The notes under the pieces: model-generated
What the model saw: only the letters and a program-made list of their open reading frames with translations
Databases searched by the model: none
Told to the model about the DNA's origin: nothing
Program-made: the position numbers and the translations under genes
Part shown: positions 1 to 64,000 of the stretch, one piece after another
How positions within the stretch are numbered: the first letter of the stretch is position 1
How the letters are laid out: every line of letters starts with the position of its first letter
DNA from: Leisingera caerulea DSM 24564
GTDB lineage: Bacteria > Pseudomonadota > Alphaproteobacteria > Rhodobacterales > Rhodobacteraceae
NCBI RefSeq assembly: GCF_000473325.1
Contig: NZ_KI421514.1
Location: forward strand, 371,500-435,499
Direction: 5' to 3'
DNA length: 64,000 nucleotides

Positions 1-751
1 CGTCGTCCACCACAGGGGCCGAGATCAGGTGGTACTGATTAAATGCATAGGCCACGTCTTCCTCGTCCTGATCGGCGGGAATGACCTGAAACGTCTCCTC
101 CAGCAGATCGGTCAGCGGCACTTCGCGCTTGGCGGCCATGATCCGGCCCAGGGTGACGTTGCCAACCGGATGGAGGCGCGGATCAACCAGAACCACATGG
201 TAGAACTGCTCCGGCAAGTCCTCGGAGTTGCGCATGAAATCAATGGCCTGCCCGACATTCCAATGCTCGGGCGCCATCACCACCTCGCGCTGCATCAGAC
301 GGCCGGCAGAGTTTTCCGGGAAGCTCAGGGATTGTTCGACCGCGACCCTGTCGGCATCCTCAAGCGCATCCAGGATGGCTTCCTGCTGCGGCACCTCCAG
401 GTCTTCAAGCAGATCGACGACATCGTCGCTTTCCATCTCCCGCACCGCATCGGCCAAGACCAGCGGGTTGAGGATTTCGATGACCTCTTCGCGGATGCTT
501 TCATCCAGTTCCGACAGGATTTCGCCGTCGAATTCCCGGTCATAGAGGCGGATCAGCCTGGTCCGCTCCGCCGATTCGATCTGTTCCAGAAGGTCGGCGA
601 TGTCAGCCGCGTGCAGGCCTTCCAGCAGCTCAGTCAGGGCCTGCTGGTCGCCCTGCTCCACCGCCTCCAGAATCTGGGCCACCAGCTTGCGGTCCAGGTC
701 ATAGGCGTCGTCCTGAGACAGGTCGCCGGAGATGTTGTCGCCGCTGCTCAT
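1..751 (-). CDS. mgtE: Magnesium transporter MgtE, N-terminal part (runs off left edge)
   Basis: The 250 visible residues are very acidic and helical, with repeated LLE, DLLE and DVVDLLEDLE segments, which is the MgtE N domain (about residues 20-140). A CBS domain begins near residue 145 (SAGRLMQREVV) and a second one is starting at the edge (YHLISAPVVDD). The membrane channel domain lies outside the window. In the family the N and CBS domains sense cytoplasmic Mg2+ and gate the pore. The ATG at 751 is the first one after the upstream stops and fits the acidic start of MgtE proteins. Product class is certain; only the channel half is unseen. Confidence 0.93.
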   Translation of the reverse strand, partial: MSSGDNISGDLSQDDAYDLDRKLVAQILEAVEQGDQQALTELLEGLHAADIADLLEQIESAERTRLIRLYDREFDGEILSELDESIREEVIEILNPLVLADAVREMESDDVVDLLEDLEVPQQEAILDALEDADRVAVEQSLSFPENSAGRLMQREVVMAPEHWNVGQAIDFMRNSEDLPEQFYHVVLVDPRLHPVGNVTLGRIMAAKREVPLTDLLEETFQVIPADQDEEDVAYAFNQYHLISAPVVDD

Positions 752-897
752 GTGATGCCCCCGGAGTATTTTGTGAGTATTTGCCTGCAAAATAGAAGAA
801 GCCGCTACCGGAAAACAATGACAATGGCATAATCTGTCCGGAGCTGATGCGGCGGGTACCCTGCGCGGGGTGCATTTGCAAGGAAAGGGTTGGAAAT

Positions 898-2184
898 ATG
901 GCCACCGGTTTCATCCTGAAGGGACAGGTTCTGTCCTTCTCCGGCTCGCCTTTTGACGGGGAGCGCCCGGAATACGCGGCCCGGCTGCAGGAGGCGGTGG
1001 CGGTGCAGGACGGGCGGATCGCGGGTGCCGGCACGCTGGCGGAAATGCAGGCGCTTCTGCCAGAGGCGGCGACCGTGGATCACAGCGGCAAGCTGATCAT
1101 GGCGGGCTTTGTCGATGCCCATGTGCATTACCCGCAGACCGCGATCATCGCCAGCTGGGGCAAGCGGCTGATCGACTGGCTGAACAGTTATACCTTCCCG
1201 GAGGAAATGCGGTTTGCGGACCGGGCCTATGCCGATGAAATCGCCGCGCGCTATCTGGACCTGACCGCGGCGCATGGCACCACAACGGTCTGCAGCTATT
1301 GCACTATCCATTCCGAAAGCGTCGATGCGTTCTTTGCCGCGGCGCAGGCGCGCGGCCAGCGGGTGGCGGCGGGCAAAACCTGCATGGACCGCAACGCGCC
1401 GGAGGGGCTGCGGGACACGGCGCAGTCGGCCTATGACGACTCGGAGGCTTTGATCGGACGCTGGCACGGAGTGGACCGCCTGGAGTACGCCATCACCCCG
1501 CGGTTCTCCCCCACCTCGACGCCGGAGCAGCTCGAGGCGATGGGCGCGCTGTGGGGCAAGCATCCGGAATGCCTGATGCAGACGCACCTGAGCGAGCAGA
1601 CAGATGAGATTGCCTGGGTCCGGGAGCTGTTCCCGCAGGCGCGGGATTACCTGGACACCTATGAGGAGTTCGGCCTGCTGGGCGCCAAGGGGCTTTATGG
1701 CCACGCCATCCACCTGGAGGAGCGCGAGCGGCACCGGCTGCGCGATTATGGCGCGGCGCTGATCCATTGCCCGACGTCAAACACCTTCATCGGCTCCGGC
1801 CTGTTTGACATGGCCGGGCTGATGGCGGAGGGGCAGCGGATCGGCCTTGCCACCGACACCGGCGGCGGGTCGAGTTTTTCGATGCTGCGCACGATGGCGG
1901 CGGCCTATGAGATCGGCCAGCTGCGCGGCACGCCGCTGCACGCGGCGCAGCTGTTGTGGCTGGCGACCCAAGGATCAGCCACGGCGCTGCGGATGGATGG
2001 GAAGATCGGCAATATCGCGGCAGGCATGGAGGCGGATCTGGTGGTGCTGGACCTGGCCTCCACCCCGGCCATTGCGCAGCGCGCCGATAGGGCCGAAGAT
2101 GTCTGGGAAGCGGTGTTCCCGACCATCATGATGGGTGATGACCGCGCCATTGCCGAGACCTGGATCGGCGGCAAGCGGGTTTAG
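898..2184 (+). CDS. guaD: Guanine deaminase
   Basis: A 428-residue amidohydrolase. The metal site HVH lies at residues 75-77 within AGFVDAHVHYPQ, followed downstream by the TH of MQTHLSEQTDE, the GHAIH region and the late Asp of LATDTGGGSS, in the order expected for guanine deaminase (guanine to xanthine plus ammonia). I chose the ATG at 898, which follows AGGAAAGGG, over the in-frame ATG at 847, which would add 17 unconserved residues. It converges with an 8-oxoguanine deaminase gene, so this locus handles purine salvage or clearance of oxidised guanine. Confidence 0.92.
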   Translation: MATGFILKGQVLSFSGSPFDGERPEYAARLQEAVAVQDGRIAGAGTLAEMQALLPEAATVDHSGKLIMAGFVDAHVHYPQTAIIASWGKRLIDWLNSYTFPEEMRFADRAYADEIAARYLDLTAAHGTTTVCSYCTIHSESVDAFFAAAQARGQRVAAGKTCMDRNAPEGLRDTAQSAYDDSEALIGRWHGVDRLEYAITPRFSPTSTPEQLEAMGALWGKHPECLMQTHLSEQTDEIAWVRELFPQARDYLDTYEEFGLLGAKGLYGHAIHLEERERHRLRDYGAALIHCPTSNTFIGSGLFDMAGLMAEGQRIGLATDTGGGSSFSMLRTMAAAYEIGQLRGTPLHAAQLLWLATQGSATALRMDGKIGNIAAGMEADLVVLDLASTPAIAQRADRAEDVWEAVFPTIMMGDDRAIAETWIGGKRV

Positions 2185-2185
2185 G

Positions 2186-2205
2186 AGAGGCGCTGGCGCG
2201 CCTCT
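2186..2205 (+). terminator. Hairpin after guaD
   Basis: An 8-bp perfect stem (AGAGGCGC/GCGCCTCT) with a 4-nt loop begins two bases after the guaD stop. There is no T-run, so it may end transcription weakly or protect the transcript end. Confidence 0.5.
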
Positions 2206-2216
2206 GCCTCCGGCGG

Positions 2217-2237
2217 GGATATTTTCAGCCAGATGAA
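2217..2237. repeat. Intergenic repeat, copy 1
   Basis: A 21-bp string containing gatattttcagccagatgaa is identical at 2217, 10755 and 57899, always between genes and close after a hairpin. Copies 1 and 2 also share a following GGATCCT. Similar strings are, from memory, common in Rhodobacteraceae intergenic DNA. Confidence 0.75.
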
Positions 2238-2248
2238 GGACGGATCCT

Positions 2249-3583
2249 CTACTGCATCAACCGTTGCGCCAGCTGGCCGTGGCGCTCGATCAGGCGCGGC
2301 AGGTCCAGTGTGGTGAGTTCGCCGCCGCGGATGATCTGCTTGCCCTCGACGAACAGGTGTTTGACCTGCGTGGGGCCGGCCAGCAGCAAGGCCGCCGGGT
2401 CCCAGCTGCCGCTGGAGGCGATGCCGGTGGCGTCCCAGATCGCAATATCCGCGCGCTTGCCGGGTTCGAGGCGGCCGCAGTCGGGGCGGCCCAGCACATC
2501 AGCGCCGCCGCGGGTGGCGATCTCCAGGGTTTCATAGGCGCTCATCGCGTCCGCGCCATTGGCGACCCTTTGCAGCAGCATGGCTTGGCGTGCTTCGGCA
2601 CTGAGGCTGGCCATATCGTTGCTGGCAGAGCCATCCACCCCCAGCCCGACCGGCACGCCTGCGTCGCGCATCGCGCGCACCGGCGCGATACCGCTTCCCA
2701 GGCGGCAGTTGGAACAGGGGCAATGGGCAACTCCCGTTCGGGTTCTGGCAAAAAGATCAATCTCTTGCACGTCGAGCTTGACGCAATGCGCGTGCCAGAC
2801 ATCATCGCCGGTCCAGCCGAGTTCCTCGGCGTATTGGCCGGGGCGGCAGCCGAACTGCGCCTGGGAATAGGCGATGTCCTCGTCGTTTTCGGCCAGGTGG
2901 GTGTGCAGCATCACTCCCTTGTCGCGGGCCAGCAGCGCGGCGTCGCGCATCAGCTCCCGGCTGACTGAGAACGGCGAGCAAGGTGCCAGGCCAACCCGGC
3001 ACATGGAGCCTTCAGCCGGGTCATGGAAGGCGTCCACCACCCGGATCATGTCGTCCAGGATGGCCCGTTCGTCTTCGACCAGGCTGTCCGGCGGCAGGCC
3101 GCCGTCGCTTTCGCCGATGCTCATCGCGCCGCGGGTCGGGTGGAAGCGCAGGCCCACGTCACGGGCGGCGTGGATGGTGTCCTCCAACCGGGAGCCGTTG
3201 GGGTAGAGATACAGGTGGTCGGAGCTGAGGGTGCAGCCCGACAGTGCCAGTTCGGCCAGGCCCAGCTGGGCAGAGACGAACATCTCGTCAGGAGTGAACT
3301 GCGCCCAAACCGGATACAGCCGCTGCAGCCAGCCGAACAGCAGCGCGTCCTGCGCGCCCGGCACTGCGCGGGTGAGGTTCTGGTAAAGGTGGTGGTGGGT
3401 GTTGACCAGACCGGGCGTCACCACGCAGCCGCGGCCGGAGACGGTCTCGCCGCTGGTCTCCAGCCCCTGCCCTACCGCGGCAATTTGGCCGCCGCGGATC
3501 AGCACATCCGCCCCGTGCAGCACCCGCCGCGCATCGTCCATCGTCAGGACGGTATCGGCATTTTGAATCAGGATTTCTGCCAT
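2249..3583 (-). CDS. 8-oxoguanine deaminase (amidohydrolase family)
   Basis: A 444-residue amidohydrolase with the HHH signature at residues 63-65 (TPGLVNTHHHLYQNLT), then the SSDHLYLYPNG segment, HTHLAEN, HCVKLD and a GLGVDGSASND metal-site Asp. The extended NTHHHLYQ motif and the SSDHLY segment are typical of the 8-oxoguanine deaminase branch related to AtzB-type chlorohydrolases. The ATG at 3583 has AGGAG nine bases upstream. A GTG two codons earlier lies too close to that site. The enzyme would make uric acid from 8-oxoguanine. It converges with guaD. Substrate assignment is by family resemblance. Confidence 0.82.
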   Translation of the reverse strand: MAEILIQNADTVLTMDDARRVLHGADVLIRGGQIAAVGQGLETSGETVSGRGCVVTPGLVNTHHHLYQNLTRAVPGAQDALLFGWLQRLYPVWAQFTPDEMFVSAQLGLAELALSGCTLSSDHLYLYPNGSRLEDTIHAARDVGLRFHPTRGAMSIGESDGGLPPDSLVEDERAILDDMIRVVDAFHDPAEGSMCRVGLAPCSPFSVSRELMRDAALLARDKGVMLHTHLAENDEDIAYSQAQFGCRPGQYAEELGWTGDDVWHAHCVKLDVQEIDLFARTRTGVAHCPCSNCRLGSGIAPVRAMRDAGVPVGLGVDGSASNDMASLSAEARQAMLLQRVANGADAMSAYETLEIATRGGADVLGRPDCGRLEPGKRADIAIWDATGIASSGSWDPAALLLAGPTQVKHLFVEGKQIIRGGELTTLDLPRLIERHGQLAQRLMQ

Positions 3584-3701
3584 CGTCACACACTCCTTTT
3601 GGCAGCCCGCTTCAGTGGAATGTGTGATTGGCCGATGGAAAACGGGCGAAGAACCGGCCTGTTGCGCAGATTACAAGCAGGCTCCGCCGGTTTCAAGCCT
3701 G

Positions 3702-4493
3702 TCAGGCCTGGCGCAGCAGCTCCAGCGCAGCGGCGTGAATCCGTGGATTGGCGGCGGCCAAGGCACGGCCGCCCTGATGCGCCGGGTTGCCCTGCCAGTC
3801 TGTCACGATGCCGCCCGCCGCCTGGATCAATGCTATCGGCGCCTGGATGTCATAGGCGTTGAGGCCCGCCTCAATCACCAGATCAACCTGTCCTGCGGCC
3901 ACCAGCGCATAGGCATAGCAATCGGTGCCGTAACGGGTCAGCTTGGCGCGGGCAGACACCCGCTCGAACCCGGCGCGCTCCTCGGCGGTGCCGACCTCCG
4001 GAAAGGTGGTGAACAGGATGGCGTCCTCCAGCGCGGCGGTGGCGCGGGTTTCCAGCGGCCTCTCGCCCAGCGGGCCGGTCATCATGGCGGTCTCAGGGCC
4101 GCCGCAAAAACGCTCGCCGGTGTAGGGCTGGTCGATCACCCCCAGGAACGGGCCATTTTCATCCGCCAGCGCAATCAGAACGCCCCAGGTCGGCGTGCCG
4201 CTGATGAAGCCGCGGGTGCCGTCGATCGGGTCCAGCACCCAGGTGCGGCCGGAGGTGCCGGGTTCTGAGCCGAACTCCTCGCCCAGGATGCCGTCCGCAG
4301 GGCGCAGCTCTGCCAGCACGGCGCGCATTGCTTGCTCTGCCGCGCGGTCGGCCACGGTGACGGGATCAAACCCGCCAGCCAGCTTGTTTTCGGTGTTCAG
4401 GGAGGTGGTGCGGAAATGCGGCAGGATGGCAGCGCGGGCCGCGTCTGCCATCCTGTGCGCAACATCGAGATCGGAAAAAGCGGCCTGTGTCAT
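3702..4493 (-). CDS. hisN: Histidinol-phosphatase of the inositol monophosphatase family
   Basis: A 263-residue Li+-sensitive phosphatase fold. Metal-binding motifs are GEEFG (71-75) and WVLDPIDGTRGF (85-96), with a third Asp region near AYDIQAPIALIQAAGG (about 215-230). This family replaces the HAD-type HisB phosphatase in many alphaproteobacteria and completes histidine synthesis. It could instead act on inositol phosphate; the GTRGFISGTPTWGV stretch is usual in HisN proteins. Monocistronic by position. Confidence 0.82.
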   Translation of the reverse strand: MTQAAFSDLDVAHRMADAARAAILPHFRTTSLNTENKLAGGFDPVTVADRAAEQAMRAVLAELRPADGILGEEFGSEPGTSGRTWVLDPIDGTRGFISGTPTWGVLIALADENGPFLGVIDQPYTGERFCGGPETAMMTGPLGERPLETRATAALEDAILFTTFPEVGTAEERAGFERVSARAKLTRYGTDCYAYALVAAGQVDLVIEAGLNAYDIQAPIALIQAAGGIVTDWQGNPAHQGGRALAAANPRIHAAALELLRQA

Positions 4494-4590
4494 GCGTGAA
4501 CGGGTGCCACCCGGCCGGTTTTATTGCAAGCGCAAATCCCGCCGCGAAGCCGGTTTTGCGCCGCAATGGCCGTCAGGACCCGTCCAGCTT

Positions 4591-4962
4591 TCAGGCGGCG
4601 TCGCTCAGCACCCGCGCCAGTTCGAACAGGCGGCGGCGCTGGTTTTCCGGGATCGCGTAGTAGGACCGCACCAGATCGAGCGCTTCCTTGTCGCCCATCA
4701 GATCCTCCGGCACGGCGGTCTTTTCGGCCGGGGCCTTGCCTTCTTCCTGCAAGCCTTCGAAGAAAAAGCTCACCGGCACCTCGAGGGCGTCGGAAATATC
4801 CCACAACCGCGACGCGCTGACCCGGTTGGCACCGGTCTCATACTTCTGAATTTGCTGGAATTTAATGCCGACTTGTTCGGCTAGCTGCTGCTGCGTCATG
4901 CCGATCAGCCACCGGCGGTGGCGGATGCGCTTTCCCACATGCACGTCAACGGGATGAGCCAT
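4591..4962 (-). CDS. XRE-family helix-turn-helix regulator
   Basis: A 123-residue protein. Residues about 8-62 form a Cro/CI-type helix-turn-helix (KRIRHRRWLIGMTQQQLAEQVG, then KFQQIQKYETGANRVSASRLWDISDALEVPVSFFFEG). The remaining 55 residues are acidic and then helical (NQRRRLFELARVL). This layout is common in alphaproteobacterial XRE regulators of unknown target. The start is the ATG at 4962. It lies alone, divergent from the quinone oxidoreductase gene. Confidence 0.88.
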   Translation of the reverse strand: MAHPVDVHVGKRIRHRRWLIGMTQQQLAEQVGIKFQQIQKYETGANRVSASRLWDISDALEVPVSFFFEGLQEEGKAPAEKTAVPEDLMGDKEALDLVRSYYAIPENQRRRLFELARVLSDAA

Positions 4963-5313
4963 GCGTTTCTCCTAGTCTCAAAATCCGGCTGCACCCCGGA
5001 CCGCTGCATTCCTATAACCTGTTCTGGCGCCTTCAAATCTTTGCCGGAACACGGTTCCCCATCAGAGCGATCTGAGATCAACCTCTAAGCAAAAGTGTAC
5101 AACCCTTGCGGTTGATTGCAAGACTGCCGTCGCCCCCGGCGGGGCCCGAAAGCTCAACCGCATGATTTCATGTATCATTTTTATAAACGTTTTATTGCCA
5201 AGCGGCTGCAGATCGCGTACCTCCCCAAAAATAGCGAGGTGTGCCCGGGTGCGGAGGCCCGGCAGTGTACCGCTTCGAATCACCCCGATTCCCGCAAAAG
5301 GTGAGGAAGAAAT
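4963..5313. other. 351-bp intergenic region without a gene
   Basis: Divergent promoter region between the XRE gene and the oxidoreductase. It is unusually AT-rich around 5160-5215 for this genome. No convincing RNA, repeat or small coding frame was seen; open frames here lack ribosome sites. Confidence 0.6.
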
Positions 5314-6282
5314 ATGCTGGCTTACCAAGTTTCCGGCTTCGACAGACCGGCAGCCCTGACGGAAACCGGATGCCCGCAGCCAGGCCCGGGAGAAGCGGCT
5401 ATTGCGCTGCGGGCCTGCGGCCTGAACTTTGCCGATCTGCTGATGATGAAGGGCAGCTATCAGGACACGCCGGAACCGCCCTTCACCCTGGGGCTGGAGG
5501 CCGCCGGCGTGGTGACGGCGCTGGGAGAGGGAACCGAAGGATTTGCCGTTGGCGACCGGGTGGCTGTGTTCGGCGGCTGCGGCGGGCTGGCGGAGGCGGG
5601 CGTGTTCGATGCCGCGCGGCTGATCCGGATCCCCGATGAAATGAGTTTCGAACATGCCGCGGCGATGCAGATCGCCTATGGCACCAGCCATATGGCGCTG
5701 GATCACTGCGCCCGGCTGCAGCCTGGCGAGACATTGCTGGTGACGGGCGCTGCCGGCGGTGTCGGCCTGACAGCGGTCGAGATCGGCAAGCTGATGGGGG
5801 CAACGGTAATTGCCCAGGCCCGCGGCCAGGAGAAGCTGGAGGTGGCCGCAGCCGCCGGGGCGGATCACCTGATCGACGCGGGCGAGGACCTGCGCAGTGC
5901 GGTGAAGGCGCTTGGCGGCGCGGATGTTGTTTACGATGCAATCGGCGGCGACGTGTGGAAGGCCGCCTTCCGGTCCGCCAATCCCGGTGCGCGGCTGCTG
6001 CCGGTGGGCTTTGCCGGCGGCGAGGTGCCGCAGATCCCGGCCAACCACCTGCTGGTGAAGAACCTGACGGTGATCGGATTCTATCTGGGCGGCTACATGA
6101 AATTCCGTCCCGAAGCGGTGCGCCGGTCCTTTGAGACGCTGTTTGCCTGGCACGGTGAGGGCCGCATCAAGCCGCACATCAGCCACGTGCTGCCGCTGGA
6201 ACAGGCTGGTGAAGGGCTGGAGCTGCTGCGCAGCCGCAAATCCACTGGCAAGGTCGTAATCACCACAGGCACCGGCAGCTGA
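5314..6282 (+). CDS. NADPH:quinone oxidoreductase (zinc-free MDR family)
   Basis: A 322-residue medium-chain reductase. The N-terminal GroES-like part contains ALRACGLNFADLLMMKGSYQ and PFTLGLEAAGVV. The dinucleotide site GAAGGVGLTAVEIGKLMGA lies near residues 145-163. The structural-zinc cysteine lobe is absent, so it belongs to the QOR-like zinc-free group that reduces quinones or enoyl-CoA-type substrates with NADPH. GAGGAAG lies just before the ATG. It stands alone. Confidence 0.87.
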   Translation: MLAYQVSGFDRPAALTETGCPQPGPGEAAIALRACGLNFADLLMMKGSYQDTPEPPFTLGLEAAGVVTALGEGTEGFAVGDRVAVFGGCGGLAEAGVFDAARLIRIPDEMSFEHAAAMQIAYGTSHMALDHCARLQPGETLLVTGAAGGVGLTAVEIGKLMGATVIAQARGQEKLEVAAAAGADHLIDAGEDLRSAVKALGGADVVYDAIGGDVWKAAFRSANPGARLLPVGFAGGEVPQIPANHLLVKNLTVIGFYLGGYMKFRPEAVRRSFETLFAWHGEGRIKPHISHVLPLEQAGEGLELLRSRKSTGKVVITTGTGS

Positions 6283-6497
6283 TTGCAAGGGAGGGCTGAC
6301 GGCCGAACAGCTGCCTGCGCGAAGGCGCCCGCCCGCCGCCGGTGCATCTGCCAATTCGCCTGGCCCAAGGCCGTTAGGGACGCGCTGGCAAAGCCAGGGC
6401 GGCCTGCGGGCGCGGGAGATGCGGCCGCCTTTTCCGCGGTCACTGTGTGCTCAATGCCCCGGCAACCGGATCCGCCCCGTGCCGGGGATGCCGCATG

Positions 6498-7379
6498 TCA
6501 CCCGGCAGCCCGCAACGGTGCCGCCCACAGCCCCTGGAAGCCCTGGCGGATGAACTCGGCCAATTCTTCGACGTAAGGCGCACGCACGCGCTCCGCCCCG
6601 TAGAGATTGATGTGCTGCATCGGCAGGTCCGGCAGGCCGCAACCCTGGTCGATCAGCTCCTGATAGCCCGGCTGGGTGCCCTCGAGCAGCACGCCAACGG
6701 CTAGATCAGCGCTGACCGTCGCCTCGACCGTCCGGTCGGAATCGCTGTCGAGCGCCATCTCCCATTCGATGCCCGCCTCATCCAGCGCGGCCGTGGCCAC
6801 CGGACGGAAGCTGCAGTTGCGGCAGAAGCCGAGCCGCAGCGGGCGCTGCCGCCAGACCGACCCGTCCGGCGCGCCGACCCAGCGCAGCGGCATGCTGTGG
6901 ATCGTTTCACCGCCCTCACCCGCACCAGTTTCGGTGGTCAGGATCAGGTCAAAGGCGCCGCGCCCGAACTCTGTCTTGAGATCACGGGTGTTGGAAGTGC
7001 AAAGATTCACATTCACCCGCGGATAGCTGAGGTTGAACCGTTTCAGAACCGTGGGGATCACCGGGTGCACCACGTCATGCGGCACCCCGAGCAGCACCTC
7101 GCCCTCATAGGCCTGATCGGTCAGCCTGCCGATCACCTCGTCGTTCAGCGCCACCATTCTGCGGGCATATCCCAGCAACTGCTCGCCCTCTGCCGTCAGC
7201 GCAATGGTGCGGCCGGATCGGTCCAGCAGCGCCACGCCCAGCAGCTCCTCCAGCCGCTTCAGCTGCATGGAGACCGCCGACTGGGTGAGATGCAGGAACC
7301 CCGCCGCCCGTGTCACGCCGCCGTTGTCTGCCACCGCTGCAAAGGAGCGGAGCGTGGTGATATCGAGATTTCTTACCAT
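6498..7379 (-). CDS. LysR-family transcriptional regulator
   Basis: A 293-residue protein with an N-terminal winged helix (DITTLRSFAAVADNGGVTRAAGFLHLTQSAVSMQLKRLEELLGVALLDR) and a C-terminal LysR effector domain. The ATG at 7379 follows AGGTG; a GTG one codon earlier is also possible. It is transcribed away from the DUF1127 gene, and LysR proteins usually control the divergent neighbour, so that 126-bp gap is the likely operator. The effector is unknown. Confidence 0.9.
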   Translation of the reverse strand: MVRNLDITTLRSFAAVADNGGVTRAAGFLHLTQSAVSMQLKRLEELLGVALLDRSGRTIALTAEGEQLLGYARRMVALNDEVIGRLTDQAYEGEVLLGVPHDVVHPVIPTVLKRFNLSYPRVNVNLCTSNTRDLKTEFGRGAFDLILTTETGAGEGGETIHSMPLRWVGAPDGSVWRQRPLRLGFCRNCSFRPVATAALDEAGIEWEMALDSDSDRTVEATVSADLAVGVLLEGTQPGYQELIDQGCGLPDLPMQHINLYGAERVRAPYVEELAEFIRQGFQGLWAAPLRAAG

Positions 7380-7505
7380 CACAACACCTGATGCATTGTA
7401 TCAAAAACATTCGTTTTCAAAATATGCCACAGGGAGCCATATTCATCAATACCATTGATCACCCAAAGGGTAAACATCACAAACTCAACTGAAGGATCCG
7501 CCGAC

Positions 7506-7727
7506 ATGACCCATGCAACAGCCTCATGCCCCGCCAGCTGCACCGCCCGTAAGCCGCAGCATTCGCTGTTCAGCCGCCTGCGCCTGCTCTGGTCTGTCCG
7601 GCGCCAGCGGGACCAGCTGGCAGCGCTGGATGACCGGGCGCTCAAAGACATCGGGCTGACCCGGTCACAAGCCGAGGCCGAAGCCCGCCGCGGGTTCTGG
7701 AGCGCGCCGGACCACTGGCTGCGCTGA
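7506..7727 (+). CDS. DUF1127 small protein (YjiS-like)
   Basis: A 73-residue protein. The last 45 residues are the Arg-rich DUF1127 helix (LWSVRRQRDQLAALDDRALKDIGLTRSQAEAEARRGFW). It starts at the ATG at 7506, with GAAGGA upstream. DUF1127 proteins in alphaproteobacteria are small cytosolic proteins linked to nutrient and stress responses and, in some cases, RNA turnover; the role here is not known. It is divergent from the LysR gene and is followed by a strong terminator. Confidence 0.88.
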   Translation: MTHATASCPASCTARKPQHSLFSRLRLLWSVRRQRDQLAALDDRALKDIGLTRSQAEAEARRGFWSAPDHWLR

Positions 7728-7758
7728 GCGGAAAATCCGCCCCTGCCTGCCTTTTCCC

Positions 7759-7796
7759 GCGGGCTGCCGAAAAGCGGCCCGCTAACTTGCTTTTTT
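7759..7796 (+). terminator. Intrinsic terminator after the DUF1127 gene
   Basis: A 9-bp stem (GCGGGCTGC/GCGGCCCGC, one G-T pair) with loop CGAAAA at 7759-7782, then a T6 run at 7791-7796. Confidence 0.7.
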
Positions 7797-7923
7797 CATG
7801 TATTTCTTGGTCCGAAATACTTGAACCGCAAGGCGGTTAGCCCGATATTTACCGGGAAAGCTGCCGGCCGCGGCTCCGTTCGCGCGCGGGCAGCAAGGGA
7901 GTAGATTACGGAGACCATTGAGA

Positions 7924-8700
7924 ATGGCACAGTTTGACACCATCCGGTCTGCTGCCGGCGCCCGCGCCGCGCAGATTGATGAGGGCCTTCGCGCCCATAT
8001 GAACAAAGTCTACGCCACCATGGCGGCAGGCACGTTCATCACCTTCCTGGCCGCCTGGGCAATCGCCGGGCTGGCTGTCACCACCGATCCGGCAAACGCC
8101 GTGGCGCAGCTGAGCGCTGACAAGTACCTGACCAACGTCGGGTATGCGCTTTATGCCTCGCCGCTGAAGTGGGTCATCATGTTTGCCCCGCTGGCCTTTG
8201 TGTTCGGCATCGGCGCCGCCGCAAACCGCATGTCCGCAGCCGGCGTGCAGCTGCTGTTCTACGTCTTTGCCACGGTGATGGGCCTGTCGATCAGCTCGAT
8301 CTTCCTGGTCTTCACCGGCGAAAGCATCGTGCAGGTGTTCCTGATCACCTCTATCGCCTTTGCGGGCCTGTCGCTGGTGGGCTACACCACCAAGAAGGAC
8401 CTCAGCGGCATGGGCGCCTTCCTGATCATGGGCCTGATCGGCCTGATCGTGGCGTCGATTGTAAACATCTTCCTGGCATCCTCCGCCATGGCATTTGCGA
8501 TCTCGGTGATCGGCGTGCTGATCTTTGCGGGCCTGACCGCCTATGACACCCAGCGGATCAAGAACGACTACCTGCAGATGGCCCATGCGGGCGACCAGGA
8601 GTGGCTGGCGAAATCCGCAATCATGGGCGCGCTGAGCCTGTATCTGGACTTCATCAACATGTTCATGATGCTGCTCCAGCTGCTTGGCAACCGCGAATAA
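7924..8700 (+). CDS. BAX inhibitor-1 / YccA family membrane protein
   Basis: A 258-residue protein with seven predicted membrane helices after a short soluble N-terminus (RSAAGARAAQIDEGLRAHMNKVYATM). The family pattern includes the late segment FAGLTAYDTQRIKNDYL with its conserved Asp and a final helix LSLYLDFINMFMMLLQLLG. Family members form Ca2+-leak or pH-sensing pores in the inner membrane and interact with FtsH in some bacteria. GGAG lies nine bases before the ATG at 7924; a TTG two codons earlier is less likely. Confidence 0.93.
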   Translation: MAQFDTIRSAAGARAAQIDEGLRAHMNKVYATMAAGTFITFLAAWAIAGLAVTTDPANAVAQLSADKYLTNVGYALYASPLKWVIMFAPLAFVFGIGAAANRMSAAGVQLLFYVFATVMGLSISSIFLVFTGESIVQVFLITSIAFAGLSLVGYTTKKDLSGMGAFLIMGLIGLIVASIVNIFLASSAMAFAISVIGVLIFAGLTAYDTQRIKNDYLQMAHAGDQEWLAKSAIMGALSLYLDFINMFMMLLQLLGNRE

Positions 8701-8724
8701 GCGCACCTCCATTTCAGGCATTGC

Positions 8725-8760
8725 AAGGGGCGGATCGCAAAGATCCGCCCCTTCTTATTT
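8725..8760 (+). terminator. Intrinsic terminator after the BI-1 gene
   Basis: A perfect 12-bp stem (AAGGGGCGGATC/GATCCGCCCCTT, loop 8737-8741) followed by a T-rich tail. It separates the BI-1 gene from the GNAT gene. Confidence 0.85.
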
Positions 8761-8785
8761 CAACAACAAAAACAAGGTATTCCCC

Positions 8786-9259
8786 ATGAACATTATTGAG
8801 GTTCCGGCCAAAGAGGCCGAGCGCCTGGTGCCGATGCTGCAGGACCTGCACGCGCTGCACGTCATCCATCAGCCGGAGCGCCACATTCCGGCACCGGGCA
8901 GTGACGGTCTGGCCAAATGGCTGCAGGACTGGCTGAGCGGGGAAGATGTCTTTGCGCTGGCCGCGGAGAGCCCGCAGGGCACCCTGCTGGGCTATCTGAT
9001 CTATGAGTTGCAGGAGCGCCCTGCCCTGCCGGTCCGCCCGGCCGAGACACGCGCCATGCTGCACCATATTTCAGTCACGGAGGCCTGGCGGCGGATGGGC
9101 GTCGGCAAGGCACTGGTAGAGGCAATGCAGGCCCGCGCGCTGAACGCCGGGGCCACGGTGATCGCGGCCACCTATGCGCCCTTCAACACCGCCTCAGCCG
9201 CGCTGATGAAGGGAATGGGAATGGAGCCGGTGCTGACCATGGCGGAATGGCGCGCCTGA
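8786..9259 (+). CDS. GNAT-family N-acetyltransferase
   Basis: A 157-residue protein of GNAT type. The acetyl-CoA segment is HHISVTEAWRRMGVGKALVEAMQARA (about 92-117), containing the R-x-x-G-V-G-K-A motif A. It begins MNIIEVPAKEAERLVPMLQDLHALH. The ATG at 8786 lies in an A-rich leader (AACAAGGTA). The substrate cannot be told from the sequence. A terminator separates it from the upstream gene. Confidence 0.85.
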   Translation: MNIIEVPAKEAERLVPMLQDLHALHVIHQPERHIPAPGSDGLAKWLQDWLSGEDVFALAAESPQGTLLGYLIYELQERPALPVRPAETRAMLHHISVTEAWRRMGVGKALVEAMQARALNAGATVIAATYAPFNTASAALMKGMGMEPVLTMAEWRA

Positions 9260-9288
9260 GGCCCGTTAACGGCTTAAGGCCCGTGAAT

Positions 9289-9723
9289 TCAGGACCCTGC
9301 GCCGGAGCAGTCCAGGCCTGTGGAAATGGCAATGGTGCCGCGGCTGCTCGCCACCTCGCGGATATCACCCTCCAGGCGGCAGCCCGACGCCCCGGTCACC
9401 AGGCCGCGGAAATCCGCTTCGGCGATGTCCGGCAGGCTGGGCACCGCACTGTCCTCAGGCACGCTCAGCACTGCCATTCCTGCGCTGCCGGACCGGACCA
9501 GGCACAAGGCAAGTTCCCGTCCCTGGAACTCCACGATCCTGTCTATCACAGCGTGGTCCCGGCCTGCGGGCTCCGCCGCCGGAACCGGGGCTGAAGGCGC
9601 GGAATGCAGGTGAACCGCCGTCACCGCTGGCGGCAGCGGGACTGCCGCCGCTGTTGTATCAAAGGAACTTGAAACCGGTGCCGAGGCCGCTGTCAGCGCC
9701 GCGGCGATCGCAAATGTCTTCAC
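9289..9723 (-). CDS. Hypothetical exported protein
   Basis: A 144-residue protein with a weak signal peptide (MKTFAIAAALTAASAPVSSS), then a low-complexity Ala/Pro stretch to about residue 55, and a compact C-terminal half with two cysteines (ASGCRLEG and GLDCSG) that could form a disulfide in the periplasm. I do not recognise the family. Coding bias fits its neighbours. Confidence 0.6.
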   Translation of the reverse strand: MKTFAIAAALTAASAPVSSSFDTTAAAVPLPPAVTAVHLHSAPSAPVPAAEPAGRDHAVIDRIVEFQGRELALCLVRSGSAGMAVLSVPEDSAVPSLPDIAEADFRGLVTGASGCRLEGDIREVASSRGTIAISTGLDCSGAGS

Positions 9724-9881
9724 AGCTCATCCACCCGTTTGCTCATTAACCCACAAGTGTCAGCCTAGAGCAGAATTGCGGCAGGAAGATGCCGCGGCGG
9801 CAGGAAGACGCGGACAATCAAAACAGCTTTTACCGGGAATTAAAGGCATTCATTTTCATGCCGCCTGGGCAGCTGCAAAAG

Positions 9882-9911
9882 AAAACGGGCCGCGCCTGGC
9901 GCGACCCGTTT
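9882..9911 (-). terminator. Intrinsic terminator after rpmG
   Basis: On the minus strand a stem AACGGG(T)CGCGC / GCGCG(G)CCCGTT is followed by TTCTTTT. It sits 26 bases after the rpmG stop. Confidence 0.75.
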
Positions 9912-9936
9912 CCGGAAATCATCCCGAAGGAAAGGC

Positions 9937-10104
9937 TTACTTGATTTTGCCTTCCTTGTACTCGACGTGCTTGCGCACAACCGGGTCGTACTTCCGCACA
10001 ACCATTTTCTCGGTCATGGTGCGTGCGTTCTTCTTGGTGACATAGAAGTGGCCGGTGCCCGCGCTCGAGTTCAGGCGGATTTTGATGGTGGTCGGCTTCG
10101 CCAT
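9937..10104 (-). CDS. rpmG: 50S ribosomal protein L33
   Basis: 55 residues, the usual L33 length. It has the family pattern [22 protein letters not shown] and ends [18 protein letters not shown]. This is the cysteine-free form that does not bind zinc. AGGAGAAGCACC precedes the ATG at 10104. Its own terminator follows, so it is monocistronic. Confidence 0.97.
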
Positions 10105-10221
10105 GGTGCTTCTCCTGCGTCCGAAAAGGCAGGGGCCTCTCGGTAAATTCCTATATGAAGCCCGGCTTTTACCCGGCTCAGCCCCCAAGTCAATAGGATT
10201 CGCCCCCATTCCCCAAGGGAT

Positions 10222-10665
10222 TTATGCGCAGAAGGCCTGTAAGCCGGATCCTGTCCCCCCGGGACCGTAATCCCGGGTTCGACGGCCATTCATCTAGGCG
10301 GCGCATTGCTGCGCCGCTCAAGCTGCCAACCCGGCCCCTCTCGGCTGAAGCGAACCTAGCGGCGGTTTCCCGGTTGCCCGGGACCTGCCCGCGCGGGGGC
10401 CCTATTTGGCATTGCTCCCGGTGGGGCTTGCCGTGCCGCCGCTGTTGCCAGCAGCGCGGTGGGCTCTTACCCCACCGTTTCACCCTTACCCGCGCGGATG
10501 CTCCTTTGGCGGACCTCCGGTCCGGCGGGCGGTCTGTTTTCTGTGGCGCTTTCCGTCGGGTTTCCCCGCCCGGGCGTTACCCGGCACCGTTGCTTCATGG
10601 AGTCCGGACTTTCCTCGAGGGAGGCTTGCGCGCCCCGCGCGGCCGTCCAGCCTTCTGCGCGACTG
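10222..10665 (-). ncRNA. rnpB: RNase P RNA (type A, alphaproteobacterial)
   Basis: Read on the minus strand, the 5' arm GCGCAGAAGG (10660-10651) pairs with the 3' arm CCTTCTGCGC (10235-10226) to form helix P1. The conserved core is present: GAGGAAAGTCCGGACTCC near the 5' end, GGGTAAGGGTGAAACGGTGGGGTAAGAGCCC in two parts in the middle, and GATGAATGGCCGTC with ACAGGATCCGGCTTACAG near the 3' end. Ends are set by P1 and may be off by a few bases. It cleaves the 5' leader of tRNA precursors. Confidence 0.96.
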
Positions 10666-10754
10666 GAGGCGTAGAAACATAAGCGTGCGGCGTCAAGCGG
10701 ATAGTGCAGATTCAGGGGCATTGCCCCTCTTGGCCTCACGGCCAATTCACCCCA

Positions 10755-10775
10755 GGATATTTTCAGCCAGATGAA
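10755..10775. repeat. Intergenic repeat, copy 2
   Basis: Identical over 21 bp to the repeats at 2217 and 57899. It is preceded by a small hairpin (TTGGCC tcac GGCCAA) and followed by CCGGATCCTTT, an extension shared with copy 1. Confidence 0.75.
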
Positions 10776-10839
10776 GACCGGATCCTTTATTCAGCTGGCC
10801 GGAAATATCCCGGAGCGCGAGGCAGAGCCTGGCATATTA

Positions 10840-11535
10840 TCAGGGTTCAAGCGCGTCAGCCCCCAGGGGGGCGAAATCCGCTAGCGTCAGCGGGCCGCGC
10901 GCCCAGGGGCGGAACCGCAGGCGGATGGCGGCCAGAAGCGCCTCATCCTCCGCTTGCGCCGTGAAACCGGCTGCAGCGGCGGCCTTGCGGAACTCCGCAA
11001 AGGATGGGTCCTGCGGCACCTGGCCCTTGCCGGCCGCTGCCGCCAGCCCCTGCCGCGCCAGGCGGTTCCAGTCAAACCGCGGGCCCGGGTCGGACTTGCG
11101 CCCCGGCGCCATGCAGGAATGCCCGATCACACCCGCGGCCGGGATGCTCCAGCGCTGCATCACACCGCGCATCAGCTCTTCCAGCGCGGCCATTTGCGGC
11201 GCGCTGAACGGGTGCGAGCCGAGGTTGTCGAGTTCGATGCCGATGGAGCGGGAGTTGATATCCGCCTGCCCCCGCCATTCGCCGGCTCCGGCGTGCCAGG
11301 CGCGGTGTTCTTCCGCCACCATCTGCCACAGGGTGCCGTCAGTGCCGATCAGATAGTGGGCGGAAACCTCCGCCGCCGGGTCGCAGAGCCGCTCAAGCGC
11401 GGCCTGCGCGCCCTTCATGGCGGTGTAGTGCAAAACGATCAGGGACGGCTTCAAGCCGTTCCTGCGGGGCCCGAAGTTCGGGCTCGGGTGCCAGAGGGCA
11501 CCCGGCTGATCAGGCCCGCGCGGATCCGCGGCCAT
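10840..11535 (-). CDS. N-acetylmuramoyl-L-alanine amidase, AmpD type
   Basis: A 231-residue amidase_2 protein. The first zinc ligand is in LIVLHYTAM (His about 36), the catalytic Glu in SIGIELDNLG, and the later ligands in GVIGHSCMAPGRKSDPGPRFDW (His about 139, Asp about 149). AmpD enzymes cut the amide of anhydro-muropeptides during wall recycling. Members usually read GHSDIAPGRK; here the Asp-Ile is Cys-Met. No signal peptide, so cytoplasmic. Its start codon overlaps the stop of the upstream lipoprotein gene by one base, which implies coupled translation. Confidence 0.9.
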   Translation of the reverse strand: MAADPRGPDQPGALWHPSPNFGPRRNGLKPSLIVLHYTAMKGAQAALERLCDPAAEVSAHYLIGTDGTLWQMVAEEHRAWHAGAGEWRGQADINSRSIGIELDNLGSHPFSAPQMAALEELMRGVMQRWSIPAAGVIGHSCMAPGRKSDPGPRFDWNRLARQGLAAAAGKGQVPQDPSFAEFRKAAAAAGFTAQAEDEALLAAIRLRFRPWARGPLTLADFAPLGADALEP

Positions 11536-12302
11536 CAGTTCTGGACGGCCAGCCGGTAAGGTGCCGGGTCCCAGCCGCAGGCATAGCCGTCGCCATCCGG
11601 GTCCAGAGCCTTGCGGTCGCGCTCCGGCCCGCCGGCGTCAAGAAAGGCGACCTGGGCCTGGTCGGGGGAGGCAAACTCTGCGCAGTTGCGCTGGTTGCGG
11701 GCCTTCAGGTTGATGCCGGAGCGGCTGTAGACGCGCACGCCCTTGGGATTGCTGGTGCCGAGGGCATAGCGCACGATGTTGGGGCCTGCCTCCTCCGTGC
11801 GCTGCGGCACTGCAACCGGCTGCACCTGCTGGTACTGCGCCCGCTGGCGCTCCAGCCGGGCGGCGTCGCTCTCGATCGACTGCCGGGCGGAGACCGCCTG
11901 AAAGTCGTTCTCGTCCGAAATCCGGCCATCGCCGGCCATCTGCGGTGCCGGGTTCGCGGGGCTTGCCTGCAGCGGCTCAGCGCCGGAGCCGGTACCGGAG
12001 GCCGCCAGCGCTGCGGCGGTTTCGCGGGCGATGTCCGCGCCGCTGGCGGCAGTGCTGGCGGTATTGAACGTGCCCGCCGCAGCTGCCGAGCCTGGGCTGC
12101 GCGGGGCTGTTGCTGCCGGCACCGGTTCCGTCGACACCCGCGCCGGCGGCACCAGCGGATCACCGTTGATGGTCGTGCCCGCGGCGGGCGGCGGCGCGAA
12201 GGGATCGCCATCAATGCCTGCGGCACTGTCGGGGACTTGGGGCGAACAGGCAGCCATCACCAAAAGGCTGCCTGCGGCGGCGTAAGATGCGAATGCGCGC
12301 AT
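11535..12302 (-). CDS. Lipoprotein with C-terminal excalibur-like calcium domain
   Basis: A 255-residue protein with a lipoprotein signal (MRAFASYAAAGSLLVMAAC, lipobox Cys 19). A long Pro/Ala/Ser-rich region follows to about residue 180. The C-terminal domain has RVYSRSGINLKARNQRNCAEF and ends DPDGDGYACGWDPAPYR, an excalibur-like DxDxDGxxC loop that probably binds Ca2+ with a disulfide. It is translationally coupled to the amidase gene, which suggests a cell-wall role. No specific function is known to me. Confidence 0.75.
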   Translation of the reverse strand: MRAFASYAAAGSLLVMAACSPQVPDSAAGIDGDPFAPPPAAGTTINGDPLVPPARVSTEPVPAATAPRSPGSAAAAGTFNTASTAASGADIARETAAALAASGTGSGAEPLQASPANPAPQMAGDGRISDENDFQAVSARQSIESDAARLERQRAQYQQVQPVAVPQRTEEAGPNIVRYALGTSNPKGVRVYSRSGINLKARNQRNCAEFASPDQAQVAFLDAGGPERDRKALDPDGDGYACGWDPAPYRLAVQN

Positions 12303-12343
12303 GGGGTTACCTGTCTGCTCTGCTCAAGTGCTGAGGCGGAGGT

Positions 12344-13831
12344 TTACCACCATTGCTGCGGCTTGGCTACAAAGCCGGCCGCATTCTCCAGCGCATAGGC
12401 AGTGTTCAGCAGATCGCCCTCGTCCCACGGCTTGCCAATGAGCTGCAGACCCAGCGGCAGACCCTGCTTGTCGAGCCCCGCAGGCACCGCCACACCCGGC
12501 AGGCCCGCCAGGTTCACGGTGACTGTGAAGACGTCGTTCAGGTACATCTGCACCGGATCCGCCTCGGTCATCTCGCCCAGGCCAAAGGCCGCGGACGGCG
12601 TGGCCGGGGTCAGGATGGCGTCGACGCCGGCGGCAAAGACGTCCTCGAAGTCCTTCTTGATCAGGGTGCGGACCTTGCGGGCGCGGTTATAGTAGGCGTC
12701 ATAGAAGCCTGCCGACAGCACGTAGGTGCCGACCATGACACGGCGCTGCACTTCGTGGCCGAAGCCCTCGGCGCGGGTCTTCTCGTACATTTCGGTGATG
12801 CCGTCACCCGCTTCCAGCGTGGCGCGGCGGCCATAACGGACGCCATCATAGCGCGCGAGGTTCGAGGAGGCCTCAGCCGGGGCGATCACATAGTAGGCGG
12901 GCAGCGCATACTTGGTGTGGGGCAGCGAGATGTCGACGATCTCCGCACCCGCGGCCTTGAGCATTTCAGCGCCGTCGGACCACAGCTTCTCAATCTCGCC
13001 CGGCATGCCGTCCATCCGGTATTCCTTGGGGATACCGATCTTCTTGCCGCGGATGTCGCCGGTCAGCATCGCCTCGAAGTCCGGCACTGCCAGTTCGGCA
13101 GAGGTCGAATCCTTGGGGTCGTGGCCGCACATGGTTTCCAGCATGATCGCCGCGTCGCGCACTGATTTGGTCATCGGCCCGGCCTGGTCCAGCGAGGAGG
13201 CGAAGGCAACGATGCCCCAGCGCGAGCAGCGGCCGTAGGTCGGCTTGATGCCGACGGTGCCGGTAAAGGCGGCGGGCTGGCGGATCGAGCCGCCGGTATC
13301 GGTGCCGGTGGCCGCCAGGCAGAGGTCAGCCGCCACGGCAGAGGCGGAGCCGCCGGAGGAGCCGCCCGGGGTCAGTTGGGCGTCGTCATTGCCGCGGCGC
13401 CAGGGGCTGACGGCGTTGCCGTAGACCGAGGTTTCGTTGGAGGAGCCCATGGCGAACTCATCCATGTTCAGCTTGCCCAGCATCACGGAGCCGGCATCGG
13501 CCAGTTTCTGAGAAACGGTCGATTCATACTCCGGCTTGAAGCCTTCGAGAATCCTGGAGGCCGCCTGCGAGGGCACGCCCTTGGTGCAGAACAGATCCTT
13601 GATGCCTACCGGCAGGCCGCACATGGACGGCGCATCGCCCGCCTTGATGCGGTCGTCCGCCGCCTTGGCGCGTTCCATCGCAATCTCGGGCGTCTTGTGC
13701 ACGAAAGCGTTCAGCGCGTCAGCCGCATCAATTGCCTTGAGGCAGGCTTCGGTCAGCTCGACGGAGGTGGTGTCGCCCTTGCGCAGCGCGTCGCGGGCCT
13801 CTGCCAGGCCCAGTTTGTTCAGATCGCTCAT
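12344..13831 (-). CDS. gatA: Asp/Glu-tRNA amidotransferase subunit A
   Basis: A 495-residue amidase-signature protein. The Ser-rich signature [32 protein letters not shown] holds the catalytic cis-Ser/Ser pair, with the catalytic Lys upstream in [14 protein letters not shown]. GatA releases ammonia from glutamine and passes it to GatB to amidate Glu-tRNA(Gln) or Asp-tRNA(Asn). The ATG at 13831 has GGAG eight bases upstream. It follows gatC by five bases; gatB is not in this window. Confidence 0.97.
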
Positions 13832-13836
13832 GTCTC

Positions 13837-14124
13837 TCACTCCACGACTTTGGGCACGGCGAAGAAACCTTCGCGGGCGTCCGGCGCATTGGCCAGGATC
13901 TTGTCCTGCTGGTTGCCGTCGGTGACTTCGTCCTTGCGGCGCTTGAGGCGCTGCGGAGTGACCGAGGTCATCGGCTCGACGCCCTCGACATCCACCTTGT
14001 TCAGCTGCTCGATGAATCCCAGGATATTGTTGAACTCGTCTGCCAGCGCCGGCAGCGCGTCATCCTCGACCTTGATCCGGGCCAGTTTGGCCACCTTGGC
14101 GGCGGTGCTTTGGTCAATCGACAT
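13837..14124 (-). CDS. gatC: Asp/Glu-tRNA amidotransferase subunit C
   Basis: 95 residues, the normal GatC length: [18 protein letters not shown], then [26 protein letters not shown] and the C-terminal [12 protein letters not shown]. GatC wraps and stabilises GatA-GatB. The ATG at 14124 matches the family start; upstream in-frame codons are not conserved. First gene of a gatC-gatA operon. Confidence 0.96.
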
Positions 14125-14299
14125 GGAAACCCTCATCTGGTGTTGGATAGGCATTTACCGCCGTGCCGCCTGCGCTGCAAGCCGGCTGCGGCGTGCGGCG
14201 GCCGGGAAAACGGCGGCGCCCGCAGTTCCGGCACGTCTGGATATCATTTTGGCCTCAGCCTGCTAGGCTGCGGGCATTAGAACCGGGAGGAGATGACAG

Positions 14300-14992
14300 A
14301 TGAAGATCATTTGGCTGGGCCACGGCTCGTTCCGCATCGAAACAAGCGGCCAGGTGCTGCTGGTGGACCCCTGGCTGACCGGCAATCCGGTGCTGCCTGA
14401 GGAGCAGCACGAGGCGGCGGTTTCCGGGGCCACGCACATCCTGCTGACCCATGCGCATTTCGACCACGTGGTCGATGTGCTGCCGCTGGCCAAAAGGCTG
14501 AACGTGCCGGTGATCGGGCAATACGATCTGATGGGGCTTTGGGGCGAGACCGAAGGGGTAGAGACCACCGGCTTCAACAAGGGCGGCTCGGTGGACCTGG
14601 GCGGTGTGCAGGTTGCGATGGTGCCGGCGTCGCACAGCTCCACCTTCAGCACCGAAGATGGCTTGCGCACCGGCGGCTCTGAAGTGGGATACATGCTGAT
14701 GGCGGAGGGCAAGACGGTCTATCTGTCCGGCGACACTGCGATCATGGCGGACATGGATTGGATGGGGGATTATTACAAGCCGGACGTGGGCATCCTGTCA
14801 GCAGGCGGCCATTTCACCATGGACATGAAGCAGGCGGCCTATGCGGCGAAACGCTTTTTCAATTTCAAGACAGTGATTCCCTGCCACTACAAGAGCTTCC
14901 CGATCCTGGAGCAGGACGCCAAGGACCTGATCGAAGGCTTGCCCGGGGTGAACGTGATCGAGCCTGAGGTGATGAAGGCGATCGAGATCTGA
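14300..14992 (+). CDS. Metal-dependent hydrolase, UPF0173 / UlaG-like
   Basis: A 230-residue metallo-beta-lactamase fold. It starts MKIIWLGHGSFRIE and has the metal motif LLTHAHFDHVVDV (about 50-62), GDTAIMADM (Asp about 144) and IPCHYKSFPI (His about 196). This matches the UPF0173 family. The substrate is unknown, although relatives act on lactones or phosphodiesters. GGGAGGAGATGACAG precedes the ATG. Single gene followed by two hairpins. Confidence 0.88.
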   Translation: MKIIWLGHGSFRIETSGQVLLVDPWLTGNPVLPEEQHEAAVSGATHILLTHAHFDHVVDVLPLAKRLNVPVIGQYDLMGLWGETEGVETTGFNKGGSVDLGGVQVAMVPASHSSTFSTEDGLRTGGSEVGYMLMAEGKTVYLSGDTAIMADMDWMGDYYKPDVGILSAGGHFTMDMKQAAYAAKRFFNFKTVIPCHYKSFPILEQDAKDLIEGLPGVNVIEPEVMKAIEI

Positions 14993-15029
14993 GGCCGCGT
15001 CGGGCTGGCGGGGTTCTCCCGCCCGTCGC

Positions 15030-15089
15030 CGGATCTGCGGGGCAGATCCGCTCCCGTTGGGTCGGGCGCCGGGCCCTGCGGCCCGGCGC
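15030..15089 (+). terminator. Pair of strong hairpins between UPF0173 gene and tag
   Basis: CGGATCTG/CAGATCCG at 15030-15050 and GCGCCGGGCC/GGCCCGGCGC (10 bp, loop CTGC) at 15066-15089. Neither has a T-run. They lie between convergent genes and could limit read-through either way. Confidence 0.45.
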
Positions 15090-15098
15090 GGGCGGCCG

Positions 15099-15722
15099 TC
15101 AGGCCGCCGGTTTCATCTGCGGCACGGCGAAGGCCGCGCGCGCGGTGGCGGCCTTCCCGCGGCAGATGCAGCCGCGGGCGTGATCGTTGATCAGCCCCAT
15201 CGCCTGCATGAAAGCGAACGCCGTGGTGGGGCCGACAAATTTCCAGCCGCGTTTTCTCAGCGCCTTTGACAGCGCCACGGACTCCGGGCTGGTTGAGGTG
15301 GTCTGCGGTTCCGGCAGGTCTTCAAGCTTGGGCTCGAAGCTCCAGAAGAACGCCGCTAGCGAGCCCGCCTCCGCCACCAGCTCCTGCGCGCGGGCGGCGT
15401 TGTTGATCACCGCCTCGATCTTGCCGCGGTGGCGGATGATGCCCTTGTCCTGCAAGAGCCGCTCCACGTCCGCCGCGCCGAACTTGGCCACCTCGTTGTA
15501 ATCGAACCCGGCAAAGGCCGCGCGGAAGTTCTCGCGCTTGTCCAGAATGGTGCGCCAGCTGAGGCCGGACTGGAAGCTTTCCAGGCAGACCTTCTCGAAC
15601 AGGCGGATGTCGTCGCCCATCGGATAGCCCCATTCCTCGTCGTGGTAGCGCAGAAAGTCCGGCGCCGAGGCGCTCCAGCCGCAGCGGGGCAAACCGTCGG
15701 GGGCGGTGAACAAACTGCTCAT
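15099..15722 (-). CDS. tag: DNA-3-methyladenine glycosylase I
   Basis: A 207-residue Tag protein: CGWSASAPDFLRYHDEEWGYP at the start (Cys and His zinc ligands, Glu of the base pocket), FEKVCLESFQSGLSWRTIL, and the C-terminal zinc motif with HARGCICR. It removes 3-methyladenine from DNA as the first step of base excision repair. Its ATG overlaps the stop of the YciI gene (ATGA), so the two are coupled. Confidence 0.95.
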   Translation of the reverse strand: MSSLFTAPDGLPRCGWSASAPDFLRYHDEEWGYPMGDDIRLFEKVCLESFQSGLSWRTILDKRENFRAAFAGFDYNEVAKFGAADVERLLQDKGIIRHRGKIEAVINNAARAQELVAEAGSLAAFFWSFEPKLEDLPEPQTTSTSPESVALSKALRKRGWKFVGPTTAFAFMQAMGLINDHARGCICRGKAATARAAFAVPQMKPAA

Positions 15723-16012
15723 TCCCCTGCCCGCAGAAAATCAAGCCGGGGATCCATCATGGTCGGCGCCACGCCAATGATTTCGGGCTCAACGACGCCG
15801 CCGGTCACAAAGGGGTCCTGCGCGACGCGGCCGGCCAGCGCCTCCTCGCTTTCCCCCACAGCGAGGATTGCACCGCCCTCGCCGTCGGTCATCGACCCGG
15901 CGGCAAGGAAAACCCCGTCCTCAAACCCCTGCTGAAGCCAGGCCTTGTGGCCCTCCAGAAATTCGGCCAGACGGTCCTTCTGCGCCGCAAACGAAAGCAA
16001 AATGAAATACAT
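15719..16012 (-). CDS. YciI-family protein
   Basis: A 97-residue ferredoxin-like fold with the YciI pattern: MYFILLSFAAQKDRLAEFLEGHKAWLQQGFEDGVFLAAGSMTDG in adjacent pieces, with the conserved His near residue 22 and a downstream DPFV motif. The family is of uncertain function; some members are dehydrochlorinase-like or act in catabolic operons. It is coupled to tag by a 4-base overlap, though no repair role is established. Confidence 0.85.
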   Translation of the reverse strand: MYFILLSFAAQKDRLAEFLEGHKAWLQQGFEDGVFLAAGSMTDGEGGAILAVGESEEALAGRVAQDPFVTGGVVEPEIIGVAPTMMDPRLDFLRAGE

Positions 16013-16033
16013 GCGTGTCTCCTGTGATGAGTG

Positions 16034-16615
16034 TTAGGCGGGGTGATCCGTTGGCATTTGATCCCGGAGCCAGTCCTGCATCAGCGCCACTTCACGGCTG
16101 ATAAAATCCGCGTCGCCAAACGCCTGCGCCAGTGTCGCCGCTCCCTGGCTGCGGGCCAGCAGGTGCATGGCCAGGGCGTCCGCCCCTTCGCCGCAACCCA
16201 GCTCCTCGAACTGGCGGCAGAGCCAATCGCGGAACAGCGTGAAAAGGGCAGCGGCCTGATCCTGCGCCGTATGGTCCAGCTTGCCAAGTTCCGCCACCAG
16301 CGTGCCGACCGGGCAGCCGTAGAGGGTGATCTTGGCCTGGTTGGCGGTCAGGATGCGGATAAAGCAAGCGATCCGGTCCAGCGGGCTGGCGGACGCCGTT
16401 TGCCAGTCGCTCAGCATAGCGCGTGTGCTGGCCATGCGGCGTGTGATCACGGCGTCAAGGATCTCGTCCTTGGTCTTGAAATGGTAGTAGAAATTGCCGC
16501 GGGAGATGCCGACAGCAGCGGCAATGTCCGCAAATGACGTGGCCTCGAACCCGCGCTCATAGAACAGCTGATCAGCTGCTTCCGCAATCCGGTCTTTGGT
16601 TGTTTCCTGCGTCAT
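16034..16615 (-). CDS. TetR-family transcriptional regulator
   Basis: A 193-residue protein. The N-terminal helix-turn-helix is DRIAEAADQLFYERGFEATSFADIAAAVGISRGNFYYHFKTKDEILDAV in pieces (about 8-55). The C-terminal ligand domain is helical. A TTAGG-type palindrome just upstream (16649-16666) is probably its own operator. The divergent side holds tadA transcribed in the same direction, so the regulated target may be only itself or a distant gene. Confidence 0.9.
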   Translation of the reverse strand: MTQETTKDRIAEAADQLFYERGFEATSFADIAAAVGISRGNFYYHFKTKDEILDAVITRRMASTRAMLSDWQTASASPLDRIACFIRILTANQAKITLYGCPVGTLVAELGKLDHTAQDQAAALFTLFRDWLCRQFEELGCGEGADALAMHLLARSQGAATLAQAFGDADFISREVALMQDWLRDQMPTDHPA

Positions 16616-16648
16616 CCAAACCCCTAGGACAATCGACCTACATCCCTC

Positions 16649-16666
16649 TTAGGGCAAATGTCCTAA
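16649..16666. promoter_or_regulatory. Candidate TetR operator
   Basis: TTAGGGCA-AA-TGTCCTAA, an 18-bp palindrome with one mismatched pair, 34 bases upstream of the TetR start. A second half-site TAGGACA lies at 16625-16631. Confidence 0.5.
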
Positions 16667-16710
16667 TTCCGCAACCGCTCGAAGCCCGGTGTAAAACCAC
16701 CGGCATCCGC

Positions 16711-17160
16711 TCAGCGCTTGTCTGTGAAGAAACCCTTGAGCAGCGCGCTGGCCTCGCCTTCGGCAATCCCTTCATAAACTTCCGGCGCGTGATGCGATTG
16801 CGGGTGGGAGAACACACAGGCGCCATGCGCCACGCCGCCGGACTTGGGGTCGGAGGCGCCATAGTAAACCCGGCGGATGCGGGCGGCGGCGATGGCGGCG
16901 GCGCACATGGCGCAGGGCTCCAGCGTGACATAAAGGTCGTAGCCCGTGAGCCGCTCGCTGCCCAAGGCGGCGCAGGCCTCGCGGATGGTCAGGATCTCGG
17001 CATGGGCAGTGGGATCGTGCAGCTCGCGGGTGCGGTTGCCCGCCAGCGCCGCCACCTGTCCGTCCGGCGCAATCAGAACGGCGCCCACCGGCACCTCGCC
17101 CCGCCCTGCCGCCGCCCGCGCCTGGTCCAGCGCCTTATCCATATGCGATTTGAATGCCAT
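16711..17160 (-). CDS. tadA: tRNA(Arg) adenosine-34 deaminase
   Basis: A 149-residue cytidine-deaminase fold with zinc motifs HAEILTIREA (His/Glu) and TLEPCAMCAAAI (PCxxC). It also has the RIRRVYYGASDPKSGG signature of TadA. It converts adenosine-34 to inosine in the tRNA-Arg(ACG) anticodon and is usually essential. It is divergent from the pseudouridine synthase gene, 61 bases away. Confidence 0.94.
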   Translation of the reverse strand: MAFKSHMDKALDQARAAAGRGEVPVGAVLIAPDGQVAALAGNRTRELHDPTAHAEILTIREACAALGSERLTGYDLYVTLEPCAMCAAAIAAARIRRVYYGASDPKSGGVAHGACVFSHPQSHHAPEVYEGIAEGEASALLKGFFTDKR

Positions 17161-17221
17161 GCCCCTTCCTGCCCGCGATTGCCCGCTTTCGCAAGGCGGC
17201 GGAATGCTCTATGGCACTGGC

Positions 17222-18244
17222 ATGAGCAAAACACCCGCATCCCCCAAGGGCAAACCGGCCCCGAAATCACAGCCCCGCAAGGCCCCTGCCAAACCTGAAG
17301 GCGCCGCGCCCGAGGGCGACCGCATCGCCAAGGTCCTGTCGCGCGCAGGCATCGCCTCGCGCCGCGAAGCCGAGCGCATGATCGCCGAGGGCCGCGTATC
17401 GGTGAACGGCAAGAAGATCGACAGCCCGGCGCTGAACGTGACCGCGGCAGACCGGATCAGCGTTGACGGCCAGCCCTTGCCGGAGGCCGAAGCGCCGCGG
17501 ATGTGGCTGTATTACAAACCCATCGGGCTGGTGACCTCGAACAGCGACGAAAAAGGCCGCAAGACGATCTTTGACGAGCTGCCGGAGGACATGCCGCGGG
17601 TGATGACGGTCGGCCGCCTCGACCTCAACTCCGAGGGGCTTTTGCTGCTGACAAACGACGGCGGCATCAAGCGCAAGCTGGAGCTGCCCGCCACCGGCTG
17701 GCTGCGCCGCTACCGGGTGCGGATCAACGGCCGCCCCAAGGACGAGGATTTCGCCCCTCTGCGCAAGGGCCTGGTGATCGAGGGCGAGAGGTTCCAGCCG
17801 ATGACGGTCTCGCTGGACCGCCAGCAGGGCGCAAACGCCTGGCTGACCGTGGGCCTGCGCGAAGGCAAGAACCGCGAGATCCGGCGTGCGATGGAGGATA
17901 TCGGCTTCAGCGTGAACCGGCTGCTGCGGGTGTCTTACGGGCCGTTCCAGCTGGGCAACCTGAAACCGGGCGAGGTCGAGGAACTGCGCGCCCGCGTGGT
18001 GCGCGACCAGTTGGGGCTGGAGCCGGAAGAGGAAAAACCGGCCGCCCGCCCCACCCGCGCGCGCGGCGGCAAGCCGGCAGGAAAGCCGATGGGCAAGCCC
18101 GCAGGCAAACCAGGCGGGAAACAGGCGTCGCAGGCGCCTGGCAAAGCGGGCAGGCCCGCAGGCAAAGCCCCGCCCTCCCGCGGCGCCCGGCCGGAACAGC
18201 GCGGCGGCGGTAAACGCCCCGCCGGCAAGAATCCCCGCCGCTGA
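17222..18244 (+). CDS. rluB: 23S rRNA pseudouridine synthase, RluB/RsuA family
   Basis: A 340-residue protein. After a 33-residue Lys/Pro-rich leader comes an S4 domain (DRIAKVLSRAGIASRREAERMIAEGRVSVNG in pieces, about 33-70) and the RsuA-type catalytic domain with GRLDLNSEGLLLLTNDG (catalytic Asp). The last 85 residues are a basic GKPAGKP-repeat tail that should bind RNA. The ATG at 17222 is the family-like start; a longer upstream frame overlaps tadA antisense. RluB acts on 23S U2605; RluB versus a close paralogue is not certain. Confidence 0.88.
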   Translation: MSKTPASPKGKPAPKSQPRKAPAKPEGAAPEGDRIAKVLSRAGIASRREAERMIAEGRVSVNGKKIDSPALNVTAADRISVDGQPLPEAEAPRMWLYYKPIGLVTSNSDEKGRKTIFDELPEDMPRVMTVGRLDLNSEGLLLLTNDGGIKRKLELPATGWLRRYRVRINGRPKDEDFAPLRKGLVIEGERFQPMTVSLDRQQGANAWLTVGLREGKNREIRRAMEDIGFSVNRLLRVSYGPFQLGNLKPGEVEELRARVVRDQLGLEPEEEKPAARPTRARGGKPAGKPMGKPAGKPGGKQASQAPGKAGRPAGKAPPSRGARPEQRGGGKRPAGKNPRR

Positions 18245-18339
18245 GCCATTTACCGCGGACTTCCCCCTAGCAACAGCGCCAGCTATCCCCTAGATTTCCA
18301 ATCAGTTAATCTTAGCTGGCCGTTCCTGGGGGAGCTTGC

Positions 18340-18414
18340 GTGCAGAAAATCGCCTATGTCGCCCTATTGATCCTGATGTTCGGCCTCAGCACTGGCTGGA
18401 TTGTGGGGGGCTGA
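18340..18414 (+). CDS. 24-residue membrane micropeptide at the head of the XpaC-TelA operon
   Basis: A GTG start at 18340 preceded by GGGGGAGC at good spacing encodes 24 residues: a short basic start (MQKIAY) followed by one hydrophobic helix and ending GWIVGG before TGA. The stop is four bases before the ATG of the xpaC-like gene. It could be a real membrane peptide or a leader that couples translation. The ribosome site and tight spacing are seen; function is not known. Confidence 0.55.
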   Translation: MQKIAYVALLILMFGLSTGWIVGG

Positions 18415-18418
18415 GCGG

Positions 18419-19312
18419 ATGGCACAGCGTTACGGCGGCAAACACAGCCCCGGCAGCAAACCCGGGCCGGAAGGCCCTGCTCCGCAGCAGTCTTACCGCA
18501 ATGCCCAGGTGGACCCGGTCGGGGTGCGCGCCAACGTGCTCTTTGTGCCGCCCGCACTCCTGGCCCTGCTGTCGCTGAACGACGGCGCCACCGGGCTGGC
18601 GCTGGGGCTGCTTGGCGCAGGCCTGTGGACCAGCGGCGCCTTCCTGCTGCGCGAGGGGCTGAAGGCTGAGGCTGCCTATGCCGCCCGCAAGGTGGCCCGC
18701 AGGCCCACTCTGCCCCGCAAGATCCTGGCGGCACTGCTGGCCGGCGCCGGCGCGGCGCTGGCTGCGTGGAAGGCCGAACCCGGCATCCTGATTGCCGCCA
18801 TTTACGGCGCCGCGGCAACGGGTCTCCATATCACAGCCTTTGGCATCGACCCGCTGCGGGACAAGGGTGTGGCGGGCGCCGACACCTTCCAGCAGTCCCG
18901 GGTGGCCCGCGCAGTGGATGAGGCCGAGCAAAGCCTTGCCGCCATGAAGGACGCCGCCCTGCGCGCCCGCGACCGCCGGGTGGAGGCACGGGTGGAACAG
19001 TTCCAATCTGTTGCCCGCGAATTGTTCCGCACGGTTGAGGAAGACCCGCGCGACCTGACTGCGGCGCGGAAGTACCTGACCGTCTATCTGCAGGGCGCCC
19101 GTGACGCGACGGTGAAATTTGCCGACATTTACGCCCGCAGCCAGGACGCGCAGGCGCGCGAGGGTTATTTGGCGCTGCTGGATGATCTGGAACAGAACTT
19201 TGCCGCGCGCACCCGCAAGATGCTGGTGGAAGACCGCACGGACCTGACGATTGAGATTGATGTGCTGCGCGACCGTTTGCAGCGTGAAGGGGTCCATCTG
19301 GACCGCAACTGA
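18419..19312 (+). CDS. XpaC-like protein (5-bromo-4-chloroindolyl phosphate hydrolysis family)
   Basis: A 297-residue protein. A soluble basic N-terminus is followed by two pairs of hydrophobic helices (about 40-75 and 105-145), then a long charged helical region (about 165-297) like that of XpaC proteins. XpaC and TelA genes are neighbours in many bacteria, as here (18 bases apart). The hydrolysis name comes from an old phenotype; the biochemical role is unknown. It is probably an inner-membrane partner of TelA. Confidence 0.8.
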   Translation: MAQRYGGKHSPGSKPGPEGPAPQQSYRNAQVDPVGVRANVLFVPPALLALLSLNDGATGLALGLLGAGLWTSGAFLLREGLKAEAAYAARKVARRPTLPRKILAALLAGAGAALAAWKAEPGILIAAIYGAAATGLHITAFGIDPLRDKGVAGADTFQQSRVARAVDEAEQSLAAMKDAALRARDRRVEARVEQFQSVARELFRTVEEDPRDLTAARKYLTVYLQGARDATVKFADIYARSQDAQAREGYLALLDDLEQNFAARTRKMLVEDRTDLTIEIDVLRDRLQREGVHLDRN

Positions 19313-19330
19313 TTAGCGAGGAAGCCGTTC

Positions 19331-20521
19331 ATGTCGGAAGCTGTCCAACAGAAAGCCGCCCAGGCCGAAACACTGGTAAAAGAGGTCACGGCCATCGAAC
19401 TGCCGGAACCTGTGGCGGAGGTGCAGCCGCTGGAGCAGGCCGATGCCCCCACCAGCGAGGCGATCCGGGTGCGGATGGACCAGCTCGACATGGCCGACAC
19501 CAATTCAATTATCCATTTCGGCTCTGCCGCGCAGGCCGAGCTGCAGACGATCAGCCAGGCGATGCTCTCGGATGTGCGCAATAAGGACGTGGGGCCTGCG
19601 GGCGACAGCTTGCGCAATATCGTGACCACCATCCGCGGCTTCTCGGTCTCCGAACTGGACATCCGCCGCAAGCCGACCTTGTGGGAGCGTCTTTTGGGCA
19701 GGGCCGCCCCCTTTGCCAAATTCACTGCGCGCTATGAGACGGTGCAGGAGCAGATCGACAGGATCACCGATGACCTGCTGGGCCATGAGCATCAGCTGCT
19801 GAAAGACATCAAGTCGCTCGACCTGCTGTATGAGAAGACGCTGAACTTCTACGACGAGCTGGCGCTGTATATCGCGGCAGGCGAGGCCAAGCTGGCGCAG
19901 CTGGACGGCGAGGACATCCCGGCCAAGGAAGCCGAGGTCCAGGCTGCCGCCGAAAACGATCAGGTCATGAAGGCGCAGGAGCTGCGCGACCTGCGCGCAG
20001 CCCGTGATGATCTGGAACGCCGGGTGCATGATCTCAAGCTCACCCGCCAGGTCACCATGCAGTCGCTGCCGTCGATCCGGCTGGTGCAGGAGAACGACAA
20101 GTCGCTGGTGACCAAGATCAACTCCACCCTGGTCAACACCGTGCCGCTGTGGGAAACCCAGCTGGCGCAGGCACTGACCATCCAGCGCTCCGCCCAGGCA
20201 GCGGCCGCGGTGCGTGACGCCAATGACCTGACCAATGAGCTCTTGACCTCCAACGCCGCCAACCTGCGCCAGTCGAACGAGATGATCCGCCAGGAGATGG
20301 AGCGCGGCGTCTTTGACATTGAGGCCGTGAAACAGGCCAATGCGGATCTGATCGGCACCATTCAGGACAGCCTGCGCATCGCCGATGAGGGCAAGGCCAA
20401 ACGCGCCGCCGCAGAGGCCGAACTGCAAAAGATGGAGGCCGAGCTGCGCGACACGCTGGCTGCCGCCAAGTCCCGCCGCGACGGGACTGGCGACACCGCG
20501 GGCACCGCGGTGCCGAACTGA
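19331..20521 (+). CDS. Toxic anion resistance protein, TelA family
   Basis: A 396-residue, almost wholly helical TelA-family protein. It has the family core (ERLLGRAAPFAKFTARYETVQEQIDRI), a coiled-coil from about 180 to 235 (LRDLRAARDDLERRVHDLKL) and the conserved segment VNTVPLWETQLAQALTIQRSA. TelA was named for tellurite resistance; homologues affect envelope stress and antibiotic tolerance. GAGGAAG lies before the ATG. It sits between the xpaC-like gene and the DUF2927 lipoprotein gene, which points to an envelope function. Confidence 0.9.
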   Translation: MSEAVQQKAAQAETLVKEVTAIELPEPVAEVQPLEQADAPTSEAIRVRMDQLDMADTNSIIHFGSAAQAELQTISQAMLSDVRNKDVGPAGDSLRNIVTTIRGFSVSELDIRRKPTLWERLLGRAAPFAKFTARYETVQEQIDRITDDLLGHEHQLLKDIKSLDLLYEKTLNFYDELALYIAAGEAKLAQLDGEDIPAKEAEVQAAAENDQVMKAQELRDLRAARDDLERRVHDLKLTRQVTMQSLPSIRLVQENDKSLVTKINSTLVNTVPLWETQLAQALTIQRSAQAAAAVRDANDLTNELLTSNAANLRQSNEMIRQEMERGVFDIEAVKQANADLIGTIQDSLRIADEGKAKRAAAEAELQKMEAELRDTLAAAKSRRDGTGDTAGTAVPN

Positions 20522-20526
20522 AACCG

Positions 20527-21468
20527 GTGGCAGGCGTGCGGGCGCATTACGCGGTTTGGAAAGGCGGAGCGGCACTGGCCGGGCTGGCCGCCCTGGCGGC
20601 ATGCCTGCCGTTTGACCAGCCGGAATCGCTGGTGCCGCAGCCCCGCCCTGCCGTGCCGGAACCTGCAGTCTACAAACCCTCCGCCGACAGCGCACAGCTG
20701 GCCTACTACTACAACGCCTTGCAGCGCGACCTGCTGACCCGCGGCCTGCTGCGAACCGACGGCGGCGGACCGGACACGCCTTATGATGCCGAAGATCTGG
20801 CGGAGAGCTTCGAAGCGCTGGCGTTTTATGATGAATACGGCGGCTCCGGCATATCCGGCGGATTGGGCCGCTGGGAAGGCCCGGTGCGGATCGCGGCAGA
20901 GTTCGGCCCCTCGGTGCCCGCGGCCCGGCGGGCTGCGGACACCGAGACGCTGAACGCCTACGCCGCCCGGCTGGCCCGGATCACCGGCCACCCGATCGGC
21001 ACCGTGGCCGCGCGCGGCAATTTCCACGTGATCTTTGCCAGCCTCGACGACAGCGCCTTTGTGGCCGAGCGCGTGCGCGAACTGCTGCCCGCGATCAGCG
21101 CCAAGGACCTGTCGCTGCTGGCCGCGCCGCCGCGCAGTTTCTACTGCCTGGTGGTGGCAGGCGGGCCGCAGAGCAATCCGCTGTCCTACACCCGCGGAGT
21201 GGCGCTGATCCGGGCCGAGCACCCGGACCTGGTACGCAAAAGCTGCGTGCATGAGGAAGTGGCGCAAGGTCTGGGCCTTCGCAACGACAGCCCGCGGGCG
21301 CGGCCCTCGATTTTCAACGACGATGACGAATTTGCGCTGCTGACCAGCTTTGACGAAAAACTGCTGCAGATGCTGTATGATCCAAGACTGAAAACGGGCA
21401 TGAGCGCCGAAGACGCCCGCCCCGTGATCCGCATTCTCGCCCGCGAGGCGATGGGCCAGGAACTGTAG
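20527..21468 (+). CDS. DUF2927 lipoprotein
   Basis: A 313-residue protein. The signal ends at a lipobox (GLAALAACLP, Cys about 29). The DUF2927 domain spans about 55-270, including the AYAARLARITGHPI segment and the CVHEEVAQGLGLRNDSP motif, which resembles a metallopeptidase HExxxxLG-type helix but with HEE preceded by Cys-Val. It starts at a GTG five bases after the TelA stop without a clear ribosome site, so translation is probably coupled. It may be a degenerate zincin at the outer membrane. Confidence 0.78.
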   Translation: MAGVRAHYAVWKGGAALAGLAALAACLPFDQPESLVPQPRPAVPEPAVYKPSADSAQLAYYYNALQRDLLTRGLLRTDGGGPDTPYDAEDLAESFEALAFYDEYGGSGISGGLGRWEGPVRIAAEFGPSVPAARRAADTETLNAYAARLARITGHPIGTVAARGNFHVIFASLDDSAFVAERVRELLPAISAKDLSLLAAPPRSFYCLVVAGGPQSNPLSYTRGVALIRAEHPDLVRKSCVHEEVAQGLGLRNDSPRARPSIFNDDDEFALLTSFDEKLLQMLYDPRLKTGMSAEDARPVIRILAREAMGQEL

Positions 21469-21494
21469 GCCGCCAAAGGAAGAGGACCTGAAAC

Positions 21495-22679
21495 ATGGGT
21501 ATTTTCGATTTTCTCAAGGGCGAATTCATTGATGTCATTCACTGGGTGGATGACACTCGTGACACCATGGTCTGGCGGTTCGAGCGCGAGGGCCATGCCA
21601 TCAAATACGGCGCCAAGCTGACGGTGCGCGAGGGCCAGGCAGCAGTGTTCGTGCATGAGGGGCAGCTGGCGGATGTGTTCACCCCGGGTCTCTATCTGCT
21701 GGAGACCAACAACATGCCGGTGCTGACGACGCTGCAGCATTGGGACCATGGCTTCCAATCGCCGTTCAAGTCGGAGATCTACTTTGTCGACACCACCCGC
21801 TTCAGCGATCTGAAGTGGGGCACCAAGAACCCGATCATCTGCCGCGATCCGGAATTCGGCCCGGTGCGGCTGCGCGCCTATGGCACCTATACGATCAAGG
21901 TCGCCGACCCCGCCCGCTTCCTGAGCGAGATCGTCGGCACCGATGGCGAGTTCACGATGGACGAGATCTCCTATCAGATCCGCAATATCATCGTGCAGGA
22001 GTTCTCCCGCGTCATCGCAGGCTCCGGCATTCCGGTGCTGGACATGGCCGCCAACACGGCAGACCTGGGCAAGCTGGTGGCGGCAGAGATCTCCGGCACT
22101 TTGGCGGACTACGGCCTGATGATGCCGGAGCTTTATATCGAAAACATCTCGCTGCCGCCCGCGGTAGAGGAAGCGATGGACAAGCGCACGCAGATGGGCG
22201 TGCTGGGCGACCTTGGCCGCTATACCCAGTTTTCTGCGGCCGAAGCGATGACCGCCGCGGCCAAAACGCCGAACAGCGGCATGGGTGCCGGCATGGGGAT
22301 GGGCATGGGAATGGCGATGGCGCAGCAGATGGGCCAGGCCCTGCAGGGAGGCGCGGCTTCTCAGGCAGCGGGTCAGCCGTCCGGGCCATGGGGTGCGCGG
22401 CCCGAACCCGCTGCGCCGCAAGCGCCTGCGCCCGTGGCGCCGCCCCCGCCGCCGGTGGAGCATGTCTGGCATATCGCGGCGGAGGGGCAAACCTCCGGGC
22501 CCTTTTCCAAAGCGCGGATGGGGCGGATGGCGCAGGACGGCAGCCTGACGCGGGACACCCATGTCTGGACGCCAGGCCAGGATGGCTGGAAACGGGCGGG
22601 CGATGTGATGGAACTGGCGCAGCTGTTCACGATCCTGCCGCCCCCGCCCCCGCCCCCTCCGGCCCCGCCTGCCGGCTGA
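21495..22679 (+). CDS. SPFH-domain protein with C-terminal GYF_2 domain (YdjI-like)
   Basis: A 394-residue protein. The N-terminus MGIFDFLKGEFIDVIHWVDDTRDTMVWRF in pieces and the SPFH/virion-core region (to about 260) match the YdjI-type family. A glycine/methionine-rich linker (MGAGMGMGMGMAMAQQM, about 262-278) follows, then a Pro-rich linker and a GYF_2 domain (VWHIAAEGQTSGPFSKARM, about 325-380) with a poly-Pro end. SPFH proteins form membrane scaffolds, and GYF domains bind proline-rich peptides. GGAAGAGGACC precedes the ATG. Confidence 0.88.
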   Translation: MGIFDFLKGEFIDVIHWVDDTRDTMVWRFEREGHAIKYGAKLTVREGQAAVFVHEGQLADVFTPGLYLLETNNMPVLTTLQHWDHGFQSPFKSEIYFVDTTRFSDLKWGTKNPIICRDPEFGPVRLRAYGTYTIKVADPARFLSEIVGTDGEFTMDEISYQIRNIIVQEFSRVIAGSGIPVLDMAANTADLGKLVAAEISGTLADYGLMMPELYIENISLPPAVEEAMDKRTQMGVLGDLGRYTQFSAAEAMTAAAKTPNSGMGAGMGMGMGMAMAQQMGQALQGGAASQAAGQPSGPWGARPEPAAPQAPAPVAPPPPPVEHVWHIAAEGQTSGPFSKARMGRMAQDGSLTRDTHVWTPGQDGWKRAGDVMELAQLFTILPPPPPPPPAPPAG

Positions 22680-22767
22680 GCCTTGGCTGCGGCGGTGCCC
22701 GGACCGCGATGCCGCCGCCCTCATTCCTTCCGTTGATTTCCCACCGCAGGTTCCCCGCCCCGTGACG

Positions 22768-23889
22768 ATGCCCCCGCCGCCGCCAGCCGCCAGCGCGCCC
22801 TCTGCCCAGGAGGACAGCCACCGCTTCCCCTGCCCCAATTGCGGCGCCGATTACCGTTTCGACCCGAACGCGGGGGCGCTGATCTGCGATCACTGCGGCC
22901 ACCGCGAAGACGTGCGCAGCGGGCCGTGGGAGGGCTCCGCCCTGCGGGAGCTGGACTTCCGCGCTGCCGTGGCCGAGCAGCTGCCGGAGGCGGAAATCGA
23001 AGTCACGCGCGTCTCTGTCTGCCCGAACTGCGCGGCCCAGGTCGAGTTCGACCCTGACACCCACGCCAAGGAATGCCCGTTCTGCGCCACCCCGGTCGTG
23101 ACCGGCACCGGCGAGAACAGGCATATCAAGCCCAAGGGGGTGCTGCCGTTTGCCGTGGAGGAGCGCGCGGCGCACAAGGCAATGACCGATTGGCTCGGCC
23201 AGTTGTGGTTCGCACCAAGCGGCCTGAAGGAATACGCCCGCAAGGGGCGGCGGATGCAAGGGATCTATGTGCCTTACTGGACCTATGACGCCCAGACCCG
23301 CAGTTCCTATACCGGTCAGCGCGGCACGGTCTATTACGTGACCGAAACCTTCCGGCGCGACGGCAAGATGCAGACCCGGCAGGTGGCCAAGGTGCGCTGG
23401 CGGCCCGCTTCCGGCCGGGTGCAGCGGTTCTTTGACGATGTGCTGGTGCTGGCCTCCAAAAGCCTGCCGAAACGCTATACCGAGGCGCTGGAGCCCTGGG
23501 ACCTGTCGCAGCTTGAACCCTATCAGCCGCAGTATCTGGCGGGCTTCCGGGCCGAGGCCTATGCGGTGGACCTGGAGGCAGGCTTTGCCGAGGCGGGACA
23601 GAAGATGGAGCGCGTTATCGAGCGCGACGTGCGCTTCGACATCGGCGGCGACCGGCAGCGCATCAGCAGCATCGACACGCGGATGTCCGATGTGACCTTC
23701 AAGCACATCCTGCTGCCGGTCTGGCTGGCGGCCTACAAGTACCGCGGCAAGACCTACCGTTTTGTGGTGAACGGGCAATCGGGCCGGGTGCAGGGCGAGC
23801 GGCCCTATTCGGCCTGGAAGATTGCCATTGCGGTCGTTCTGGCGCTGGCCGTTGCCGCGGGCATCGCCCTGCTGGCCAGCCAGCAGTAG
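22768..23889 (+). CDS. Zinc-ribbon membrane-anchored protein
   Basis: A 373-residue protein with two zinc ribbons: CPNCGADYRF...CDHCG (about 21-44) and CPNCAAQVEF...CPFC (about 86-110). A beta-rich middle follows, and one C-terminal membrane helix (about 347-372) leaves the bulk in the cytoplasm. It is often misnamed a primosomal or replication protein because of the ribbons. The ATG at 22768 or a GTG at 22762 are both possible. Following the SPFH gene, it is likely its partner; SPFH plus zinc-ribbon pairs recur in such loci. Confidence 0.75.
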   Translation: MPPPPPAASAPSAQEDSHRFPCPNCGADYRFDPNAGALICDHCGHREDVRSGPWEGSALRELDFRAAVAEQLPEAEIEVTRVSVCPNCAAQVEFDPDTHAKECPFCATPVVTGTGENRHIKPKGVLPFAVEERAAHKAMTDWLGQLWFAPSGLKEYARKGRRMQGIYVPYWTYDAQTRSSYTGQRGTVYYVTETFRRDGKMQTRQVAKVRWRPASGRVQRFFDDVLVLASKSLPKRYTEALEPWDLSQLEPYQPQYLAGFRAEAYAVDLEAGFAEAGQKMERVIERDVRFDIGGDRQRISSIDTRMSDVTFKHILLPVWLAAYKYRGKTYRFVVNGQSGRVQGERPYSAWKIAIAVVLALAVAAGIALLASQQ

Positions 23890-23903
23890 CGCTGCAAACA
23901 GCG

Positions 23904-23927
23904 GAAGGGGGAGCTGCCTCCCCCTTC
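23904..23927 (+). terminator. Hairpin ending the XpaC-TelA-SPFH operon
   Basis: A perfect 10-bp stem (GAAGGGGGAG/CTCCCCCTTC, loop CTGC), 15 bases after the zinc-ribbon stop. There is no T-run; it lies between convergent genes. Confidence 0.6.
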
Positions 23928-23983
23928 CTGATGCGGCCGGTTCCTTTCCCCGGTATTCTGCCGGAACCGCAGCCGACCCCTTG

Positions 23984-24403
23984 TCAGCCCTTACTGATCT
24001 CGATCTTGCGGGCGGTCTCAGGCTGCTCCAGCGCTTTCTTCGGCACCGAGATATGCAGAACGCCGTCCTCCATCCTGGCAGAGGCCGCCTGCCCGTCGGC
24101 ATCCTCCGGCAGGCGGAAGGAACGGCGGAAGGCACCATACTGGCGCTCGCTGAAGTACCATGTGTCGCCTGTCTTCTCGGACTGGGTTTTCTTTTCGCCG
24201 CGGATCATCAGCACGCCGTTGTCCACGGTCAGCTCGACATCTCCAAGAGCGACGCCCGGAAGCTCCATCGCAATGTCATAAGCCTCTTTGCCCGAAGAGG
24301 CCTCAGTTGCGGGATTGAGCCAATCGGTGAGACGGGTTCCGAAGCTGCGGAACGGGTCATAGAGCGACGGCCAGAAACCGCCGTGTTCGGTTTTTTCCAC
24401 CAT
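23984..24403 (-). CDS. Hsp20 / alpha-crystallin small heat-shock protein
   Basis: A 139-residue protein with the alpha-crystallin domain (about 45-135): AYDIAMELPGVALGDVELTVDNGVLMIRGEKK in pieces, then RQYGAFRRSFRLPEDAD and the GVLHISVPKK strand. The short N-terminus has the WPSLYDPFRSFGTRLTDWL region typical of Hsp20. It is an ATP-independent holdase in the cytoplasm. A G-rich AGGAGGTTG site lies before the start. Divergent from the nitroreductase gene. Confidence 0.93.
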   Translation of the reverse strand: MVEKTEHGGFWPSLYDPFRSFGTRLTDWLNPATEASSGKEAYDIAMELPGVALGDVELTVDNGVLMIRGEKKTQSEKTGDTWYFSERQYGAFRRSFRLPEDADGQAASARMEDGVLHISVPKKALEQPETARKIEISKG

Positions 24404-24539
24404 AGTTCAACCTCCTTTCCTGTTTCGGCCCATTGTATCCCTGACGCTGCGGCACTGCCTTGATCCGGCGCAAGCGGGGCGCTTGCGCAAAGGAAATTCT
24501 GACGCCAGTCTGGCCCTCAGCCGCCCGGAGGGACCTGAC

Positions 24540-25214
24540 GTGACACCCGAACTGCAACGCCTGAACAAACTGTTTGCCGCGCGCCACAGCTGCCGGGCCT
24601 TCCGCCCGGAGCCGGTGCCGCGCGCGGTGATAGATGACATCCTGCGGACCGCGCAAAAGGTGCCCTCATGGTGCAATGCGCAGCCCTGGAAGGTGACGAT
24701 CTGCAGCGGCGCTGAAGCGGAGCGCGTGCGGGCCGCCCTTCTGAAGGCGGCCGAGGACGGCGGGCACAGCCCGGACCTGCCCTTTCCCGATGGCTACTCG
24801 GATGAGTATCAGCAGCGCCGCCGCGACTGCGGCTGGGCGCTGTATGAGGCTGTCGGCGTGCAGAAAGGCGACCGTGCGGGCTCGGCCCGGCAGATGATGG
24901 AAAATTACCGGCTGTTCGGCGCACCCCATTGCGCGATCCTGTCCTCTCCGGCGGAGCTGGGATCCTACGGCGCGATGGATTGCGGCGGCTTTGTTGCGGC
25001 CTTCACGCTGGCGGCCCAAGCCGCCGGGGTTGCCAGTATCCCGCAGGCGGCGGTTGCCTCCTTTGCACCGCTGCTGCATGAACTGCTGGACATACCGGAC
25101 GACCGGATCATCCTCTGCGCCATCTCCTTTGGTTACGGCGACGGAGACCACCCGGCCAACAGCTTCCGCACCAGCCGGGCGGCGCTGGAGGAATTTGCGG
25201 ACTGGCGCGGCTGA
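24540..25214 (+). CDS. Nitroreductase-family oxidoreductase
   Basis: A 224-residue FMN-dependent nitroreductase. The N-terminal [38 protein letters not shown] in pieces (about 16-52) holds the FMN-phosphate Arg pair and the SxxNxQPW-like site. The C-terminal half has the family [21 protein letters not shown] chose the GTG at 24540 with GGAGGGACC upstream; a TTG at 24483 would add 19 atypical residues. The substrate is not known. The dtd gene follows 22 bases later. Confidence 0.85.
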
Positions 25215-25236
25215 GGCAGGACAAGGACAAACACAG

Positions 25237-25683
25237 ATGCGGGCATTGATTCAGCGGGTCAGCGAGGCCTCGGTCACGGTGGATGGCGAAACCCTTGGCG
25301 AAATCGGCCCCGGACTGCTGATCCTGGTCTGTGCCATGCAGGGCGACAGCGAAGCCCAGGCGGATCAGCTGGCCGCCAAGATCTCCAAGCTCAGGATCTT
25401 CAAGGATGAGGGCGGCAAGATGAACCTCTCGGTGCTGGACACCGGCGGCAGCGCCCTGGTGGTCAGCCAGTTCACCCTGGCCGCAGACACCCGCCGCGGC
25501 AACCGGCCCGGGTTTTCGGCAGCCGCATCCCCGGCAGAGGGCGAGCGGCTGTATGACTATTTTGCGGGCCAGCTGTCGCGGCTCGGTTTGGAAACAGCCA
25601 AGGGGCGCTTTGGCGCCGACATGAAAGTGCGGCTGCTGAACGACGGCCCGGTGACCATCTGGATGGATACGGAACAGGCCTGA
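25237..25683 (+). CDS. dtd: D-aminoacyl-tRNA deacylase
   Basis: A 148-residue protein of standard Dtd length. It starts [18 protein letters not shown], with the catalytic motifs SQFTLAADT (about 79-87) and [12 protein letters not shown] (about 133-144), the cross-subunit SQ and GP pair. It removes D-amino acids, and glycine from tRNA-Ala, as proofreading. The ATG at 25237 is the universal start for the family. Confidence 0.96.
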
Positions 25684-26095
25684 TCCGGCCATCGCGCCCC
25701 AGTGGCCCCAGCGGCCCCACCCGCCGGAAACGCGCTGTCAGCCGGCCCTGCCGGCGGCAGCGACGACGTTTTCAGGCCAGAAAGCATCGATTCTATCCCT
25801 GTTACCGCCAGCATTGCACCTCGAACCGGCCAAATCATAAAAAAACCGTCATTCCTGCGCACAAAAATTTCTTGTCGCATTCCAGATGTTTTTTTGATTT
25901 ACACCCGGCATGGCAGCGAAAAACGGCACCTTACTTGAAAAAGGCGACTTCCCTTCAGCAGCCCTTGCCGGCGTGTGCGCGGCCTTACCAAGCGTTTCAC
26001 GAATAACGCTTGCGAGGTGGCAGCAAATGCGCAAATCTTGAACCACCAATCAAAAAACGGGTGCTTACGGCACCGCAACCAATCGGGAGAGACCT
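25684..26095. other. 412-bp intergenic region, promoter side of the peptide ABC operon
   Basis: No gene recognised. 25845-25905 is unusually AT-rich with T and A runs, a likely promoter zone for the importer operon. GC-rich inverted segments at 25725-25765 could end dtd transcription. GGGAGAG stands just before the SBP start. Confidence 0.5.
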
Positions 26096-27679
26096 ATGAA
26101 CAGACACATGCAGTACCTGGCCAGCCAGGCTGTGGCAGGCAAGCTGTCGCGCCGCGACTTCCTGGGCAAGGCCGCAGCACTGGGCTTTACCGCTGTATCC
26201 GCCAACCTGCTGCTGTCCAGCGCCGCCAAGGCGGCTGGCCCGCAGAAAGGCGGCACCATCCGCCTTGGCCTGCAGGGCGGCTCCACCACCGACAGCCTTG
26301 ATCCTGCTCTGGTCACCAACACCGTCGGCCTGATGGTCACCCGCCTGTGGGGTGAAACCCTGGTCGAGCTGGCCGAGGACGGCGGCATCGAAGGCAAGCT
26401 GGCCGAAAGCTATGAAGCCTCGGCTGACGCCAAGACCTGGACCTTCAAGCTGCGCCCCGGCGTGACCTACTCGAACGGCCAGAACGTGACCGCCGAGGAC
26501 GTGGTCAAGACCATGGAGCGCCACAGCGGCGAGGACACCAAGTCCGGCGCCCTGGGCATCATGCGCGGCATCAAGGACGTGCGCGCGGACGGCGACAGCG
26601 TTGTCTTCGAACTGGACAGCCCGAACGCCGACTTGCCTTATCTGCTGGCCGACTACCACCTGATCATCCAGCCGAACGGCGGCAATGACGATCCGGCAGC
26701 GGCCATCGGCACCGGCCCCTACATCATGAAATCCTCCGACATGGGCGTGCGCTTCGTGGCCGAGAAGAACCCGAACTACTGGGGCGATCTGGGCAATGCG
26801 GACACCGTGGAGATCATCGTCATCAACGACGACACCGCCCGCGTCGCAGCGCTGCAGTCCGGCCAGGTGGATGTGATCGACCGGGTGCCGCCGCGCACCG
26901 CGAAACTGGTGGACCGCGCGCCGAACATCACCGTGCACTCGACCTCTGCGGCCGGCCACTATGTGTTCATCATGCACTGCAACACCGCGCCGTTTGACAA
27001 CAACGACGTGCGGATGGCTCTGAAGTACGGCATCAACCGCCAGGAAATGGTCGACAAGATCCTGAACGGCTATGGCACCGTGGGCAACGACACCCCGATC
27101 AACGCCTCCTATCCGATGTACACCGAGCTGGAACAGCGCCAGTTCGACCCGGACAAGGCGATGCACCACATGAAGAAGGCTGGCCACGACGGCGCCATCC
27201 TGCTGCGCACTTCGGACAACTCCTTCCCCGGCGCGCCGGATGCCTCCGCCCTGTTCCAGCAGTCGCTCAACAGCGCGGGCATCAAGCTGGACGTCAAGCG
27301 CGAGCCGAACGATGGCTACTGGTCGGAAGTCTGGAACAACAAACCGTTCTGCACCAGCTACTGGGGCGGCCGTCCGACTCAGGACCAGATGTTCACCACA
27401 GCCTATCTGTCCACCGCGGACTGGAACGACACCCGCTTCAACAACGAGCAGTTCGACCAGATGCTGGTTGCCGCACGCGGCGAGCTGGACGTTGCAAAGC
27501 GGACGCAGATGTATGCTGACATGTCGATGATCCTGCGCGACGAAGGCGGCCTGATCTGCCCGATGTTCAACGACTTCGTCGAAGCGACCACCGACAAGGT
27601 CGACGGCTTTGTCGAAGGCATCCCGGGCCAGGTTCTGATGAACGGCTACGCCGCCAGCAAACTGTGGGTCAAAGCCTAA
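26096..27679 (+). CDS. Peptide/opine-type ABC transporter substrate-binding protein
   Basis: A 527-residue SBP_bac_5 protein. A twin-arginine signal (KLSRRDFLGKAAALGF, Arg pair 19-20) exports it folded, with cleavage near AKAAG. Family features include YSNGQNVTAEDVVKTMERH and the DRVPPRTAKLVDRAPN region. It binds oligopeptides or similar solutes in the periplasm for the permeases that follow directly. Ligand unknown. Confidence 0.92.
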   Translation: MNRHMQYLASQAVAGKLSRRDFLGKAAALGFTAVSANLLLSSAAKAAGPQKGGTIRLGLQGGSTTDSLDPALVTNTVGLMVTRLWGETLVELAEDGGIEGKLAESYEASADAKTWTFKLRPGVTYSNGQNVTAEDVVKTMERHSGEDTKSGALGIMRGIKDVRADGDSVVFELDSPNADLPYLLADYHLIIQPNGGNDDPAAAIGTGPYIMKSSDMGVRFVAEKNPNYWGDLGNADTVEIIVINDDTARVAALQSGQVDVIDRVPPRTAKLVDRAPNITVHSTSAAGHYVFIMHCNTAPFDNNDVRMALKYGINRQEMVDKILNGYGTVGNDTPINASYPMYTELEQRQFDPDKAMHHMKKAGHDGAILLRTSDNSFPGAPDASALFQQSLNSAGIKLDVKREPNDGYWSEVWNNKPFCTSYWGGRPTQDQMFTTAYLSTADWNDTRFNNEQFDQMLVAARGELDVAKRTQMYADMSMILRDEGGLICPMFNDFVEATTDKVDGFVEGIPGQVLMNGYAASKLWVKA

Positions 27680-28636
27680 ATGTCCCCGGTATTGAAACTT
27701 TTGGTTCAGCGCATTGCGCTGAGCCTCCTCCTCCTTTTGCTTATCTCGATGGTGATTTTCGCGGGCACGATGGTGCTGCCCGGCGATGTTGCCCAATCGA
27801 TTCTGGGCCAGTCGGCGACTCCGGAAGCACTTGCCAACCTGCGGGCTGAGCTTGGGGTCAACGATCCGCCTGTGCAGCGCTATTTCGCCTGGCTGTTCGG
27901 CGCCATCCAAGGCGACCTGGGCACCGCGCTCACCAGCGGCCAGGATATTTCCGAGGCCCTCGCCAGCCGTTTCTGGAATACCCTGTTCCTGGCCTTCTGG
28001 GCAGCCGTCGTTGCTGTGCCCCTGGCCATTTTCCTTGGCCTGCTTGCTGTCCGCTTCAAGGACCGCTGGCCCGACAAGCTGATCTCCGGCGTCACCCTCG
28101 CCTCGATCTCCATTCCCGAATTCCTGATCGGCTACGTGCTGATGTACGTCATTGCGGTGCAGCTGCGCTGGTTCCCCTCTGTGGCGATGGTCAACGACAA
28201 CATGAGCCTGTTTGAAAAGCTCAACGCCATCGCTCTGCCGATTGCCGTGCTGACCCTGGTGGTGCTGGCGCACATGATGCGGATGACCCGCGCGGCGATC
28301 CTGAACGTGATGCAATCGGCCTACATCGAAACCGCCGAGCTGAAGGGCCTCAACGCCTTTCAGGTGATCTACCGGCATGCCTTCCCGAACGCCATTGCCC
28401 CCATCGTCAACGTGGTGATGCTGAACCTCGCCTATCTGGTGGTGGGCGTCGTGGTGATCGAGGTGGTCTTTGTCTATCCCGGCATGGGCCAGTATCTGGT
28501 GGACCACGTGTCCAAGCGCGATGTGCCTGTTGTGCAGGCCTGCGGACTGATCTTTGCGGCCGTCTATATCGGCCTCAACATGATCGCTGATATCGTCGCC
28601 ATCCTGAGCAACCCGCGCCTGAGGCATCCGAAATGA
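27680..28636 (+). CDS. ABC transporter permease, DppB type
   Basis: A 318-residue inner-membrane permease starting immediately after the SBP stop. It has the DppB/OppB pattern: N-terminal helix LLVQRIALSLLLLLLISMVIF, the conserved LRAELGVNDPPVQRYFAWL loop, and the EAA-type motif YIETAELKGLNAFQVIYRHAFPNAIAPI near residue 215-240. Forms the pore with the DppC-type partner. Confidence 0.93.
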   Translation: MSPVLKLLVQRIALSLLLLLLISMVIFAGTMVLPGDVAQSILGQSATPEALANLRAELGVNDPPVQRYFAWLFGAIQGDLGTALTSGQDISEALASRFWNTLFLAFWAAVVAVPLAIFLGLLAVRFKDRWPDKLISGVTLASISIPEFLIGYVLMYVIAVQLRWFPSVAMVNDNMSLFEKLNAIALPIAVLTLVVLAHMMRMTRAAILNVMQSAYIETAELKGLNAFQVIYRHAFPNAIAPIVNVVMLNLAYLVVGVVVIEVVFVYPGMGQYLVDHVSKRDVPVVQACGLIFAAVYIGLNMIADIVAILSNPRLRHPK

Positions 28637-29448
28637 AGAATATCCCCATTTCCGCACTCATCGGGCTGTTCTTTACGGCCTTGTACTTTCTCGGCGCGAT
28701 TTTCGCGCCGCTGCTGGCCCCCTATGGGGTTGGCGAAGTGGTCGGCGACGTCTGGGAACCCGCCAGCTCGGAGTTCCTGCTGGGCACTGACAACATCGGA
28801 CGGGACCTGCTGACCCGGATGATCTATGGCGGCCAGACCACGATCTTCATCGCCACTGCAGCAACCCTGCTGTCCTTCACCACCGGATCCATCCTGGGCT
28901 TTATCGCCGCCGAGGCCGGCGGCTGGCTGGACCAGGCAATGTCGCGCTTTGTCGACCTGATCATGTCGATCCCGACGCTGATCTTCGCCCTGGTGGTGCT
29001 GTCGGTCATGCCGGTGACCATTCCGATTCTGATCGTCGTGATGGGCCTGCTGGACTCGACCCGGGTCTACCGGCTGGCGCGCGCGGTTGCGGTCGATATC
29101 GAGGTCATGGACTACGTCGAAGCCGCGCGGCTTCGCGGCGAGAAGACCTCCTGGATCATCTTCCGCGAGATCCTGCCGAACGCGCTGTCGCCGCTGGTCG
29201 CCGAAATGGGCTTGCGGTTCATCTTTGCGGTTCTGTTTGTCTCCACCCTGTCCTTCCTGGGCCTTGGCGTTCAGCCGCCGGCGGCCGACTGGGGCGGCAT
29301 CGTGAAGGAAAACAAGGACGGGATTGTCTATGGCATTCCTGCGGCCCTGATCCCTGCCTTTGCCATCGCCACCCTGGCGATCTCGGTCAACCTGGTGGCT
29401 GACTGGGTGCTGAACCGGACCACATCGCTGAAAGGAGGCCGCGGATGA
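28633..29448 (+). CDS. ABC transporter permease, DppC type
   Basis: A 271-residue permease that overlaps the previous gene by ATGA. After the first helix comes LLGTDNIGRDLLTRMIYGGQTT, the classic DppC motif, and later the EAA motif VEAARLRGEKTSWIIFREILPNALSPL. Inner membrane partner of the DppB-type permease; binds the fused ATPase encoded next. Confidence 0.93.
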   Translation: MKNIPISALIGLFFTALYFLGAIFAPLLAPYGVGEVVGDVWEPASSEFLLGTDNIGRDLLTRMIYGGQTTIFIATAATLLSFTTGSILGFIAAEAGGWLDQAMSRFVDLIMSIPTLIFALVVLSVMPVTIPILIVVMGLLDSTRVYRLARAVAVDIEVMDYVEAARLRGEKTSWIIFREILPNALSPLVAEMGLRFIFAVLFVSTLSFLGLGVQPPAADWGGIVKENKDGIVYGIPAALIPAFAIATLAISVNLVADWVLNRTTSLKGGRG

Positions 29449-31082
29449 GCGATACCCTGTTGAAAGTCCGCGACCTGAAAATCGGCGCAACCGTCTATCC
29501 GCCGGGGGAACGCCCCCGCGACATCGAAATCGTGCACGGGGTCAGCTTTGACCTCGCGCCCGGAAAGGTGTTGGGGCTGATCGGTGAATCCGGTGCCGGC
29601 AAATCGACCATTGGCCTCGCCTCCATGGCCTATGGCCGCGGCGGCGTGAAGATCACCGGCGGCGAGGTCTGGGTCAACGGCCGCGACATCCTGAAGTCCA
29701 AGCTTGGCGACATCCGCAAGCTGCGCGGCGGCGAGGTCACCTATGTCTCGCAATCCGCGGCGGCCTCCTTCAACCCTGCCAAGAAGATCATGGACCAGGT
29801 GGTCGAGGCCGCGGTCGAGCAGAAGAAGTTCTCCCGCAAGCAGGCCGAAGCCCGTGCCCGCGCCCTGTTCGCCAAGCTGGGCCTGCCGGATCCGGACAAC
29901 ATCGGCGAGCGCTACCCGCACCAGGTGTCTGGCGGCCAGCTGCAGCGCTGCATGACCGCGCTGGCGCTGTGTCCTGAGCCGGATCTGGTGGTGTTCGACG
30001 AGCCGACCACCGCCCTCGACGTGACCACCCAGATCGACGTGCTGATGGCGATCAAGGAAGCGATCCGGGATACCGGCGTTGCCGCGCTCTACATCACCCA
30101 CGACCTGGCGGTTGTGGCGCAGGTAAGCGACGACATCATGGTGCTGAAGATGGGCAACACGGTTGAATACGGCCCTGTCGACCAGATCATCAACAACCCG
30201 CAGGAGGAGTATACCCAAGCGCTGGTCTCGGTCCGCTCCATCGAGCATGAGGAAAAGGCTCCCACCGAGGAGCCGGTGCTGAGCGTGCGCAACATCACCG
30301 CCCGCTACAAGGGCACCAGCTTCGACGTGCTGCACAATGTGAACGTCGACCTGTACCCCGGCCAGACGCTGGCGGTGGTGGGCGAATCCGGTTCCGGCAA
30401 ATCCACCCTCGCCCGCGTGATCACCGGCCTGTTGCCGCCGCGCGAGGGCGAGATCGAGTTTGCCGGCCGCACGCTATCGCCCGATCTCAAGGGCCGCAGC
30501 CGCGAGGACCTGCGCGAGCTGCAGATGATCTATCAGATGGCGGACGTGGCGATGAACCCGCGCCAGACCGTCGGCACCATCATCGGGCGCCCGCTGGAGT
30601 TCTACTTTGGCATGCGCGGCGCGGAGAAGAAGAAGCGGATCATCGAACTGCTGGATGAGATCGAGCTGGGCGAGAAGTTCATGGACCGCTACCCGGCGGA
30701 GCTGTCGGGCGGCCAGAAGCAGCGCGTATGCATCGCCCGCTCGCTGGCGGCCAAGCCCAAGATGATCATCTGCGACGAGGTCACCTCGGCGCTGGACCCG
30801 CTGGTGGCGGACGGCATCCTGAAGCTGCTCCTGGACCTGCAGAAGATCGAGGACGTGGCGTATCTGTTCATCACCCACGACCTGGCGACCGTGCGCGCCA
30901 TCTCCGACAACATCGCGGTGATGTACCAGGGCAAGGTGCAGCGCTACGGCGGCAAGTCCAAAGTGCTGAGCCCGCCGTTCGACGATTACACCGACCTCCT
31001 GCTGAGCTCCGTTCCAGAGATGAAGCTCGGCTGGCTGGAAGAGGTGATCGCCCACCGCAAGATGGAAAGCGCCGGCAACTGA
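29445..31082 (+). CDS. Peptide ABC transporter ATPase, two fused nucleotide-binding domains
   Basis: A 545-residue fusion corresponding to DppD plus DppF. Domain 1: Walker A GESGAGKST, signature VSGGQLQRCMTALAL, Walker B LVVFDEPTTALD. Domain 2: Walker A GESGSGKST, signature LSGGQKQRVCIARSL, Walker B MIICDEVTSALD. It overlaps the permease gene by ATGA. It energises import and is the last gene of the operon, followed by a strong terminator. Confidence 0.94.
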   Translation: MSDTLLKVRDLKIGATVYPPGERPRDIEIVHGVSFDLAPGKVLGLIGESGAGKSTIGLASMAYGRGGVKITGGEVWVNGRDILKSKLGDIRKLRGGEVTYVSQSAAASFNPAKKIMDQVVEAAVEQKKFSRKQAEARARALFAKLGLPDPDNIGERYPHQVSGGQLQRCMTALALCPEPDLVVFDEPTTALDVTTQIDVLMAIKEAIRDTGVAALYITHDLAVVAQVSDDIMVLKMGNTVEYGPVDQIINNPQEEYTQALVSVRSIEHEEKAPTEEPVLSVRNITARYKGTSFDVLHNVNVDLYPGQTLAVVGESGSGKSTLARVITGLLPPREGEIEFAGRTLSPDLKGRSREDLRELQMIYQMADVAMNPRQTVGTIIGRPLEFYFGMRGAEKKKRIIELLDEIELGEKFMDRYPAELSGGQKQRVCIARSLAAKPKMIICDEVTSALDPLVADGILKLLLDLQKIEDVAYLFITHDLATVRAISDNIAVMYQGKVQRYGGKSKVLSPPFDDYTDLLLSSVPEMKLGWLEEVIAHRKMESAGN

Positions 31083-31098
31083 GTCCACCACAAGATGC

Positions 31099-31139
31099 AA
31101 AGCCCCCGCCCCAATGCGGGCGGGGGCTTTTTCTTTTTA
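31099..31139 (+). terminator. Intrinsic terminator of the peptide ABC operon
   Basis: An 11-bp stem AGCCCCCGCCC/GGGCGGGGGCT (loop 31112-31117) followed by TTTTTCTTTTT. Confidence 0.92.
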
Positions 31140-31296
31140 TACATACATGATTTTGTGATAATTTAACGGTGCAGGGAGAGTGCGGCGACATCAGCCGCAA
31201 GCAATAATACGATCACCGCGTGCGGCTGTTTTCATGCAGGTCTAACCCGAATACTCCGGGCAGTTTTGCGTTTCAGGCAGAACAGGAGGGGATGCC

Positions 31297-31938
31297 ATGA
31301 CGGATTGGGCTATTCACGGACAGGAAATCGGAAACTGCAACTGCAACCCGGGATGCCCCTGCCAGTTTTCCCAGCTGCCCACGGACGGCACCTGCGAGGC
31401 TTTGCTGACGTACCGCATCGACAAGGGGCATTACGGCAATGTCCAGCTGGACGGCCTGTTCGCCGCAGTGATCTATAAATGGCCAGGCCCCGTGCATGAG
31501 GGCGGCGGCCAGATGCAGATGATTATCGACGAACGCGCAACAGCCGAACAACGCGCAGCACTGGAAGCGATCATGACAGGCGAAGACACAGATGAGTTCG
31601 CCACGATGTTCTCTGTGTTCAGTCTGATGAGCCCGACCAAGCACGAGACGCTGAGCGCAGCAATTTCGCTGGATTATGACGCTGAGAGCGGCACCGGCCA
31701 GGCCAAGGTGGGCGGCTATGCAGAGACCAAGGTGCAGCCGATCCCGAACATTGTTTCCGGTGACCCGCATTTCGTCAGCATTGCGCTGCCCAAAGGCTTT
31801 GAATTTTCCGAGGCCACCATGGCGTGCGGCTCCACCCAGACCCGCAATGCAGCGATCAGCCTGGAAAAGAACAGCGGAACCCACGCCCATATCGCCGAGC
31901 TGCACCTGACCGGCAAAGGCGTAGAGCGCGCGGCCTGA
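31297..31938 (+). CDS. DUF1326 protein, Cys-rich N-terminus
   Basis: A 213-residue protein. The start WAIHGQEIGNCNCNPGCPCQF (in pieces, about 4-24) has four cysteines in C-N-C-x3-C-x-C spacing, which looks like a soft-metal site. The rest is a beta-rich DUF1326 domain with the HxGxxQMQMIIDE and GDPHFVSIALPKGFEF segments. No signal peptide. AGGAGGGGATGCC precedes the ATG. It is seven bases upstream of a DUF2182 membrane protein gene, the usual partner. Metal binding is an inference from the cysteine motif. Confidence 0.85.
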   Translation: MTDWAIHGQEIGNCNCNPGCPCQFSQLPTDGTCEALLTYRIDKGHYGNVQLDGLFAAVIYKWPGPVHEGGGQMQMIIDERATAEQRAALEAIMTGEDTDEFATMFSVFSLMSPTKHETLSAAISLDYDAESGTGQAKVGGYAETKVQPIPNIVSGDPHFVSIALPKGFEFSEATMACGSTQTRNAAISLEKNSGTHAHIAELHLTGKGVERAA

Positions 31939-31945
31939 GGCGGTC

Positions 31946-32770
31946 ATGCCGCAGGTCCAGCAAGACACAGGGCCGGTGGAACGGCTGGCCCGCCACGACC
32001 AGGCGGTCGTGCTGGGCGCCGCAACCATGGTTGTCGTGCTGAGCGCACTCTACACCGTGCTCGGCACCGGCATGGACATGACTGCGGCCGAGATGACCAG
32101 GATGGCCGGCCCGGTCGGCGAGCCGATGCAAATGGGAACCGGCGCTCCGTGGACCGCAGGCTACGCCGGTCTGGTCTTCCTGATGTGGTGGATCATGATG
32201 ATTGCCATGATGACACCCAGCGCCGCCCCCGTCCTGCTGCTGTTCACCGCCATCAAGAAAGCGGGCGCGCGTCCTGCACAGGCGCCGCTGCTCAGCCTCT
32301 TGTTCCTGTGCGGCTACCTGCTGGCCTGGGGCGCCTTTTCAGCCGCAGCCACCGCCTTGCAGTGGGGGTTGGAAACAGTTGGGCTGTCGGATGGCCCGAT
32401 GATGTCGCTCAGCAGCCGTGCCCTTGCGGGTGCGTTGCTGCTGGCGGCGGGCGCCTATCAGTTTACCCCCTGCAAGCACGCCTGCCTCTCTCACTGCCGT
32501 ATGCCGGTTCATTTTTTGACCGCGCATAACCGCACAGGCTTGGCTGGTGCTGTGCTGATGGGCGCCCATCACGGCGCGTATTGCCTGGGCTGCTGCTGGG
32601 CGCTGATGCTGCTGCTGTTTGCGGGCGGTATTATGAACCTGTACTGGATCGCCGGTATTGCCCTCTATGTGCTTGCCGAGAAGCACCTGGCACGCGCCAG
32701 GCCGGTCGTTCCGGCCACCGGTATCCTGCTGATGCTTGCCGGCGGCTACCTGATGGCTACCGCTTTCTGA
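31946..32770 (+). CDS. DUF2182 integral membrane protein
   Basis: A 274-residue protein with about six helices. It has the DUF2182 core GLVFLMWWIMMIAMMTPSAAPVLLL in pieces (Met-rich), then AGAYQFTPCKHACLSHCRMP and MGAHHGAYCLGCCWALMLLLFAGG, whose His and Cys clusters suggest metal handling at the membrane. Paired with the DUF1326 gene in one operon. The family's function has not been established, to my knowledge. Confidence 0.88.
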   Translation: MPQVQQDTGPVERLARHDQAVVLGAATMVVVLSALYTVLGTGMDMTAAEMTRMAGPVGEPMQMGTGAPWTAGYAGLVFLMWWIMMIAMMTPSAAPVLLLFTAIKKAGARPAQAPLLSLLFLCGYLLAWGAFSAAATALQWGLETVGLSDGPMMSLSSRALAGALLLAAGAYQFTPCKHACLSHCRMPVHFLTAHNRTGLAGAVLMGAHHGAYCLGCCWALMLLLFAGGIMNLYWIAGIALYVLAEKHLARARPVVPATGILLMLAGGYLMATAF

Positions 32771-32902
32771 ACCGCGGCGGCCCTGCCCGCTCACCAGAAT
32801 TTGCCGCTTTCAGACCATCCATTCGCTTTTTGAATGGCGCTTCAAGAAACTGACATCAAAATGGGGCACCGAAGCCATTGCAAGGCAAGAGGGATTCGGG
32901 CC

Positions 32903-33739
32903 ATGGACAACAAACTTCTGCTTATCATTCTGGACGGCGTGCCCTGGCGCAACTTCCGGCGCCTGTTCGGAAACCTGGAAGGCTGGGTGGACAGCGGCGA
33001 TGCCCGCGTCTGGAAGCTGCGCAGCGTGCTGCCGTCGATCTCTGCCAGCTGCTATGCCTCGATCCACACTGGCGTGGCCCCCGCCATCCACGGCTGCACC
33101 GGCAACGCCAACGTGTTCCGGCTGAAAGAAAAGGACGTGTTCAGCCAGGTGCGCGAGGCGGGCGGCGTAACAGGAGCCGTGGCGCACAGCTACTGGTCCT
33201 CTTTCTTCAACCGGCATCCGTTCGACTACGTGCGCGACATCGAATATGACGAGCCCGAAAGCAAGACAATCAACCACGGCCGGTTCCACACCATGACCGG
33301 CTACGGCAAGGACAACCAGATGACCCCGTCGGATGTCGATCTGTTCGGCACCCTGACCAACCTGTGCCTGCGGTTCGGCCTGGATTACGGCATGCTGCAC
33401 ACCTGCACACTGGACAGCATGGGCCACCGCTATTTCCACGACTGCCAGGAAATGGACCACGCCTGCTTTGTGATGGATGAGATGCTGGCCCCTTTCATCA
33501 CCCGCTGGCGCGATCTGGGCTATGAGGTGATCGTCACTGCCGACCACGGCCAGGACGAGCGCGGCCACCACGGCGGCCGCAGCCCGCTGCAGCAGGAAAC
33601 TGCGCTCTACTATTTTGGCGATGCCGACGGCCCCGACCACAGCGATGTCATCGACCAGCGCCAATTGGCCCCGGCCATCCTCCAGCGGCTGGGCGCGCCC
33701 ATCGCGGAAACCATGAAGGCTGAACCGTTCCTGAAGTAA
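32903..33739 (+). CDS. Alkaline-phosphatase-fold phosphodiesterase / nucleotide pyrophosphatase
   Basis: A 278-residue cytoplasmic protein. The start LLLIILDGVPW carries the first metal Asp, the nucleophile region is VLPSISASCYASIHTG (Ser/Thr), HTCTLDSMGHRYFHD supplies an Asp and His, and VIVTADHGQDERGHHGG gives the last metal Asp-His. These match type I phosphodiesterases and alkaline-phosphatase-like enzymes. The ATG at 32903 is preceded by AGAGGG. Substrate unknown. Confidence 0.82.
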   Translation: MDNKLLLIILDGVPWRNFRRLFGNLEGWVDSGDARVWKLRSVLPSISASCYASIHTGVAPAIHGCTGNANVFRLKEKDVFSQVREAGGVTGAVAHSYWSSFFNRHPFDYVRDIEYDEPESKTINHGRFHTMTGYGKDNQMTPSDVDLFGTLTNLCLRFGLDYGMLHTCTLDSMGHRYFHDCQEMDHACFVMDEMLAPFITRWRDLGYEVIVTADHGQDERGHHGGRSPLQQETALYYFGDADGPDHSDVIDQRQLAPAILQRLGAPIAETMKAEPFLK

Positions 33740-33808
33740 CGCGGTTGCGGCGGCTGTGTGCTAGACTGCCCCTCAGCCGCCGTTTCCAATTGCCAGAAAG
33801 GATTGCCC

Positions 33809-34366
33809 GTGAAATCCCTTGTTACCGCCCTCTGCCTGCTAGCCGGCCCGGCTCTGGCCCGCGATACCTGCCACGATCTGTGGTTCACCAGAAACGCGCT
33901 GATCGACCGGGCCGGCTATTGCTTCGGCTCGCCGCTGGGCCAGGCCGTCTTTGACAACACAGGCTGCATCGGCAAGTCCGTCTCCCTGCCGCCGCAGGAC
34001 GCGCGGACAGTGGCACAGGTCAAACAGATGGAGGCACGCATCGGCTGCCGGGTGAACAACCGGCAGACCTATCTGAACCTGGACGACCTGTACCTGCGTT
34101 ATCAGCTGTGGGACCTGCCGGTGCATGACGAGTTTGAAGGCGCCTGCCTGGGCTGGCTGGGCCCCGTGATGGGCCTGCGGGCCGGACACCGGCCGGACGC
34201 CCCTCTGGTCGGGCAGATCAATCCCGGCGACTACATCAAGTTCTCCCATATCCCGGTTGGCAGCTGGACCTACGTCACCACCTCCGGCCCGGACTGGCGG
34301 TTCATCAGCGGCGGCTGGCTCGATACTTCGCTGTATGAGGAACAGTGCCGGGATTTTGCCGGTTAG
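33809..34366 (+). CDS. Exported YARHG-domain protein
   Basis: A 185-residue protein. It has a signal peptide (MKSLVTALCLLAGPALA, cleavage before RD), then the YARHG-type unit DTCHDLWFTRNALIDRAGYCF with the second conserved LGQAVFDNTGC. A further 110 residues include SHIPVGSWTYVTTSGPDWRFISGGWL, perhaps a beta fold of SH3 type. The GTG at 33809 has AGAAAGGA at good spacing. Periplasmic; role unknown. Confidence 0.82.
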   Translation: MKSLVTALCLLAGPALARDTCHDLWFTRNALIDRAGYCFGSPLGQAVFDNTGCIGKSVSLPPQDARTVAQVKQMEARIGCRVNNRQTYLNLDDLYLRYQLWDLPVHDEFEGACLGWLGPVMGLRAGHRPDAPLVGQINPGDYIKFSHIPVGSWTYVTTSGPDWRFISGGWLDTSLYEEQCRDFAG

Positions 34367-34372
34367 GCGGGA

Positions 34373-35299
34373 CTAGTCGTCATAAGCCCAGATTCCCTGC
34401 CCCAGCGCCTCGATCGCGATCGAGATCCTCTCGAAACTGTCACGGGCGCGGCTGACGCTGTGGCGGGCGCGCAGATAGCCATGGATCAGCCCCGGCTCGT
34501 TGATCCAATGCGCTTTGCCGCCGGCAGCGGCGATGCGGTCGCGGTAGTCACGCGAGTCATCGCGGACCGGGTCGCAATCCGCCGTCACCAGCACCGTAGG
34601 CGGCAGCCCCGAAAAGTCGCTGTCTGCCAGCGGCGCGAACCGCGGATCATCCTTCGGCGCCCCGCCATCCGCGCGAATATCCATATAGTAACGCACGTCC
34701 TCGCGGGTCAGCATCGGTGCCTGGGCGTGTTCGATATAGGACCCCTGGTCCATATCACCGCCAAAGACGCCATAGATCAGCACCTGACCCAGCAACGCAT
34801 CGGTCCGGCCCCGGGCGTGGTGCGCCACCGCAGCACAGATGTTTGCCCCGGCGCTGTCGCCCGCCAGCACAATCCCCTTGCCATAGGTCTTTTCCGCCCA
34901 GGTCAGCACGGTCCAGGCGTCTTCGAACCCGGCGGGATGCTTGTGCTCCGGTGCCAGACGGTAATCCACCGCCACCACCCTGTAACCAGTCTGCGCACAG
35001 ATCTCGGCGCAGATATCGTCGTGGCTGTCGAGGCCGCCGACCACAAAACCGCCGCCGTGGCAGAACAGCACCGTGCGGGTGGGATCGCCCGCGGAATAGA
35101 TGCGCACTGGCACGCCGCCGGCCCGGGTGTCCTTGATGGTGACGAAGTCCGGACGCGGCGCCCGGAACTCCCGGGCCATGCAGTCGTAAATGCGGCGCTG
35201 CTCGTCTATGGACATTTCCACGGCGTCATCGGGATAGAGCTCGCCGGTCTTCTGGATGAAATCCCAGGTCTCCTCGTCGATCAGCCGTTCGTAGTCCAT
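34373..35299 (-). CDS. Alpha/beta hydrolase of the HSL family
   Basis: A 308-residue esterase. The oxyanion motif is CHGGGFVVGGLDSHD (about 80-93), the nucleophile elbow GDSAGANI (Ser about 148), then Asp in VLVTADCDPVRDD and His in GLIHGYLRARH. These are the hormone-sensitive-lipase signatures, so it probably hydrolyses short acyl esters. AGGGAGG lies before the ATG. Confidence 0.9.
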   Translation of the reverse strand: MDYERLIDEETWDFIQKTGELYPDDAVEMSIDEQRRIYDCMAREFRAPRPDFVTIKDTRAGGVPVRIYSAGDPTRTVLFCHGGGFVVGGLDSHDDICAEICAQTGYRVVAVDYRLAPEHKHPAGFEDAWTVLTWAEKTYGKGIVLAGDSAGANICAAVAHHARGRTDALLGQVLIYGVFGGDMDQGSYIEHAQAPMLTREDVRYYMDIRADGGAPKDDPRFAPLADSDFSGLPPTVLVTADCDPVRDDSRDYRDRIAAAGGKAHWINEPGLIHGYLRARHSVSRARDSFERISIAIEALGQGIWAYDD

Positions 35300-35370
35300 C
35301 TGCGAGCCTCCCTGCGCGCCTCGTTTTCCCGAGCCTAGGCAGAGATTCCCGCAAATGGAATGCCTGAATG

Positions 35371-35397
35371 AAAAAGCGCCCCGCAGGGCGCCTTTTG
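35371..35397 (-). terminator. Terminator after the acyl-CoA synthetase gene
   Basis: On the minus strand a GGCGCCC/GGGGCGC-type stem (7-8 bp) is followed by TTTTT. The A-rich other side could also serve the plus strand. Confidence 0.7.
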
Positions 35398-35419
35398 CTG
35401 TTGCATCTGATGGCGGAGG

Positions 35420-37315
35420 TCACGCTGCCGCGGCCGGCTCCCAGGGCCGGGTGAAGCTGTTCAGAACGCCGTTGATATCCGCATCCTGGCTGCCGTTGGC
35501 GGCGACCTGCGCCACCAGCCCGCGCTTCTTGTCATCAATCACGCTGACAACCCGCGCAGCCACCCCGGCCTTTTCCAGTGCGCCATTGTAGACACGGGTG
35601 ATCGCCAGCTTGCGCAGATCCGGCTTGAACACCTTGCCCACCGCAGTTTTCGGCAGCTCATCCAGCACCGTCAGATGCTTGGGGATCGCTGCGCGTTCGT
35701 GCACGTGGATCTTGCAGTATTCCAGCAGCTCCTGCTCGCTGACAGAGGCCCCGTCCACCAGCTCGACAAAGGCGCAGGGCAATTCACCGGAATGGGCGTC
35801 CGGCTGGCCGATGGCCCCGGCAAAGGCCACGGCCTCATGCCCCAGCAGCGCCTCTTCGATTTCCGCCGGGTCGATGTTGTGGCCGCCGCGGATGATCAGG
35901 TCCTTGGCGCGGCCGGTGATCCACAGGTAGCCATCCTCGTCGATACGGCCCAGATCGCCGGTGCGCAGGAATTTTTCCTGATAGTAGAGATCCACGTTCT
36001 TTTCGGCCTCGGTATAGGTGTTGCCGGCAAAAACCCCGGGATTGGACACGCAGATCTCGCCCACCTCGTCCACACCGCATTCCAGCGGGCCGCCGTTGGT
36101 CTGCTTGACGATCCGAACGTCCGTATACGGGAACGGAATGCCGACAGAGCCGACCTTCTTCTCGCCGCCGGGCGGGTTGCAGGACACCAGACAGGTGGCC
36201 TCAGTCAGGCCGTAGCCCTCGACAATGGTCACACCAGAGGCGTTTTCGAAACGCTTGAACAGCTCCATCGGCATCGGGGCGGAGCCGGAAAACGCCGTCT
36301 TGACGGTCGAGATATCGGCATCCACCGGCCGCTGCATCAGCGCCGACACCGCGGTGGGCACGGTGATGACAAAGGTGATCTTCCAGCGCTCGATCAGCTT
36401 CCAGAAATTGTCGAAAACCCCCTCGCCGCGGTAGCCCTGCGGGGTCGGGAACACCACATGCGCGCCAGAGGCCACCGCCGCCATCATGATCACATGCACC
36501 GCAAAGACATGGAACAGCGGCAGCGGGCAGATGATGTTGTCTTCCTCGGTGAACAGCAGGGTGCTGCCCAGCCAGCCGTTGTAGACCAGGCCCGAGTATT
36601 TGTGCTGCGCCACCTTGGGCATGCCCGTGGTGCCGCCGGTGTGGAAATAGCAGGCCACCCGGTCGCCGGCGCTGTCAGCAAAGCTCAGCGTCTTGGGATG
36701 CTTCGCCATTTCCTTGGCAAAGCTCATGTAGTCGGCGTGGGCAGCCTTGGCCTGGTTATCCAACTTGGGCCGCACCAGCGGCACGATCCAGGACTTGGGC
36801 GGCGTCAAGTAGCGGTTCAGGTCCACCTCCAGCACCGTGTTCACTCCGGGCGCATGGCGCACCGCCTCGGCCACTTTCTGCGCCACGTCGGTCTTGGGGA
36901 AAGGCCGCAGGGTCACCACCACCTTGGCCTTGGTCTCGCGCAGGATCGAGGCGATCTGCTCCGGCTCCAGCAGCGGGTTGATCGGGTTCACGATCCCCGC
37001 CACCGCGCCGCCCAGCATGGTCACCAGCGTCTCGTTGCAGTTGGGCAGCACATAGGCGACCACGTCCTTCTCGCCGATCCCCAGCGCGCGGAACATGTTG
37101 GCCGCCTGGCTCACCTGCTCCTTCAGCGTGCGCCAGGTCAGCGTTTCCGCCTTGTCCGCAGGGCCAGAGAAGATCTGATAGCTGACCGCATTGCTGTCCG
37201 GAAATTTATCCGCCGTGCGCGACAGCAGCCCATACAGCGTGGCTGGCAGATCCCGCGCCTCATACGGCATTTCGTTCTGCAGCGCGTTACGGTCCGTAAT
37301 CCCGCAAAAACCCAT
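35420..37315 (-). CDS. Acyl-CoA synthetase (AMP-binding family)
   Basis: A 631-residue ligase. The P-loop-like motif is CYFHTGGTTGMPKVAQH (about 222-238), adenylation motifs EGYGLTEATCLVS and YLWITGRAKDLIIRGGHNIDPAEIE, and the late Lys in LPKTAVGKVFKPDLRK. It activates a carboxylic acid as acyl-AMP, then acyl-CoA. Length exceeds FadD by about 70 residues, seen at the C-terminus. AGGAG precedes the ATG at 37315. The substrate is not clear from sequence. Confidence 0.88.
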   Translation of the reverse strand: MGFCGITDRNALQNEMPYEARDLPATLYGLLSRTADKFPDSNAVSYQIFSGPADKAETLTWRTLKEQVSQAANMFRALGIGEKDVVAYVLPNCNETLVTMLGGAVAGIVNPINPLLEPEQIASILRETKAKVVVTLRPFPKTDVAQKVAEAVRHAPGVNTVLEVDLNRYLTPPKSWIVPLVRPKLDNQAKAAHADYMSFAKEMAKHPKTLSFADSAGDRVACYFHTGGTTGMPKVAQHKYSGLVYNGWLGSTLLFTEEDNIICPLPLFHVFAVHVIMMAAVASGAHVVFPTPQGYRGEGVFDNFWKLIERWKITFVITVPTAVSALMQRPVDADISTVKTAFSGSAPMPMELFKRFENASGVTIVEGYGLTEATCLVSCNPPGGEKKVGSVGIPFPYTDVRIVKQTNGGPLECGVDEVGEICVSNPGVFAGNTYTEAEKNVDLYYQEKFLRTGDLGRIDEDGYLWITGRAKDLIIRGGHNIDPAEIEEALLGHEAVAFAGAIGQPDAHSGELPCAFVELVDGASVSEQELLEYCKIHVHERAAIPKHLTVLDELPKTAVGKVFKPDLRKLAITRVYNGALEKAGVAARVVSVIDDKKRGLVAQVAANGSQDADINGVLNSFTRPWEPAAAA

Positions 37316-37472
37316 TCGTCTCCTCCCCGTGCCCCCGGTGTTTCGGGGTGTGTTCTCGTTCGCCTCAGACTATTGCAAACACGCATTTGCGCAAGCTCCG
37401 GCACGGGGTCACGTCAAGGCAGGTTGCGGCATGACGTGACGCCAATTCCACCAAGAATTGACCTTTTGCCGC

Positions 37473-37501
37473 AAAAAACGCCCCGGACAAGGTCCGGGGC
37501 G
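37473..37501 (-). terminator. Intrinsic terminator after the ABC exporter gene
   Basis: A 10-bp stem CGCCCCGGAC/GTCCGGGGCG with a 3-nt loop and T6 on the minus strand, 26 bases after the stop. Confidence 0.9.
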
Positions 37502-37526
37502 CCTGGAATCATGCAAATGCGTGCGG

Positions 37527-39326
37527 TTACTCCGCGGCCAAACCTTCGGTGAACTGCAGCTTGGCAAGGCGCGCATAAAGACCGCCCTGCGCCACCAGCT
37601 CATCATGGCTGCCGGTGGCGACGATGCGCCCCTGGTCCATCACAACGATGCGGTCAGCCTTTTTCACGGTGGCCAGACGGTGCGCCACAATCAGCGTGGT
37701 GCGGCCCTGGCTCAGCTCATCCACCGCGGCCTGCACCAGCCGTTCGCTTTCCGCATCCAGCGCCGAGGTCGCCTCGTCCAGCAGCAGCACCGGCGCGTCG
37801 CGCAGGATCGCACGGGCGATGGCGATCCGCTGCTTCTGCCCGCCCGACAGCATCACCCCGCGCTCGCCGACAAAGCTGTCGTAGCCGTCCGGCAGCTTGG
37901 AAATGAATTCATGCGCCGCAGCGGCTTTGGCGGCAGCTTCCACTTCCGCATCGGACGCATCGGGGCGGCCAAACCGGATGTTCTCGCGGGCCGAGGCGGC
38001 AAAGATCACCGGATCCTGCGGCACCAAGGCGATATGGCGGCGGAACTCGTCCCGCTGCAGGTGCTTCAGCGCAATGCCGTCCAGCTTCACCGCGCCCAGA
38101 TTGGGGTCATAAAAGCGCTGCAGCAGCTGGATGATGGTGGTCTTGCCAGCACCGGACGGACCGACAAAGGCGACCGTCTCACCCGGCTTCACAGCCAGCG
38201 ACACCTCCTCCAGCGCCGAGACGTCCGGGCGCGACGGATAGCGGAAGGAGACATTCTCAAACGCAATTTCGCCCCTGACCGGCGCGGGCAGCACCTGCGC
38301 CGCTGCCGGGTCCAGCACGGTATCCTGGGCGTTCAGCAGCTCCACCAGCCGCTCAGTCGCGCCGGCAGCGCGCTGCAGTTCGCTCCAGATTTCCGACAGC
38401 GCGGCGACAGAGCCCGCCACCAGCACCGCGTAGATCACAAACTGGATCAGCGTGCCCTCGGACATCACGCCGGCGCGCACATCATTGGCCCCCATCCACA
38501 GCACGCCGACAATGCCTGAGAACACCAGGAAGATCACGATCACCGTCAGATAAGCCCGGGTCCGGATCCGGCGGCGCGAGACGTCATAGGCGGTCTCGGT
38601 CATCTCACCGAACTTCAGGCGGCTGGCGCTTTCATGGGTAAAGGCCTGCACCGTCTGCACCGCCCCCAGCGCCTCCCCCGCGTTGCCGGAGGACGCGGCG
38701 ATCCAATCCTGGTTCTCCTTGCTGATCGCGCGCAGCCGGCGGCCCAGGAACAGGATCGGCACGATCACCGCAGGCACGATCAGCAGCACCATCATCGTGA
38801 GCTTCGCGGAGGTCAGCAGCATCAGCACCATGCCGCCCAGGAAAATCAGCAGGTTGCGCAGCGCAATCGACACCGACGAGCCCAGCACCGACTGGATCAG
38901 CGTGGTGTCGGTGGTGATCCGGCTCAGCACCTCGCCGGTCATGATGCGCTCATAGAATTCCGGGCTCATGCCGATCACCCGGTCAAACACCGCCTTGCGG
39001 ATATCCGCCACCACGCGCTCGCCCAGCCGCGTCACCAGCGCATACCGCACCCCGGTGCCAACAGCCAGCAGCGCTGCAATCCCCAGCGCAGCACCGAAAT
39101 AGAGGTTCAGCAGCTCGGAATCGGAGACCCGGAAATTGTCCACCACCCGGCGCACCGCCAAGGGCAGCGTCAGCGACAGCGCCGCCGTCAGCACCAGCGC
39201 GCAGGTGGCTGCAAACATCAGCCGCCGGTAAGGGCGCATAAACGGCCACAGCGCCGAGAGCACGCCAATTTTCCGGGACTTCTCCCGCTCCTGTTCCGCG
39301 TTCGGGGCCGCTTGTCTCCGCGCCAT
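37527..39326 (-). CDS. ABC exporter, fused membrane and ATPase domains (MsbA-like)
   Basis: A 599-residue half-transporter. Six membrane helices lie in residues about 25-310, then the ATPase: Walker A GPSGAGKTT, signature LSGGQKQRIAIARAIL, Walker B VLLLDEATSALD and the H-loop IVAHRL. It would act as a homodimer exporting lipid or hydrophobic compounds. The ATG at 39326 with AAGGA is preferred over an upstream start that adds 16 basic residues. Confidence 0.92.
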   Translation of the reverse strand: MARRQAAPNAEQEREKSRKIGVLSALWPFMRPYRRLMFAATCALVLTAALSLTLPLAVRRVVDNFRVSDSELLNLYFGAALGIAALLAVGTGVRYALVTRLGERVVADIRKAVFDRVIGMSPEFYERIMTGEVLSRITTDTTLIQSVLGSSVSIALRNLLIFLGGMVLMLLTSAKLTMMVLLIVPAVIVPILFLGRRLRAISKENQDWIAASSGNAGEALGAVQTVQAFTHESASRLKFGEMTETAYDVSRRRIRTRAYLTVIVIFLVFSGIVGVLWMGANDVRAGVMSEGTLIQFVIYAVLVAGSVAALSEIWSELQRAAGATERLVELLNAQDTVLDPAAAQVLPAPVRGEIAFENVSFRYPSRPDVSALEEVSLAVKPGETVAFVGPSGAGKTTIIQLLQRFYDPNLGAVKLDGIALKHLQRDEFRRHIALVPQDPVIFAASARENIRFGRPDASDAEVEAAAKAAAAHEFISKLPDGYDSFVGERGVMLSGGQKQRIAIARAILRDAPVLLLDEATSALDAESERLVQAAVDELSQGRTTLIVAHRLATVKKADRIVVMDQGRIVATGSHDELVAQGGLYARLAKLQFTEGLAAE

Positions 39327-39513
39327 TCCGGATCCTTCTGCACTTTTGGTCTTGCGGGCCCAAAACCCGCGCATTTGCCAAGGTTCATGGCCCCGCAGGC
39401 CCCGCGCGTCAAGCGCAGAGCAGTTTCAAACTGTGTATGAGAATGGCGCCAGCCCGCGTCACACTGTATCAGCGGATCAGCGCGGCGCTGCGGCAGGCGG
39501 TGCGGGAAAGGTC

Positions 39514-39587
39514 TGGAGCGGGTAGCGGGAATCGAACCCGCACCTTAAGCTTGGAAGGCTCTTATGATACCATTTCACCATACCCGC
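39514..39587 (-). tRNA. tRNA-Gly, anticodon TCC
   Basis: Acceptor GCGGGTA (39587-39581) pairs with TACCCGC (39524-39518). The anticodon loop is CTTCCAA, the T-arm is GCGGGTTCGATTCCCGC, and the discriminator T plus CCA is encoded (39517-39514). Confidence 0.97.
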
Positions 39588-39759
39588 TCAGGACATCTGC
39601 TGATTTAGGTGAAGCGCCGGGGAAGGTCAACCACCTTGAATTGCTTTCTCCTGGGGCGGCCGGAAAATTATCTGCAGCCCTTGCGGAACGCCCCCCAAGA
39701 CCCCCAAATAACAGGATAATCCGCTGCCCGGCAGCCCCTCAACAATCCGGACGCACGCT

Positions 39760-40467
39760 GTGACCCAAAGCCCGCGAACCGCCATCATCACCGCCCACGG
39801 ACAGCCCTCCGCGCCCGCGCCGGCCGAAGCGGAACTGGCAAAACTCGCAGCGGATGTTGCCGCATACCTGCCGGAGTGGGATGTGCGTTCCGCCACGCTC
39901 GCAACGCCAGGGCGGCTGGAGGAAATGACGGAGGACGGCGCCGTGGTCTACCCGTTTTTCATGTCCCAGGGCTATTTCACGGCCAGGGTGCTGCCGGAGC
40001 GCCTGAAAGGGATCAAGTGCCATATCGTGGCGCCCTTCGGCCTTGATGCCGCCTTGCCGCCGCTGGCGGCCCGGGCGATTCAGCAGGCAGCACTGGCACA
40101 AGGGTGGGATCTAGGCGGCCTCCACCTGCTGCTGGCCGCCCACGGCTCTGCCCGCGGACTTAAGGCAGCCGAGGCCGCCGAAGCCTTTGCCGCCAGACTG
40201 CGCCCGATGCTGCCCGGCTGCACGGTCACCCCCGGCTACGTCGAACAGGACCCGCGTGTTGAAACCGCGGCGGCTTCCCTGCCCGCCCGCGCCCTCTGCC
40301 TGCCGTTCTTCGCCCAGGCCGGCGACCACGTGAAAGAAGACATTCCCGAAGCGCTGGAGACAGCGCAGTTCGGCGGCCCCGTGCTGCCGGTCACAGGCGC
40401 GCTGCCGGGTGTCCCCGGGCTGATCGCCAAGGCCATCCGCAGCGCGGCCTCAGACCGCGAACCCTGA
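39760..40467 (+). CDS. CbiX / sirohydrochlorin chelatase domain protein
   Basis: A 235-residue protein with two CbiX-like halves: TAIITAHGQPS (about 7-17) and LLLAAHGSARG (about 125-135), each with the metal-proximal His of the chelatase fold, plus VVYPFFMSQGYFTARVLPE and CLPFFAQAGDHVKEDIPEAL. Full-length double-domain CbiX chelatases insert Co2+ or Ni2+ or Fe2+ into sirohydrochlorin. The GTG start is at 39760. No cobalamin or siroheme neighbours, so the true substrate is open. Confidence 0.83.
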   Translation: MTQSPRTAIITAHGQPSAPAPAEAELAKLAADVAAYLPEWDVRSATLATPGRLEEMTEDGAVVYPFFMSQGYFTARVLPERLKGIKCHIVAPFGLDAALPPLAARAIQQAALAQGWDLGGLHLLLAAHGSARGLKAAEAAEAFAARLRPMLPGCTVTPGYVEQDPRVETAAASLPARALCLPFFAQAGDHVKEDIPEALETAQFGGPVLPVTGALPGVPGLIAKAIRSAASDREP

Positions 40468-40591
40468 CGCAACTCGGGCCCGGCGGGATTCTACCCAACA
40501 GGAAAGAAAAACAATTTTAGGCCGGGGCAAGGACAAAACGCCTCTTGCACCGGCGCCGGGCATGTGATTAATCACGCCTTACACCACGGAT

Positions 40592-40665
40592 GGCGAGTTG
40601 GCGGAGTGGTGACGCAGCGGATTGCAAATCCGTGTACACCGGTTCGATTCCGGTACTCGCCTCCA
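40592..40665 (+). tRNA. tRNA-Cys, anticodon GCA
   Basis: Acceptor GGCGAGT pairs with ACTCGCC. The anticodon arm GGATTGCAAATCC carries GCA, the T-arm is CCGGTTCGATTCCGG, and TCCA is encoded at 40662-40665. Confidence 0.97.
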
Positions 40666-40796
40666 CACTCGTTCACTAACATCCGTGAGTTCCGCAAGCG
40701 CTGCCGCCACACAGGCCGCACGCGTTTTGCGCCGCACCGAACACCCCGGCGGCACGGCGGCCGCCAAGAGCGCTCTGATGAAGATGCCCTCTACAA

Positions 40797-42410
40797 CTAC
40801 CCTTTCAGCCGGAACCGCTGGATCTTGCCCGTCTCCGTCTTAGGCAGCGCTTCTGTGAACACCACCGAACGCGGATATTTGTATGGCGCGATCTCCGCCT
40901 TCACGTGGTCCTGCAACTGCTTGACCAGATCCTCCGACGGCACATGCCCTGCGGCCAGCACCACATGCGCCTGCACGATCTCGCCGCGGGCCTCGTCCGG
41001 GGCACCGACCACGGCGCATTCCGCCACCGCCGCATGCGCCAAGAGCGCTGCCTCCACCTCAGGGCCGGCGATGTTGTAGCCGGAAGAGACGATCATGTCG
41101 TCGTTGCGGGCAGCGAAGCGCAAATAGCCGTCCGCGTCCTGGATGAAGCTGTCACCGGTGATGTTCCAGCCGTTCACCACGTAATCCCCCTGCCGGTCAT
41201 CCGCCAGATAGCGGCAGCCGGTCGGGCCCTTCACCGCCAGCCGCCCGGCCTCGCCGCGCGGGGCTTCGTTGCCGTCTGCGTCCAGCACCCTTACCCGGTA
41301 GCCGCCCACCGGTTTGCCGGTGCAGGCGGGCCGGTGGTCGCTGAAGCGGTTGGTGATGAAGATATGCAGCAGTTCGGTTGCGCCGATCCCGTCCAGCATC
41401 GGCTTGCCGGTTTTCTCCATCCACTCCTGATAGACCGGCGCGGGCAAGGTTTCGCCCGCCGAAACCGCCGCCCGCAGCGAGGACAGATCCGCCCCCTCCT
41501 CCATCGCCCGCAGCATCACCCGGTAGGCGGTCGGCGCGGTAAAGCAGACCGTTGCCTTGTATTTCTCGATGATCTCGATCAGGTTCGGCGGCGAGGCATT
41601 CTCCAGAAGCGTCGCCGCCGCGCCGAACCGCAGGGGGAAGATCGCCAGCCCGCCCAGGCCGAATGTGAAGGCCAGGGGCGGTGAGCCGACAAACACGTCC
41701 TCCGGCTGCACATCCAGCACTTCGCGGGCATAGCCATCGGCGATGATCAGCAGGTCGCGGTGGAAATGCATCGTTGCCTTGGGCGACCCTGTGGTGCCGG
41801 AGGTGAAGCCCAGCAGCGCTACGTCATCCCGGCCGGTTCTCACCGCCTCATAGGTCACCGGCCTCTCCAGCGCCAGCCGGTCCAGTTCCGCATCGTGGTT
41901 GGAGGTGCCGTCAAACCCGACAACCGTTTTCAGGAACTTCGACTCCTTGGCGCAGGCCACCAGCTCATCCTTCAGACGGGTGTCGCACAGCGCGTGGGAG
42001 ACCTCGGCCTTGTCGACGATCTTGGCCAGCTCGCCCTTCCGCAGCAGCGGCATGGTGTTGACAACCACCGCGCCCGCCTTGGTCGCCGCCAGCCAGCAGG
42101 CCACCATCGCCGGGTTGTTGGCCGAGCGGATGAGCACCCGGTTGCCGGGCTTCACGCCCAGGTCCTCGGTCAGCACATGCGCCAGCCGGTTGGTCCAGTC
42201 GGCCAGTTCCTTGTAGGTGCGGTACCGGCCGTTACCGATCAGCGCGGTGCGGTCGCCAAAGCCCTTCTCCACCATCGCATCGGTCAGCTCGACCGCCGCA
42301 TTCAGGTATTCTGGATAGTCGAAGCCCTCCAGCAGGAACTCCGGCCACTGGTCGATGGGCGGCAGGTTATCCCGGGCGAATGTGTCCACATGGGCGGTTG
42401 GTCCCAGCAT
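40797..42410 (-). CDS. abmG: 2-aminobenzoate-CoA ligase (benzoate-CoA ligase family)
   Basis: A 537-residue AMP-binding ligase. ATP motif GFTSGTTGSPKATMHFHRDL (in pieces, about 175-193), then GIGATELLHIFITNR and the late Lys in LPKTETGKIQRFRLKG. The sequence resembles benzoate and 2-aminobenzoate CoA ligases rather than fatty acyl ligases. It starts at the ATG at 42410, one base after the dehydrogenase stop, with AGGGAGGGAATTGAG. Its operon carries the matching monooxygenase-reductase, which supports anthranilate as substrate; salicylate or benzoate are alternatives. Confidence 0.78.
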   Translation of the reverse strand: MLGPTAHVDTFARDNLPPIDQWPEFLLEGFDYPEYLNAAVELTDAMVEKGFGDRTALIGNGRYRTYKELADWTNRLAHVLTEDLGVKPGNRVLIRSANNPAMVACWLAATKAGAVVVNTMPLLRKGELAKIVDKAEVSHALCDTRLKDELVACAKESKFLKTVVGFDGTSNHDAELDRLALERPVTYEAVRTGRDDVALLGFTSGTTGSPKATMHFHRDLLIIADGYAREVLDVQPEDVFVGSPPLAFTFGLGGLAIFPLRFGAAATLLENASPPNLIEIIEKYKATVCFTAPTAYRVMLRAMEEGADLSSLRAAVSAGETLPAPVYQEWMEKTGKPMLDGIGATELLHIFITNRFSDHRPACTGKPVGGYRVRVLDADGNEAPRGEAGRLAVKGPTGCRYLADDRQGDYVVNGWNITGDSFIQDADGYLRFAARNDDMIVSSGYNIAGPEVEAALLAHAAVAECAVVGAPDEARGEIVQAHVVLAAGHVPSEDLVKQLQDHVKAEIAPYKYPRSVVFTEALPKTETGKIQRFRLKG

Positions 42411-42411
42411 C

Positions 42412-43572
42412 TCAATTCCCTCCCTGAAAGGCACCCAGCGCCTGGCGCGCGATCACCACCCGCTGCACGTCCGAGGCCCCCTCGTAAATCCGCAAGGCCC
42501 GGATATCGCGGTAAAGCTCCTCCACCTTCTGGCCCCGGCGCACACCATCACCGCCGTGCAGCTGCACCGCCTTGTCGATGACCTGCTGCGCCTGATCGGT
42601 GGAGAATAGCTTGGCCATCGCAGCTTCCCGCGTGACCCGCGCGGCACCGGAATCCTTGGCCCAAGCGGCGCGGTAGACCAGCAGCGCGCTGGCATCCACA
42701 TCCAGCGCCATGTCGGCGATATGGCCCTGCACCATTTGCAACTCGAACAGCGGCGCCCCTTGCACCGTGCGCTCGCTCACCCGCTGCAGCGCCTCGTCCA
42801 GCGCCCGGCGGGCAAAGCCCAAGGCGGCGGCGGCCACGGTGGAGCGGAACACGTCCAGCACCGACATCGCGATTTTGAAGCCCTGCCCCGGCTGCCCCAG
42901 CAGCGCCGATTTCGGGATGCGGCAGCCGGTGAACCGCAGCGTCGCCAGCGGGTGCGGCGCGATCACCTGCTGGCGCTCAACAACTTCAAAACCCGGCAGG
43001 CCTGCGGGCACGACAAACGCCGACAGCCCCCTGGCGCCCGGCGCCTCGCCGGTGCGGGCAAACAGCGTGTAAACATCGGCAATCCCGCCGTTGGAAATCC
43101 AGGTCTTCTCGCCATTCAGCACATAATGGTCGCCATCCAGCGTGGCGGACATGGTGGAGTTCGCCACATCCGACCCTGACTGCGGCTCGGTCAGGGCAAA
43201 GGCCGAAATCGCCTTGCCTGCCCGCGTCAGCGGCAGCCATTCCGCCTGCTGCTCCGGGGTGCCGAACAGCGAGATCGCGCCGGTGCCCAGCCCCTGCATG
43301 GCAAAGGCAAAATCGGCCAGCCCGTCATGGCGCGCCAGCGTCTCGCGGATCAGGCACAGGGTGCGAACGTCCAAGGTCTCCCCCGCTTCGGCGCCTGAAT
43401 GCCGTGTCCAGCCCGCCTCGCCCAGGGCCGCAACCAAAGCCCGGCAAGCGGCGTCGGTATCGGAATGATCAATCCCGCCCAGATTCGCCCCGGCCCAGTT
43501 GTCCAGCTCTGCCGCCAAGGCGCGGTGGCGGTCCTCAAAAAACGGCCATTCCAAAAACGACTTGTCTGCCAT
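42412..43572 (-). CDS. Acyl-CoA dehydrogenase in the aminobenzoyl-CoA operon
   Basis: A 386-residue FAD acyl-CoA dehydrogenase with signature [16 protein letters not shown] (about 130-145), [13 protein letters not shown] and the C-terminal [38 protein letters not shown] lies six bases before the ATG at 43572. In the operon it would act in the beta-oxidation-like steps after ring reduction of 2-aminobenzoyl-CoA. Confidence 0.9.
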
Positions 43573-43682
43573 CTTCACTCCTCCCCGGCCAGAGAACGGA
43601 TCCGCTCCTTCATCTGGCCCTAATTATCCCCGCCGGAGGCTCCCGCACCCTCCTCCGGCGCGGGCTCCGGCGTTTTCACGGC

Positions 43683-44486
43683 TCAGTCGCCCTCGAACAG
43701 CGGCTTTTCCTTCTTCACAAAGGCATGATAGGCGCGCTCGAAATCCGCCGTCTGCATGCAGATCGCCTGCGCTTGAGCCTCCGCTTCAATCGCCTGTTCG
43801 ATCGACATCGACCATTCCTGCGCCAGCATGGTCTTGGTCATCATGTGACCAAAGTTCGGCCCCGCCGCGATCCGCTCCGCCCAGCTCTGCGCCTCGCCCG
43901 CCAGCGCGTCCGCCGCAACCAGCTTGTTGTGAAAGCCCCAGGCGTGACCCTCCTCGGCGCTCATCGACCGCCCGGTATACAGCAGCTCCGCCGCCCGGCC
44001 CTGGCCGATAATGCGCGGCAGGATTGCACAGGCGCCCATATCGCAGCCCGCCAGCCCTACCCGGGTGAACAGGAACGCGGTCTTCGCCTCCGGCGTCGCG
44101 ATCCGGATGTCGGAGGCCATGGCGATAATTGCCCCCGCACCCACGCAGATCCCGTCAATCGCCGCAATCACCGGCTTGCCGCAGTTCACCATCGCCTTGA
44201 CCAGATCGCCGGTCATCCGGGTGAAGGCCAAAAGCTCCTTCATGCTCATCTTGGTCAGCGGCCCGATAATGTCATGCACATCACCGCCAGAGCAGAAGTT
44301 GCCGCCGTTGGAGGCAAAGACCACCGCCTTAACGGTATCGTCGTAATGCAGATCCCGGAACCAGTCGCGCAGCTCGGCGTAGCTGTCGAAGGTCAGCGGG
44401 TTCTTCCGCTCCGGCCGGTCCAATGAGACGGTGGCGACACCGTCTTCGATCCGGCACAGGAAGTGTTTCGGGTCCGTGTTCAGCAT
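43683..44486 (-). CDS. Enoyl-CoA hydratase/isomerase family protein
   Basis: A 267-residue crotonase. The oxyanion-hole motifs are [16 protein letters not shown] (about 58-73) and [26 protein letters not shown] in pieces (about 104-129). It overlaps the end of the marR gene by seven bases. In this operon it probably hydrates or opens the alicyclic CoA intermediate. Confidence 0.9.
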
Positions 44487-44938
44487 CTCGCCTTGCCTCC
44501 GTTTTCCAGACGCCGGGCCACCGCGTCCAGGCTTTCTGTTATTCTCTGCGCCTCATCCGCGGTCAGCCCGTCAAAGGCCGCGTTGATCCAGCCCTCATGC
44601 GCGTCCGCCTGCCGGGCAAACTCCGCCTTGCCCGCCGGGGTCAGCCGCACCAGGTTGGCGCGCCGGTCGCCTTCGACCTTCTCGCGCAGCACATGGCCGT
44701 CTTCGACCAGCCGCTCGACGATCCCTGTCACATTGCCGTTTGAGACTTTCAGGACCCCCGACAGTTCGCTCATCTTCAGGCCCTTATCGTGCTGCATCAG
44801 CGCCGCCATCACGTCGAACCGCGGCAGCGTGGTAGAGAAATCGCGCCGCAGGTTTTCCCGCACTTCGCTCTCCACCGCCTTGGTGGCTTTCAGCACCTTC
44901 AGCCACAGCCGCAGCCGGTCTTTCGAAGTTGTGCTCAA
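44480..44938 (-). CDS. MarR-family transcriptional regulator of the aminobenzoyl-CoA operon
   Basis: A 152-residue winged-helix protein with MARR features: [67 protein letters not shown] in pieces. It begins at a TTG (44938) in a 4-base overlap TTGA with the SDR stop, with GGGAGG upstream. As third gene of the operon it is in place for autoregulation; the palindrome at 48042-48067 is the likely operator. MarR proteins of this kind respond to aryl-CoA ligands. Confidence 0.88.
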
Positions 44939-45690
44939 ATCTCCCCTCCCGAAATCGGCAGCGCGCTGCCGTTGACCGATCCCGCGCCCTCGCTGGCCAG
45001 CCACAGCGCTGCCTCCGCCACTTCTTCCGGCTGGATAAACCGGTCCTGCGGGTTGCCCCGGCGCAGGGATTTGGCCGCCTGCTCCGCCGTCATACCGGTC
45101 TTGGCCACGATGTTGTCCAGCGATCTTTGCAGCAGCGGTGTTTCGATGAAACCCGGGCAGATCGCATTCACCGTCACCCCGGATTTCGCCAATTCCACCG
45201 CCAGCGCCCGGGTCAGGCCGACAACGCCGTGCTTGGCAGCGCAATAGCCGGAAACATAAGGATAGCCCTTCAGCCCCGCGGTGGAGGCCACGGCAATCAA
45301 CCGCCCCCAGCCCTGGTCTTTCATGCCCGGCAGACAGCCCTGCCACAGATTGAAAACACCGGTCAGATTGACCGACAGCGCCGCCTCGAAATCCCCGGTG
45401 GTCATCCGCTCAAAGGGTTTGGAGGGCGCAGCACCGGCATTGGCCAGCGCGATGCTGACCGGCCCGTTAGCCTCAGCCGCCTTGGCCAAGGCGTCATCCA
45501 GCGCCGCCCGGTCCGTCACGTCGCATACGGACGGAAAGGCGCCCGTGCGGTCCGCCACCTCTTGCAACGGCTCCATGCGGCGGCCCAGGATGGTGACCCT
45601 GGCGCCGCCTGCGGCAAACCGCGCGGCAAGCTCGGCGCCGACGCCGGAGCCGCCGCCGGAAATCACCGCATGTTTGCCCGCCACGCTCAT
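44935..45690 (-). CDS. Short-chain dehydrogenase/reductase in the aminobenzoyl-CoA operon
   Basis: A 251-residue SDR. The cofactor motif is [13 protein letters not shown] (about 10-22), [11 protein letters not shown], the catalytic Ser in [23 protein letters not shown] with Tyr-x3-Lys, and [28 protein letters not shown]. Its ATG overlaps the monooxygenase stop (ATGA). It would oxidise the 3-hydroxyacyl-CoA intermediate with NAD+. Confidence 0.92.
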
Positions 45691-47981
45691 GCCCGGATCA
45701 CCTCCGCCTCGCGGTCGGCCAGCCGCCACAGCTGATCGCGGCCCGCGTGATAAGGCAGCGGCCAGTCGCCATGCCGGTCACCGATCCGCGCCGCCTCGTG
45801 CAGGCTCCAATAGGGATCTGCCAGATGCGGCCGGCCGACGCAGACCAGATCCGCCCGCCCCGCCATCAGGATCGAGTTGGCATGATCCGCCTCATAGATG
45901 TTGCCCACCGCCATGGTGGCAATCCCGGCCTCGTTGCGGATGCGGTCGGAGAACGGCGTCTGGAACATCCGGCCATAAACCGGCTGCGCATCGGTCGAGG
46001 TCTGCCCGGCAGAGACGTCAATGATATCGGCACCCGCCGCGGTGAAAGCCTTGGCGATCTCCACCGCCTCCTCCGGCGTCACACCCTCGTCGCCGACCCA
46101 GTCGTTGGCGGAGATACGCACCGACATCGGTTTGTCGTCCGGCCAGACTGCGCGCATCGCCTGGAACACCTCCAGCGGGTAGCGCAGGCGGTTTTCGAGG
46201 GAGCCGCCGTACTCATCCTCCCGGATGTTCGATTTAGGCGAGATAAAGGACGAAATCAGATAGCCATGCGCCGCATGAAGTTCGATCATGTCAAACCCGG
46301 CGCGCTCTGCCATTTGCGCGGCGGCCACGAATTCCGCTTTGATCGCATCCATTTCCGCGCGTGAGATTTCCCGCGGTGCCGGGTTGTTGTCCGACCACGG
46401 GATCGCCGAGGCCGAAACCGTTTCCCAGTTCCCTTCCGGCAGCGGCGCATCCATTTCCTCCCAGCCCAGCTGGGTTGAGCCCTTGCGGCCCGAATGGCCG
46501 ATCTGGCAGCAGATTTTCGCACTGGTCTCAGCGTGGACGAAATCCGTCAGCCGCTTCCACGCCGCCTCATGCTCCGGCGCGTAGAGCCCTGGGCACCCGG
46601 GCGTGATCCGCCCCTCCGCCGACACACAGGTCATCTCGGTGTAAACCAGCCCTGCCCCGCCCTTGGCGCGCTCGCCGTAATGGATCAGGTGCCAGTCCGT
46701 CGGGCTGCCATCCACCGCCTTGTACTGCGCCATCGGCGACACCACGACGCGGTTCTTCAGCTCCATCCCGCGCAAGGCATAGGGCGCAAACATCGGCGGC
46801 CGCACAGGTGCATCGGCAGGCGCGCCTGCCTTATCCTGAAACCACTTCTCGGCGCTTTCCAGCCACTCCGCATCGCGCAGGCGCAGGTTTTCATGGGAAA
46901 TCCGCTGCGAGCGGGTCAGCAGCGAGTAATTGAACTGCACCGGATCCATGTCCAGATAGCGCTCGACTTCCTCGAACCACTCCAGCGAGTTGCGCGCCGC
47001 CGACTGCAGCCGCAGCACATCCAGCCGCCGCTCCTCCTGATAACGCTCAAACGCGCGCTCAAGCGTCGGCTCGGTGCTGACCAGCTCCGCCAGCGCAATT
47101 GCGCTGTCAAAGGCCAGCCGCGACCCCGACCCGATGGAAAAATGCGCAGTGGCGGAGGCATCGCCCAAAAGCACCACATTCTCGTGATACCACTTCTCGC
47201 ACAGCACCCGCGGAAAGTTGATCCACACCGCTGCCCCGCGCAGATGCGCAGCGTTGGACATCAGCGCGTGCCCGTCCAGATGATCGGCAAAGATCTCCTC
47301 GCAGGTGCGGATGATTTCGTCCTTGCTCATCCCCTCAAAGCCCCAGGCCTCCCAGGTCTCGGCAGAGCATTCAACAATCACCGTAGCGGTGTCGGCGTCG
47401 AACTGATAGGCGTGAATCCACATCCAGCCGTGCTTGGTCTTCTCGAACACAAAGGTGAAGGCATCATCGAATTTCTGATGGGTGCCCAGCCAGATGAACT
47501 TGCAGGGGCGGACGTCGATTTCCGGTTTAAAGTGCTCTGCGAACTCATTGCGGACACTGGAATTCAGCCCGTCGCAGCCCACCACCAGATCGTATTCTTT
47601 CTGATACTCGGCAGCGGTTTTCGCGGCGGTTTCAAACTGCAGGTCGACGCCCAGCTCCCGCGCCCGGTCCTGCAACAGCAGCAGCATCTGCTTGCGCCCG
47701 ATCCCGGCAAAACCGTGGCCGCCCGACACCGTGCGGGTCCCGTTATGGACAACTGCGATGTCGTCCCAATAGGCAAAGTTTTCCCGGATCGCCGCCGCGC
47801 TTTGAGGGTCGTTCTCGGTCAGGTTCTCCAGCGCGTCATCCGACAGCACTACACCCCAGCCGAAGGTGTCATCCGCCTTGTTGCGTTCAATCACCGTGAC
47901 CTGCGCCTCCGGCTGGCGCAGCTTCATAGAGATCGCAAAGTAGAGGCCGGCAGGCCCTCCCCCCAGACAGACGACTTTCAT
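45687..47981 (-). CDS. abmA: 2-aminobenzoyl-CoA monooxygenase/reductase (anthraniloyl-CoA monooxygenase)
   Basis: A 764-residue fusion. N-terminal half (about 1-380): flavin monooxygenase with [36 protein letters not shown] and [21 protein letters not shown]-terminal half (about 400-760): old-yellow-enzyme reductase with [38 protein letters not shown] in pieces and [14 protein letters not shown]. This two-domain layout is that of the aerobic 2-aminobenzoyl-CoA monooxygenase/reductase of Azoarcus; salicylyl-CoA 5-hydroxylases share only the first half. GGGAG lies nine bases before the ATG at 47981. First gene of the six-gene operon. Confidence 0.85.
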
Positions 47982-48041
47982 GACCATCCACTCCCGCTCA
48001 GCACAATATCCGCGGATCAGGATAAGCGGGTCCGGAAAAAC

Positions 48042-48067
48042 TTCAAGCCTAAAGTTTTAAGCTTGAA
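48042..48067. promoter_or_regulatory. 26-bp palindrome, candidate MarR operator of the aminobenzoyl-CoA operon
   Basis: TTCAAGC-c-TAAA-gt-TTTA-a-GCTTGAA: outer 7-bp arms and inner 4-bp arms share one centre; only 48049/48060 do not pair. It lies 61 bases upstream of the first gene, where an operator would block transcription. Confidence 0.7.
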
Positions 48068-48133
48068 ACAAATGGCCGCGAGAAAGGCTCACGGCACGGA
48101 CCCGGCACCGCCTCAGACGTGGCAAATGCACCC

Positions 48134-48155
48134 CAGCCCCGCCCTGGGCGGGGCT
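48134..48155 (-). terminator. Inverted repeat after ptsP
   Basis: AGCCCCGCCC-t-GGGCGGGGCT, 10-bp arms almost without spacer, 36 bases after the ptsP stop on the minus strand. No T-run, so the termination role is uncertain. Confidence 0.45.
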
Positions 48156-48190
48156 ACGGAGCAGGCCGCCGCGGCACGGGCTGCCGCGGA

Positions 48191-50431
48191 TTACAGCCCC
48201 CGCAGGTACTCCATCACCGCCGGGCGCACCGCCTGGTCGCCGCGGTGGCGCGCATCCGAGATGATCTTGCGCAGCTCACCCAGATCCACCCGCAGCAGCA
48301 GCGATTTCACCGGCCCGATCGAGGCCGGGCGCATCGACAGCGTGCGGATGCCCATCGCGGCCAGGCACACCGCCTCGACCGGCCGCCCTGCATCCTCCCC
48401 GCAGAAGCTGAGCGGCGTGCCGGAGATCGCGCAGCGTTCGACAATCCGCTCGATAAAGCTCAGGAAGCTGACATTCAGCGTGTCATAGCGGCGGCGCACC
48501 CGCTCGTTCTCGCGGTCAGCCGCAAAGAAGAACTGCTTCAGGTCGTTGCCGCCGATCGAGATGAACGCCACCTCGTCAAAGAACTTCTGCGGCGCATAGG
48601 CCAGCGACGGCGTCTCCAGCATCGCGCCCACCTCCAGATCGGATGGCAGCACGTGGCCCAGAATACGCTCGCGCTCGATTGTCTTTTCTACCTCGGCCTT
48701 GGCGGCGCGGTATTCCTCGAACTGCGCCACAAAGGGGAACATGACCGACAGCGGCCGCCCCTCGGCGGCGCGCAGCAGCGCTTGCAGCTGCATCCGCATC
48801 ACCCCGGGCTTGTCCAGCCCGACCCGGATCGCCCGCCAGCCCAGCGCCGGGTTCGGCTCATCCGTGGGCTTCATGTAAGGCAGCACCTTGTCGGAGCCGA
48901 TGTCCAGCGTGCGGAACACCACCGGCTTGCCGTGGGCCGCGTCCAGAACCCGTTTGTACAAGGCCACCAGCTCCGAACGCTTCGGCATCTGGTTGCGCAC
49001 CAGGAACTGCAGTTCGGTGCGGAACAGCCCCACCCCTTCGGCGCCAGAGCCGTCCAGCGACGGCAGGTCAGCCATCAGGCCCGCGTTCATCATCATGTTT
49101 ATGCGCTGCCCGTCGGTTGTCACCGCGGACTTGTTGCGGATCGAGGCATAGCGCTCCTGCGCCTGGGTATGCATCGCGATCTTGTCGCGGAAGGCGCCGA
49201 CGACGGTTTCGTCGGGGCGCAGATGCACCACGCCCTGATCGCCGTCCACCATGATGTGGTCGCCATTCAGCGCCTCGGTGGTGACGCGCTTGGCATTCAC
49301 CACCAGCGGAATTGCCAGCGCCCGCGCAACAATGGCCGCGTGCGAGCCGACGGAGCCTTCCTCCAGCACGATCCCCCGCAAGGACCGGCCGTATTCCAGC
49401 AGATCGCCCGGGCCGATGTTGCGGGCAATGAGGATCGGGTTCTCCGGCAATTCAGCGCCTGTATCGGCGCCCTGGCCGGTCAGAATGCGCAGCAGCCGGT
49501 TCGACAGGTCGTCCAGATCGCTCAGCCGTTCGCGCAGGTATGCGTCCTGCACCTGACTCATCCGGGCGCGGGCCTGGGACTGCTCCTTCTCCACCGCCGC
49601 CTCAGCGCTCAGGCCGCGGGCGATGTCCTCTTCCATGCGCCGCATCCAGCCTTTGGAATTGGCGAACATCCTATAGGCCTCAAGGACCTGCAGCTGCTCC
49701 TTGTCGCCATTGCGGGAGACTTCCAGCATCTTGTCGACACCGACCCGCAGTTCCTCCACCGCGCCGTTCAGCCGCTCCAGCTCGCGCTGCGGATCATCGG
49801 CAATCGGATTAGTGACAATCACCCGCGGCTCGTGCAGCCAGACATTGCCTTCCGCCGCGCCCTCCTGGGCCGAGGTGCCGTGAATCAGCACCGCCTGCTG
49901 GTGCAGCGGAGACAGCGCCGCGCCCTCGCCAACAAAGGCGCCCAGCTCGGTCATCTCGGCGATCACCATTGCCACCACTTCCAGTGCGTAAACCGCGTCC
50001 GAGGAAAACTCGCGCGCCTCCTTGGACTGCACCACCAGCACGCCCAGCATCTCGCCCAGGCGCTGGATCGGCACCCCCAGGAAGGACGAGTACCGCTCCT
50101 CCCCGGTTTCCGGCATGTAGCGGAAGCCTTTGGCATTGGGCGCATCCGGCGTGTTCACCACTTTGCCAAACCGCGCCACCCGGCCCACCAGGCCCTCGCC
50201 GATGCGCATCCGGGTCTGGTGCACCGATTCGATGTTCAGGCCTTGAGTCGCGCACAACTCCAGCGTCTCATCATCGCGGAACAGATAGACTGAGCACACC
50301 TCTGTGCCCATGCTGTCGGCGATCAGATGGGTGATCTTGTCGAGCCGCGCCTGACCGGCATCATCACTCGCCATCGCCTCGCGCAAGCGGCCCAGAAGCT
50401 TCCTGCTTTCGGATTCCGTACTATCGGCCAT
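48191..50431 (-). CDS. ptsP: Phosphoenolpyruvate-protein phosphotransferase PtsP (enzyme I-Ntr)
   Basis: A 746-residue protein. A GAF domain (about 25-165: DKITHLIADSMGTEVCSVYLF through FLGVPIQRLGEMLGVLVVQS) precedes the enzyme I domains, with the phospho-His in GSVGSHAAIVARALAIPL (about 360-378) and the PEP site near FRTELQFLVRNQMP and the final SFCGEDAGRP. It starts the nitrogen phosphotransfer relay to NPr and EIIA-Ntr, tied to nitrogen and K+ status; trkH lies close by. GGGAGAGGG precedes the ATG. Confidence 0.95.
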   Translation of the reverse strand: MADSTESESRKLLGRLREAMASDDAGQARLDKITHLIADSMGTEVCSVYLFRDDETLELCATQGLNIESVHQTRMRIGEGLVGRVARFGKVVNTPDAPNAKGFRYMPETGEERYSSFLGVPIQRLGEMLGVLVVQSKEAREFSSDAVYALEVVAMVIAEMTELGAFVGEGAALSPLHQQAVLIHGTSAQEGAAEGNVWLHEPRVIVTNPIADDPQRELERLNGAVEELRVGVDKMLEVSRNGDKEQLQVLEAYRMFANSKGWMRRMEEDIARGLSAEAAVEKEQSQARARMSQVQDAYLRERLSDLDDLSNRLLRILTGQGADTGAELPENPILIARNIGPGDLLEYGRSLRGIVLEEGSVGSHAAIVARALAIPLVVNAKRVTTEALNGDHIMVDGDQGVVHLRPDETVVGAFRDKIAMHTQAQERYASIRNKSAVTTDGQRINMMMNAGLMADLPSLDGSGAEGVGLFRTELQFLVRNQMPKRSELVALYKRVLDAAHGKPVVFRTLDIGSDKVLPYMKPTDEPNPALGWRAIRVGLDKPGVMRMQLQALLRAAEGRPLSVMFPFVAQFEEYRAAKAEVEKTIERERILGHVLPSDLEVGAMLETPSLAYAPQKFFDEVAFISIGGNDLKQFFFAADRENERVRRRYDTLNVSFLSFIERIVERCAISGTPLSFCGEDAGRPVEAVCLAAMGIRTLSMRPASIGPVKSLLLRVDLGELRKIISDARHRGDQAVRPAVMEYLRGL

Positions 50432-50646
50432 TCTCACCCTCTCCCGAGGTCGTTTCCCCGCACGCTGCCGCCCAGATTGCTCTCCCGGAACGGATACCGC
50501 CCAGAGTAGTACGCCAGCGCTCTCTCCTCCACCCACTTGTCCCACCCCAGGATGAAAAGTCCAAGTGTTTTTACTGCATTGCCCGTATTCAGCGCAGCCC
50601 GCTCCGGCGTTGCGCAAAATACCGCACAGCGCGGCCCAGACACAAC

Positions 50647-50669
50647 AAAGGCGCCGGAAGGGCGCCCTT
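50647..50669 (-). terminator. Terminator after lysC
   Basis: Stem GGCGCC with flanking AAG/CTT extension (about 8 bp) and TTTG on the minus strand, 34 bases after the lysC stop. Confidence 0.55.
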
Positions 50670-50702
50670 GCAATTTACCGGATCTCTTTATCAGATCAGC
50701 GC

Positions 50703-51941
50703 TCAGCCGGCTTTCTGCAGCTCAAACGCGTCGTGCAGCGCCTGCACCGCCAGCTCCATGTACTTGCGGTCGATCAGCACCGAGATCTTGATTTCCGAGG
50801 TGGTGATCACCTTGATGTTGATGCCCTCATCCGACAGCACCTTGAACATCTTGGCCGCCACGCCCGACTGCGAGCGCATGCCGATGCCGACCACCGACAC
50901 CTTGGCCACATCCCTGTCGGCCAGCAGCTCGGCATAGTTCAGCTCGCCCTTTTCCTTGATCGCCAGCAGCGCCTGTTCGGCGCGGGCAACCTGATCGGTC
51001 GGGCAGGAGAAGGTCATGTCGGTGCGGCCCTCTTCGGAGATGTCCTGCACGATCATGTCCACATTCACGCCCGCGTCGCTCAGCGTTGTAAAGATGGTGG
51101 CCGCGATGCCAGGGCGGTCGGCCACCGACTGCACGGTCAGCTTGGCTTCGTCACGGGAATAGGCCACACCGGCCACAACATTGGATTCCATGATTTCCTC
51201 CTCGTCGCAGACCAGGGTTCCGGCCTCGTCGGACTGTTCCTCAAAGCTCGACAGAACGCGCAGCTTCACCTTATAGCGCATTGCCAGTTCGACCGAGCGG
51301 GTTTGCAGCACCTTGGCCCCCAGCGAGGCCAGCTCCAGCATTTCTTCAAAGGCGATCTTGTCCAGCTTGCGCGCCTTGTCGCAAATCCGCGGATCGGTGG
51401 TATAGACGCCGTCCACGTCGGTGTAGATGTCGCAGCGCTCCGCCTCGAACGCGGCGGCAAACGCCACTGCGGTCGTGTCCGAACCGCCGCGGCCCAGGGT
51501 GGTGATACGGCCCTCGGGGCTGATGCCCTGGAAACCGGCCACAACCGCCACTTTCATGCCCTCGGCAAACTTGGCACGGATGTTTTCCGGCGGAATCTCC
51601 TCGATCCGGGCCTGGCTGTGCGCCGAATTGGTCTTGAGCGGCACCTGCCAGCCCTGCCAGCTGCGCGCCGGGACATCCATCTCCTGCAGCGTCAGCGCCA
51701 TCAGGCCGGCGGTCACGTTCTCGCCCGAGGACACCACGGCGTCATATTCCCGCGCATCGTACAGCGGCGAGGTCTCATCGACCCAGCCCACCAGCTCGTT
51801 GGTCTTACCGGACATGGCAGAGACGATGACGATCACGTCATAGCCCTTGGCCACTTCAACGCCGACACGCTTGGCGGCGCGGCGGATGCGGTCCAGGTTG
51901 GCGACAGATGTGCCGCCGAATTTCATCACAAGTACGGGCAT
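50703..51941 (-). CDS. lysC: Aspartate kinase
   Basis: A 412-residue kinase. It starts MPVLVMKFGGTSVANLDRIRR, with the catalytic GRGGSDTTAVAFAAAFEAE and DVDGVYTTDPRI segments, and then two ACT domains (about 265-410) that mediate feedback inhibition. First step to lysine, threonine and methionine. GGGAG precedes the ATG at 51941. Stands between ptsP and trkH without overlap. Confidence 0.97.
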   Translation of the reverse strand: MPVLVMKFGGTSVANLDRIRRAAKRVGVEVAKGYDVIVIVSAMSGKTNELVGWVDETSPLYDAREYDAVVSSGENVTAGLMALTLQEMDVPARSWQGWQVPLKTNSAHSQARIEEIPPENIRAKFAEGMKVAVVAGFQGISPEGRITTLGRGGSDTTAVAFAAAFEAERCDIYTDVDGVYTTDPRICDKARKLDKIAFEEMLELASLGAKVLQTRSVELAMRYKVKLRVLSSFEEQSDEAGTLVCDEEEIMESNVVAGVAYSRDEAKLTVQSVADRPGIAATIFTTLSDAGVNVDMIVQDISEEGRTDMTFSCPTDQVARAEQALLAIKEKGELNYAELLADRDVAKVSVVGIGMRSQSGVAAKMFKVLSDEGINIKVITTSEIKISVLIDRKYMELAVQALHDAFELQKAG

Positions 51942-52119
51942 ATGGAACGGGTCTCCCTGCGCTTGCGGGTTTCGGTCCCGTGCCTCATATGCGAGCGGCC
52001 CTGTAAGGGCAAGAGCGCGCAGCCCCATCCGGCAAGGAAGCTGCGGTTCCGCCAGCCCCTGCGGCGCGGCAAAGCGCCACAACAGGCGGTTTGCGCAATT
52101 TCTGCCAATCCGCGCGCTG

Positions 52120-53568
52120 TCAGCCGCGCCAGAACCGCACCGTCAGAATGGCGTAGACCGCCATCAGTTCCAGCCGCCCGATCAGCATTGCCGCGCTCAG
52201 GATCCATTTCGCCGGATCGTTGAGAGTGGAAAAATTGCCGGCCGGCCCGATTGTATCGCCCAGCCCGGGGCCGATGTTGGCCACTGCAGTGGCCGCGCCC
52301 GAGACTGCGGTGACAAAGTCCAGCCCCGTCAGCGCCAGCGCCCAGGCAACCACCCCCAATGTAACCACAAAGAACATGAAAAAGGAGATCACCGAGCTCA
52401 GCACCTCAGCGTTCACGGGACGCCCCTCATAACGGGTGATGAACACCCCGTGCGGCGAGCGGATGCGCTGGATCTGATTGCGTATCGAGGCAAACAACAG
52501 CTGGTAGCGGAAGATCTTGACTGAACAGGCGGTCGAGCCCGCGCAGCCGCCGATCAGCCCGGTGAAAAAGAAGATCATCACCAGAAAGCTGCCCCATTGC
52601 ATGTAATCGGCGCTGGCATAACCGGTGCCCGACATGATCGAGGTGATATTGAACAGGGCCGAGCGCAGCGCCTCCTCGCCGCCATGCGGGCGCGCGTAGT
52701 ACAGCACGCCTGCGGCAATCGCGACCAGCAGCCCCAGCGTCATCATGAAGCCCCGGATCTGGCTGTCGCGCAGCATCGGGGTGCCGTGGCCGTTGATCAG
52801 CTGCACATAGCGCACGAAGGGCAGCGCCGCCAGGATCATAAAGACAGAGGCGGCATATTCCACCGGCCCGGCAAAGGCCCCGAAGGACGCATCGTAATTG
52901 GCAAAGCCGCCGGTCGCGATGGTGGTCATCGAATGCACCAGCGCATCAAACGGCCCCATGCCCATCACCATGTAAACCAGCATGCAGGCCATCGTCAGCG
53001 ACACGTAGATCAGCGAAATCTGCTTGGCGATCGCCTGCGCGCGCGGCAGGATTTTCCCAAAGGTGTCAAAGCTTTCCGATTTAAAGATCTGCATCCCCCC
53101 GACCCGAAGCTCGGGCAGGAACACCATCGCCACAACAATGATGCCGATCCCGCCGACCCATTGCAGGATGCCACGCCACAGCAGCAATCCGCGCGGCAGA
53201 TCATCAAGTCCCGAGATCACCGTCGAGCCGGTTGTGGTCAGCCCCGACATCGCCTCGAAAAAAGCATCGACAAAACGCAGCTCGGTGGCCCCCAGCATCA
53301 GCGGCACCGCACCGAACAGCGGCAGCGCAAGCCAGACCATCGTGGTCAGAAGGAAGGTCTGGCGGATGCTCAGCCCCTCCTTCACCCCGTTGGCACAGCT
53401 CAGCGCCATCAGCCCGCCGACCAGAATGGTGAACACCGCGCTTTCCAGAAAAACATGCCACTCGCCGCGGCCGTCCAGCAGATCGACCAGCAGCGGGAAC
53501 ACCATCATGGCTCCCAAGATGACGACCAGCAGGCCGATGACATATCCAACCGGGCGGAGATCCAACAT
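52120..53568 (-). CDS. trkH: Potassium uptake protein TrkH
   Basis: A 482-residue inner membrane protein with four pore-loop repeats: GLTTTGSTVISGL, TIATGGFANYD, IMSGTGYASADYMQWGS and AVANIGPGLGDTIGPAGNFSTL, each with the selectivity Gly. It works with the TrkA NAD-binding subunit, which is not nearby. K+ import across the membrane. Confidence 0.94.
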   Translation of the reverse strand: MLDLRPVGYVIGLLVVILGAMMVFPLLVDLLDGRGEWHVFLESAVFTILVGGLMALSCANGVKEGLSIRQTFLLTTMVWLALPLFGAVPLMLGATELRFVDAFFEAMSGLTTTGSTVISGLDDLPRGLLLWRGILQWVGGIGIIVVAMVFLPELRVGGMQIFKSESFDTFGKILPRAQAIAKQISLIYVSLTMACMLVYMVMGMGPFDALVHSMTTIATGGFANYDASFGAFAGPVEYAASVFMILAALPFVRYVQLINGHGTPMLRDSQIRGFMMTLGLLVAIAAGVLYYARPHGGEEALRSALFNITSIMSGTGYASADYMQWGSFLVMIFFFTGLIGGCAGSTACSVKIFRYQLLFASIRNQIQRIRSPHGVFITRYEGRPVNAEVLSSVISFFMFFVVTLGVVAWALALTGLDFVTAVSGAATAVANIGPGLGDTIGPAGNFSTLNDPAKWILSAAMLIGRLELMAVYAILTVRFWRG

Positions 53569-53615
53569 GCGGCGCAGCGTTGGCCCCCCGCGCGGTAAGT
53601 GTCAAGTGTGCGGCG

Positions 53616-54560
53616 CTATTCGCCGCTGCCTCTGGTGCCAGCAGCGTTGCGCTGCGGCATCTGCGGCGGCGAAGACGGCTTGCGCGGCCGCTTGGCAGAG
53701 CCGGACTGGGCTGCCTCCGCCTTGGCTGGTGCTTTCACCTCAGGCGGCTTAGCTCCCGCGGCTTTTGCCTCAGGCGCCCTTGCCTCAGGAGCCTTTGCCT
53801 CAGGCGCCTTTGCTTCCGGTGCCTTTGCTTCAGGTTTCTTTGCCTGAGGCGCCGCGGCCTTGGTCTCGGGTGCCTTCAACGCAGCAGCCTTGGCGTCCGG
53901 CGCTGCGGCCTTTGGCGCTTCGGCCTTGGCTGCGGGTTTCTCTGCCGCCTTGGCCGGCTGTTCCGGCGCGCTCTTGCGGGATGCGGAGGTGCGGAACACC
54001 GCGGGTGCCTCTTTCATCCCGGGTCCGGCAGCCGCCCCGCCTTGCTTGGCGGCCTGATTGCCGGCGGCGTCTTTGGCTGGCTGTGCCGCGGCAGTCTTGG
54101 CCTGCTCCGGCTTGGCCGCCGTATCTGCCGCCGCCGCACGGGCCGGGGCCTTTCGCGCGGCAGGCTTGCGGGTTGCAGGCTTCCGGGTTGCAGCCTTGCG
54201 GGCCGCCGGCTTTTTGGCTGCCGCCTTCCGGGCCGTCTTGGCAGCCGGCTTCTTGCCGGGCTGCGCCTTTGCGTCCGCGTCCGCCACGGCTTCCGTTCCG
54301 GCTGCCGCTAGCGGGGCCGTTTCCGCCTCCGCTCCGGCGTCAGCTTGGCCTTCCGGCACGGTCTCCGCCGCGGCCGGGTTTGCGCCCATCAGCCGCCGTT
54401 GCGCCTCAAGCATCGAATGCGCCATCCGCATCTGCTCAAAGGGGGTCTGCAACGCCGCCTCTGCCGCCTGGCGCCACAGCTTCAGCTGTATGCCGGCCGC
54501 AAACCCCGCCCATTCATGCGCCCGGGCCGTGAAACCGGCAAAGTGGTGAAAGCTCGTCAT
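53616..54560 (-). CDS. Ala/Lys/Pro-rich protein with phasin-like N-terminal helices
   Basis: A 314-residue protein. Residues 1-60 form an amphipathic helix pair (FHHFAGFTARAHEWAGFAAGIQLKLWRQ, then TPFEQMRMAHSMLEAQRRLMG) that resembles phasins. The rest is histone-H1-like: KKPAARKAATRKPATRKPA repeats (about 100-150) and a run of EAKAPEAKAPEAKAPEARAPE (in pieces) near 275-295 encoded by a 15-bp DNA repeat. Phasin with a DNA- or granule-binding tail is possible. TTGAGGAG precedes the ATG. Not firmly assigned. Confidence 0.6.
   Translation of the reverse strand: MTSFHHFAGFTARAHEWAGFAAGIQLKLWRQAAEAALQTPFEQMRMAHSMLEAQRRLMGANPAAAETVPEGQADAGAEAETAPLAAAGTEAVADADAKAQPGKKPAAKTARKAAAKKPAARKAATRKPATRKPAARKAPARAAAADTAAKPEQAKTAAAQPAKDAAGNQAAKQGGAAAGPGMKEAPAVFRTSASRKSAPEQPAKAAEKPAAKAEAPKAAAPDAKAAALKAPETKAAAPQAKKPEAKAPEAKAPEAKAPEARAPEAKAAGAKPPEVKAPAKAEAAQSGSAKRPRKPSSPPQMPQRNAAGTRGSGE
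53764..53850. repeat. 15-bp tandem repeat inside the Ala/Lys-rich gene
   Basis: About six units of roughly GCCTCAGGCGCCTTT, imperfect, encode the EAKAP repeat of the overlapping gene. Copy number may vary between strains. Confidence 0.75.
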
Positions 54561-54863
54561 CTGGTACTCCTCAAGTCCTGCACTGGCCTTGCGCCGGGGC
54601 TGCATTGAGATGTCCGGGCAAGGATATCGGGGAGCGGACGCCGGATGCGCACCGGGCCGGGTCCAGCAGAATTCGGGCCGTCAATTGCAGACACCTGCGC
54701 ACAAGCTCCCCTGCCCCCGGCAGGATAACCGGGGGATTCGCAGATCAGGCTAACATGCGTTTCTGCGCAGCGGCGTAAAAATTGCGGCAACGCAGAAAAT
54801 GCCGCAGAGCAGGCTCGTTTCAGGCGGAAACCTGCCTGCAAATCAGGCAGGCGCGCGCGTGTC
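54561..54863. other. 303-bp intergenic region
   Basis: Between folE2 and the Ala/Lys-rich gene, both on the minus strand. It holds the folE2 terminator hairpin and the promoter region of the next gene. No further feature was recognised. Confidence 0.6.
54831..54851 (-). terminator. Hairpin after folE2
   Basis: CCTGCCTG/CAGGCAGG, 8-bp perfect stem with a 5-nt loop, 12 bases after the folE2 stop, then GTTTCC on the minus strand. Confidence 0.55.
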
Positions 54864-55967
<1,104 letters not shown>

Positions 55968-56077
55968 CGGCGTTTCCCCCAGTGATACGGCCCATATAAG
56001 GTCCGGCAGGCCACCCTCATATACTGTTACGCGGCAATTTTCAAAACGGATCCGCCATTTGCGGCAGAACCGGCGCC

Positions 56078-56929
56078 TTATCGGACCCCCAACGCCTCTG
56101 CAAGCGCCCTCAAGCGCCGCGAACGCGACTTGTAATGCGCAGTGACCAGCACATAAGGCCGCGCCATCTCCAGCGCCGGCCCCTCCAGCCGGTGCAGCCT
56201 GCCCGCGCGGAGTTCGCCGCCCACAACCTGCTCCGGCAGCAGCGCAATGCCCAGCCCCGCCTGCACCAGCGACACGACAGAGGGAACCGACTGCCCGATC
56301 GCCGCCGCCAGGCTGGGGCGCTCAATCCCATGCTGCGTAAAATACTGCCGCCAGCCCGGCACCGAGGAAATCGTCTCGCCCCAGGCAACCTCGACCAGCG
56401 GCGCACTGCGCACATCGGCCTGCGGATCCGCTCCGACCGGCACCAGCCGGTCCTTGAACAGTGCCTGCGTCCGGTGCTCCGGATGCTCGCCGCCATAGGC
56501 CAGCCGCGCATCAATACCCTCGGCTTCCAGGTCGATCCTGTCATCCTCGATCCGAAGCCGCACCGTCACGTCAGGCCGCGCCTGCGCAAACAGCTTCAGC
56601 CGCTCCGGCAGCCACAGCTGCGCCAATGCAGGCGTGGCAGAAATCACCAGCGGGCGGCTTTTGGCGCCTTCGGTCATCGCTTCGGTGAAACTGGCGATCT
56701 CCGCCAGCGATACCGCCGCCCGTTGGTAGTAATCCCGCCCCGCATCCGTCAGCCGCACCTGATTGGCGCGGCGGACAAACAGCTTCAGCGCCAGCCAGTC
56801 CTCCAGGTTCTTGACCTGCATCGACACCGCAGCAGAGCTCACCCCCAGCTCCGCCCCCGCAGCCGAAAAACTCCCGGTCCGGGCAGCGCATTCAAAGGCG
56901 CGCAGGGCGTTCAGGGGCGGCAGCTTCAT
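56078..56929 (-). CDS. LysR-family regulator, GcvA-like
   Basis: A 283-residue protein. The helix-turn-helix begins LPPLNALRAFECAARTGSFSAAGAELGVSSAAVSMQVKNLEDWL in pieces (about 3-48), the GcvA/AmpR pattern, followed by the effector domain. The ATG at 56929 matches the family start; no strong ribosome site. It lies 110 bases from the divergent 2OG oxygenase gene, its probable target. Confidence 0.9.
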   Translation of the reverse strand: MKLPPLNALRAFECAARTGSFSAAGAELGVSSAAVSMQVKNLEDWLALKLFVRRANQVRLTDAGRDYYQRAAVSLAEIASFTEAMTEGAKSRPLVISATPALAQLWLPERLKLFAQARPDVTVRLRIEDDRIDLEAEGIDARLAYGGEHPEHRTQALFKDRLVPVGADPQADVRSAPLVEVAWGETISSVPGWRQYFTQHGIERPSLAAAIGQSVPSVVSLVQAGLGIALLPEQVVGGELRAGRLHRLEGPALEMARPYVLVTAHYKSRSRRLRALAEALGVR

Positions 56930-57039
56930 GGCGGCACAGTGCAAGAAATGCTTATGCTCGCCAAGATATTTTATAGTGGTCAGATGTCCGCGCAGCGCGC
57001 AGGCTTTACAAAAGACCATCAAGATCCAAGGACCACCCC

Positions 57040-57828
57040 ATGCACGATATTCTTGATCTCGACCGTTACCCGCTCGACCGCCCCGGCACCCCGGAATGGC
57101 AGGCGCTGGTGGACCGCTGCCGTGCTGAGCTGGCCGCCGACGGCATGTTCAGCCTGGAGGGGCTGATGAAGCCGGAGGTGGCCCAAGGCGCAGCCGACGC
57201 GCTGAAAGGCAAGTTCGAGACCGAAAGCTTCCACCACAAGCGCTGGCACAACATCTATTTCAAGGACCGCGTCGAGGGGCTGGCCTCGGACCACCCGGCC
57301 CTGCAGAAGGTGGAGACCTCGAACTTCACCCTGTGTGCCGACCAGTTCCCGGACTCGCCTGTGCTTCGGCTGTACGACTGGCCGCCCTTTGCCGAATTCC
57401 TCGCCGCCACAATGGACAAGCCCGCGCTTTACACCATGGACGACCCGCTGGCGCGGCTGAACATCATGTCCTACGGAGCCGATCAGGCGCTGAACTGGCA
57501 TTTCGACCGTTCTGAATTCACCACCACCATGCTGCTGCAAGCGCCTGAGGAAGGCGGCGAGTTCATCTACAGCCCCGAGCTGCGCAGTGATGACGATCCG
57601 AATTACGCAGGCGTCGAACGGCTGCTGAAGGGTGAAGACCCCAACATGCGCTCGATCACCCTGGCGCCCGGCACGCTGAACATCTTCCGCGGCAAGAATT
57701 CACCCCACCGGGTCGGCACCGTCAAAGGCGGCAAGACCAGGGTGATCGCCGTCTTCACCTTCTACGAACGCCCGGGCGTGCGGTTCAGCGATGAGGAAAA
57801 CATCGGCTTTTACGGCCGCGCCTCCTGA
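57040..57828 (+). CDS. Fe(II)/2-oxoglutarate-dependent oxygenase-like protein
   Basis: A 262-residue protein. The double-stranded beta-helix carries HFDRSEFTTTMLLQ (His-x-Asp, about 151-164) and SPHRVGTVKGGKTRVIAVFTFYERPG (distal His, then Arg for 2-oxoglutarate, about 222-247). These are the iron and cosubstrate residues of the family. AAGGA precedes the ATG. It is divergent from a GcvA-like LysR gene, so expression is likely inducible. Substrate unknown, perhaps a free amino acid or small metabolite. Confidence 0.8.
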   Translation: MHDILDLDRYPLDRPGTPEWQALVDRCRAELAADGMFSLEGLMKPEVAQGAADALKGKFETESFHHKRWHNIYFKDRVEGLASDHPALQKVETSNFTLCADQFPDSPVLRLYDWPPFAEFLAATMDKPALYTMDDPLARLNIMSYGADQALNWHFDRSEFTTTMLLQAPEEGGEFIYSPELRSDDDPNYAGVERLLKGEDPNMRSITLAPGTLNIFRGKNSPHRVGTVKGGKTRVIAVFTFYERPGVRFSDEENIGFYGRAS

Positions 57829-57849
57829 GCCGGCCCCCGCTGAAAGAAA

Positions 57850-57888
57850 AGAGGGGGCTGTCTGCCCCCTCTTGAGCCTCCGGCTCAA
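57850..57888 (+). terminator. Double hairpin after the 2OG oxygenase gene
   Basis: AGAGGGGGC/GCCCCCTCT at 57850-57872, then TTGAGCC/GGCTCAA at 57872-57888. It separates convergent genes and precedes repeat copy 3. Confidence 0.7.
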
Positions 57889-57898
57889 TTCACCCCGA

Positions 57899-57919
57899 GG
57901 ATATTTTCAGCCAGATGAA
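57899..57919. repeat. Intergenic repeat, copy 3
   Basis: Identical over 21 bp to the repeats at 2217 and 10755; here it follows ATTCACCCCGA, which resembles the ATTCACCCCA before copy 2. Confidence 0.75.
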
Positions 57920-57945
57920 TAAATGTTTTTCCGGCTGTAACGGGG

Positions 57946-59136
57946 TCAAGCCTGCGCGGCCTCCAGCGCCGCTGTCAGGTCGGCAATCAGATCGTCTGCG
58001 TCTTCCAGCCCCACCGAGAAGCGCACCAGGCCGGGTGTGATGCCCAGCTCGACCTTCAGGTCGTCGCTGAGGCGCTGGTGGGTGGTGGTGGCCGGGTGGG
58101 TGGCAATGGATTTGGCGTCGCCCAGGTTGTTGGAGATCACCGGGATGGTCATGGCGTTCAGGAACTTGAAAGCCGCCGCCTTGCCGCCCTTCAGGTCCAG
58201 CGACAAAACGGTGCCGCCCTTGCCGCCCAGCTGGGTCTGCACCAGCGCGTTTTGCGGATGGTCCTTGAGCCCCGGATAGATGGTTCGCGCCAGTGCCGGA
58301 TGGCCGTTCAGGGCTTCGGCAATTTTCAGCGCGGTTTCGGCCTGGGCATTCACCCGCAGCGCCAGTGTTTCCAGCCCCTTCAGCATCACCCAGGCATTGA
58401 ACGGGCTCAATGAGCCGCCGGTGTGCTTCATATAGGGTTCCAGCGTGCCGCGGATGTAGTCCTTGGTGCCCAGCACCACACCGCCCAGCGCCCGGCCCTG
58501 GCCGTCGATGTGCTTGGTCGCGGAGTAGATCACCACATCGGCGCCCTGTTCGATCGCGTTGGAAAACACCGGGGTCGAGAACACGTTGTCCACCACCACC
58601 GTGGCGCCCGCGGCATGGGCGATCTCAGCCACGCCCGCGATGTCGATCACCTCCAGCGTCGGGTTCGACATGCTCTCAAAGAACACCGCCTTGGTGTCCG
58701 GGCGCACCGCCTGCCGCCAGGCTTCCAGATCGGTGCCGTCGATGAACGTCACCTCAACCCCGAAGCGGCCCAGCACATCCGCCAGGATATAGTTGCAGGA
58801 GCCGAACAGCGCCTTGGCCGACACGATGTGGTCGCCCGCCTTGACCAGCGAGGTCAGCGCGCCATTCACAGCCGCCATGCCGGAGGCGGTGGCAAAGGCA
58901 TCCTCTGCCCCTTCCAGCGCCGCGATACGCTTTTCGAACATGTCGACGGTCGGGTTGCCGTAACGGGCATAGATGAATTCATCCGGGCCGGTCTCGATGA
59001 ACCGCGCCTCGGCCTGCTCGGCGCTGTCGTAGACAAAGCCCTGGGTCAGGAAGATCGCCTCGCTCACCTCGTTGTACTGGCTGCGGCGGGTGCCGCCATG
59101 AACCAGCTTGGTGCGGCTGTTCCAGTTGTCGCTCAT
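57946..59136 (-). CDS. metZ: O-succinylhomoserine sulfhydrylase
   Basis: A 396-residue Cys/Met-metabolism PLP enzyme. It has the start RTKLVHGGTRRSQYNEVSEAIFLTQGFVYDS in pieces, YARYGNPTVDMFEKRIAALEG, and the PLP Lys in VIYSATKHIDGQGR (about 204-217). It makes homocysteine from O-succinylhomoserine and sulfide. AGGAG lies before the ATG at 59136. A SAM-II aptamer and a terminator stand in its leader, so expression should fall when SAM is high. Confidence 0.94.
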   Translation of the reverse strand: MSDNWNSRTKLVHGGTRRSQYNEVSEAIFLTQGFVYDSAEQAEARFIETGPDEFIYARYGNPTVDMFEKRIAALEGAEDAFATASGMAAVNGALTSLVKAGDHIVSAKALFGSCNYILADVLGRFGVEVTFIDGTDLEAWRQAVRPDTKAVFFESMSNPTLEVIDIAGVAEIAHAAGATVVVDNVFSTPVFSNAIEQGADVVIYSATKHIDGQGRALGGVVLGTKDYIRGTLEPYMKHTGGSLSPFNAWVMLKGLETLALRVNAQAETALKIAEALNGHPALARTIYPGLKDHPQNALVQTQLGGKGGTVLSLDLKGGKAAAFKFLNAMTIPVISNNLGDAKSIATHPATTTHQRLSDDLKVELGITPGLVRFSVGLEDADDLIADLTAALEAAQA

Positions 59137-59164
59137 CTTCTGTCTCCTCGCGCCTATAGCGCAC

Positions 59165-59198
59165 AAAAAAACCCCCGATCGGCCAAGCGAAAGGGGGT
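59165..59198 (-). terminator. Leader terminator between the SAM-II aptamer and metZ
   Basis: On the minus strand ACCCCC pairs with GGGGGT (59198-59171, 16-nt loop that itself has GGCC pairing) and is followed by a T7 run. It lies after the aptamer and before the metZ ribosome site. Confidence 0.85.
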
Positions 59199-59211
59199 CC
59201 TTCACGTCCTG

Positions 59212-59268
59212 ACCTCTTTAGCGGGATTGTTTAACGTGGCCCGCAATCCGGTAACAAATCGCCCACGC
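59212..59268 (-). ncRNA. SAM-II riboswitch (metA RNA motif)
   Basis: On the minus strand P1 arms CGTGG and CCACG (59267-59263 and 59239-59235) enclose the loop with TTACCGGATTGCGGG. The downstream CAATCC pairs with GGATTG of that loop (pseudoknot P2), and the conserved CGCTAAAGAGG end follows. This is the SAM-II layout, known upstream of metA, metX and metZ in alphaproteobacteria. Binding of S-adenosylmethionine should repress metZ. Confidence 0.9.
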
Positions 59269-59444
59269 TTGAGGCAAGAAACCTCAATAATTCAGAAGCT
59301 TGGGCGGCAAACCTTTGATTTTACTTGACCGCCTTCGCCAGTTTTCGCCCGTTATTTTCTTGCTTTTCTGATCATTTGCCAACCATGTTATGCCCCGAAG
59401 GCATACCGCAACACTCAGGGCATACCAAGGATCGAAGGGGCAAT

Positions 59445-60545
59445 ATGGGTACGATCGCAGAACGCAAGCTTTCAGACGGACGCACCGCCTATAAGGCCCA
59501 AATCATTATCAAACGCAAGGGCGAACCAACGCACAGAGAATCCCGCCAATTCCCCAGGCGCTCAACCGCCAAAGCTTGGATGGAGCGGCGTGAGAAAGAG
59601 CTTCGCGCCCCGGGCGGACTCGAAAAGGCCCGCGGGAAACGCAAGACACTCGCCGACGCGATCAACCAATACATCGACGATCACAAGAAGACCTACGGCC
59701 GGTCAAAGGCACAGGTGCTGAACCGGCTTAAGGAAATGCCGATAGCGGAAAAGCCCTGCGACGAAATCACCAGCCAGCACATTGTCGACCTGGCCCGCGA
59801 AATCGGGGAAGGCCGAGCCAGTTCCACAGTCGGCAATTACCTGTCACACCTCGCCCCCGTCTTTAGAATGGCACGTCCCGCCTGGCAGATCGACCTCGAC
59901 CCGGCTGCCATCAATGATGCCCTGATCGTGTGTAAGCGGCTGGGCCTGATTTCCAAGTCAAACAGGCGCGACCGCCGGCCGACTATGGACGAGCTCGAAA
60001 AGCTCATGACGCACTACCAAGACAGCGCCGCGCGCGGGCACATGCCTATGAACAAGATCATCCCTTTCGCGATTTTCTCGACCAGGCGGCAAGACGAAAT
60101 CGTCCGGATAAAATGGCAGGATCTCGACCAGGAGCATAGTCGTGTGCTGGTCAGGGATATGAAGAACCCCGGCGAGAAAATCGGGAATGATGTTTGGTGC
60201 GAGCTGCCACCAGAGGCAGTGCGCATCATCGAGACAATGCCCGACACCGGCCCGGAAGAACCCATCTTCCGGCACCGCGCGAACAACATTTCGGCGTCAT
60301 TCATCAGAACATGCGCCCTGCTGGGGATAGATGATCTGCGGTTTCACGATCTACGGCATGAGGGCGTGAGCCGCCTGTTCGAAATGGGAAAGACCATCCC
60401 TCAGGTAGCCAGCGTATCTGGCCACCGGAGCTGGCAGAGCCTGCAGAGGTACAGCCATATCCGCGCCACCGGTGACCGGTTCGAAGGCTGGCCATGGCTC
60501 GCCCGTATCGCACCAGCCAAGGAAGCGGACGCAGATGAAGGCTAA
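59445..60545 (+). CDS. Tyrosine recombinase / phage-type integrase
   Basis: A 366-residue integrase. N-terminal arm and core-binding domains lie in residues about 1-180. The catalytic domain has Arg in STRRQDEIVRIKW (about 222-234), HDLRHEGVSRLFEMG with His-x2-Arg (about 305-319), SGHRSWQSLQRYSHI with His and the nucleophile Tyr (about 330-345). The ATG at 59445 follows GAAGGGG; an in-frame ATG at 59385 is possible. It should integrate and excise the element. Confidence 0.93.
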   Translation: MGTIAERKLSDGRTAYKAQIIIKRKGEPTHRESRQFPRRSTAKAWMERREKELRAPGGLEKARGKRKTLADAINQYIDDHKKTYGRSKAQVLNRLKEMPIAEKPCDEITSQHIVDLAREIGEGRASSTVGNYLSHLAPVFRMARPAWQIDLDPAAINDALIVCKRLGLISKSNRRDRRPTMDELEKLMTHYQDSAARGHMPMNKIIPFAIFSTRRQDEIVRIKWQDLDQEHSRVLVRDMKNPGEKIGNDVWCELPPEAVRIIETMPDTGPEEPIFRHRANNISASFIRTCALLGIDDLRFHDLRHEGVSRLFEMGKTIPQVASVSGHRSWQSLQRYSHIRATGDRFEGWPWLARIAPAKEADADEG

Positions 60546-60780
60546 AGACTACCCGCTGCCAATGGTCGAAATTTCCTGCGATTACTGCTGCAGGTACAGA
60601 AAGTACCGAAAGAGCAGGTTCACCGACCTAGTAGGAGGCGACACAGAGCTGCCGCAAGCGCTTTCAGTTATTGCCGCAGACTGTCCTGAGGATCGCGTCT
60701 CGCCAGATAACATGCGGGAGCGTTGCCGCCCCTTCTACGCGCAGAACTGGTGGGGCGCAGCCGATAAGGCAACCAAATAA
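60535..60780 (+). CDS. Small Cys-containing protein overlapping the integrase end
   Basis: An 81-residue protein beginning at the ATG at 60535, overlapping the integrase stop by 11 bases. Cysteines in EISCDYCCRYRKYRKSRF and AADCPEDRVSPDNMRERC give a C-x2-C...C...C pattern suitable for a zinc knuckle. Similar small genes follow integrases in alphaproteobacterial prophages. Function unknown; perhaps an excision factor or DNA-binding accessory. Confidence 0.68.
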   Translation: MKAKDYPLPMVEISCDYCCRYRKYRKSRFTDLVGGDTELPQALSVIAADCPEDRVSPDNMRERCRPFYAQNWWGAADKATK

Positions 60781-60840
60781 GCCCAACCGATCACTGGGCT
60801 GCAGAAGCTCCCAGCCCCCCCCCAGCTCGAACGGCGCTTC

Positions 60841-60878
60841 CCGGGCGGAAGCCCGGTACGCAAGCTACAAACTTGCGT
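60841..60878. other. Two tandem hairpins upstream of hicA
   Basis: CCGGGC-GGAA-GCCCGG (60841-60856) and ACGCAAG/CTTGCGT (60858-60878) adjoin. They could terminate the integrase transcript. The architecture recalls the two-hairpin repeats further right, without sequence similarity. Confidence 0.45.
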
Positions 60879-60906
60879 GGTTTGGACAAAATATTACACA
60901 CTTCTG

Positions 60907-60936
60907 TTTACTTGATTACACACTTATGTGTAATAT
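60907..60936 (+). promoter_or_regulatory. hicAB promoter with palindromic operator
   Basis: TTACTT (60908) and TAATAT (60931) are 17 bases apart. A perfect palindrome ATTACACA-ctta-TGTGTAAT at 60915-60934 covers the spacer and the -10 box. A further ATTACACACTT half-site lies at 60893. HicB or the HicAB complex would be expected to bind here. The predicted transcription start falls on the hicA ATG. Confidence 0.75.
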
Positions 60937-60942
60937 ATACCT

Positions 60943-61131
60943 ATGAACAGCAAAGAACTGGAGAAGCTACTCAAGCGCCACGGATGCACCTTCGAAACGC
61001 ATAAGGGCGGAAGTGGACACAAGACGGTAAAGCTAGGCGACAAAACTTCACAGTTGCCCATGCACGGCTCAAGAAAAGAACTCGGAACCGGCCTTGTTAA
61101 CAAGATACTCAAAGACCTCGGCCTTAAATAG
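60943..61131 (+). CDS. hicA: HicA-family toxin
   Basis: 62 residues: MNSKELEKLLKRHGCTFETHKGGSGHKTVKLG in pieces, with the HicA catalytic His in GSGHKTV and the LPMHGSRKELGTGLVNKILKDLGL end. A double-stranded RNA-binding-like fold that cleaves mRNA. No ribosome site precedes the ATG, so translation may be leaderless. hicB follows 28 bases later. Confidence 0.94.
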   Translation: MNSKELEKLLKRHGCTFETHKGGSGHKTVKLGDKTSQLPMHGSRKELGTGLVNKILKDLGLK

Positions 61132-61159
61132 GCCGGGGTTACCAGCCACGGAGGGCTAC

Positions 61160-61570
61160 ATGTTTTACCCGATTGATCTGACCCCAGACGACAACGACAC
61201 CTTTCTGGTGACCTGCCCCGATTTGCCAGAGGTTACATCCTTCGGGGCCAGCGAGGAGGAAGCCATAGCGAATGGCCGGAATGCGATTCTGGAAGCCATT
61301 GCTGCCCGGATGGACGCGTTTCAGGAAATTCCCCCACCCTCCGCCGGCGGCGGCGCCTCTATCCCTCTGACCCTCAGTATCAAGCTGCAGCTCTATTGGG
61401 CGCTCAACGCGGCAGGAATGACACGCGCAGACCTTCAACGGGCAACTGGTTGGTCGCGCACAAAGGTTGACCGGCTGTTTGATCCGAACCACGAAAGCAA
61501 ACTGACCCAGGTCGAGGAAGCTTTCGAAGCTCTAGGAATGCACGTCGAGATTACTGCAGAGGCCGCCTGA
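61160..61570 (+). CDS. hicB: HicB-family antitoxin
   Basis: 136 residues. The partial RNase H fold (YPIDLTPDDNDTFLVTCPDLPEVTSFGASEEEAIANGRNAI in pieces) is followed by a helix-turn-helix (LYWALNAAGMTRADLQRATGWSRTKVDRLFD). It neutralises HicA and should bind the palindromes upstream. GAGGGCTAC precedes the ATG at 61160. Confidence 0.94.
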   Translation: MFYPIDLTPDDNDTFLVTCPDLPEVTSFGASEEEAIANGRNAILEAIAARMDAFQEIPPPSAGGGASIPLTLSIKLQLYWALNAAGMTRADLQRATGWSRTKVDRLFDPNHESKLTQVEEAFEALGMHVEITAEAA

Positions 61571-61577
61571 AGCCAAA

Positions 61578-61600
61578 GGCCCCGGCGATTTGCCGGGGCC
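61578..61600 (+). terminator. Terminator after hicB
   Basis: GGCCCCGGC/GCCGGGGCC, 9-bp perfect stem with a 5-nt loop, seven bases after the hicB stop. Confidence 0.75.
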
Positions 61601-61643
61601 CTGCTCTCCTTATCTGGAGTTTCTCCAGTTCAGCCCTACTCTT

Positions 61644-61723
61644 CCACTATCCCAACTAACCGGGGTGGGATAGAGCGGCCCGCAACACCGTCTACGGCGG
61701 TAAATTTGCCCGGCGGGTCGCTC
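61644..61723. repeat. Two-hairpin element, copy 1
   Basis: Hairpin A TATCCCA/TGGGATA (61648-61672) is followed directly by hairpin B GAGCGGCCCGC/GCGGGTCGCTC (61673-61683 and 61713-61723; one G-T pair on the plus strand). It is flanked by junction motifs on both sides and holds no convincing gene. Confidence 0.6.
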
Positions 61724-61754
61724 GCTTGGCTTCCGCTCTCCTTTTCTGGATCTG

Positions 61755-62015
61755 CTACTCGACCAGGTTCGCTGAATAAAAGCCATCGCCACTGTCAACT
61801 TGAACCGGCAAGCCAAATCCGGCGCGATCCAACACTGCAGAGCGCTGCCTACTTCCACGCCGAAGTGAAGCGCTTAAGATCTCTTGCGGTTTCAATGATA
61901 TGCAGGCCAAGCGCTGGAGAACTTGAAGAATTTCCCCTTCACTCAGGTTCCCAGGCATCTCCCCCACGCTCTTCTCTGAAGTTCCATCCCAGTGTCTTAT
62001 TTCCCATTTTGCCAT
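61755..62015 (-). CDS. Hypothetical small protein of the mobile array (86 aa)
   Basis: An 86-residue protein, not recognised. It starts MAKWEIRHWDGTSEKSVGEMPG and is basic in the middle (SLRRGSRQRSAVLDR). AAGGAG from a junction motif lies ten bases before the ATG. Coding is supported by position and ribosome site only. Confidence 0.5.
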   Translation of the reverse strand: MAKWEIRHWDGTSEKSVGEMPGNLSEGEILQVLQRLACISLKPQEILSASLRRGSRQRSAVLDRAGFGLPVQVDSGDGFYSANLVE

Positions 62016-62059
62016 GAGCCGCTGCTCCTTAACTGGACAATTTTAGGTGTAGCCCTAGC

Positions 62060-62139
62060 TCCCCTACCATCCCGCAACTTACCGAGGGGTGGGGCAGAGC
62101 GGCCTGCACAACCTGATATAGTTCTTTCGCAGGCCGCTC
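62060..62139. repeat. Two-hairpin element, copy 2
   Basis: Hairpin A CCCC-t-ACC / GGT-GGGG (62061-62094) and hairpin B GAGCGGCCTGC/GCAGGCCGCTC (62097-62107 and 62129-62139), perfect. Against copy 1 one C-G pair is replaced by T-A. It lies 14 bases after the stop of the 66-residue gene. Confidence 0.65.
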
Positions 62140-62153
62140 GACGATCTGGTCAG

Positions 62154-62354
62154 CTAGCTCTGAACCCAGTCTTGCACCTTGTAGTCATAGCGCCACTCCT
62201 GAGTGGGGGTAGGCAAGGTGGCACCGTGGCCGATAGCAACAATGCGGCACGAAGACTTCTTGCAAATCTCCTCATCGGCATATGCCATAGCCTCGGCAAG
62301 CGTTTTGCAACCTTTCGCAACAAGAGCGCCCTCAACAAACAATTGGTAAATCAA
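62154..62354 (-). CDS. Hypothetical small protein of the mobile array (66 aa)
   Basis: A 66-residue protein starting at a TTG (62354) with AAGGAGG seven bases upstream: MIYQLFVEGALVAKGCKTLAEAMAYADEE in pieces. Two cysteines, mixed alpha/beta. Family not recognised. Confidence 0.55.
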   Translation of the reverse strand: MIYQLFVEGALVAKGCKTLAEAMAYADEEICKKSSCRIVAIGHGATLPTPTQEWRYDYKVQDWVQS

Positions 62355-62366
62355 CGGCTTCCCTCC

Positions 62367-62540
62367 TTAGCTTGATTCACTCTTTAGATGGTGCACAGTC
62401 AGATGCGCTGCGCAATTTGGGCATTCGAACACTTCACCCTCGGCCGGCACATCGCTCAGCTCGAAATCCATATCTATAGAACACACAGGGCACTCGAATT
62501 CCGCCCAAGCCTCACTGGCGTTGCTGAAAAAATGGAACAC
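62367..62540 (-). CDS. Small zinc-ribbon protein (57 aa, GTG start)
   Basis: 57 residues with two Cys pairs: FECPVCSIDMDFE and FECPNCAAHLTVHH, a classic zinc ribbon. It ends ESS-stop followed at once by GGAGG for the next gene. The GTG at 62540 is preceded by a G9 run that must serve as ribosome site; length errors in this run would matter. Confidence 0.58.
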   Translation of the reverse strand: MFHFFSNASEAWAEFECPVCSIDMDFELSDVPAEGEVFECPNCAAHLTVHHLKSESS

Positions 62541-62609
62541 TCCCCCCCCCTTTACTGAACCTCGGCCAGCCCAAGTTGATCAACATTCAGCCAGCGCTAC
62601 CTACAGTAA

Positions 62610-62694
62610 GCCTCATGGCGACATGGGGCTGCAACCCGCGAGTTAACCAATTGGGGGATTGATTGGTCCTGCGGGTTGCACACTCCTTTTTTTT
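62610..62694. repeat. Two-hairpin element, copy 4 (most diverged)
   Basis: Hairpin A GCCTCATG-GCGA-CATGGGGC (62610-62629, 8 bp with one T-G pair and a GNRA tetraloop) and hairpin B TGCAACCCGC/GCGGGTTGCA (62630-62639 and 62671-62680), with an inner ACCAAT/ATTGGT. T8 follows at 62687 on the plus strand, terminator-like. Confidence 0.6.
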
Positions 62695-62715
62695 GGACGG
62701 CTGGAGCACCCAGCA

Positions 62716-62931
62716 CTAGAAATCCGTTGTGAGGACCCGCAGGCGCCCGTCACTACCAAACATCCCAGCGTCGTATTTTTCCTCAGCCTTTGACTGCACA
62801 GCGTGTAGCCCGTGGTCCTCGATAGCTTCGCTGGAGGTCACAACGACTACGCGCTTGTCTCCATCAAATGCTTCAAGAAGCATCTCAAACCCCTGAGAGC
62901 TTCCCTGCTCACCCGAAAAAGTAAGCGGCAT
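62716..62931 (-). CDS. Small protein, DUF1488-like (71 aa)
   Basis: 71 residues: MPLTFSGEQGSSQGFEMLLEAFDGDKRVVVVTSSEAIEDHG in pieces. The xGxxRVxVxxSxEAxEDH arrangement resembles DUF1488 proteins, which occur in alphaproteobacteria and rhizobial plasmids. AGGAGAATGGTATT precedes the ATG. Role unknown. Confidence 0.62.
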   Translation of the reverse strand: MPLTFSGEQGSSQGFEMLLEAFDGDKRVVVVTSSEAIEDHGLHAVQSKAEEKYDAGMFGSDGRLRVLTTDF

Positions 62932-63007
62932 AATACCATTCTCCTATTTCAGACAGCCCCATCTTGAGCGGTCGTTTCGAAAATTCCCCGTGAAAGGCGA
63001 GAAATCG

Positions 63008-63089
63008 CCCTACCATCAACTTGCCCCTAGCCGACAGGGGCAGCGGCCCGCGCGTAACTAGTGCGTGTTTTACCACCTTCGCGGGCCGC
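63008..63089. repeat. Two-hairpin element, copy 3
   Basis: Hairpin A TGCCCCT/AGGGGCA (63022-63042, loop AGCCGAC) and hairpin B GCGGCCCGCG/CGCGGGCCGC (63043-63052 and 63080-63089). It starts with CCCTACCATC as copy 2 does. An open frame of 60 codons crosses it, see rejected items. Confidence 0.65.
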
Positions 63090-63093
63090 ACTC

Positions 63094-63273
63094 CTATTTG
63101 GAATTCACCAACTTTGGGCCCTGGCGAAGTTCCGCCGCGGCCGCATCAGCGCGCGCGGCGGCATCCAGTGGGCAAAACGGAAAATCGTCTCCTCCAGCCT
63201 CAGCGACGCTCCGGAAAGCTACAGCCAGGCGTTCGCACACCACACGGAATTGCCGTCTGTCTCGAGCATCCAT
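63094..63273 (-). CDS. Hypothetical small protein of the mobile array (59 aa)
   Basis: 59 residues: MDARDRRQFRVVCERLAVAFRSVAEAGGDDFPF in pieces, then an Ala-rich helix ending LVNSK-stop from a junction motif. GGGAG lies eight bases before the ATG. Not recognised. Confidence 0.55.
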   Translation of the reverse strand: MDARDRRQFRVVCERLAVAFRSVAEAGGDDFPFCPLDAAARADAAAAELRQGPKLVNSK

Positions 63274-63292
63274 TGCCTGGCTCCCTTGCAGG

Positions 63293-63493
63293 CTATGCAG
63301 CCAGGGGCGGCAACGACCGCAAAGCCTTGGCCATATCGAGGTAGCCGTCATATCCGTATTCTGCATGCATCTGCTCATACCAAGTTGCCCAAGGCTCCCT
63401 GCGGCCCTCGTCAAACACGTCGAACCAAGACCCCTTTCGCACGCTCACCTGCCCGTCGGCCAGCCGCACAACTTCAATCCTGTTGGCACTCAT
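63293..63493 (-). CDS. Hypothetical small protein of the mobile array (66 aa)
   Basis: 66 residues: MSANRIEVVRLADGQVSVRKGSWFDVFDEGRREPWATWYEQMHAEYGYDGYLDMAKAL in pieces. Acidic and aromatic-rich, no known motif. AGGAG at good spacing before the ATG at 63493. Confidence 0.6.
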   Translation of the reverse strand: MSANRIEVVRLADGQVSVRKGSWFDVFDEGRREPWATWYEQMHAEYGYDGYLDMAKALRSLPPLAA

Positions 63494-63502
63494 ACCTCGC
63501 TC

Positions 63503-63739
63503 CTATTTGGACTCCTGTTTCGCCGCACGCTGCATTTCGGTCCAGCGATCGACGGCATCGTTAATGTGTTTGAATGGCGGCGTTTTCGTCCAGCAGTAAT
63601 TGCACACGATCCGAACCCCAGTTTTCGTCGGCTCCGGCGTTACTGGGCCGCCCTGATCACAGTGCTGGCAATTGGCAACACGGTCCATGCGCGCACCATG
63701 AGCGACGAACTGTTCGTTGATCAGATCCCGTGACGCCAT
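63503..63739 (-). CDS. Lar-like small zinc protein (78 aa)
   Basis: 78 residues. VANCQHCDQGGPVTPEPTKTGVRIVCNYCWTKTPPF in pieces shows CxxC...CxxC, then HINDAVDRWTEM, the pattern of Lar-type restriction-alleviation zinc proteins in phages. AAGGAG precedes the ATG at 63739. It ends QESK-stop at a junction motif. Lar identity is by pattern only. Confidence 0.62.
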   Translation of the reverse strand: MASRDLINEQFVAHGARMDRVANCQHCDQGGPVTPEPTKTGVRIVCNYCWTKTPPFKHINDAVDRWTEMQRAAKQESK

Positions 63740-63752
63740 ATCGCCTTGCTCC

Positions 63753-63899
63753 TTACTTGGACTGACTGAACACCGCCTCAAGCTGGCGGCGCGTGTATTC
63801 ATCTTTCGCTTCAACCTCAGCCTTTAGCTTCGCGAGCATCGCCAGAAACCCGGCACTTGGCACATACCGCGCCCGCGGCGCCACGTCAGGACAGGACAT
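63753..63899 (-). CDS. Hypothetical small protein of the mobile array (48 aa)
   Basis: 48 residues: starts MSCPDVAPRARYVPSAGF, then a charged helix (KLKAEVEAKDEYTRRQLEAVF) ending SQSK-stop at a junction motif. Its start overlaps the previous gene by 14 bases, so translation is coupled. Confidence 0.55.
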   Translation of the reverse strand: MSCPDVAPRARYVPSAGFLAMLAKLKAEVEAKDEYTRRQLEAVFSQSK

Positions 63900-64000
63900 G
63901 GGGCGGAACCCAAACGCGCTGCGGACCGAAACCTACGGTGAGGAATTCGGCCTCTGGCCACTCTGACACTTCGGGGTTGCCGCCTTCAGTGTATCGGGTG
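63886..64000 (-). CDS. C-terminal end of a gene entering from the right edge
   Basis: The 37 visible residues, ending VGFGPQRVWVPPHVLS, stay open to the edge and stop inside the start of the 48-residue gene (14-base overlap). Only the end is visible; no family can be named. Confidence 0.5.
   Translation of the reverse strand, partial: TRYTEGGNPEVSEWPEAEFLTVGFGPQRVWVPPHVLS

Follow-up and report, generated by a model that had tools for sequence, protein, structure and literature searches.

The right-hand part of a 64,000-nucleotide stretch of the Leisingera caerulea DSM 24564 genome (the window) carries four short elements, each consisting of two adjacent hairpins, among the small genes of a prophage, and the locus raises the question of what such elements could be. 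An initial annotation, made from the sequence, offered processing sites, small RNAs and recombination sites. The following analysis addresses the reality of the four copies, the distribution of their relatives, the conservation of the fold and the possible functions.

Four two-hairpin elements in a prophage array

The right end of the window is a prophage edge, where an integrase gene and hicAB are followed by an array of small genes read leftwards; the contig extends 12 kb beyond the window, reaching endolysin and tail genes. Elements c2-c4 are situated between array genes and c1 after the last one, and they are best read on the strand opposite to the genes. The features of the region are:

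59325..60545, plus strand: gene for a phage-type tyrosine integrase (PF00589), the prophage edge
60943-61131 and 61157-61570, plus strand: hicA and hicB, a toxin-antitoxin pair (PF07927, PF15919) ending just below c1
61633..61723, plus strand: c1 (copy 1), lead-in GCCCTA
61647-61673, plus strand: c1 hairpin A, CTATCCCA, 8 bp
61673-61723, plus strand: c1 hairpin B, GAGCGGCCCGC, 11 bp including one plus-strand G-U
61755..62015, minus strand: 86-aa array gene without Pfam or PHROG match, its start about 37 nt from c2, running away from it
62052..62139, plus strand: c2 (copy 2), hairpin A at 62067-62092 in an ambiguous register
62097-62139, plus strand: c2 hairpin B, GAGCGGCCTGC, 11 bp
62154..62354, minus strand: 66-aa array gene without Pfam or PHROG match
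62367..62540, minus strand: 57-aa zinc-ribbon array gene (PF25206 and PF23548 above cut-offs), starting about 54 nt from c3 and directed away from it
62594..62680, plus strand: c3 (copy 3), hairpin A at 62609-62630
62630-62680, plus strand: c3 hairpin B, TGCAACCCGCG, 11 bp
62716..62931, minus strand: 71-aa array gene without Pfam or PHROG match, its start about 76 nt from the c4 lead-in, running away from it
62963..62995, plus strand: promoter-like bipartite block of c4, CTTGAG, 17 nt, then CCCCGTGAAA
63007..63089, plus strand: c4 (copy 4), lead-in GCCCTACCATC, hairpin A at 63021-63043, hairpin B at 63043-63089

The claim that four copies share one plus-strand layout was borne out by a hairpin descriptor (hairpin A of at least 6 bp; hairpin B of at least 10 bp within 5 nt, with a loop of 15-35 nt; few G-U pairs allowed), which finds exactly the four loci c1-c4 on the plus strand of 61571-63150. 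Dinucleotide shuffles of the region (300) yielded on average 0.007 double hairpins and at most one, none reaching two, and the best window tile outside the region had two (80 tiles in all). Hairpin A, described for every copy, is clean in c1, c3 and c4, and in c2 it needs a bulge or another register. The list of hairpin arms departed from the order of coordinates: TGCAACCCGC and GCCTCATG are arms of the copy at 62610, and GCGGCCCGCG and TGCCCCT come from the one at 63008; likewise, the lead-in CCCTACCATC, assigned to copies 2 and 3, is actually that of the copies at 62060 and 63008. Folding z-scores for c1-c4 were -1.79, -2.00, -4.69 and -4.52 on the plus strand and -0.29, -2.20, -3.79 and -3.03 on the minus strand; by these values c1 and c2, taken singly, are unremarkable in energy.

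Neither of two array proteins had relatives among viral contigs, and positions 61600-64000 gave no DNA match in phage records. In genome G134, which holds a relative of the 71-aa array gene (L004), no element was found in the 3.2 kb of sequence searched. Several other properties of the array were observed. A common junction box, which includes a stop codon and a ribosome-binding site, recurs among its genes (minus strand of window 61603-63511; L002:8160-9650). It is TCCAARTARGGAG-like leftwards and TCCAGAAACCGCCGGAGG-like rightwards, and judging from these letters it looks as if the genes had been exchanged as cassettes. One gene pair is duplicated (L002:8439-8998 and 9657-10216). Just past the window end (contig C8) there are 100 N at L002:5001-5100, and DNA starting at L002:4503 occurs again from L002:5235, with an identical 103-aa frame; the N run and the repeat are probably an assembly artefact in a repeat-rich array.

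Relatives across the genus Leisingera

As the initial annotation had proposed, a model (R1) was built from the four window copies, with loops trimmed, and the search was widened. In the own genome R1 gave one extra weak match (C7:215298-215368, 27.0 bits, E 0.18), and this fifth match led to a family present in all 21 genomes of the genus. Another R1 match in the own genome (L026, E 0.33) sits in a presumed coding gene and was taken for chance. Two further models were made, R2 from 21 first-locus copies (described below) and R3 from 14 copies of three types. With R3 the family was found in 21/21 genus genomes and 0/20 others, at 1-5 copies per genome.

The window copies differ in their ties to this family. 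Element c4 is the nearest of the four to the family consensus (R3 E-value 7.7e-26, c4 being itself part of R3), and an 11-nt stretch of its loop, GCGTAACTAGT, is identical, in the same register, to that of the chromosomal copy G000:C7:215298. Element c3 is matched by R3 at 1.1e-8 and has a relative in genome G395 (L167). For c2 the R3 E-value is 0.19, and a near-identical copy lies in genome G394 (L109). R3 missed c1 with the E-value limit set at 3, and R1, although c1 was among the copies used to build it, scores c1 at just E 0.17 in the own genome. Because of these weak or absent scores, the tie of c1 and c2 to the family comes down to their layout, their stem letters and their lead-in. Both lack the family loop motif, and c1-c3 as read lack the CCCC block discussed below; c1 and c2 may be in decay, or may have been reshaped to suit different partners.

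A stem-and-loop pattern search allowing up to 3 mismatches recovered the chromosomal form GCAACCCG(T/C)G(T/C)GTA(A/G)CTAGT at 0-1 mismatches in 21/21 genus genomes, and forms with GCGGCCCG in G000 (c4), G400, G404, G399 and G406. The reversed pattern, used as a control, also matched every genome when up to 3 mismatches were tolerated, and therefore matches at 0-1 mismatches alone were counted. In a collection of 84,980 species the exact pattern occurred at 16 loci. The record titles give Leisingera for 13 of them, Rhodobacteraceae bacterium for two and Nocardioides marinus for one (L123, DP1N28-1); the last record is probably mislabelled, since its element is identical to that of the genus genome G238 over the stretch read.

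Two fixed chromosomal loci account for many of the copies. In the own genome Pfam identifies the genes on either side of the first locus as Peptidase_M23 and OmpA-family; by a simple motif test an OmpA-like end adjoins it in 21/21 genomes and a peptidase-like motif in 19/21, and in G400 a ClpB_D2-small end lies upstream. R2 found the second type in the own genome at C8:237977 (E 3.7e-7), where a rhomboid gene lies on one side and a GFA gene on the other (Pfam on one copy). By our grouping this second locus is present in 12/21 genomes, with a rhomboid-like motif beside 12/12 copies and a GFA-like one beside 11/12. Further family copies occur in prophages and islands. By the same grouping, with the doubtful rows L170 and L174 set aside, 18/21 genomes have copies beyond the first-locus one and 8/21 have the mobile type; L114 was dropped, as were L162, L170 and L174 of 49 matches. 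The mobile setting first described holds for the four window copies. Other family members sit at chromosomal places, however, and the connection of c1 and c2 with the family is loose. A 20-nt insertion in the loop, repeating CTGTCTCC, was seen in G238.

Outside the genus, searches at E up to 0.01 with R1 (394 family genomes), R2 and R3 (295 each) returned genus members only, apart from G005 (R3, E 0.0016), judged to be chance after its sequence was read; this absence is soft, because strict filters scored just 12-13 candidates per genome. Prophage relatives traced by a tail protein were found in 11/295 genomes (own included) and at 23 viral loci. Stretches from 7 of the 10 other tail-protein genomes and from the second prophage of the own genome contained no convincing element (R1; R3 best E 0.1), and neither did the 23 viral loci (R1 best E 0.91; R3 best E 2.6). 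Two pattern scans of viral contigs were empty, and one returned a single contig (L131), whose element and the G399 element are identical over the part that was read. The G404 element had no DNA match in plasmid or phage records and the second-locus element none in plasmid records.

Covariation in the stems and conservation of the loop

The initial annotation had argued from compensatory stem changes to a selected RNA or DNA fold. RNAalifold, applied to sequence-only MAFFT alignments of 14 and of 30 copies, placed hairpin B at the same position, with 9 bp. The 30 copies were chosen (6/21 first-locus, 10/12 second-locus, 8 mobile, L166, L167, c1-c3 and L109, with L168 and L169 omitted). In this alignment 98.4% of cells were paired, compared with 44-52% when the structure was slid by 1-3 columns; there were 32 doubly changed cells versus 10.1 in shuffles, and the covariation score was 0.337 versus 0.220, neither value being reached in any of 500 shuffles. 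Two of the five pair-count measures fail to clearly exceed the shuffles: 5 pairs had changes on both sides, a figure reached by 38/500, and 13 pair types were present, a figure reached by 480/500. Hairpin B has double changes at four pairs; two of them switch between GC and AU, in 8 copies each, and the other two between CG and UA, one in 12 copies and one in a single copy.

Support for hairpin A is weaker, with 4 pairs, 95.7% of cells paired and one pair changed on both sides. RNAalifold gave four pairs in the 14 copies, the innermost broken in three, and recovered the hairpin only in part in the 30 copies, where c1 and c2 disturbed it. At the second locus, 10/12 copies have G-C, A-T, G-T or T-G as the outer pair of hairpin A, and this position is unpaired in L141 and L173. 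Covariation in homologues, the lack of which had been named as grounds for abandoning a selected fold, was therefore found, firmly for hairpin B and less so for hairpin A. Together, the genus-wide homologues (21/21), the RNAalifold hairpin B and its compensatory changes in excess of shuffles uphold the idea of a selected nucleic-acid fold.

Sequence is conserved as well. When 20 first-locus copies are compared, the 21 nt preceding hairpin B have an identity of 0.93, the first 20 nt of hairpin B 0.96 and the following 12 nt 0.83; the upstream block lies at 0.64-0.73 and the flanks at 0.30-0.45. Loop positions U55, A60 and U62 are invariant in 27/27 copies (without c1, c2 and G394c2), and several more are nearly so.

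Protein coding was rejected. Conservation that follows codons, the other ground named in advance against the fold, was not seen: no single frame was open in more than 13/45 copies and some open frame existed in 30/45, frames being counted from the element start, which shifts between types (45 of 49 matches were used; L162, L170, L174 and the partial L169 were out). The initial annotation had linked the layout to no named RNA family, and Rfam release 15 gave no match on the window elements and none at E up to 5 in 60500-64000; in nine loci of relatives, with matches accepted to E 1, there were four matches, none of them on the element. In the literature searched, no paper was recognised as describing it. 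Elsewhere in the window there are two ordinary structured RNAs on the minus strand, a SAM_alpha riboswitch (59197-59276) and RNase P RNA (10224-10658).

Candidate small RNA genes and alternative readings

We favour, with a probability of roughly 0.6, the reading that the elements are small structured RNA genes acting by loop pairing, and that the prophage copies join the regulation or compete with it. The layout, homology, covariation, fixed loci, strand bias and conserved upstream block are observed directly; the rest of the scheme is conjectural. Each element would be made as its own RNA of about 80-100 nt, from the plus strand, opposite to the array genes, with a CCCTACCAT-like lead-in, hairpin A and, immediately after it, hairpin B with a large unpaired loop. 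The loop, conserved in sequence as GYG(U)UAACYAGU(A)GCUUGU, would be the working part, pairing with targets in trans. Elements c1-c3 would be genes, or diverged variants or remnants, of that RNA, and the prophage copies, as relatives or decoys, could join the same regulation or compete with it.

The strand on which the hairpins act bears on a first alternative, that minus-strand hairpins are cis-acting elements of the array mRNA, such as sites for RNase III or other processing, or attenuators. All four are intergenic in the array, three of them beat shuffles in minus-strand folding, and phage gene arrays are a known setting of such sites, as in the RNase III sites of T7. We nevertheless regard this reading as improbable: the best conserved copies are chromosomal, outside phage arrays, the upstream block points along the plus strand, and helix B in the 30 copies has 257 Watson-Crick pairs, 12 G-U and one A-C when read on the plus strand, whereas the other strand would give 12 A-C and one G-U. 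This bias is supportive and not conclusive, because the 12 cells represent about six independent changes versus one.

The upstream block was considered further. In second-locus and mobile copies TGA stands 18 nt before CCCC(G/A)NAA-like letters in 19/21 (L113 and L095 depart; the count includes L170, later dropped as a weak match), and first-locus copies carry TTTGAT...TAGTTT-like letters instead of the CCCC block. From its letters we read the block as a candidate promoter, and it resembles the sigma-32 form of E. coli. The groES gene of the own genome, the sole gene tried for an RpoH reading, has no such block upstream; it is preceded by an inverted repeat that we take to be CIRCE. The Rhodobacter sphaeroides RpoHI/RpoHII promoter has, according to PMC10673084, TAT at -12; relative to this form, TGA is at the -35 place in 19/21 copies, and the difference lies in CCCCGYAAA, with CCCCGY where TAT would be expected. 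A CCCCGYAAA variant, GAAAATTTCCCGCAAAA, also precedes a PrkA gene (PF08298) in L178, at a distance of about 0.3 kb, and recurs with similar downstream DNA in L190, L191, L193 and L196.

Recombination or transposition sites acting as single-stranded DNA (attC-like, or hairpins of the REP/MITE kind) are a poorer candidate still. Integron attC sites resemble the element in that stem bases change while the hairpin is kept, in strand specificity and in proximity to small genes; the partly mobile setting would suit them, and folded single-stranded DNA would tolerate G-T as well. However, attC sites have RYYYAAC and GTTRRRY core sites, and this order was found in 0/30 copies (hairpin stretches only, about 70-86 nt). 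Moreover, the Leisingera element occupies two fixed chromosomal loci at the low copy number given above, and its sequence conservation is concentrated in the loop and the upstream block.

Intrinsic terminators with an unusually large loop, serving neighbour genes, are about as improbable. An intrinsic terminator has a GC-rich stem with a T run directly after it. Second-locus tails are T-rich (mean 4.2 T in the 9 nt after hairpin B, 12 copies; mobile 3.0, 8 copies) and an eight-T run begins 6 nt past c3, but first-locus tails are T-poor (0.7, 21 copies), which speaks against hairpin B being an ordinary terminator in those copies. A terminator would also require neither a conserved loop sequence nor the upstream block, and the mobile copies are directed against the array genes. 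Among the three functions originally offered, then, the evidence favours the small RNA, and processing and recombination sites less so.

The small RNA reading has partial parallels. StsR of R. sphaeroides, an alphaproteobacterial stress small RNA, is described (PMC8307010) as 72 nt long, with its own gene and under the alternative sigma factors RpoHI/RpoHII; the likeness, a short RNA from its own gene, is predicted for the Leisingera element, and R3, run with strict filters, gave no convincing match beyond the genus in its 295 family genomes. In E. coli the phage-encoded anti-sRNA AgvB (PMC4104026) acts against GcvB by mimicking an mRNA substrate. Its likeness to our case would be that of a prophage-borne small RNA bearing on a small RNA of the core genome, and the difference is that the Leisingera prophage copies resemble the putative host RNA itself, in the fold and, for c4, in the 11-nt loop stretch.

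It thus looks as if the phage brings along variants of a putative host small RNA. A more specific proposal, which we hold only tentatively and consider rather unlikely, is that the prophage copies are whole-fold mimics, c4 with the loop stretch and a stress-promoter-like block, that capture, saturate or re-aim the host RNA network, several diverged copies being used during lysogeny or induction. The candidate small RNA family has no name in Rfam. All Leisingera genomes searched have it at a fixed position, and prophages of these hosts contain homologous copies. It is experimentally tractable, and the conserved loop and upstream block lend themselves to direct mutational tests. If the reading is true, a phage that copies the host small RNA itself, and not the target, would make a clean model for asking how phages exploit host RNA regulation.

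A hairpin of another kind was noted in the sister prophage (G000:C7), where a perfect stem of 20 bp, or 22 bp if one G-T is counted, encloses a loop of 26 nt; this hairpin, at L062:6564-6633, fills a gene slot of the array.
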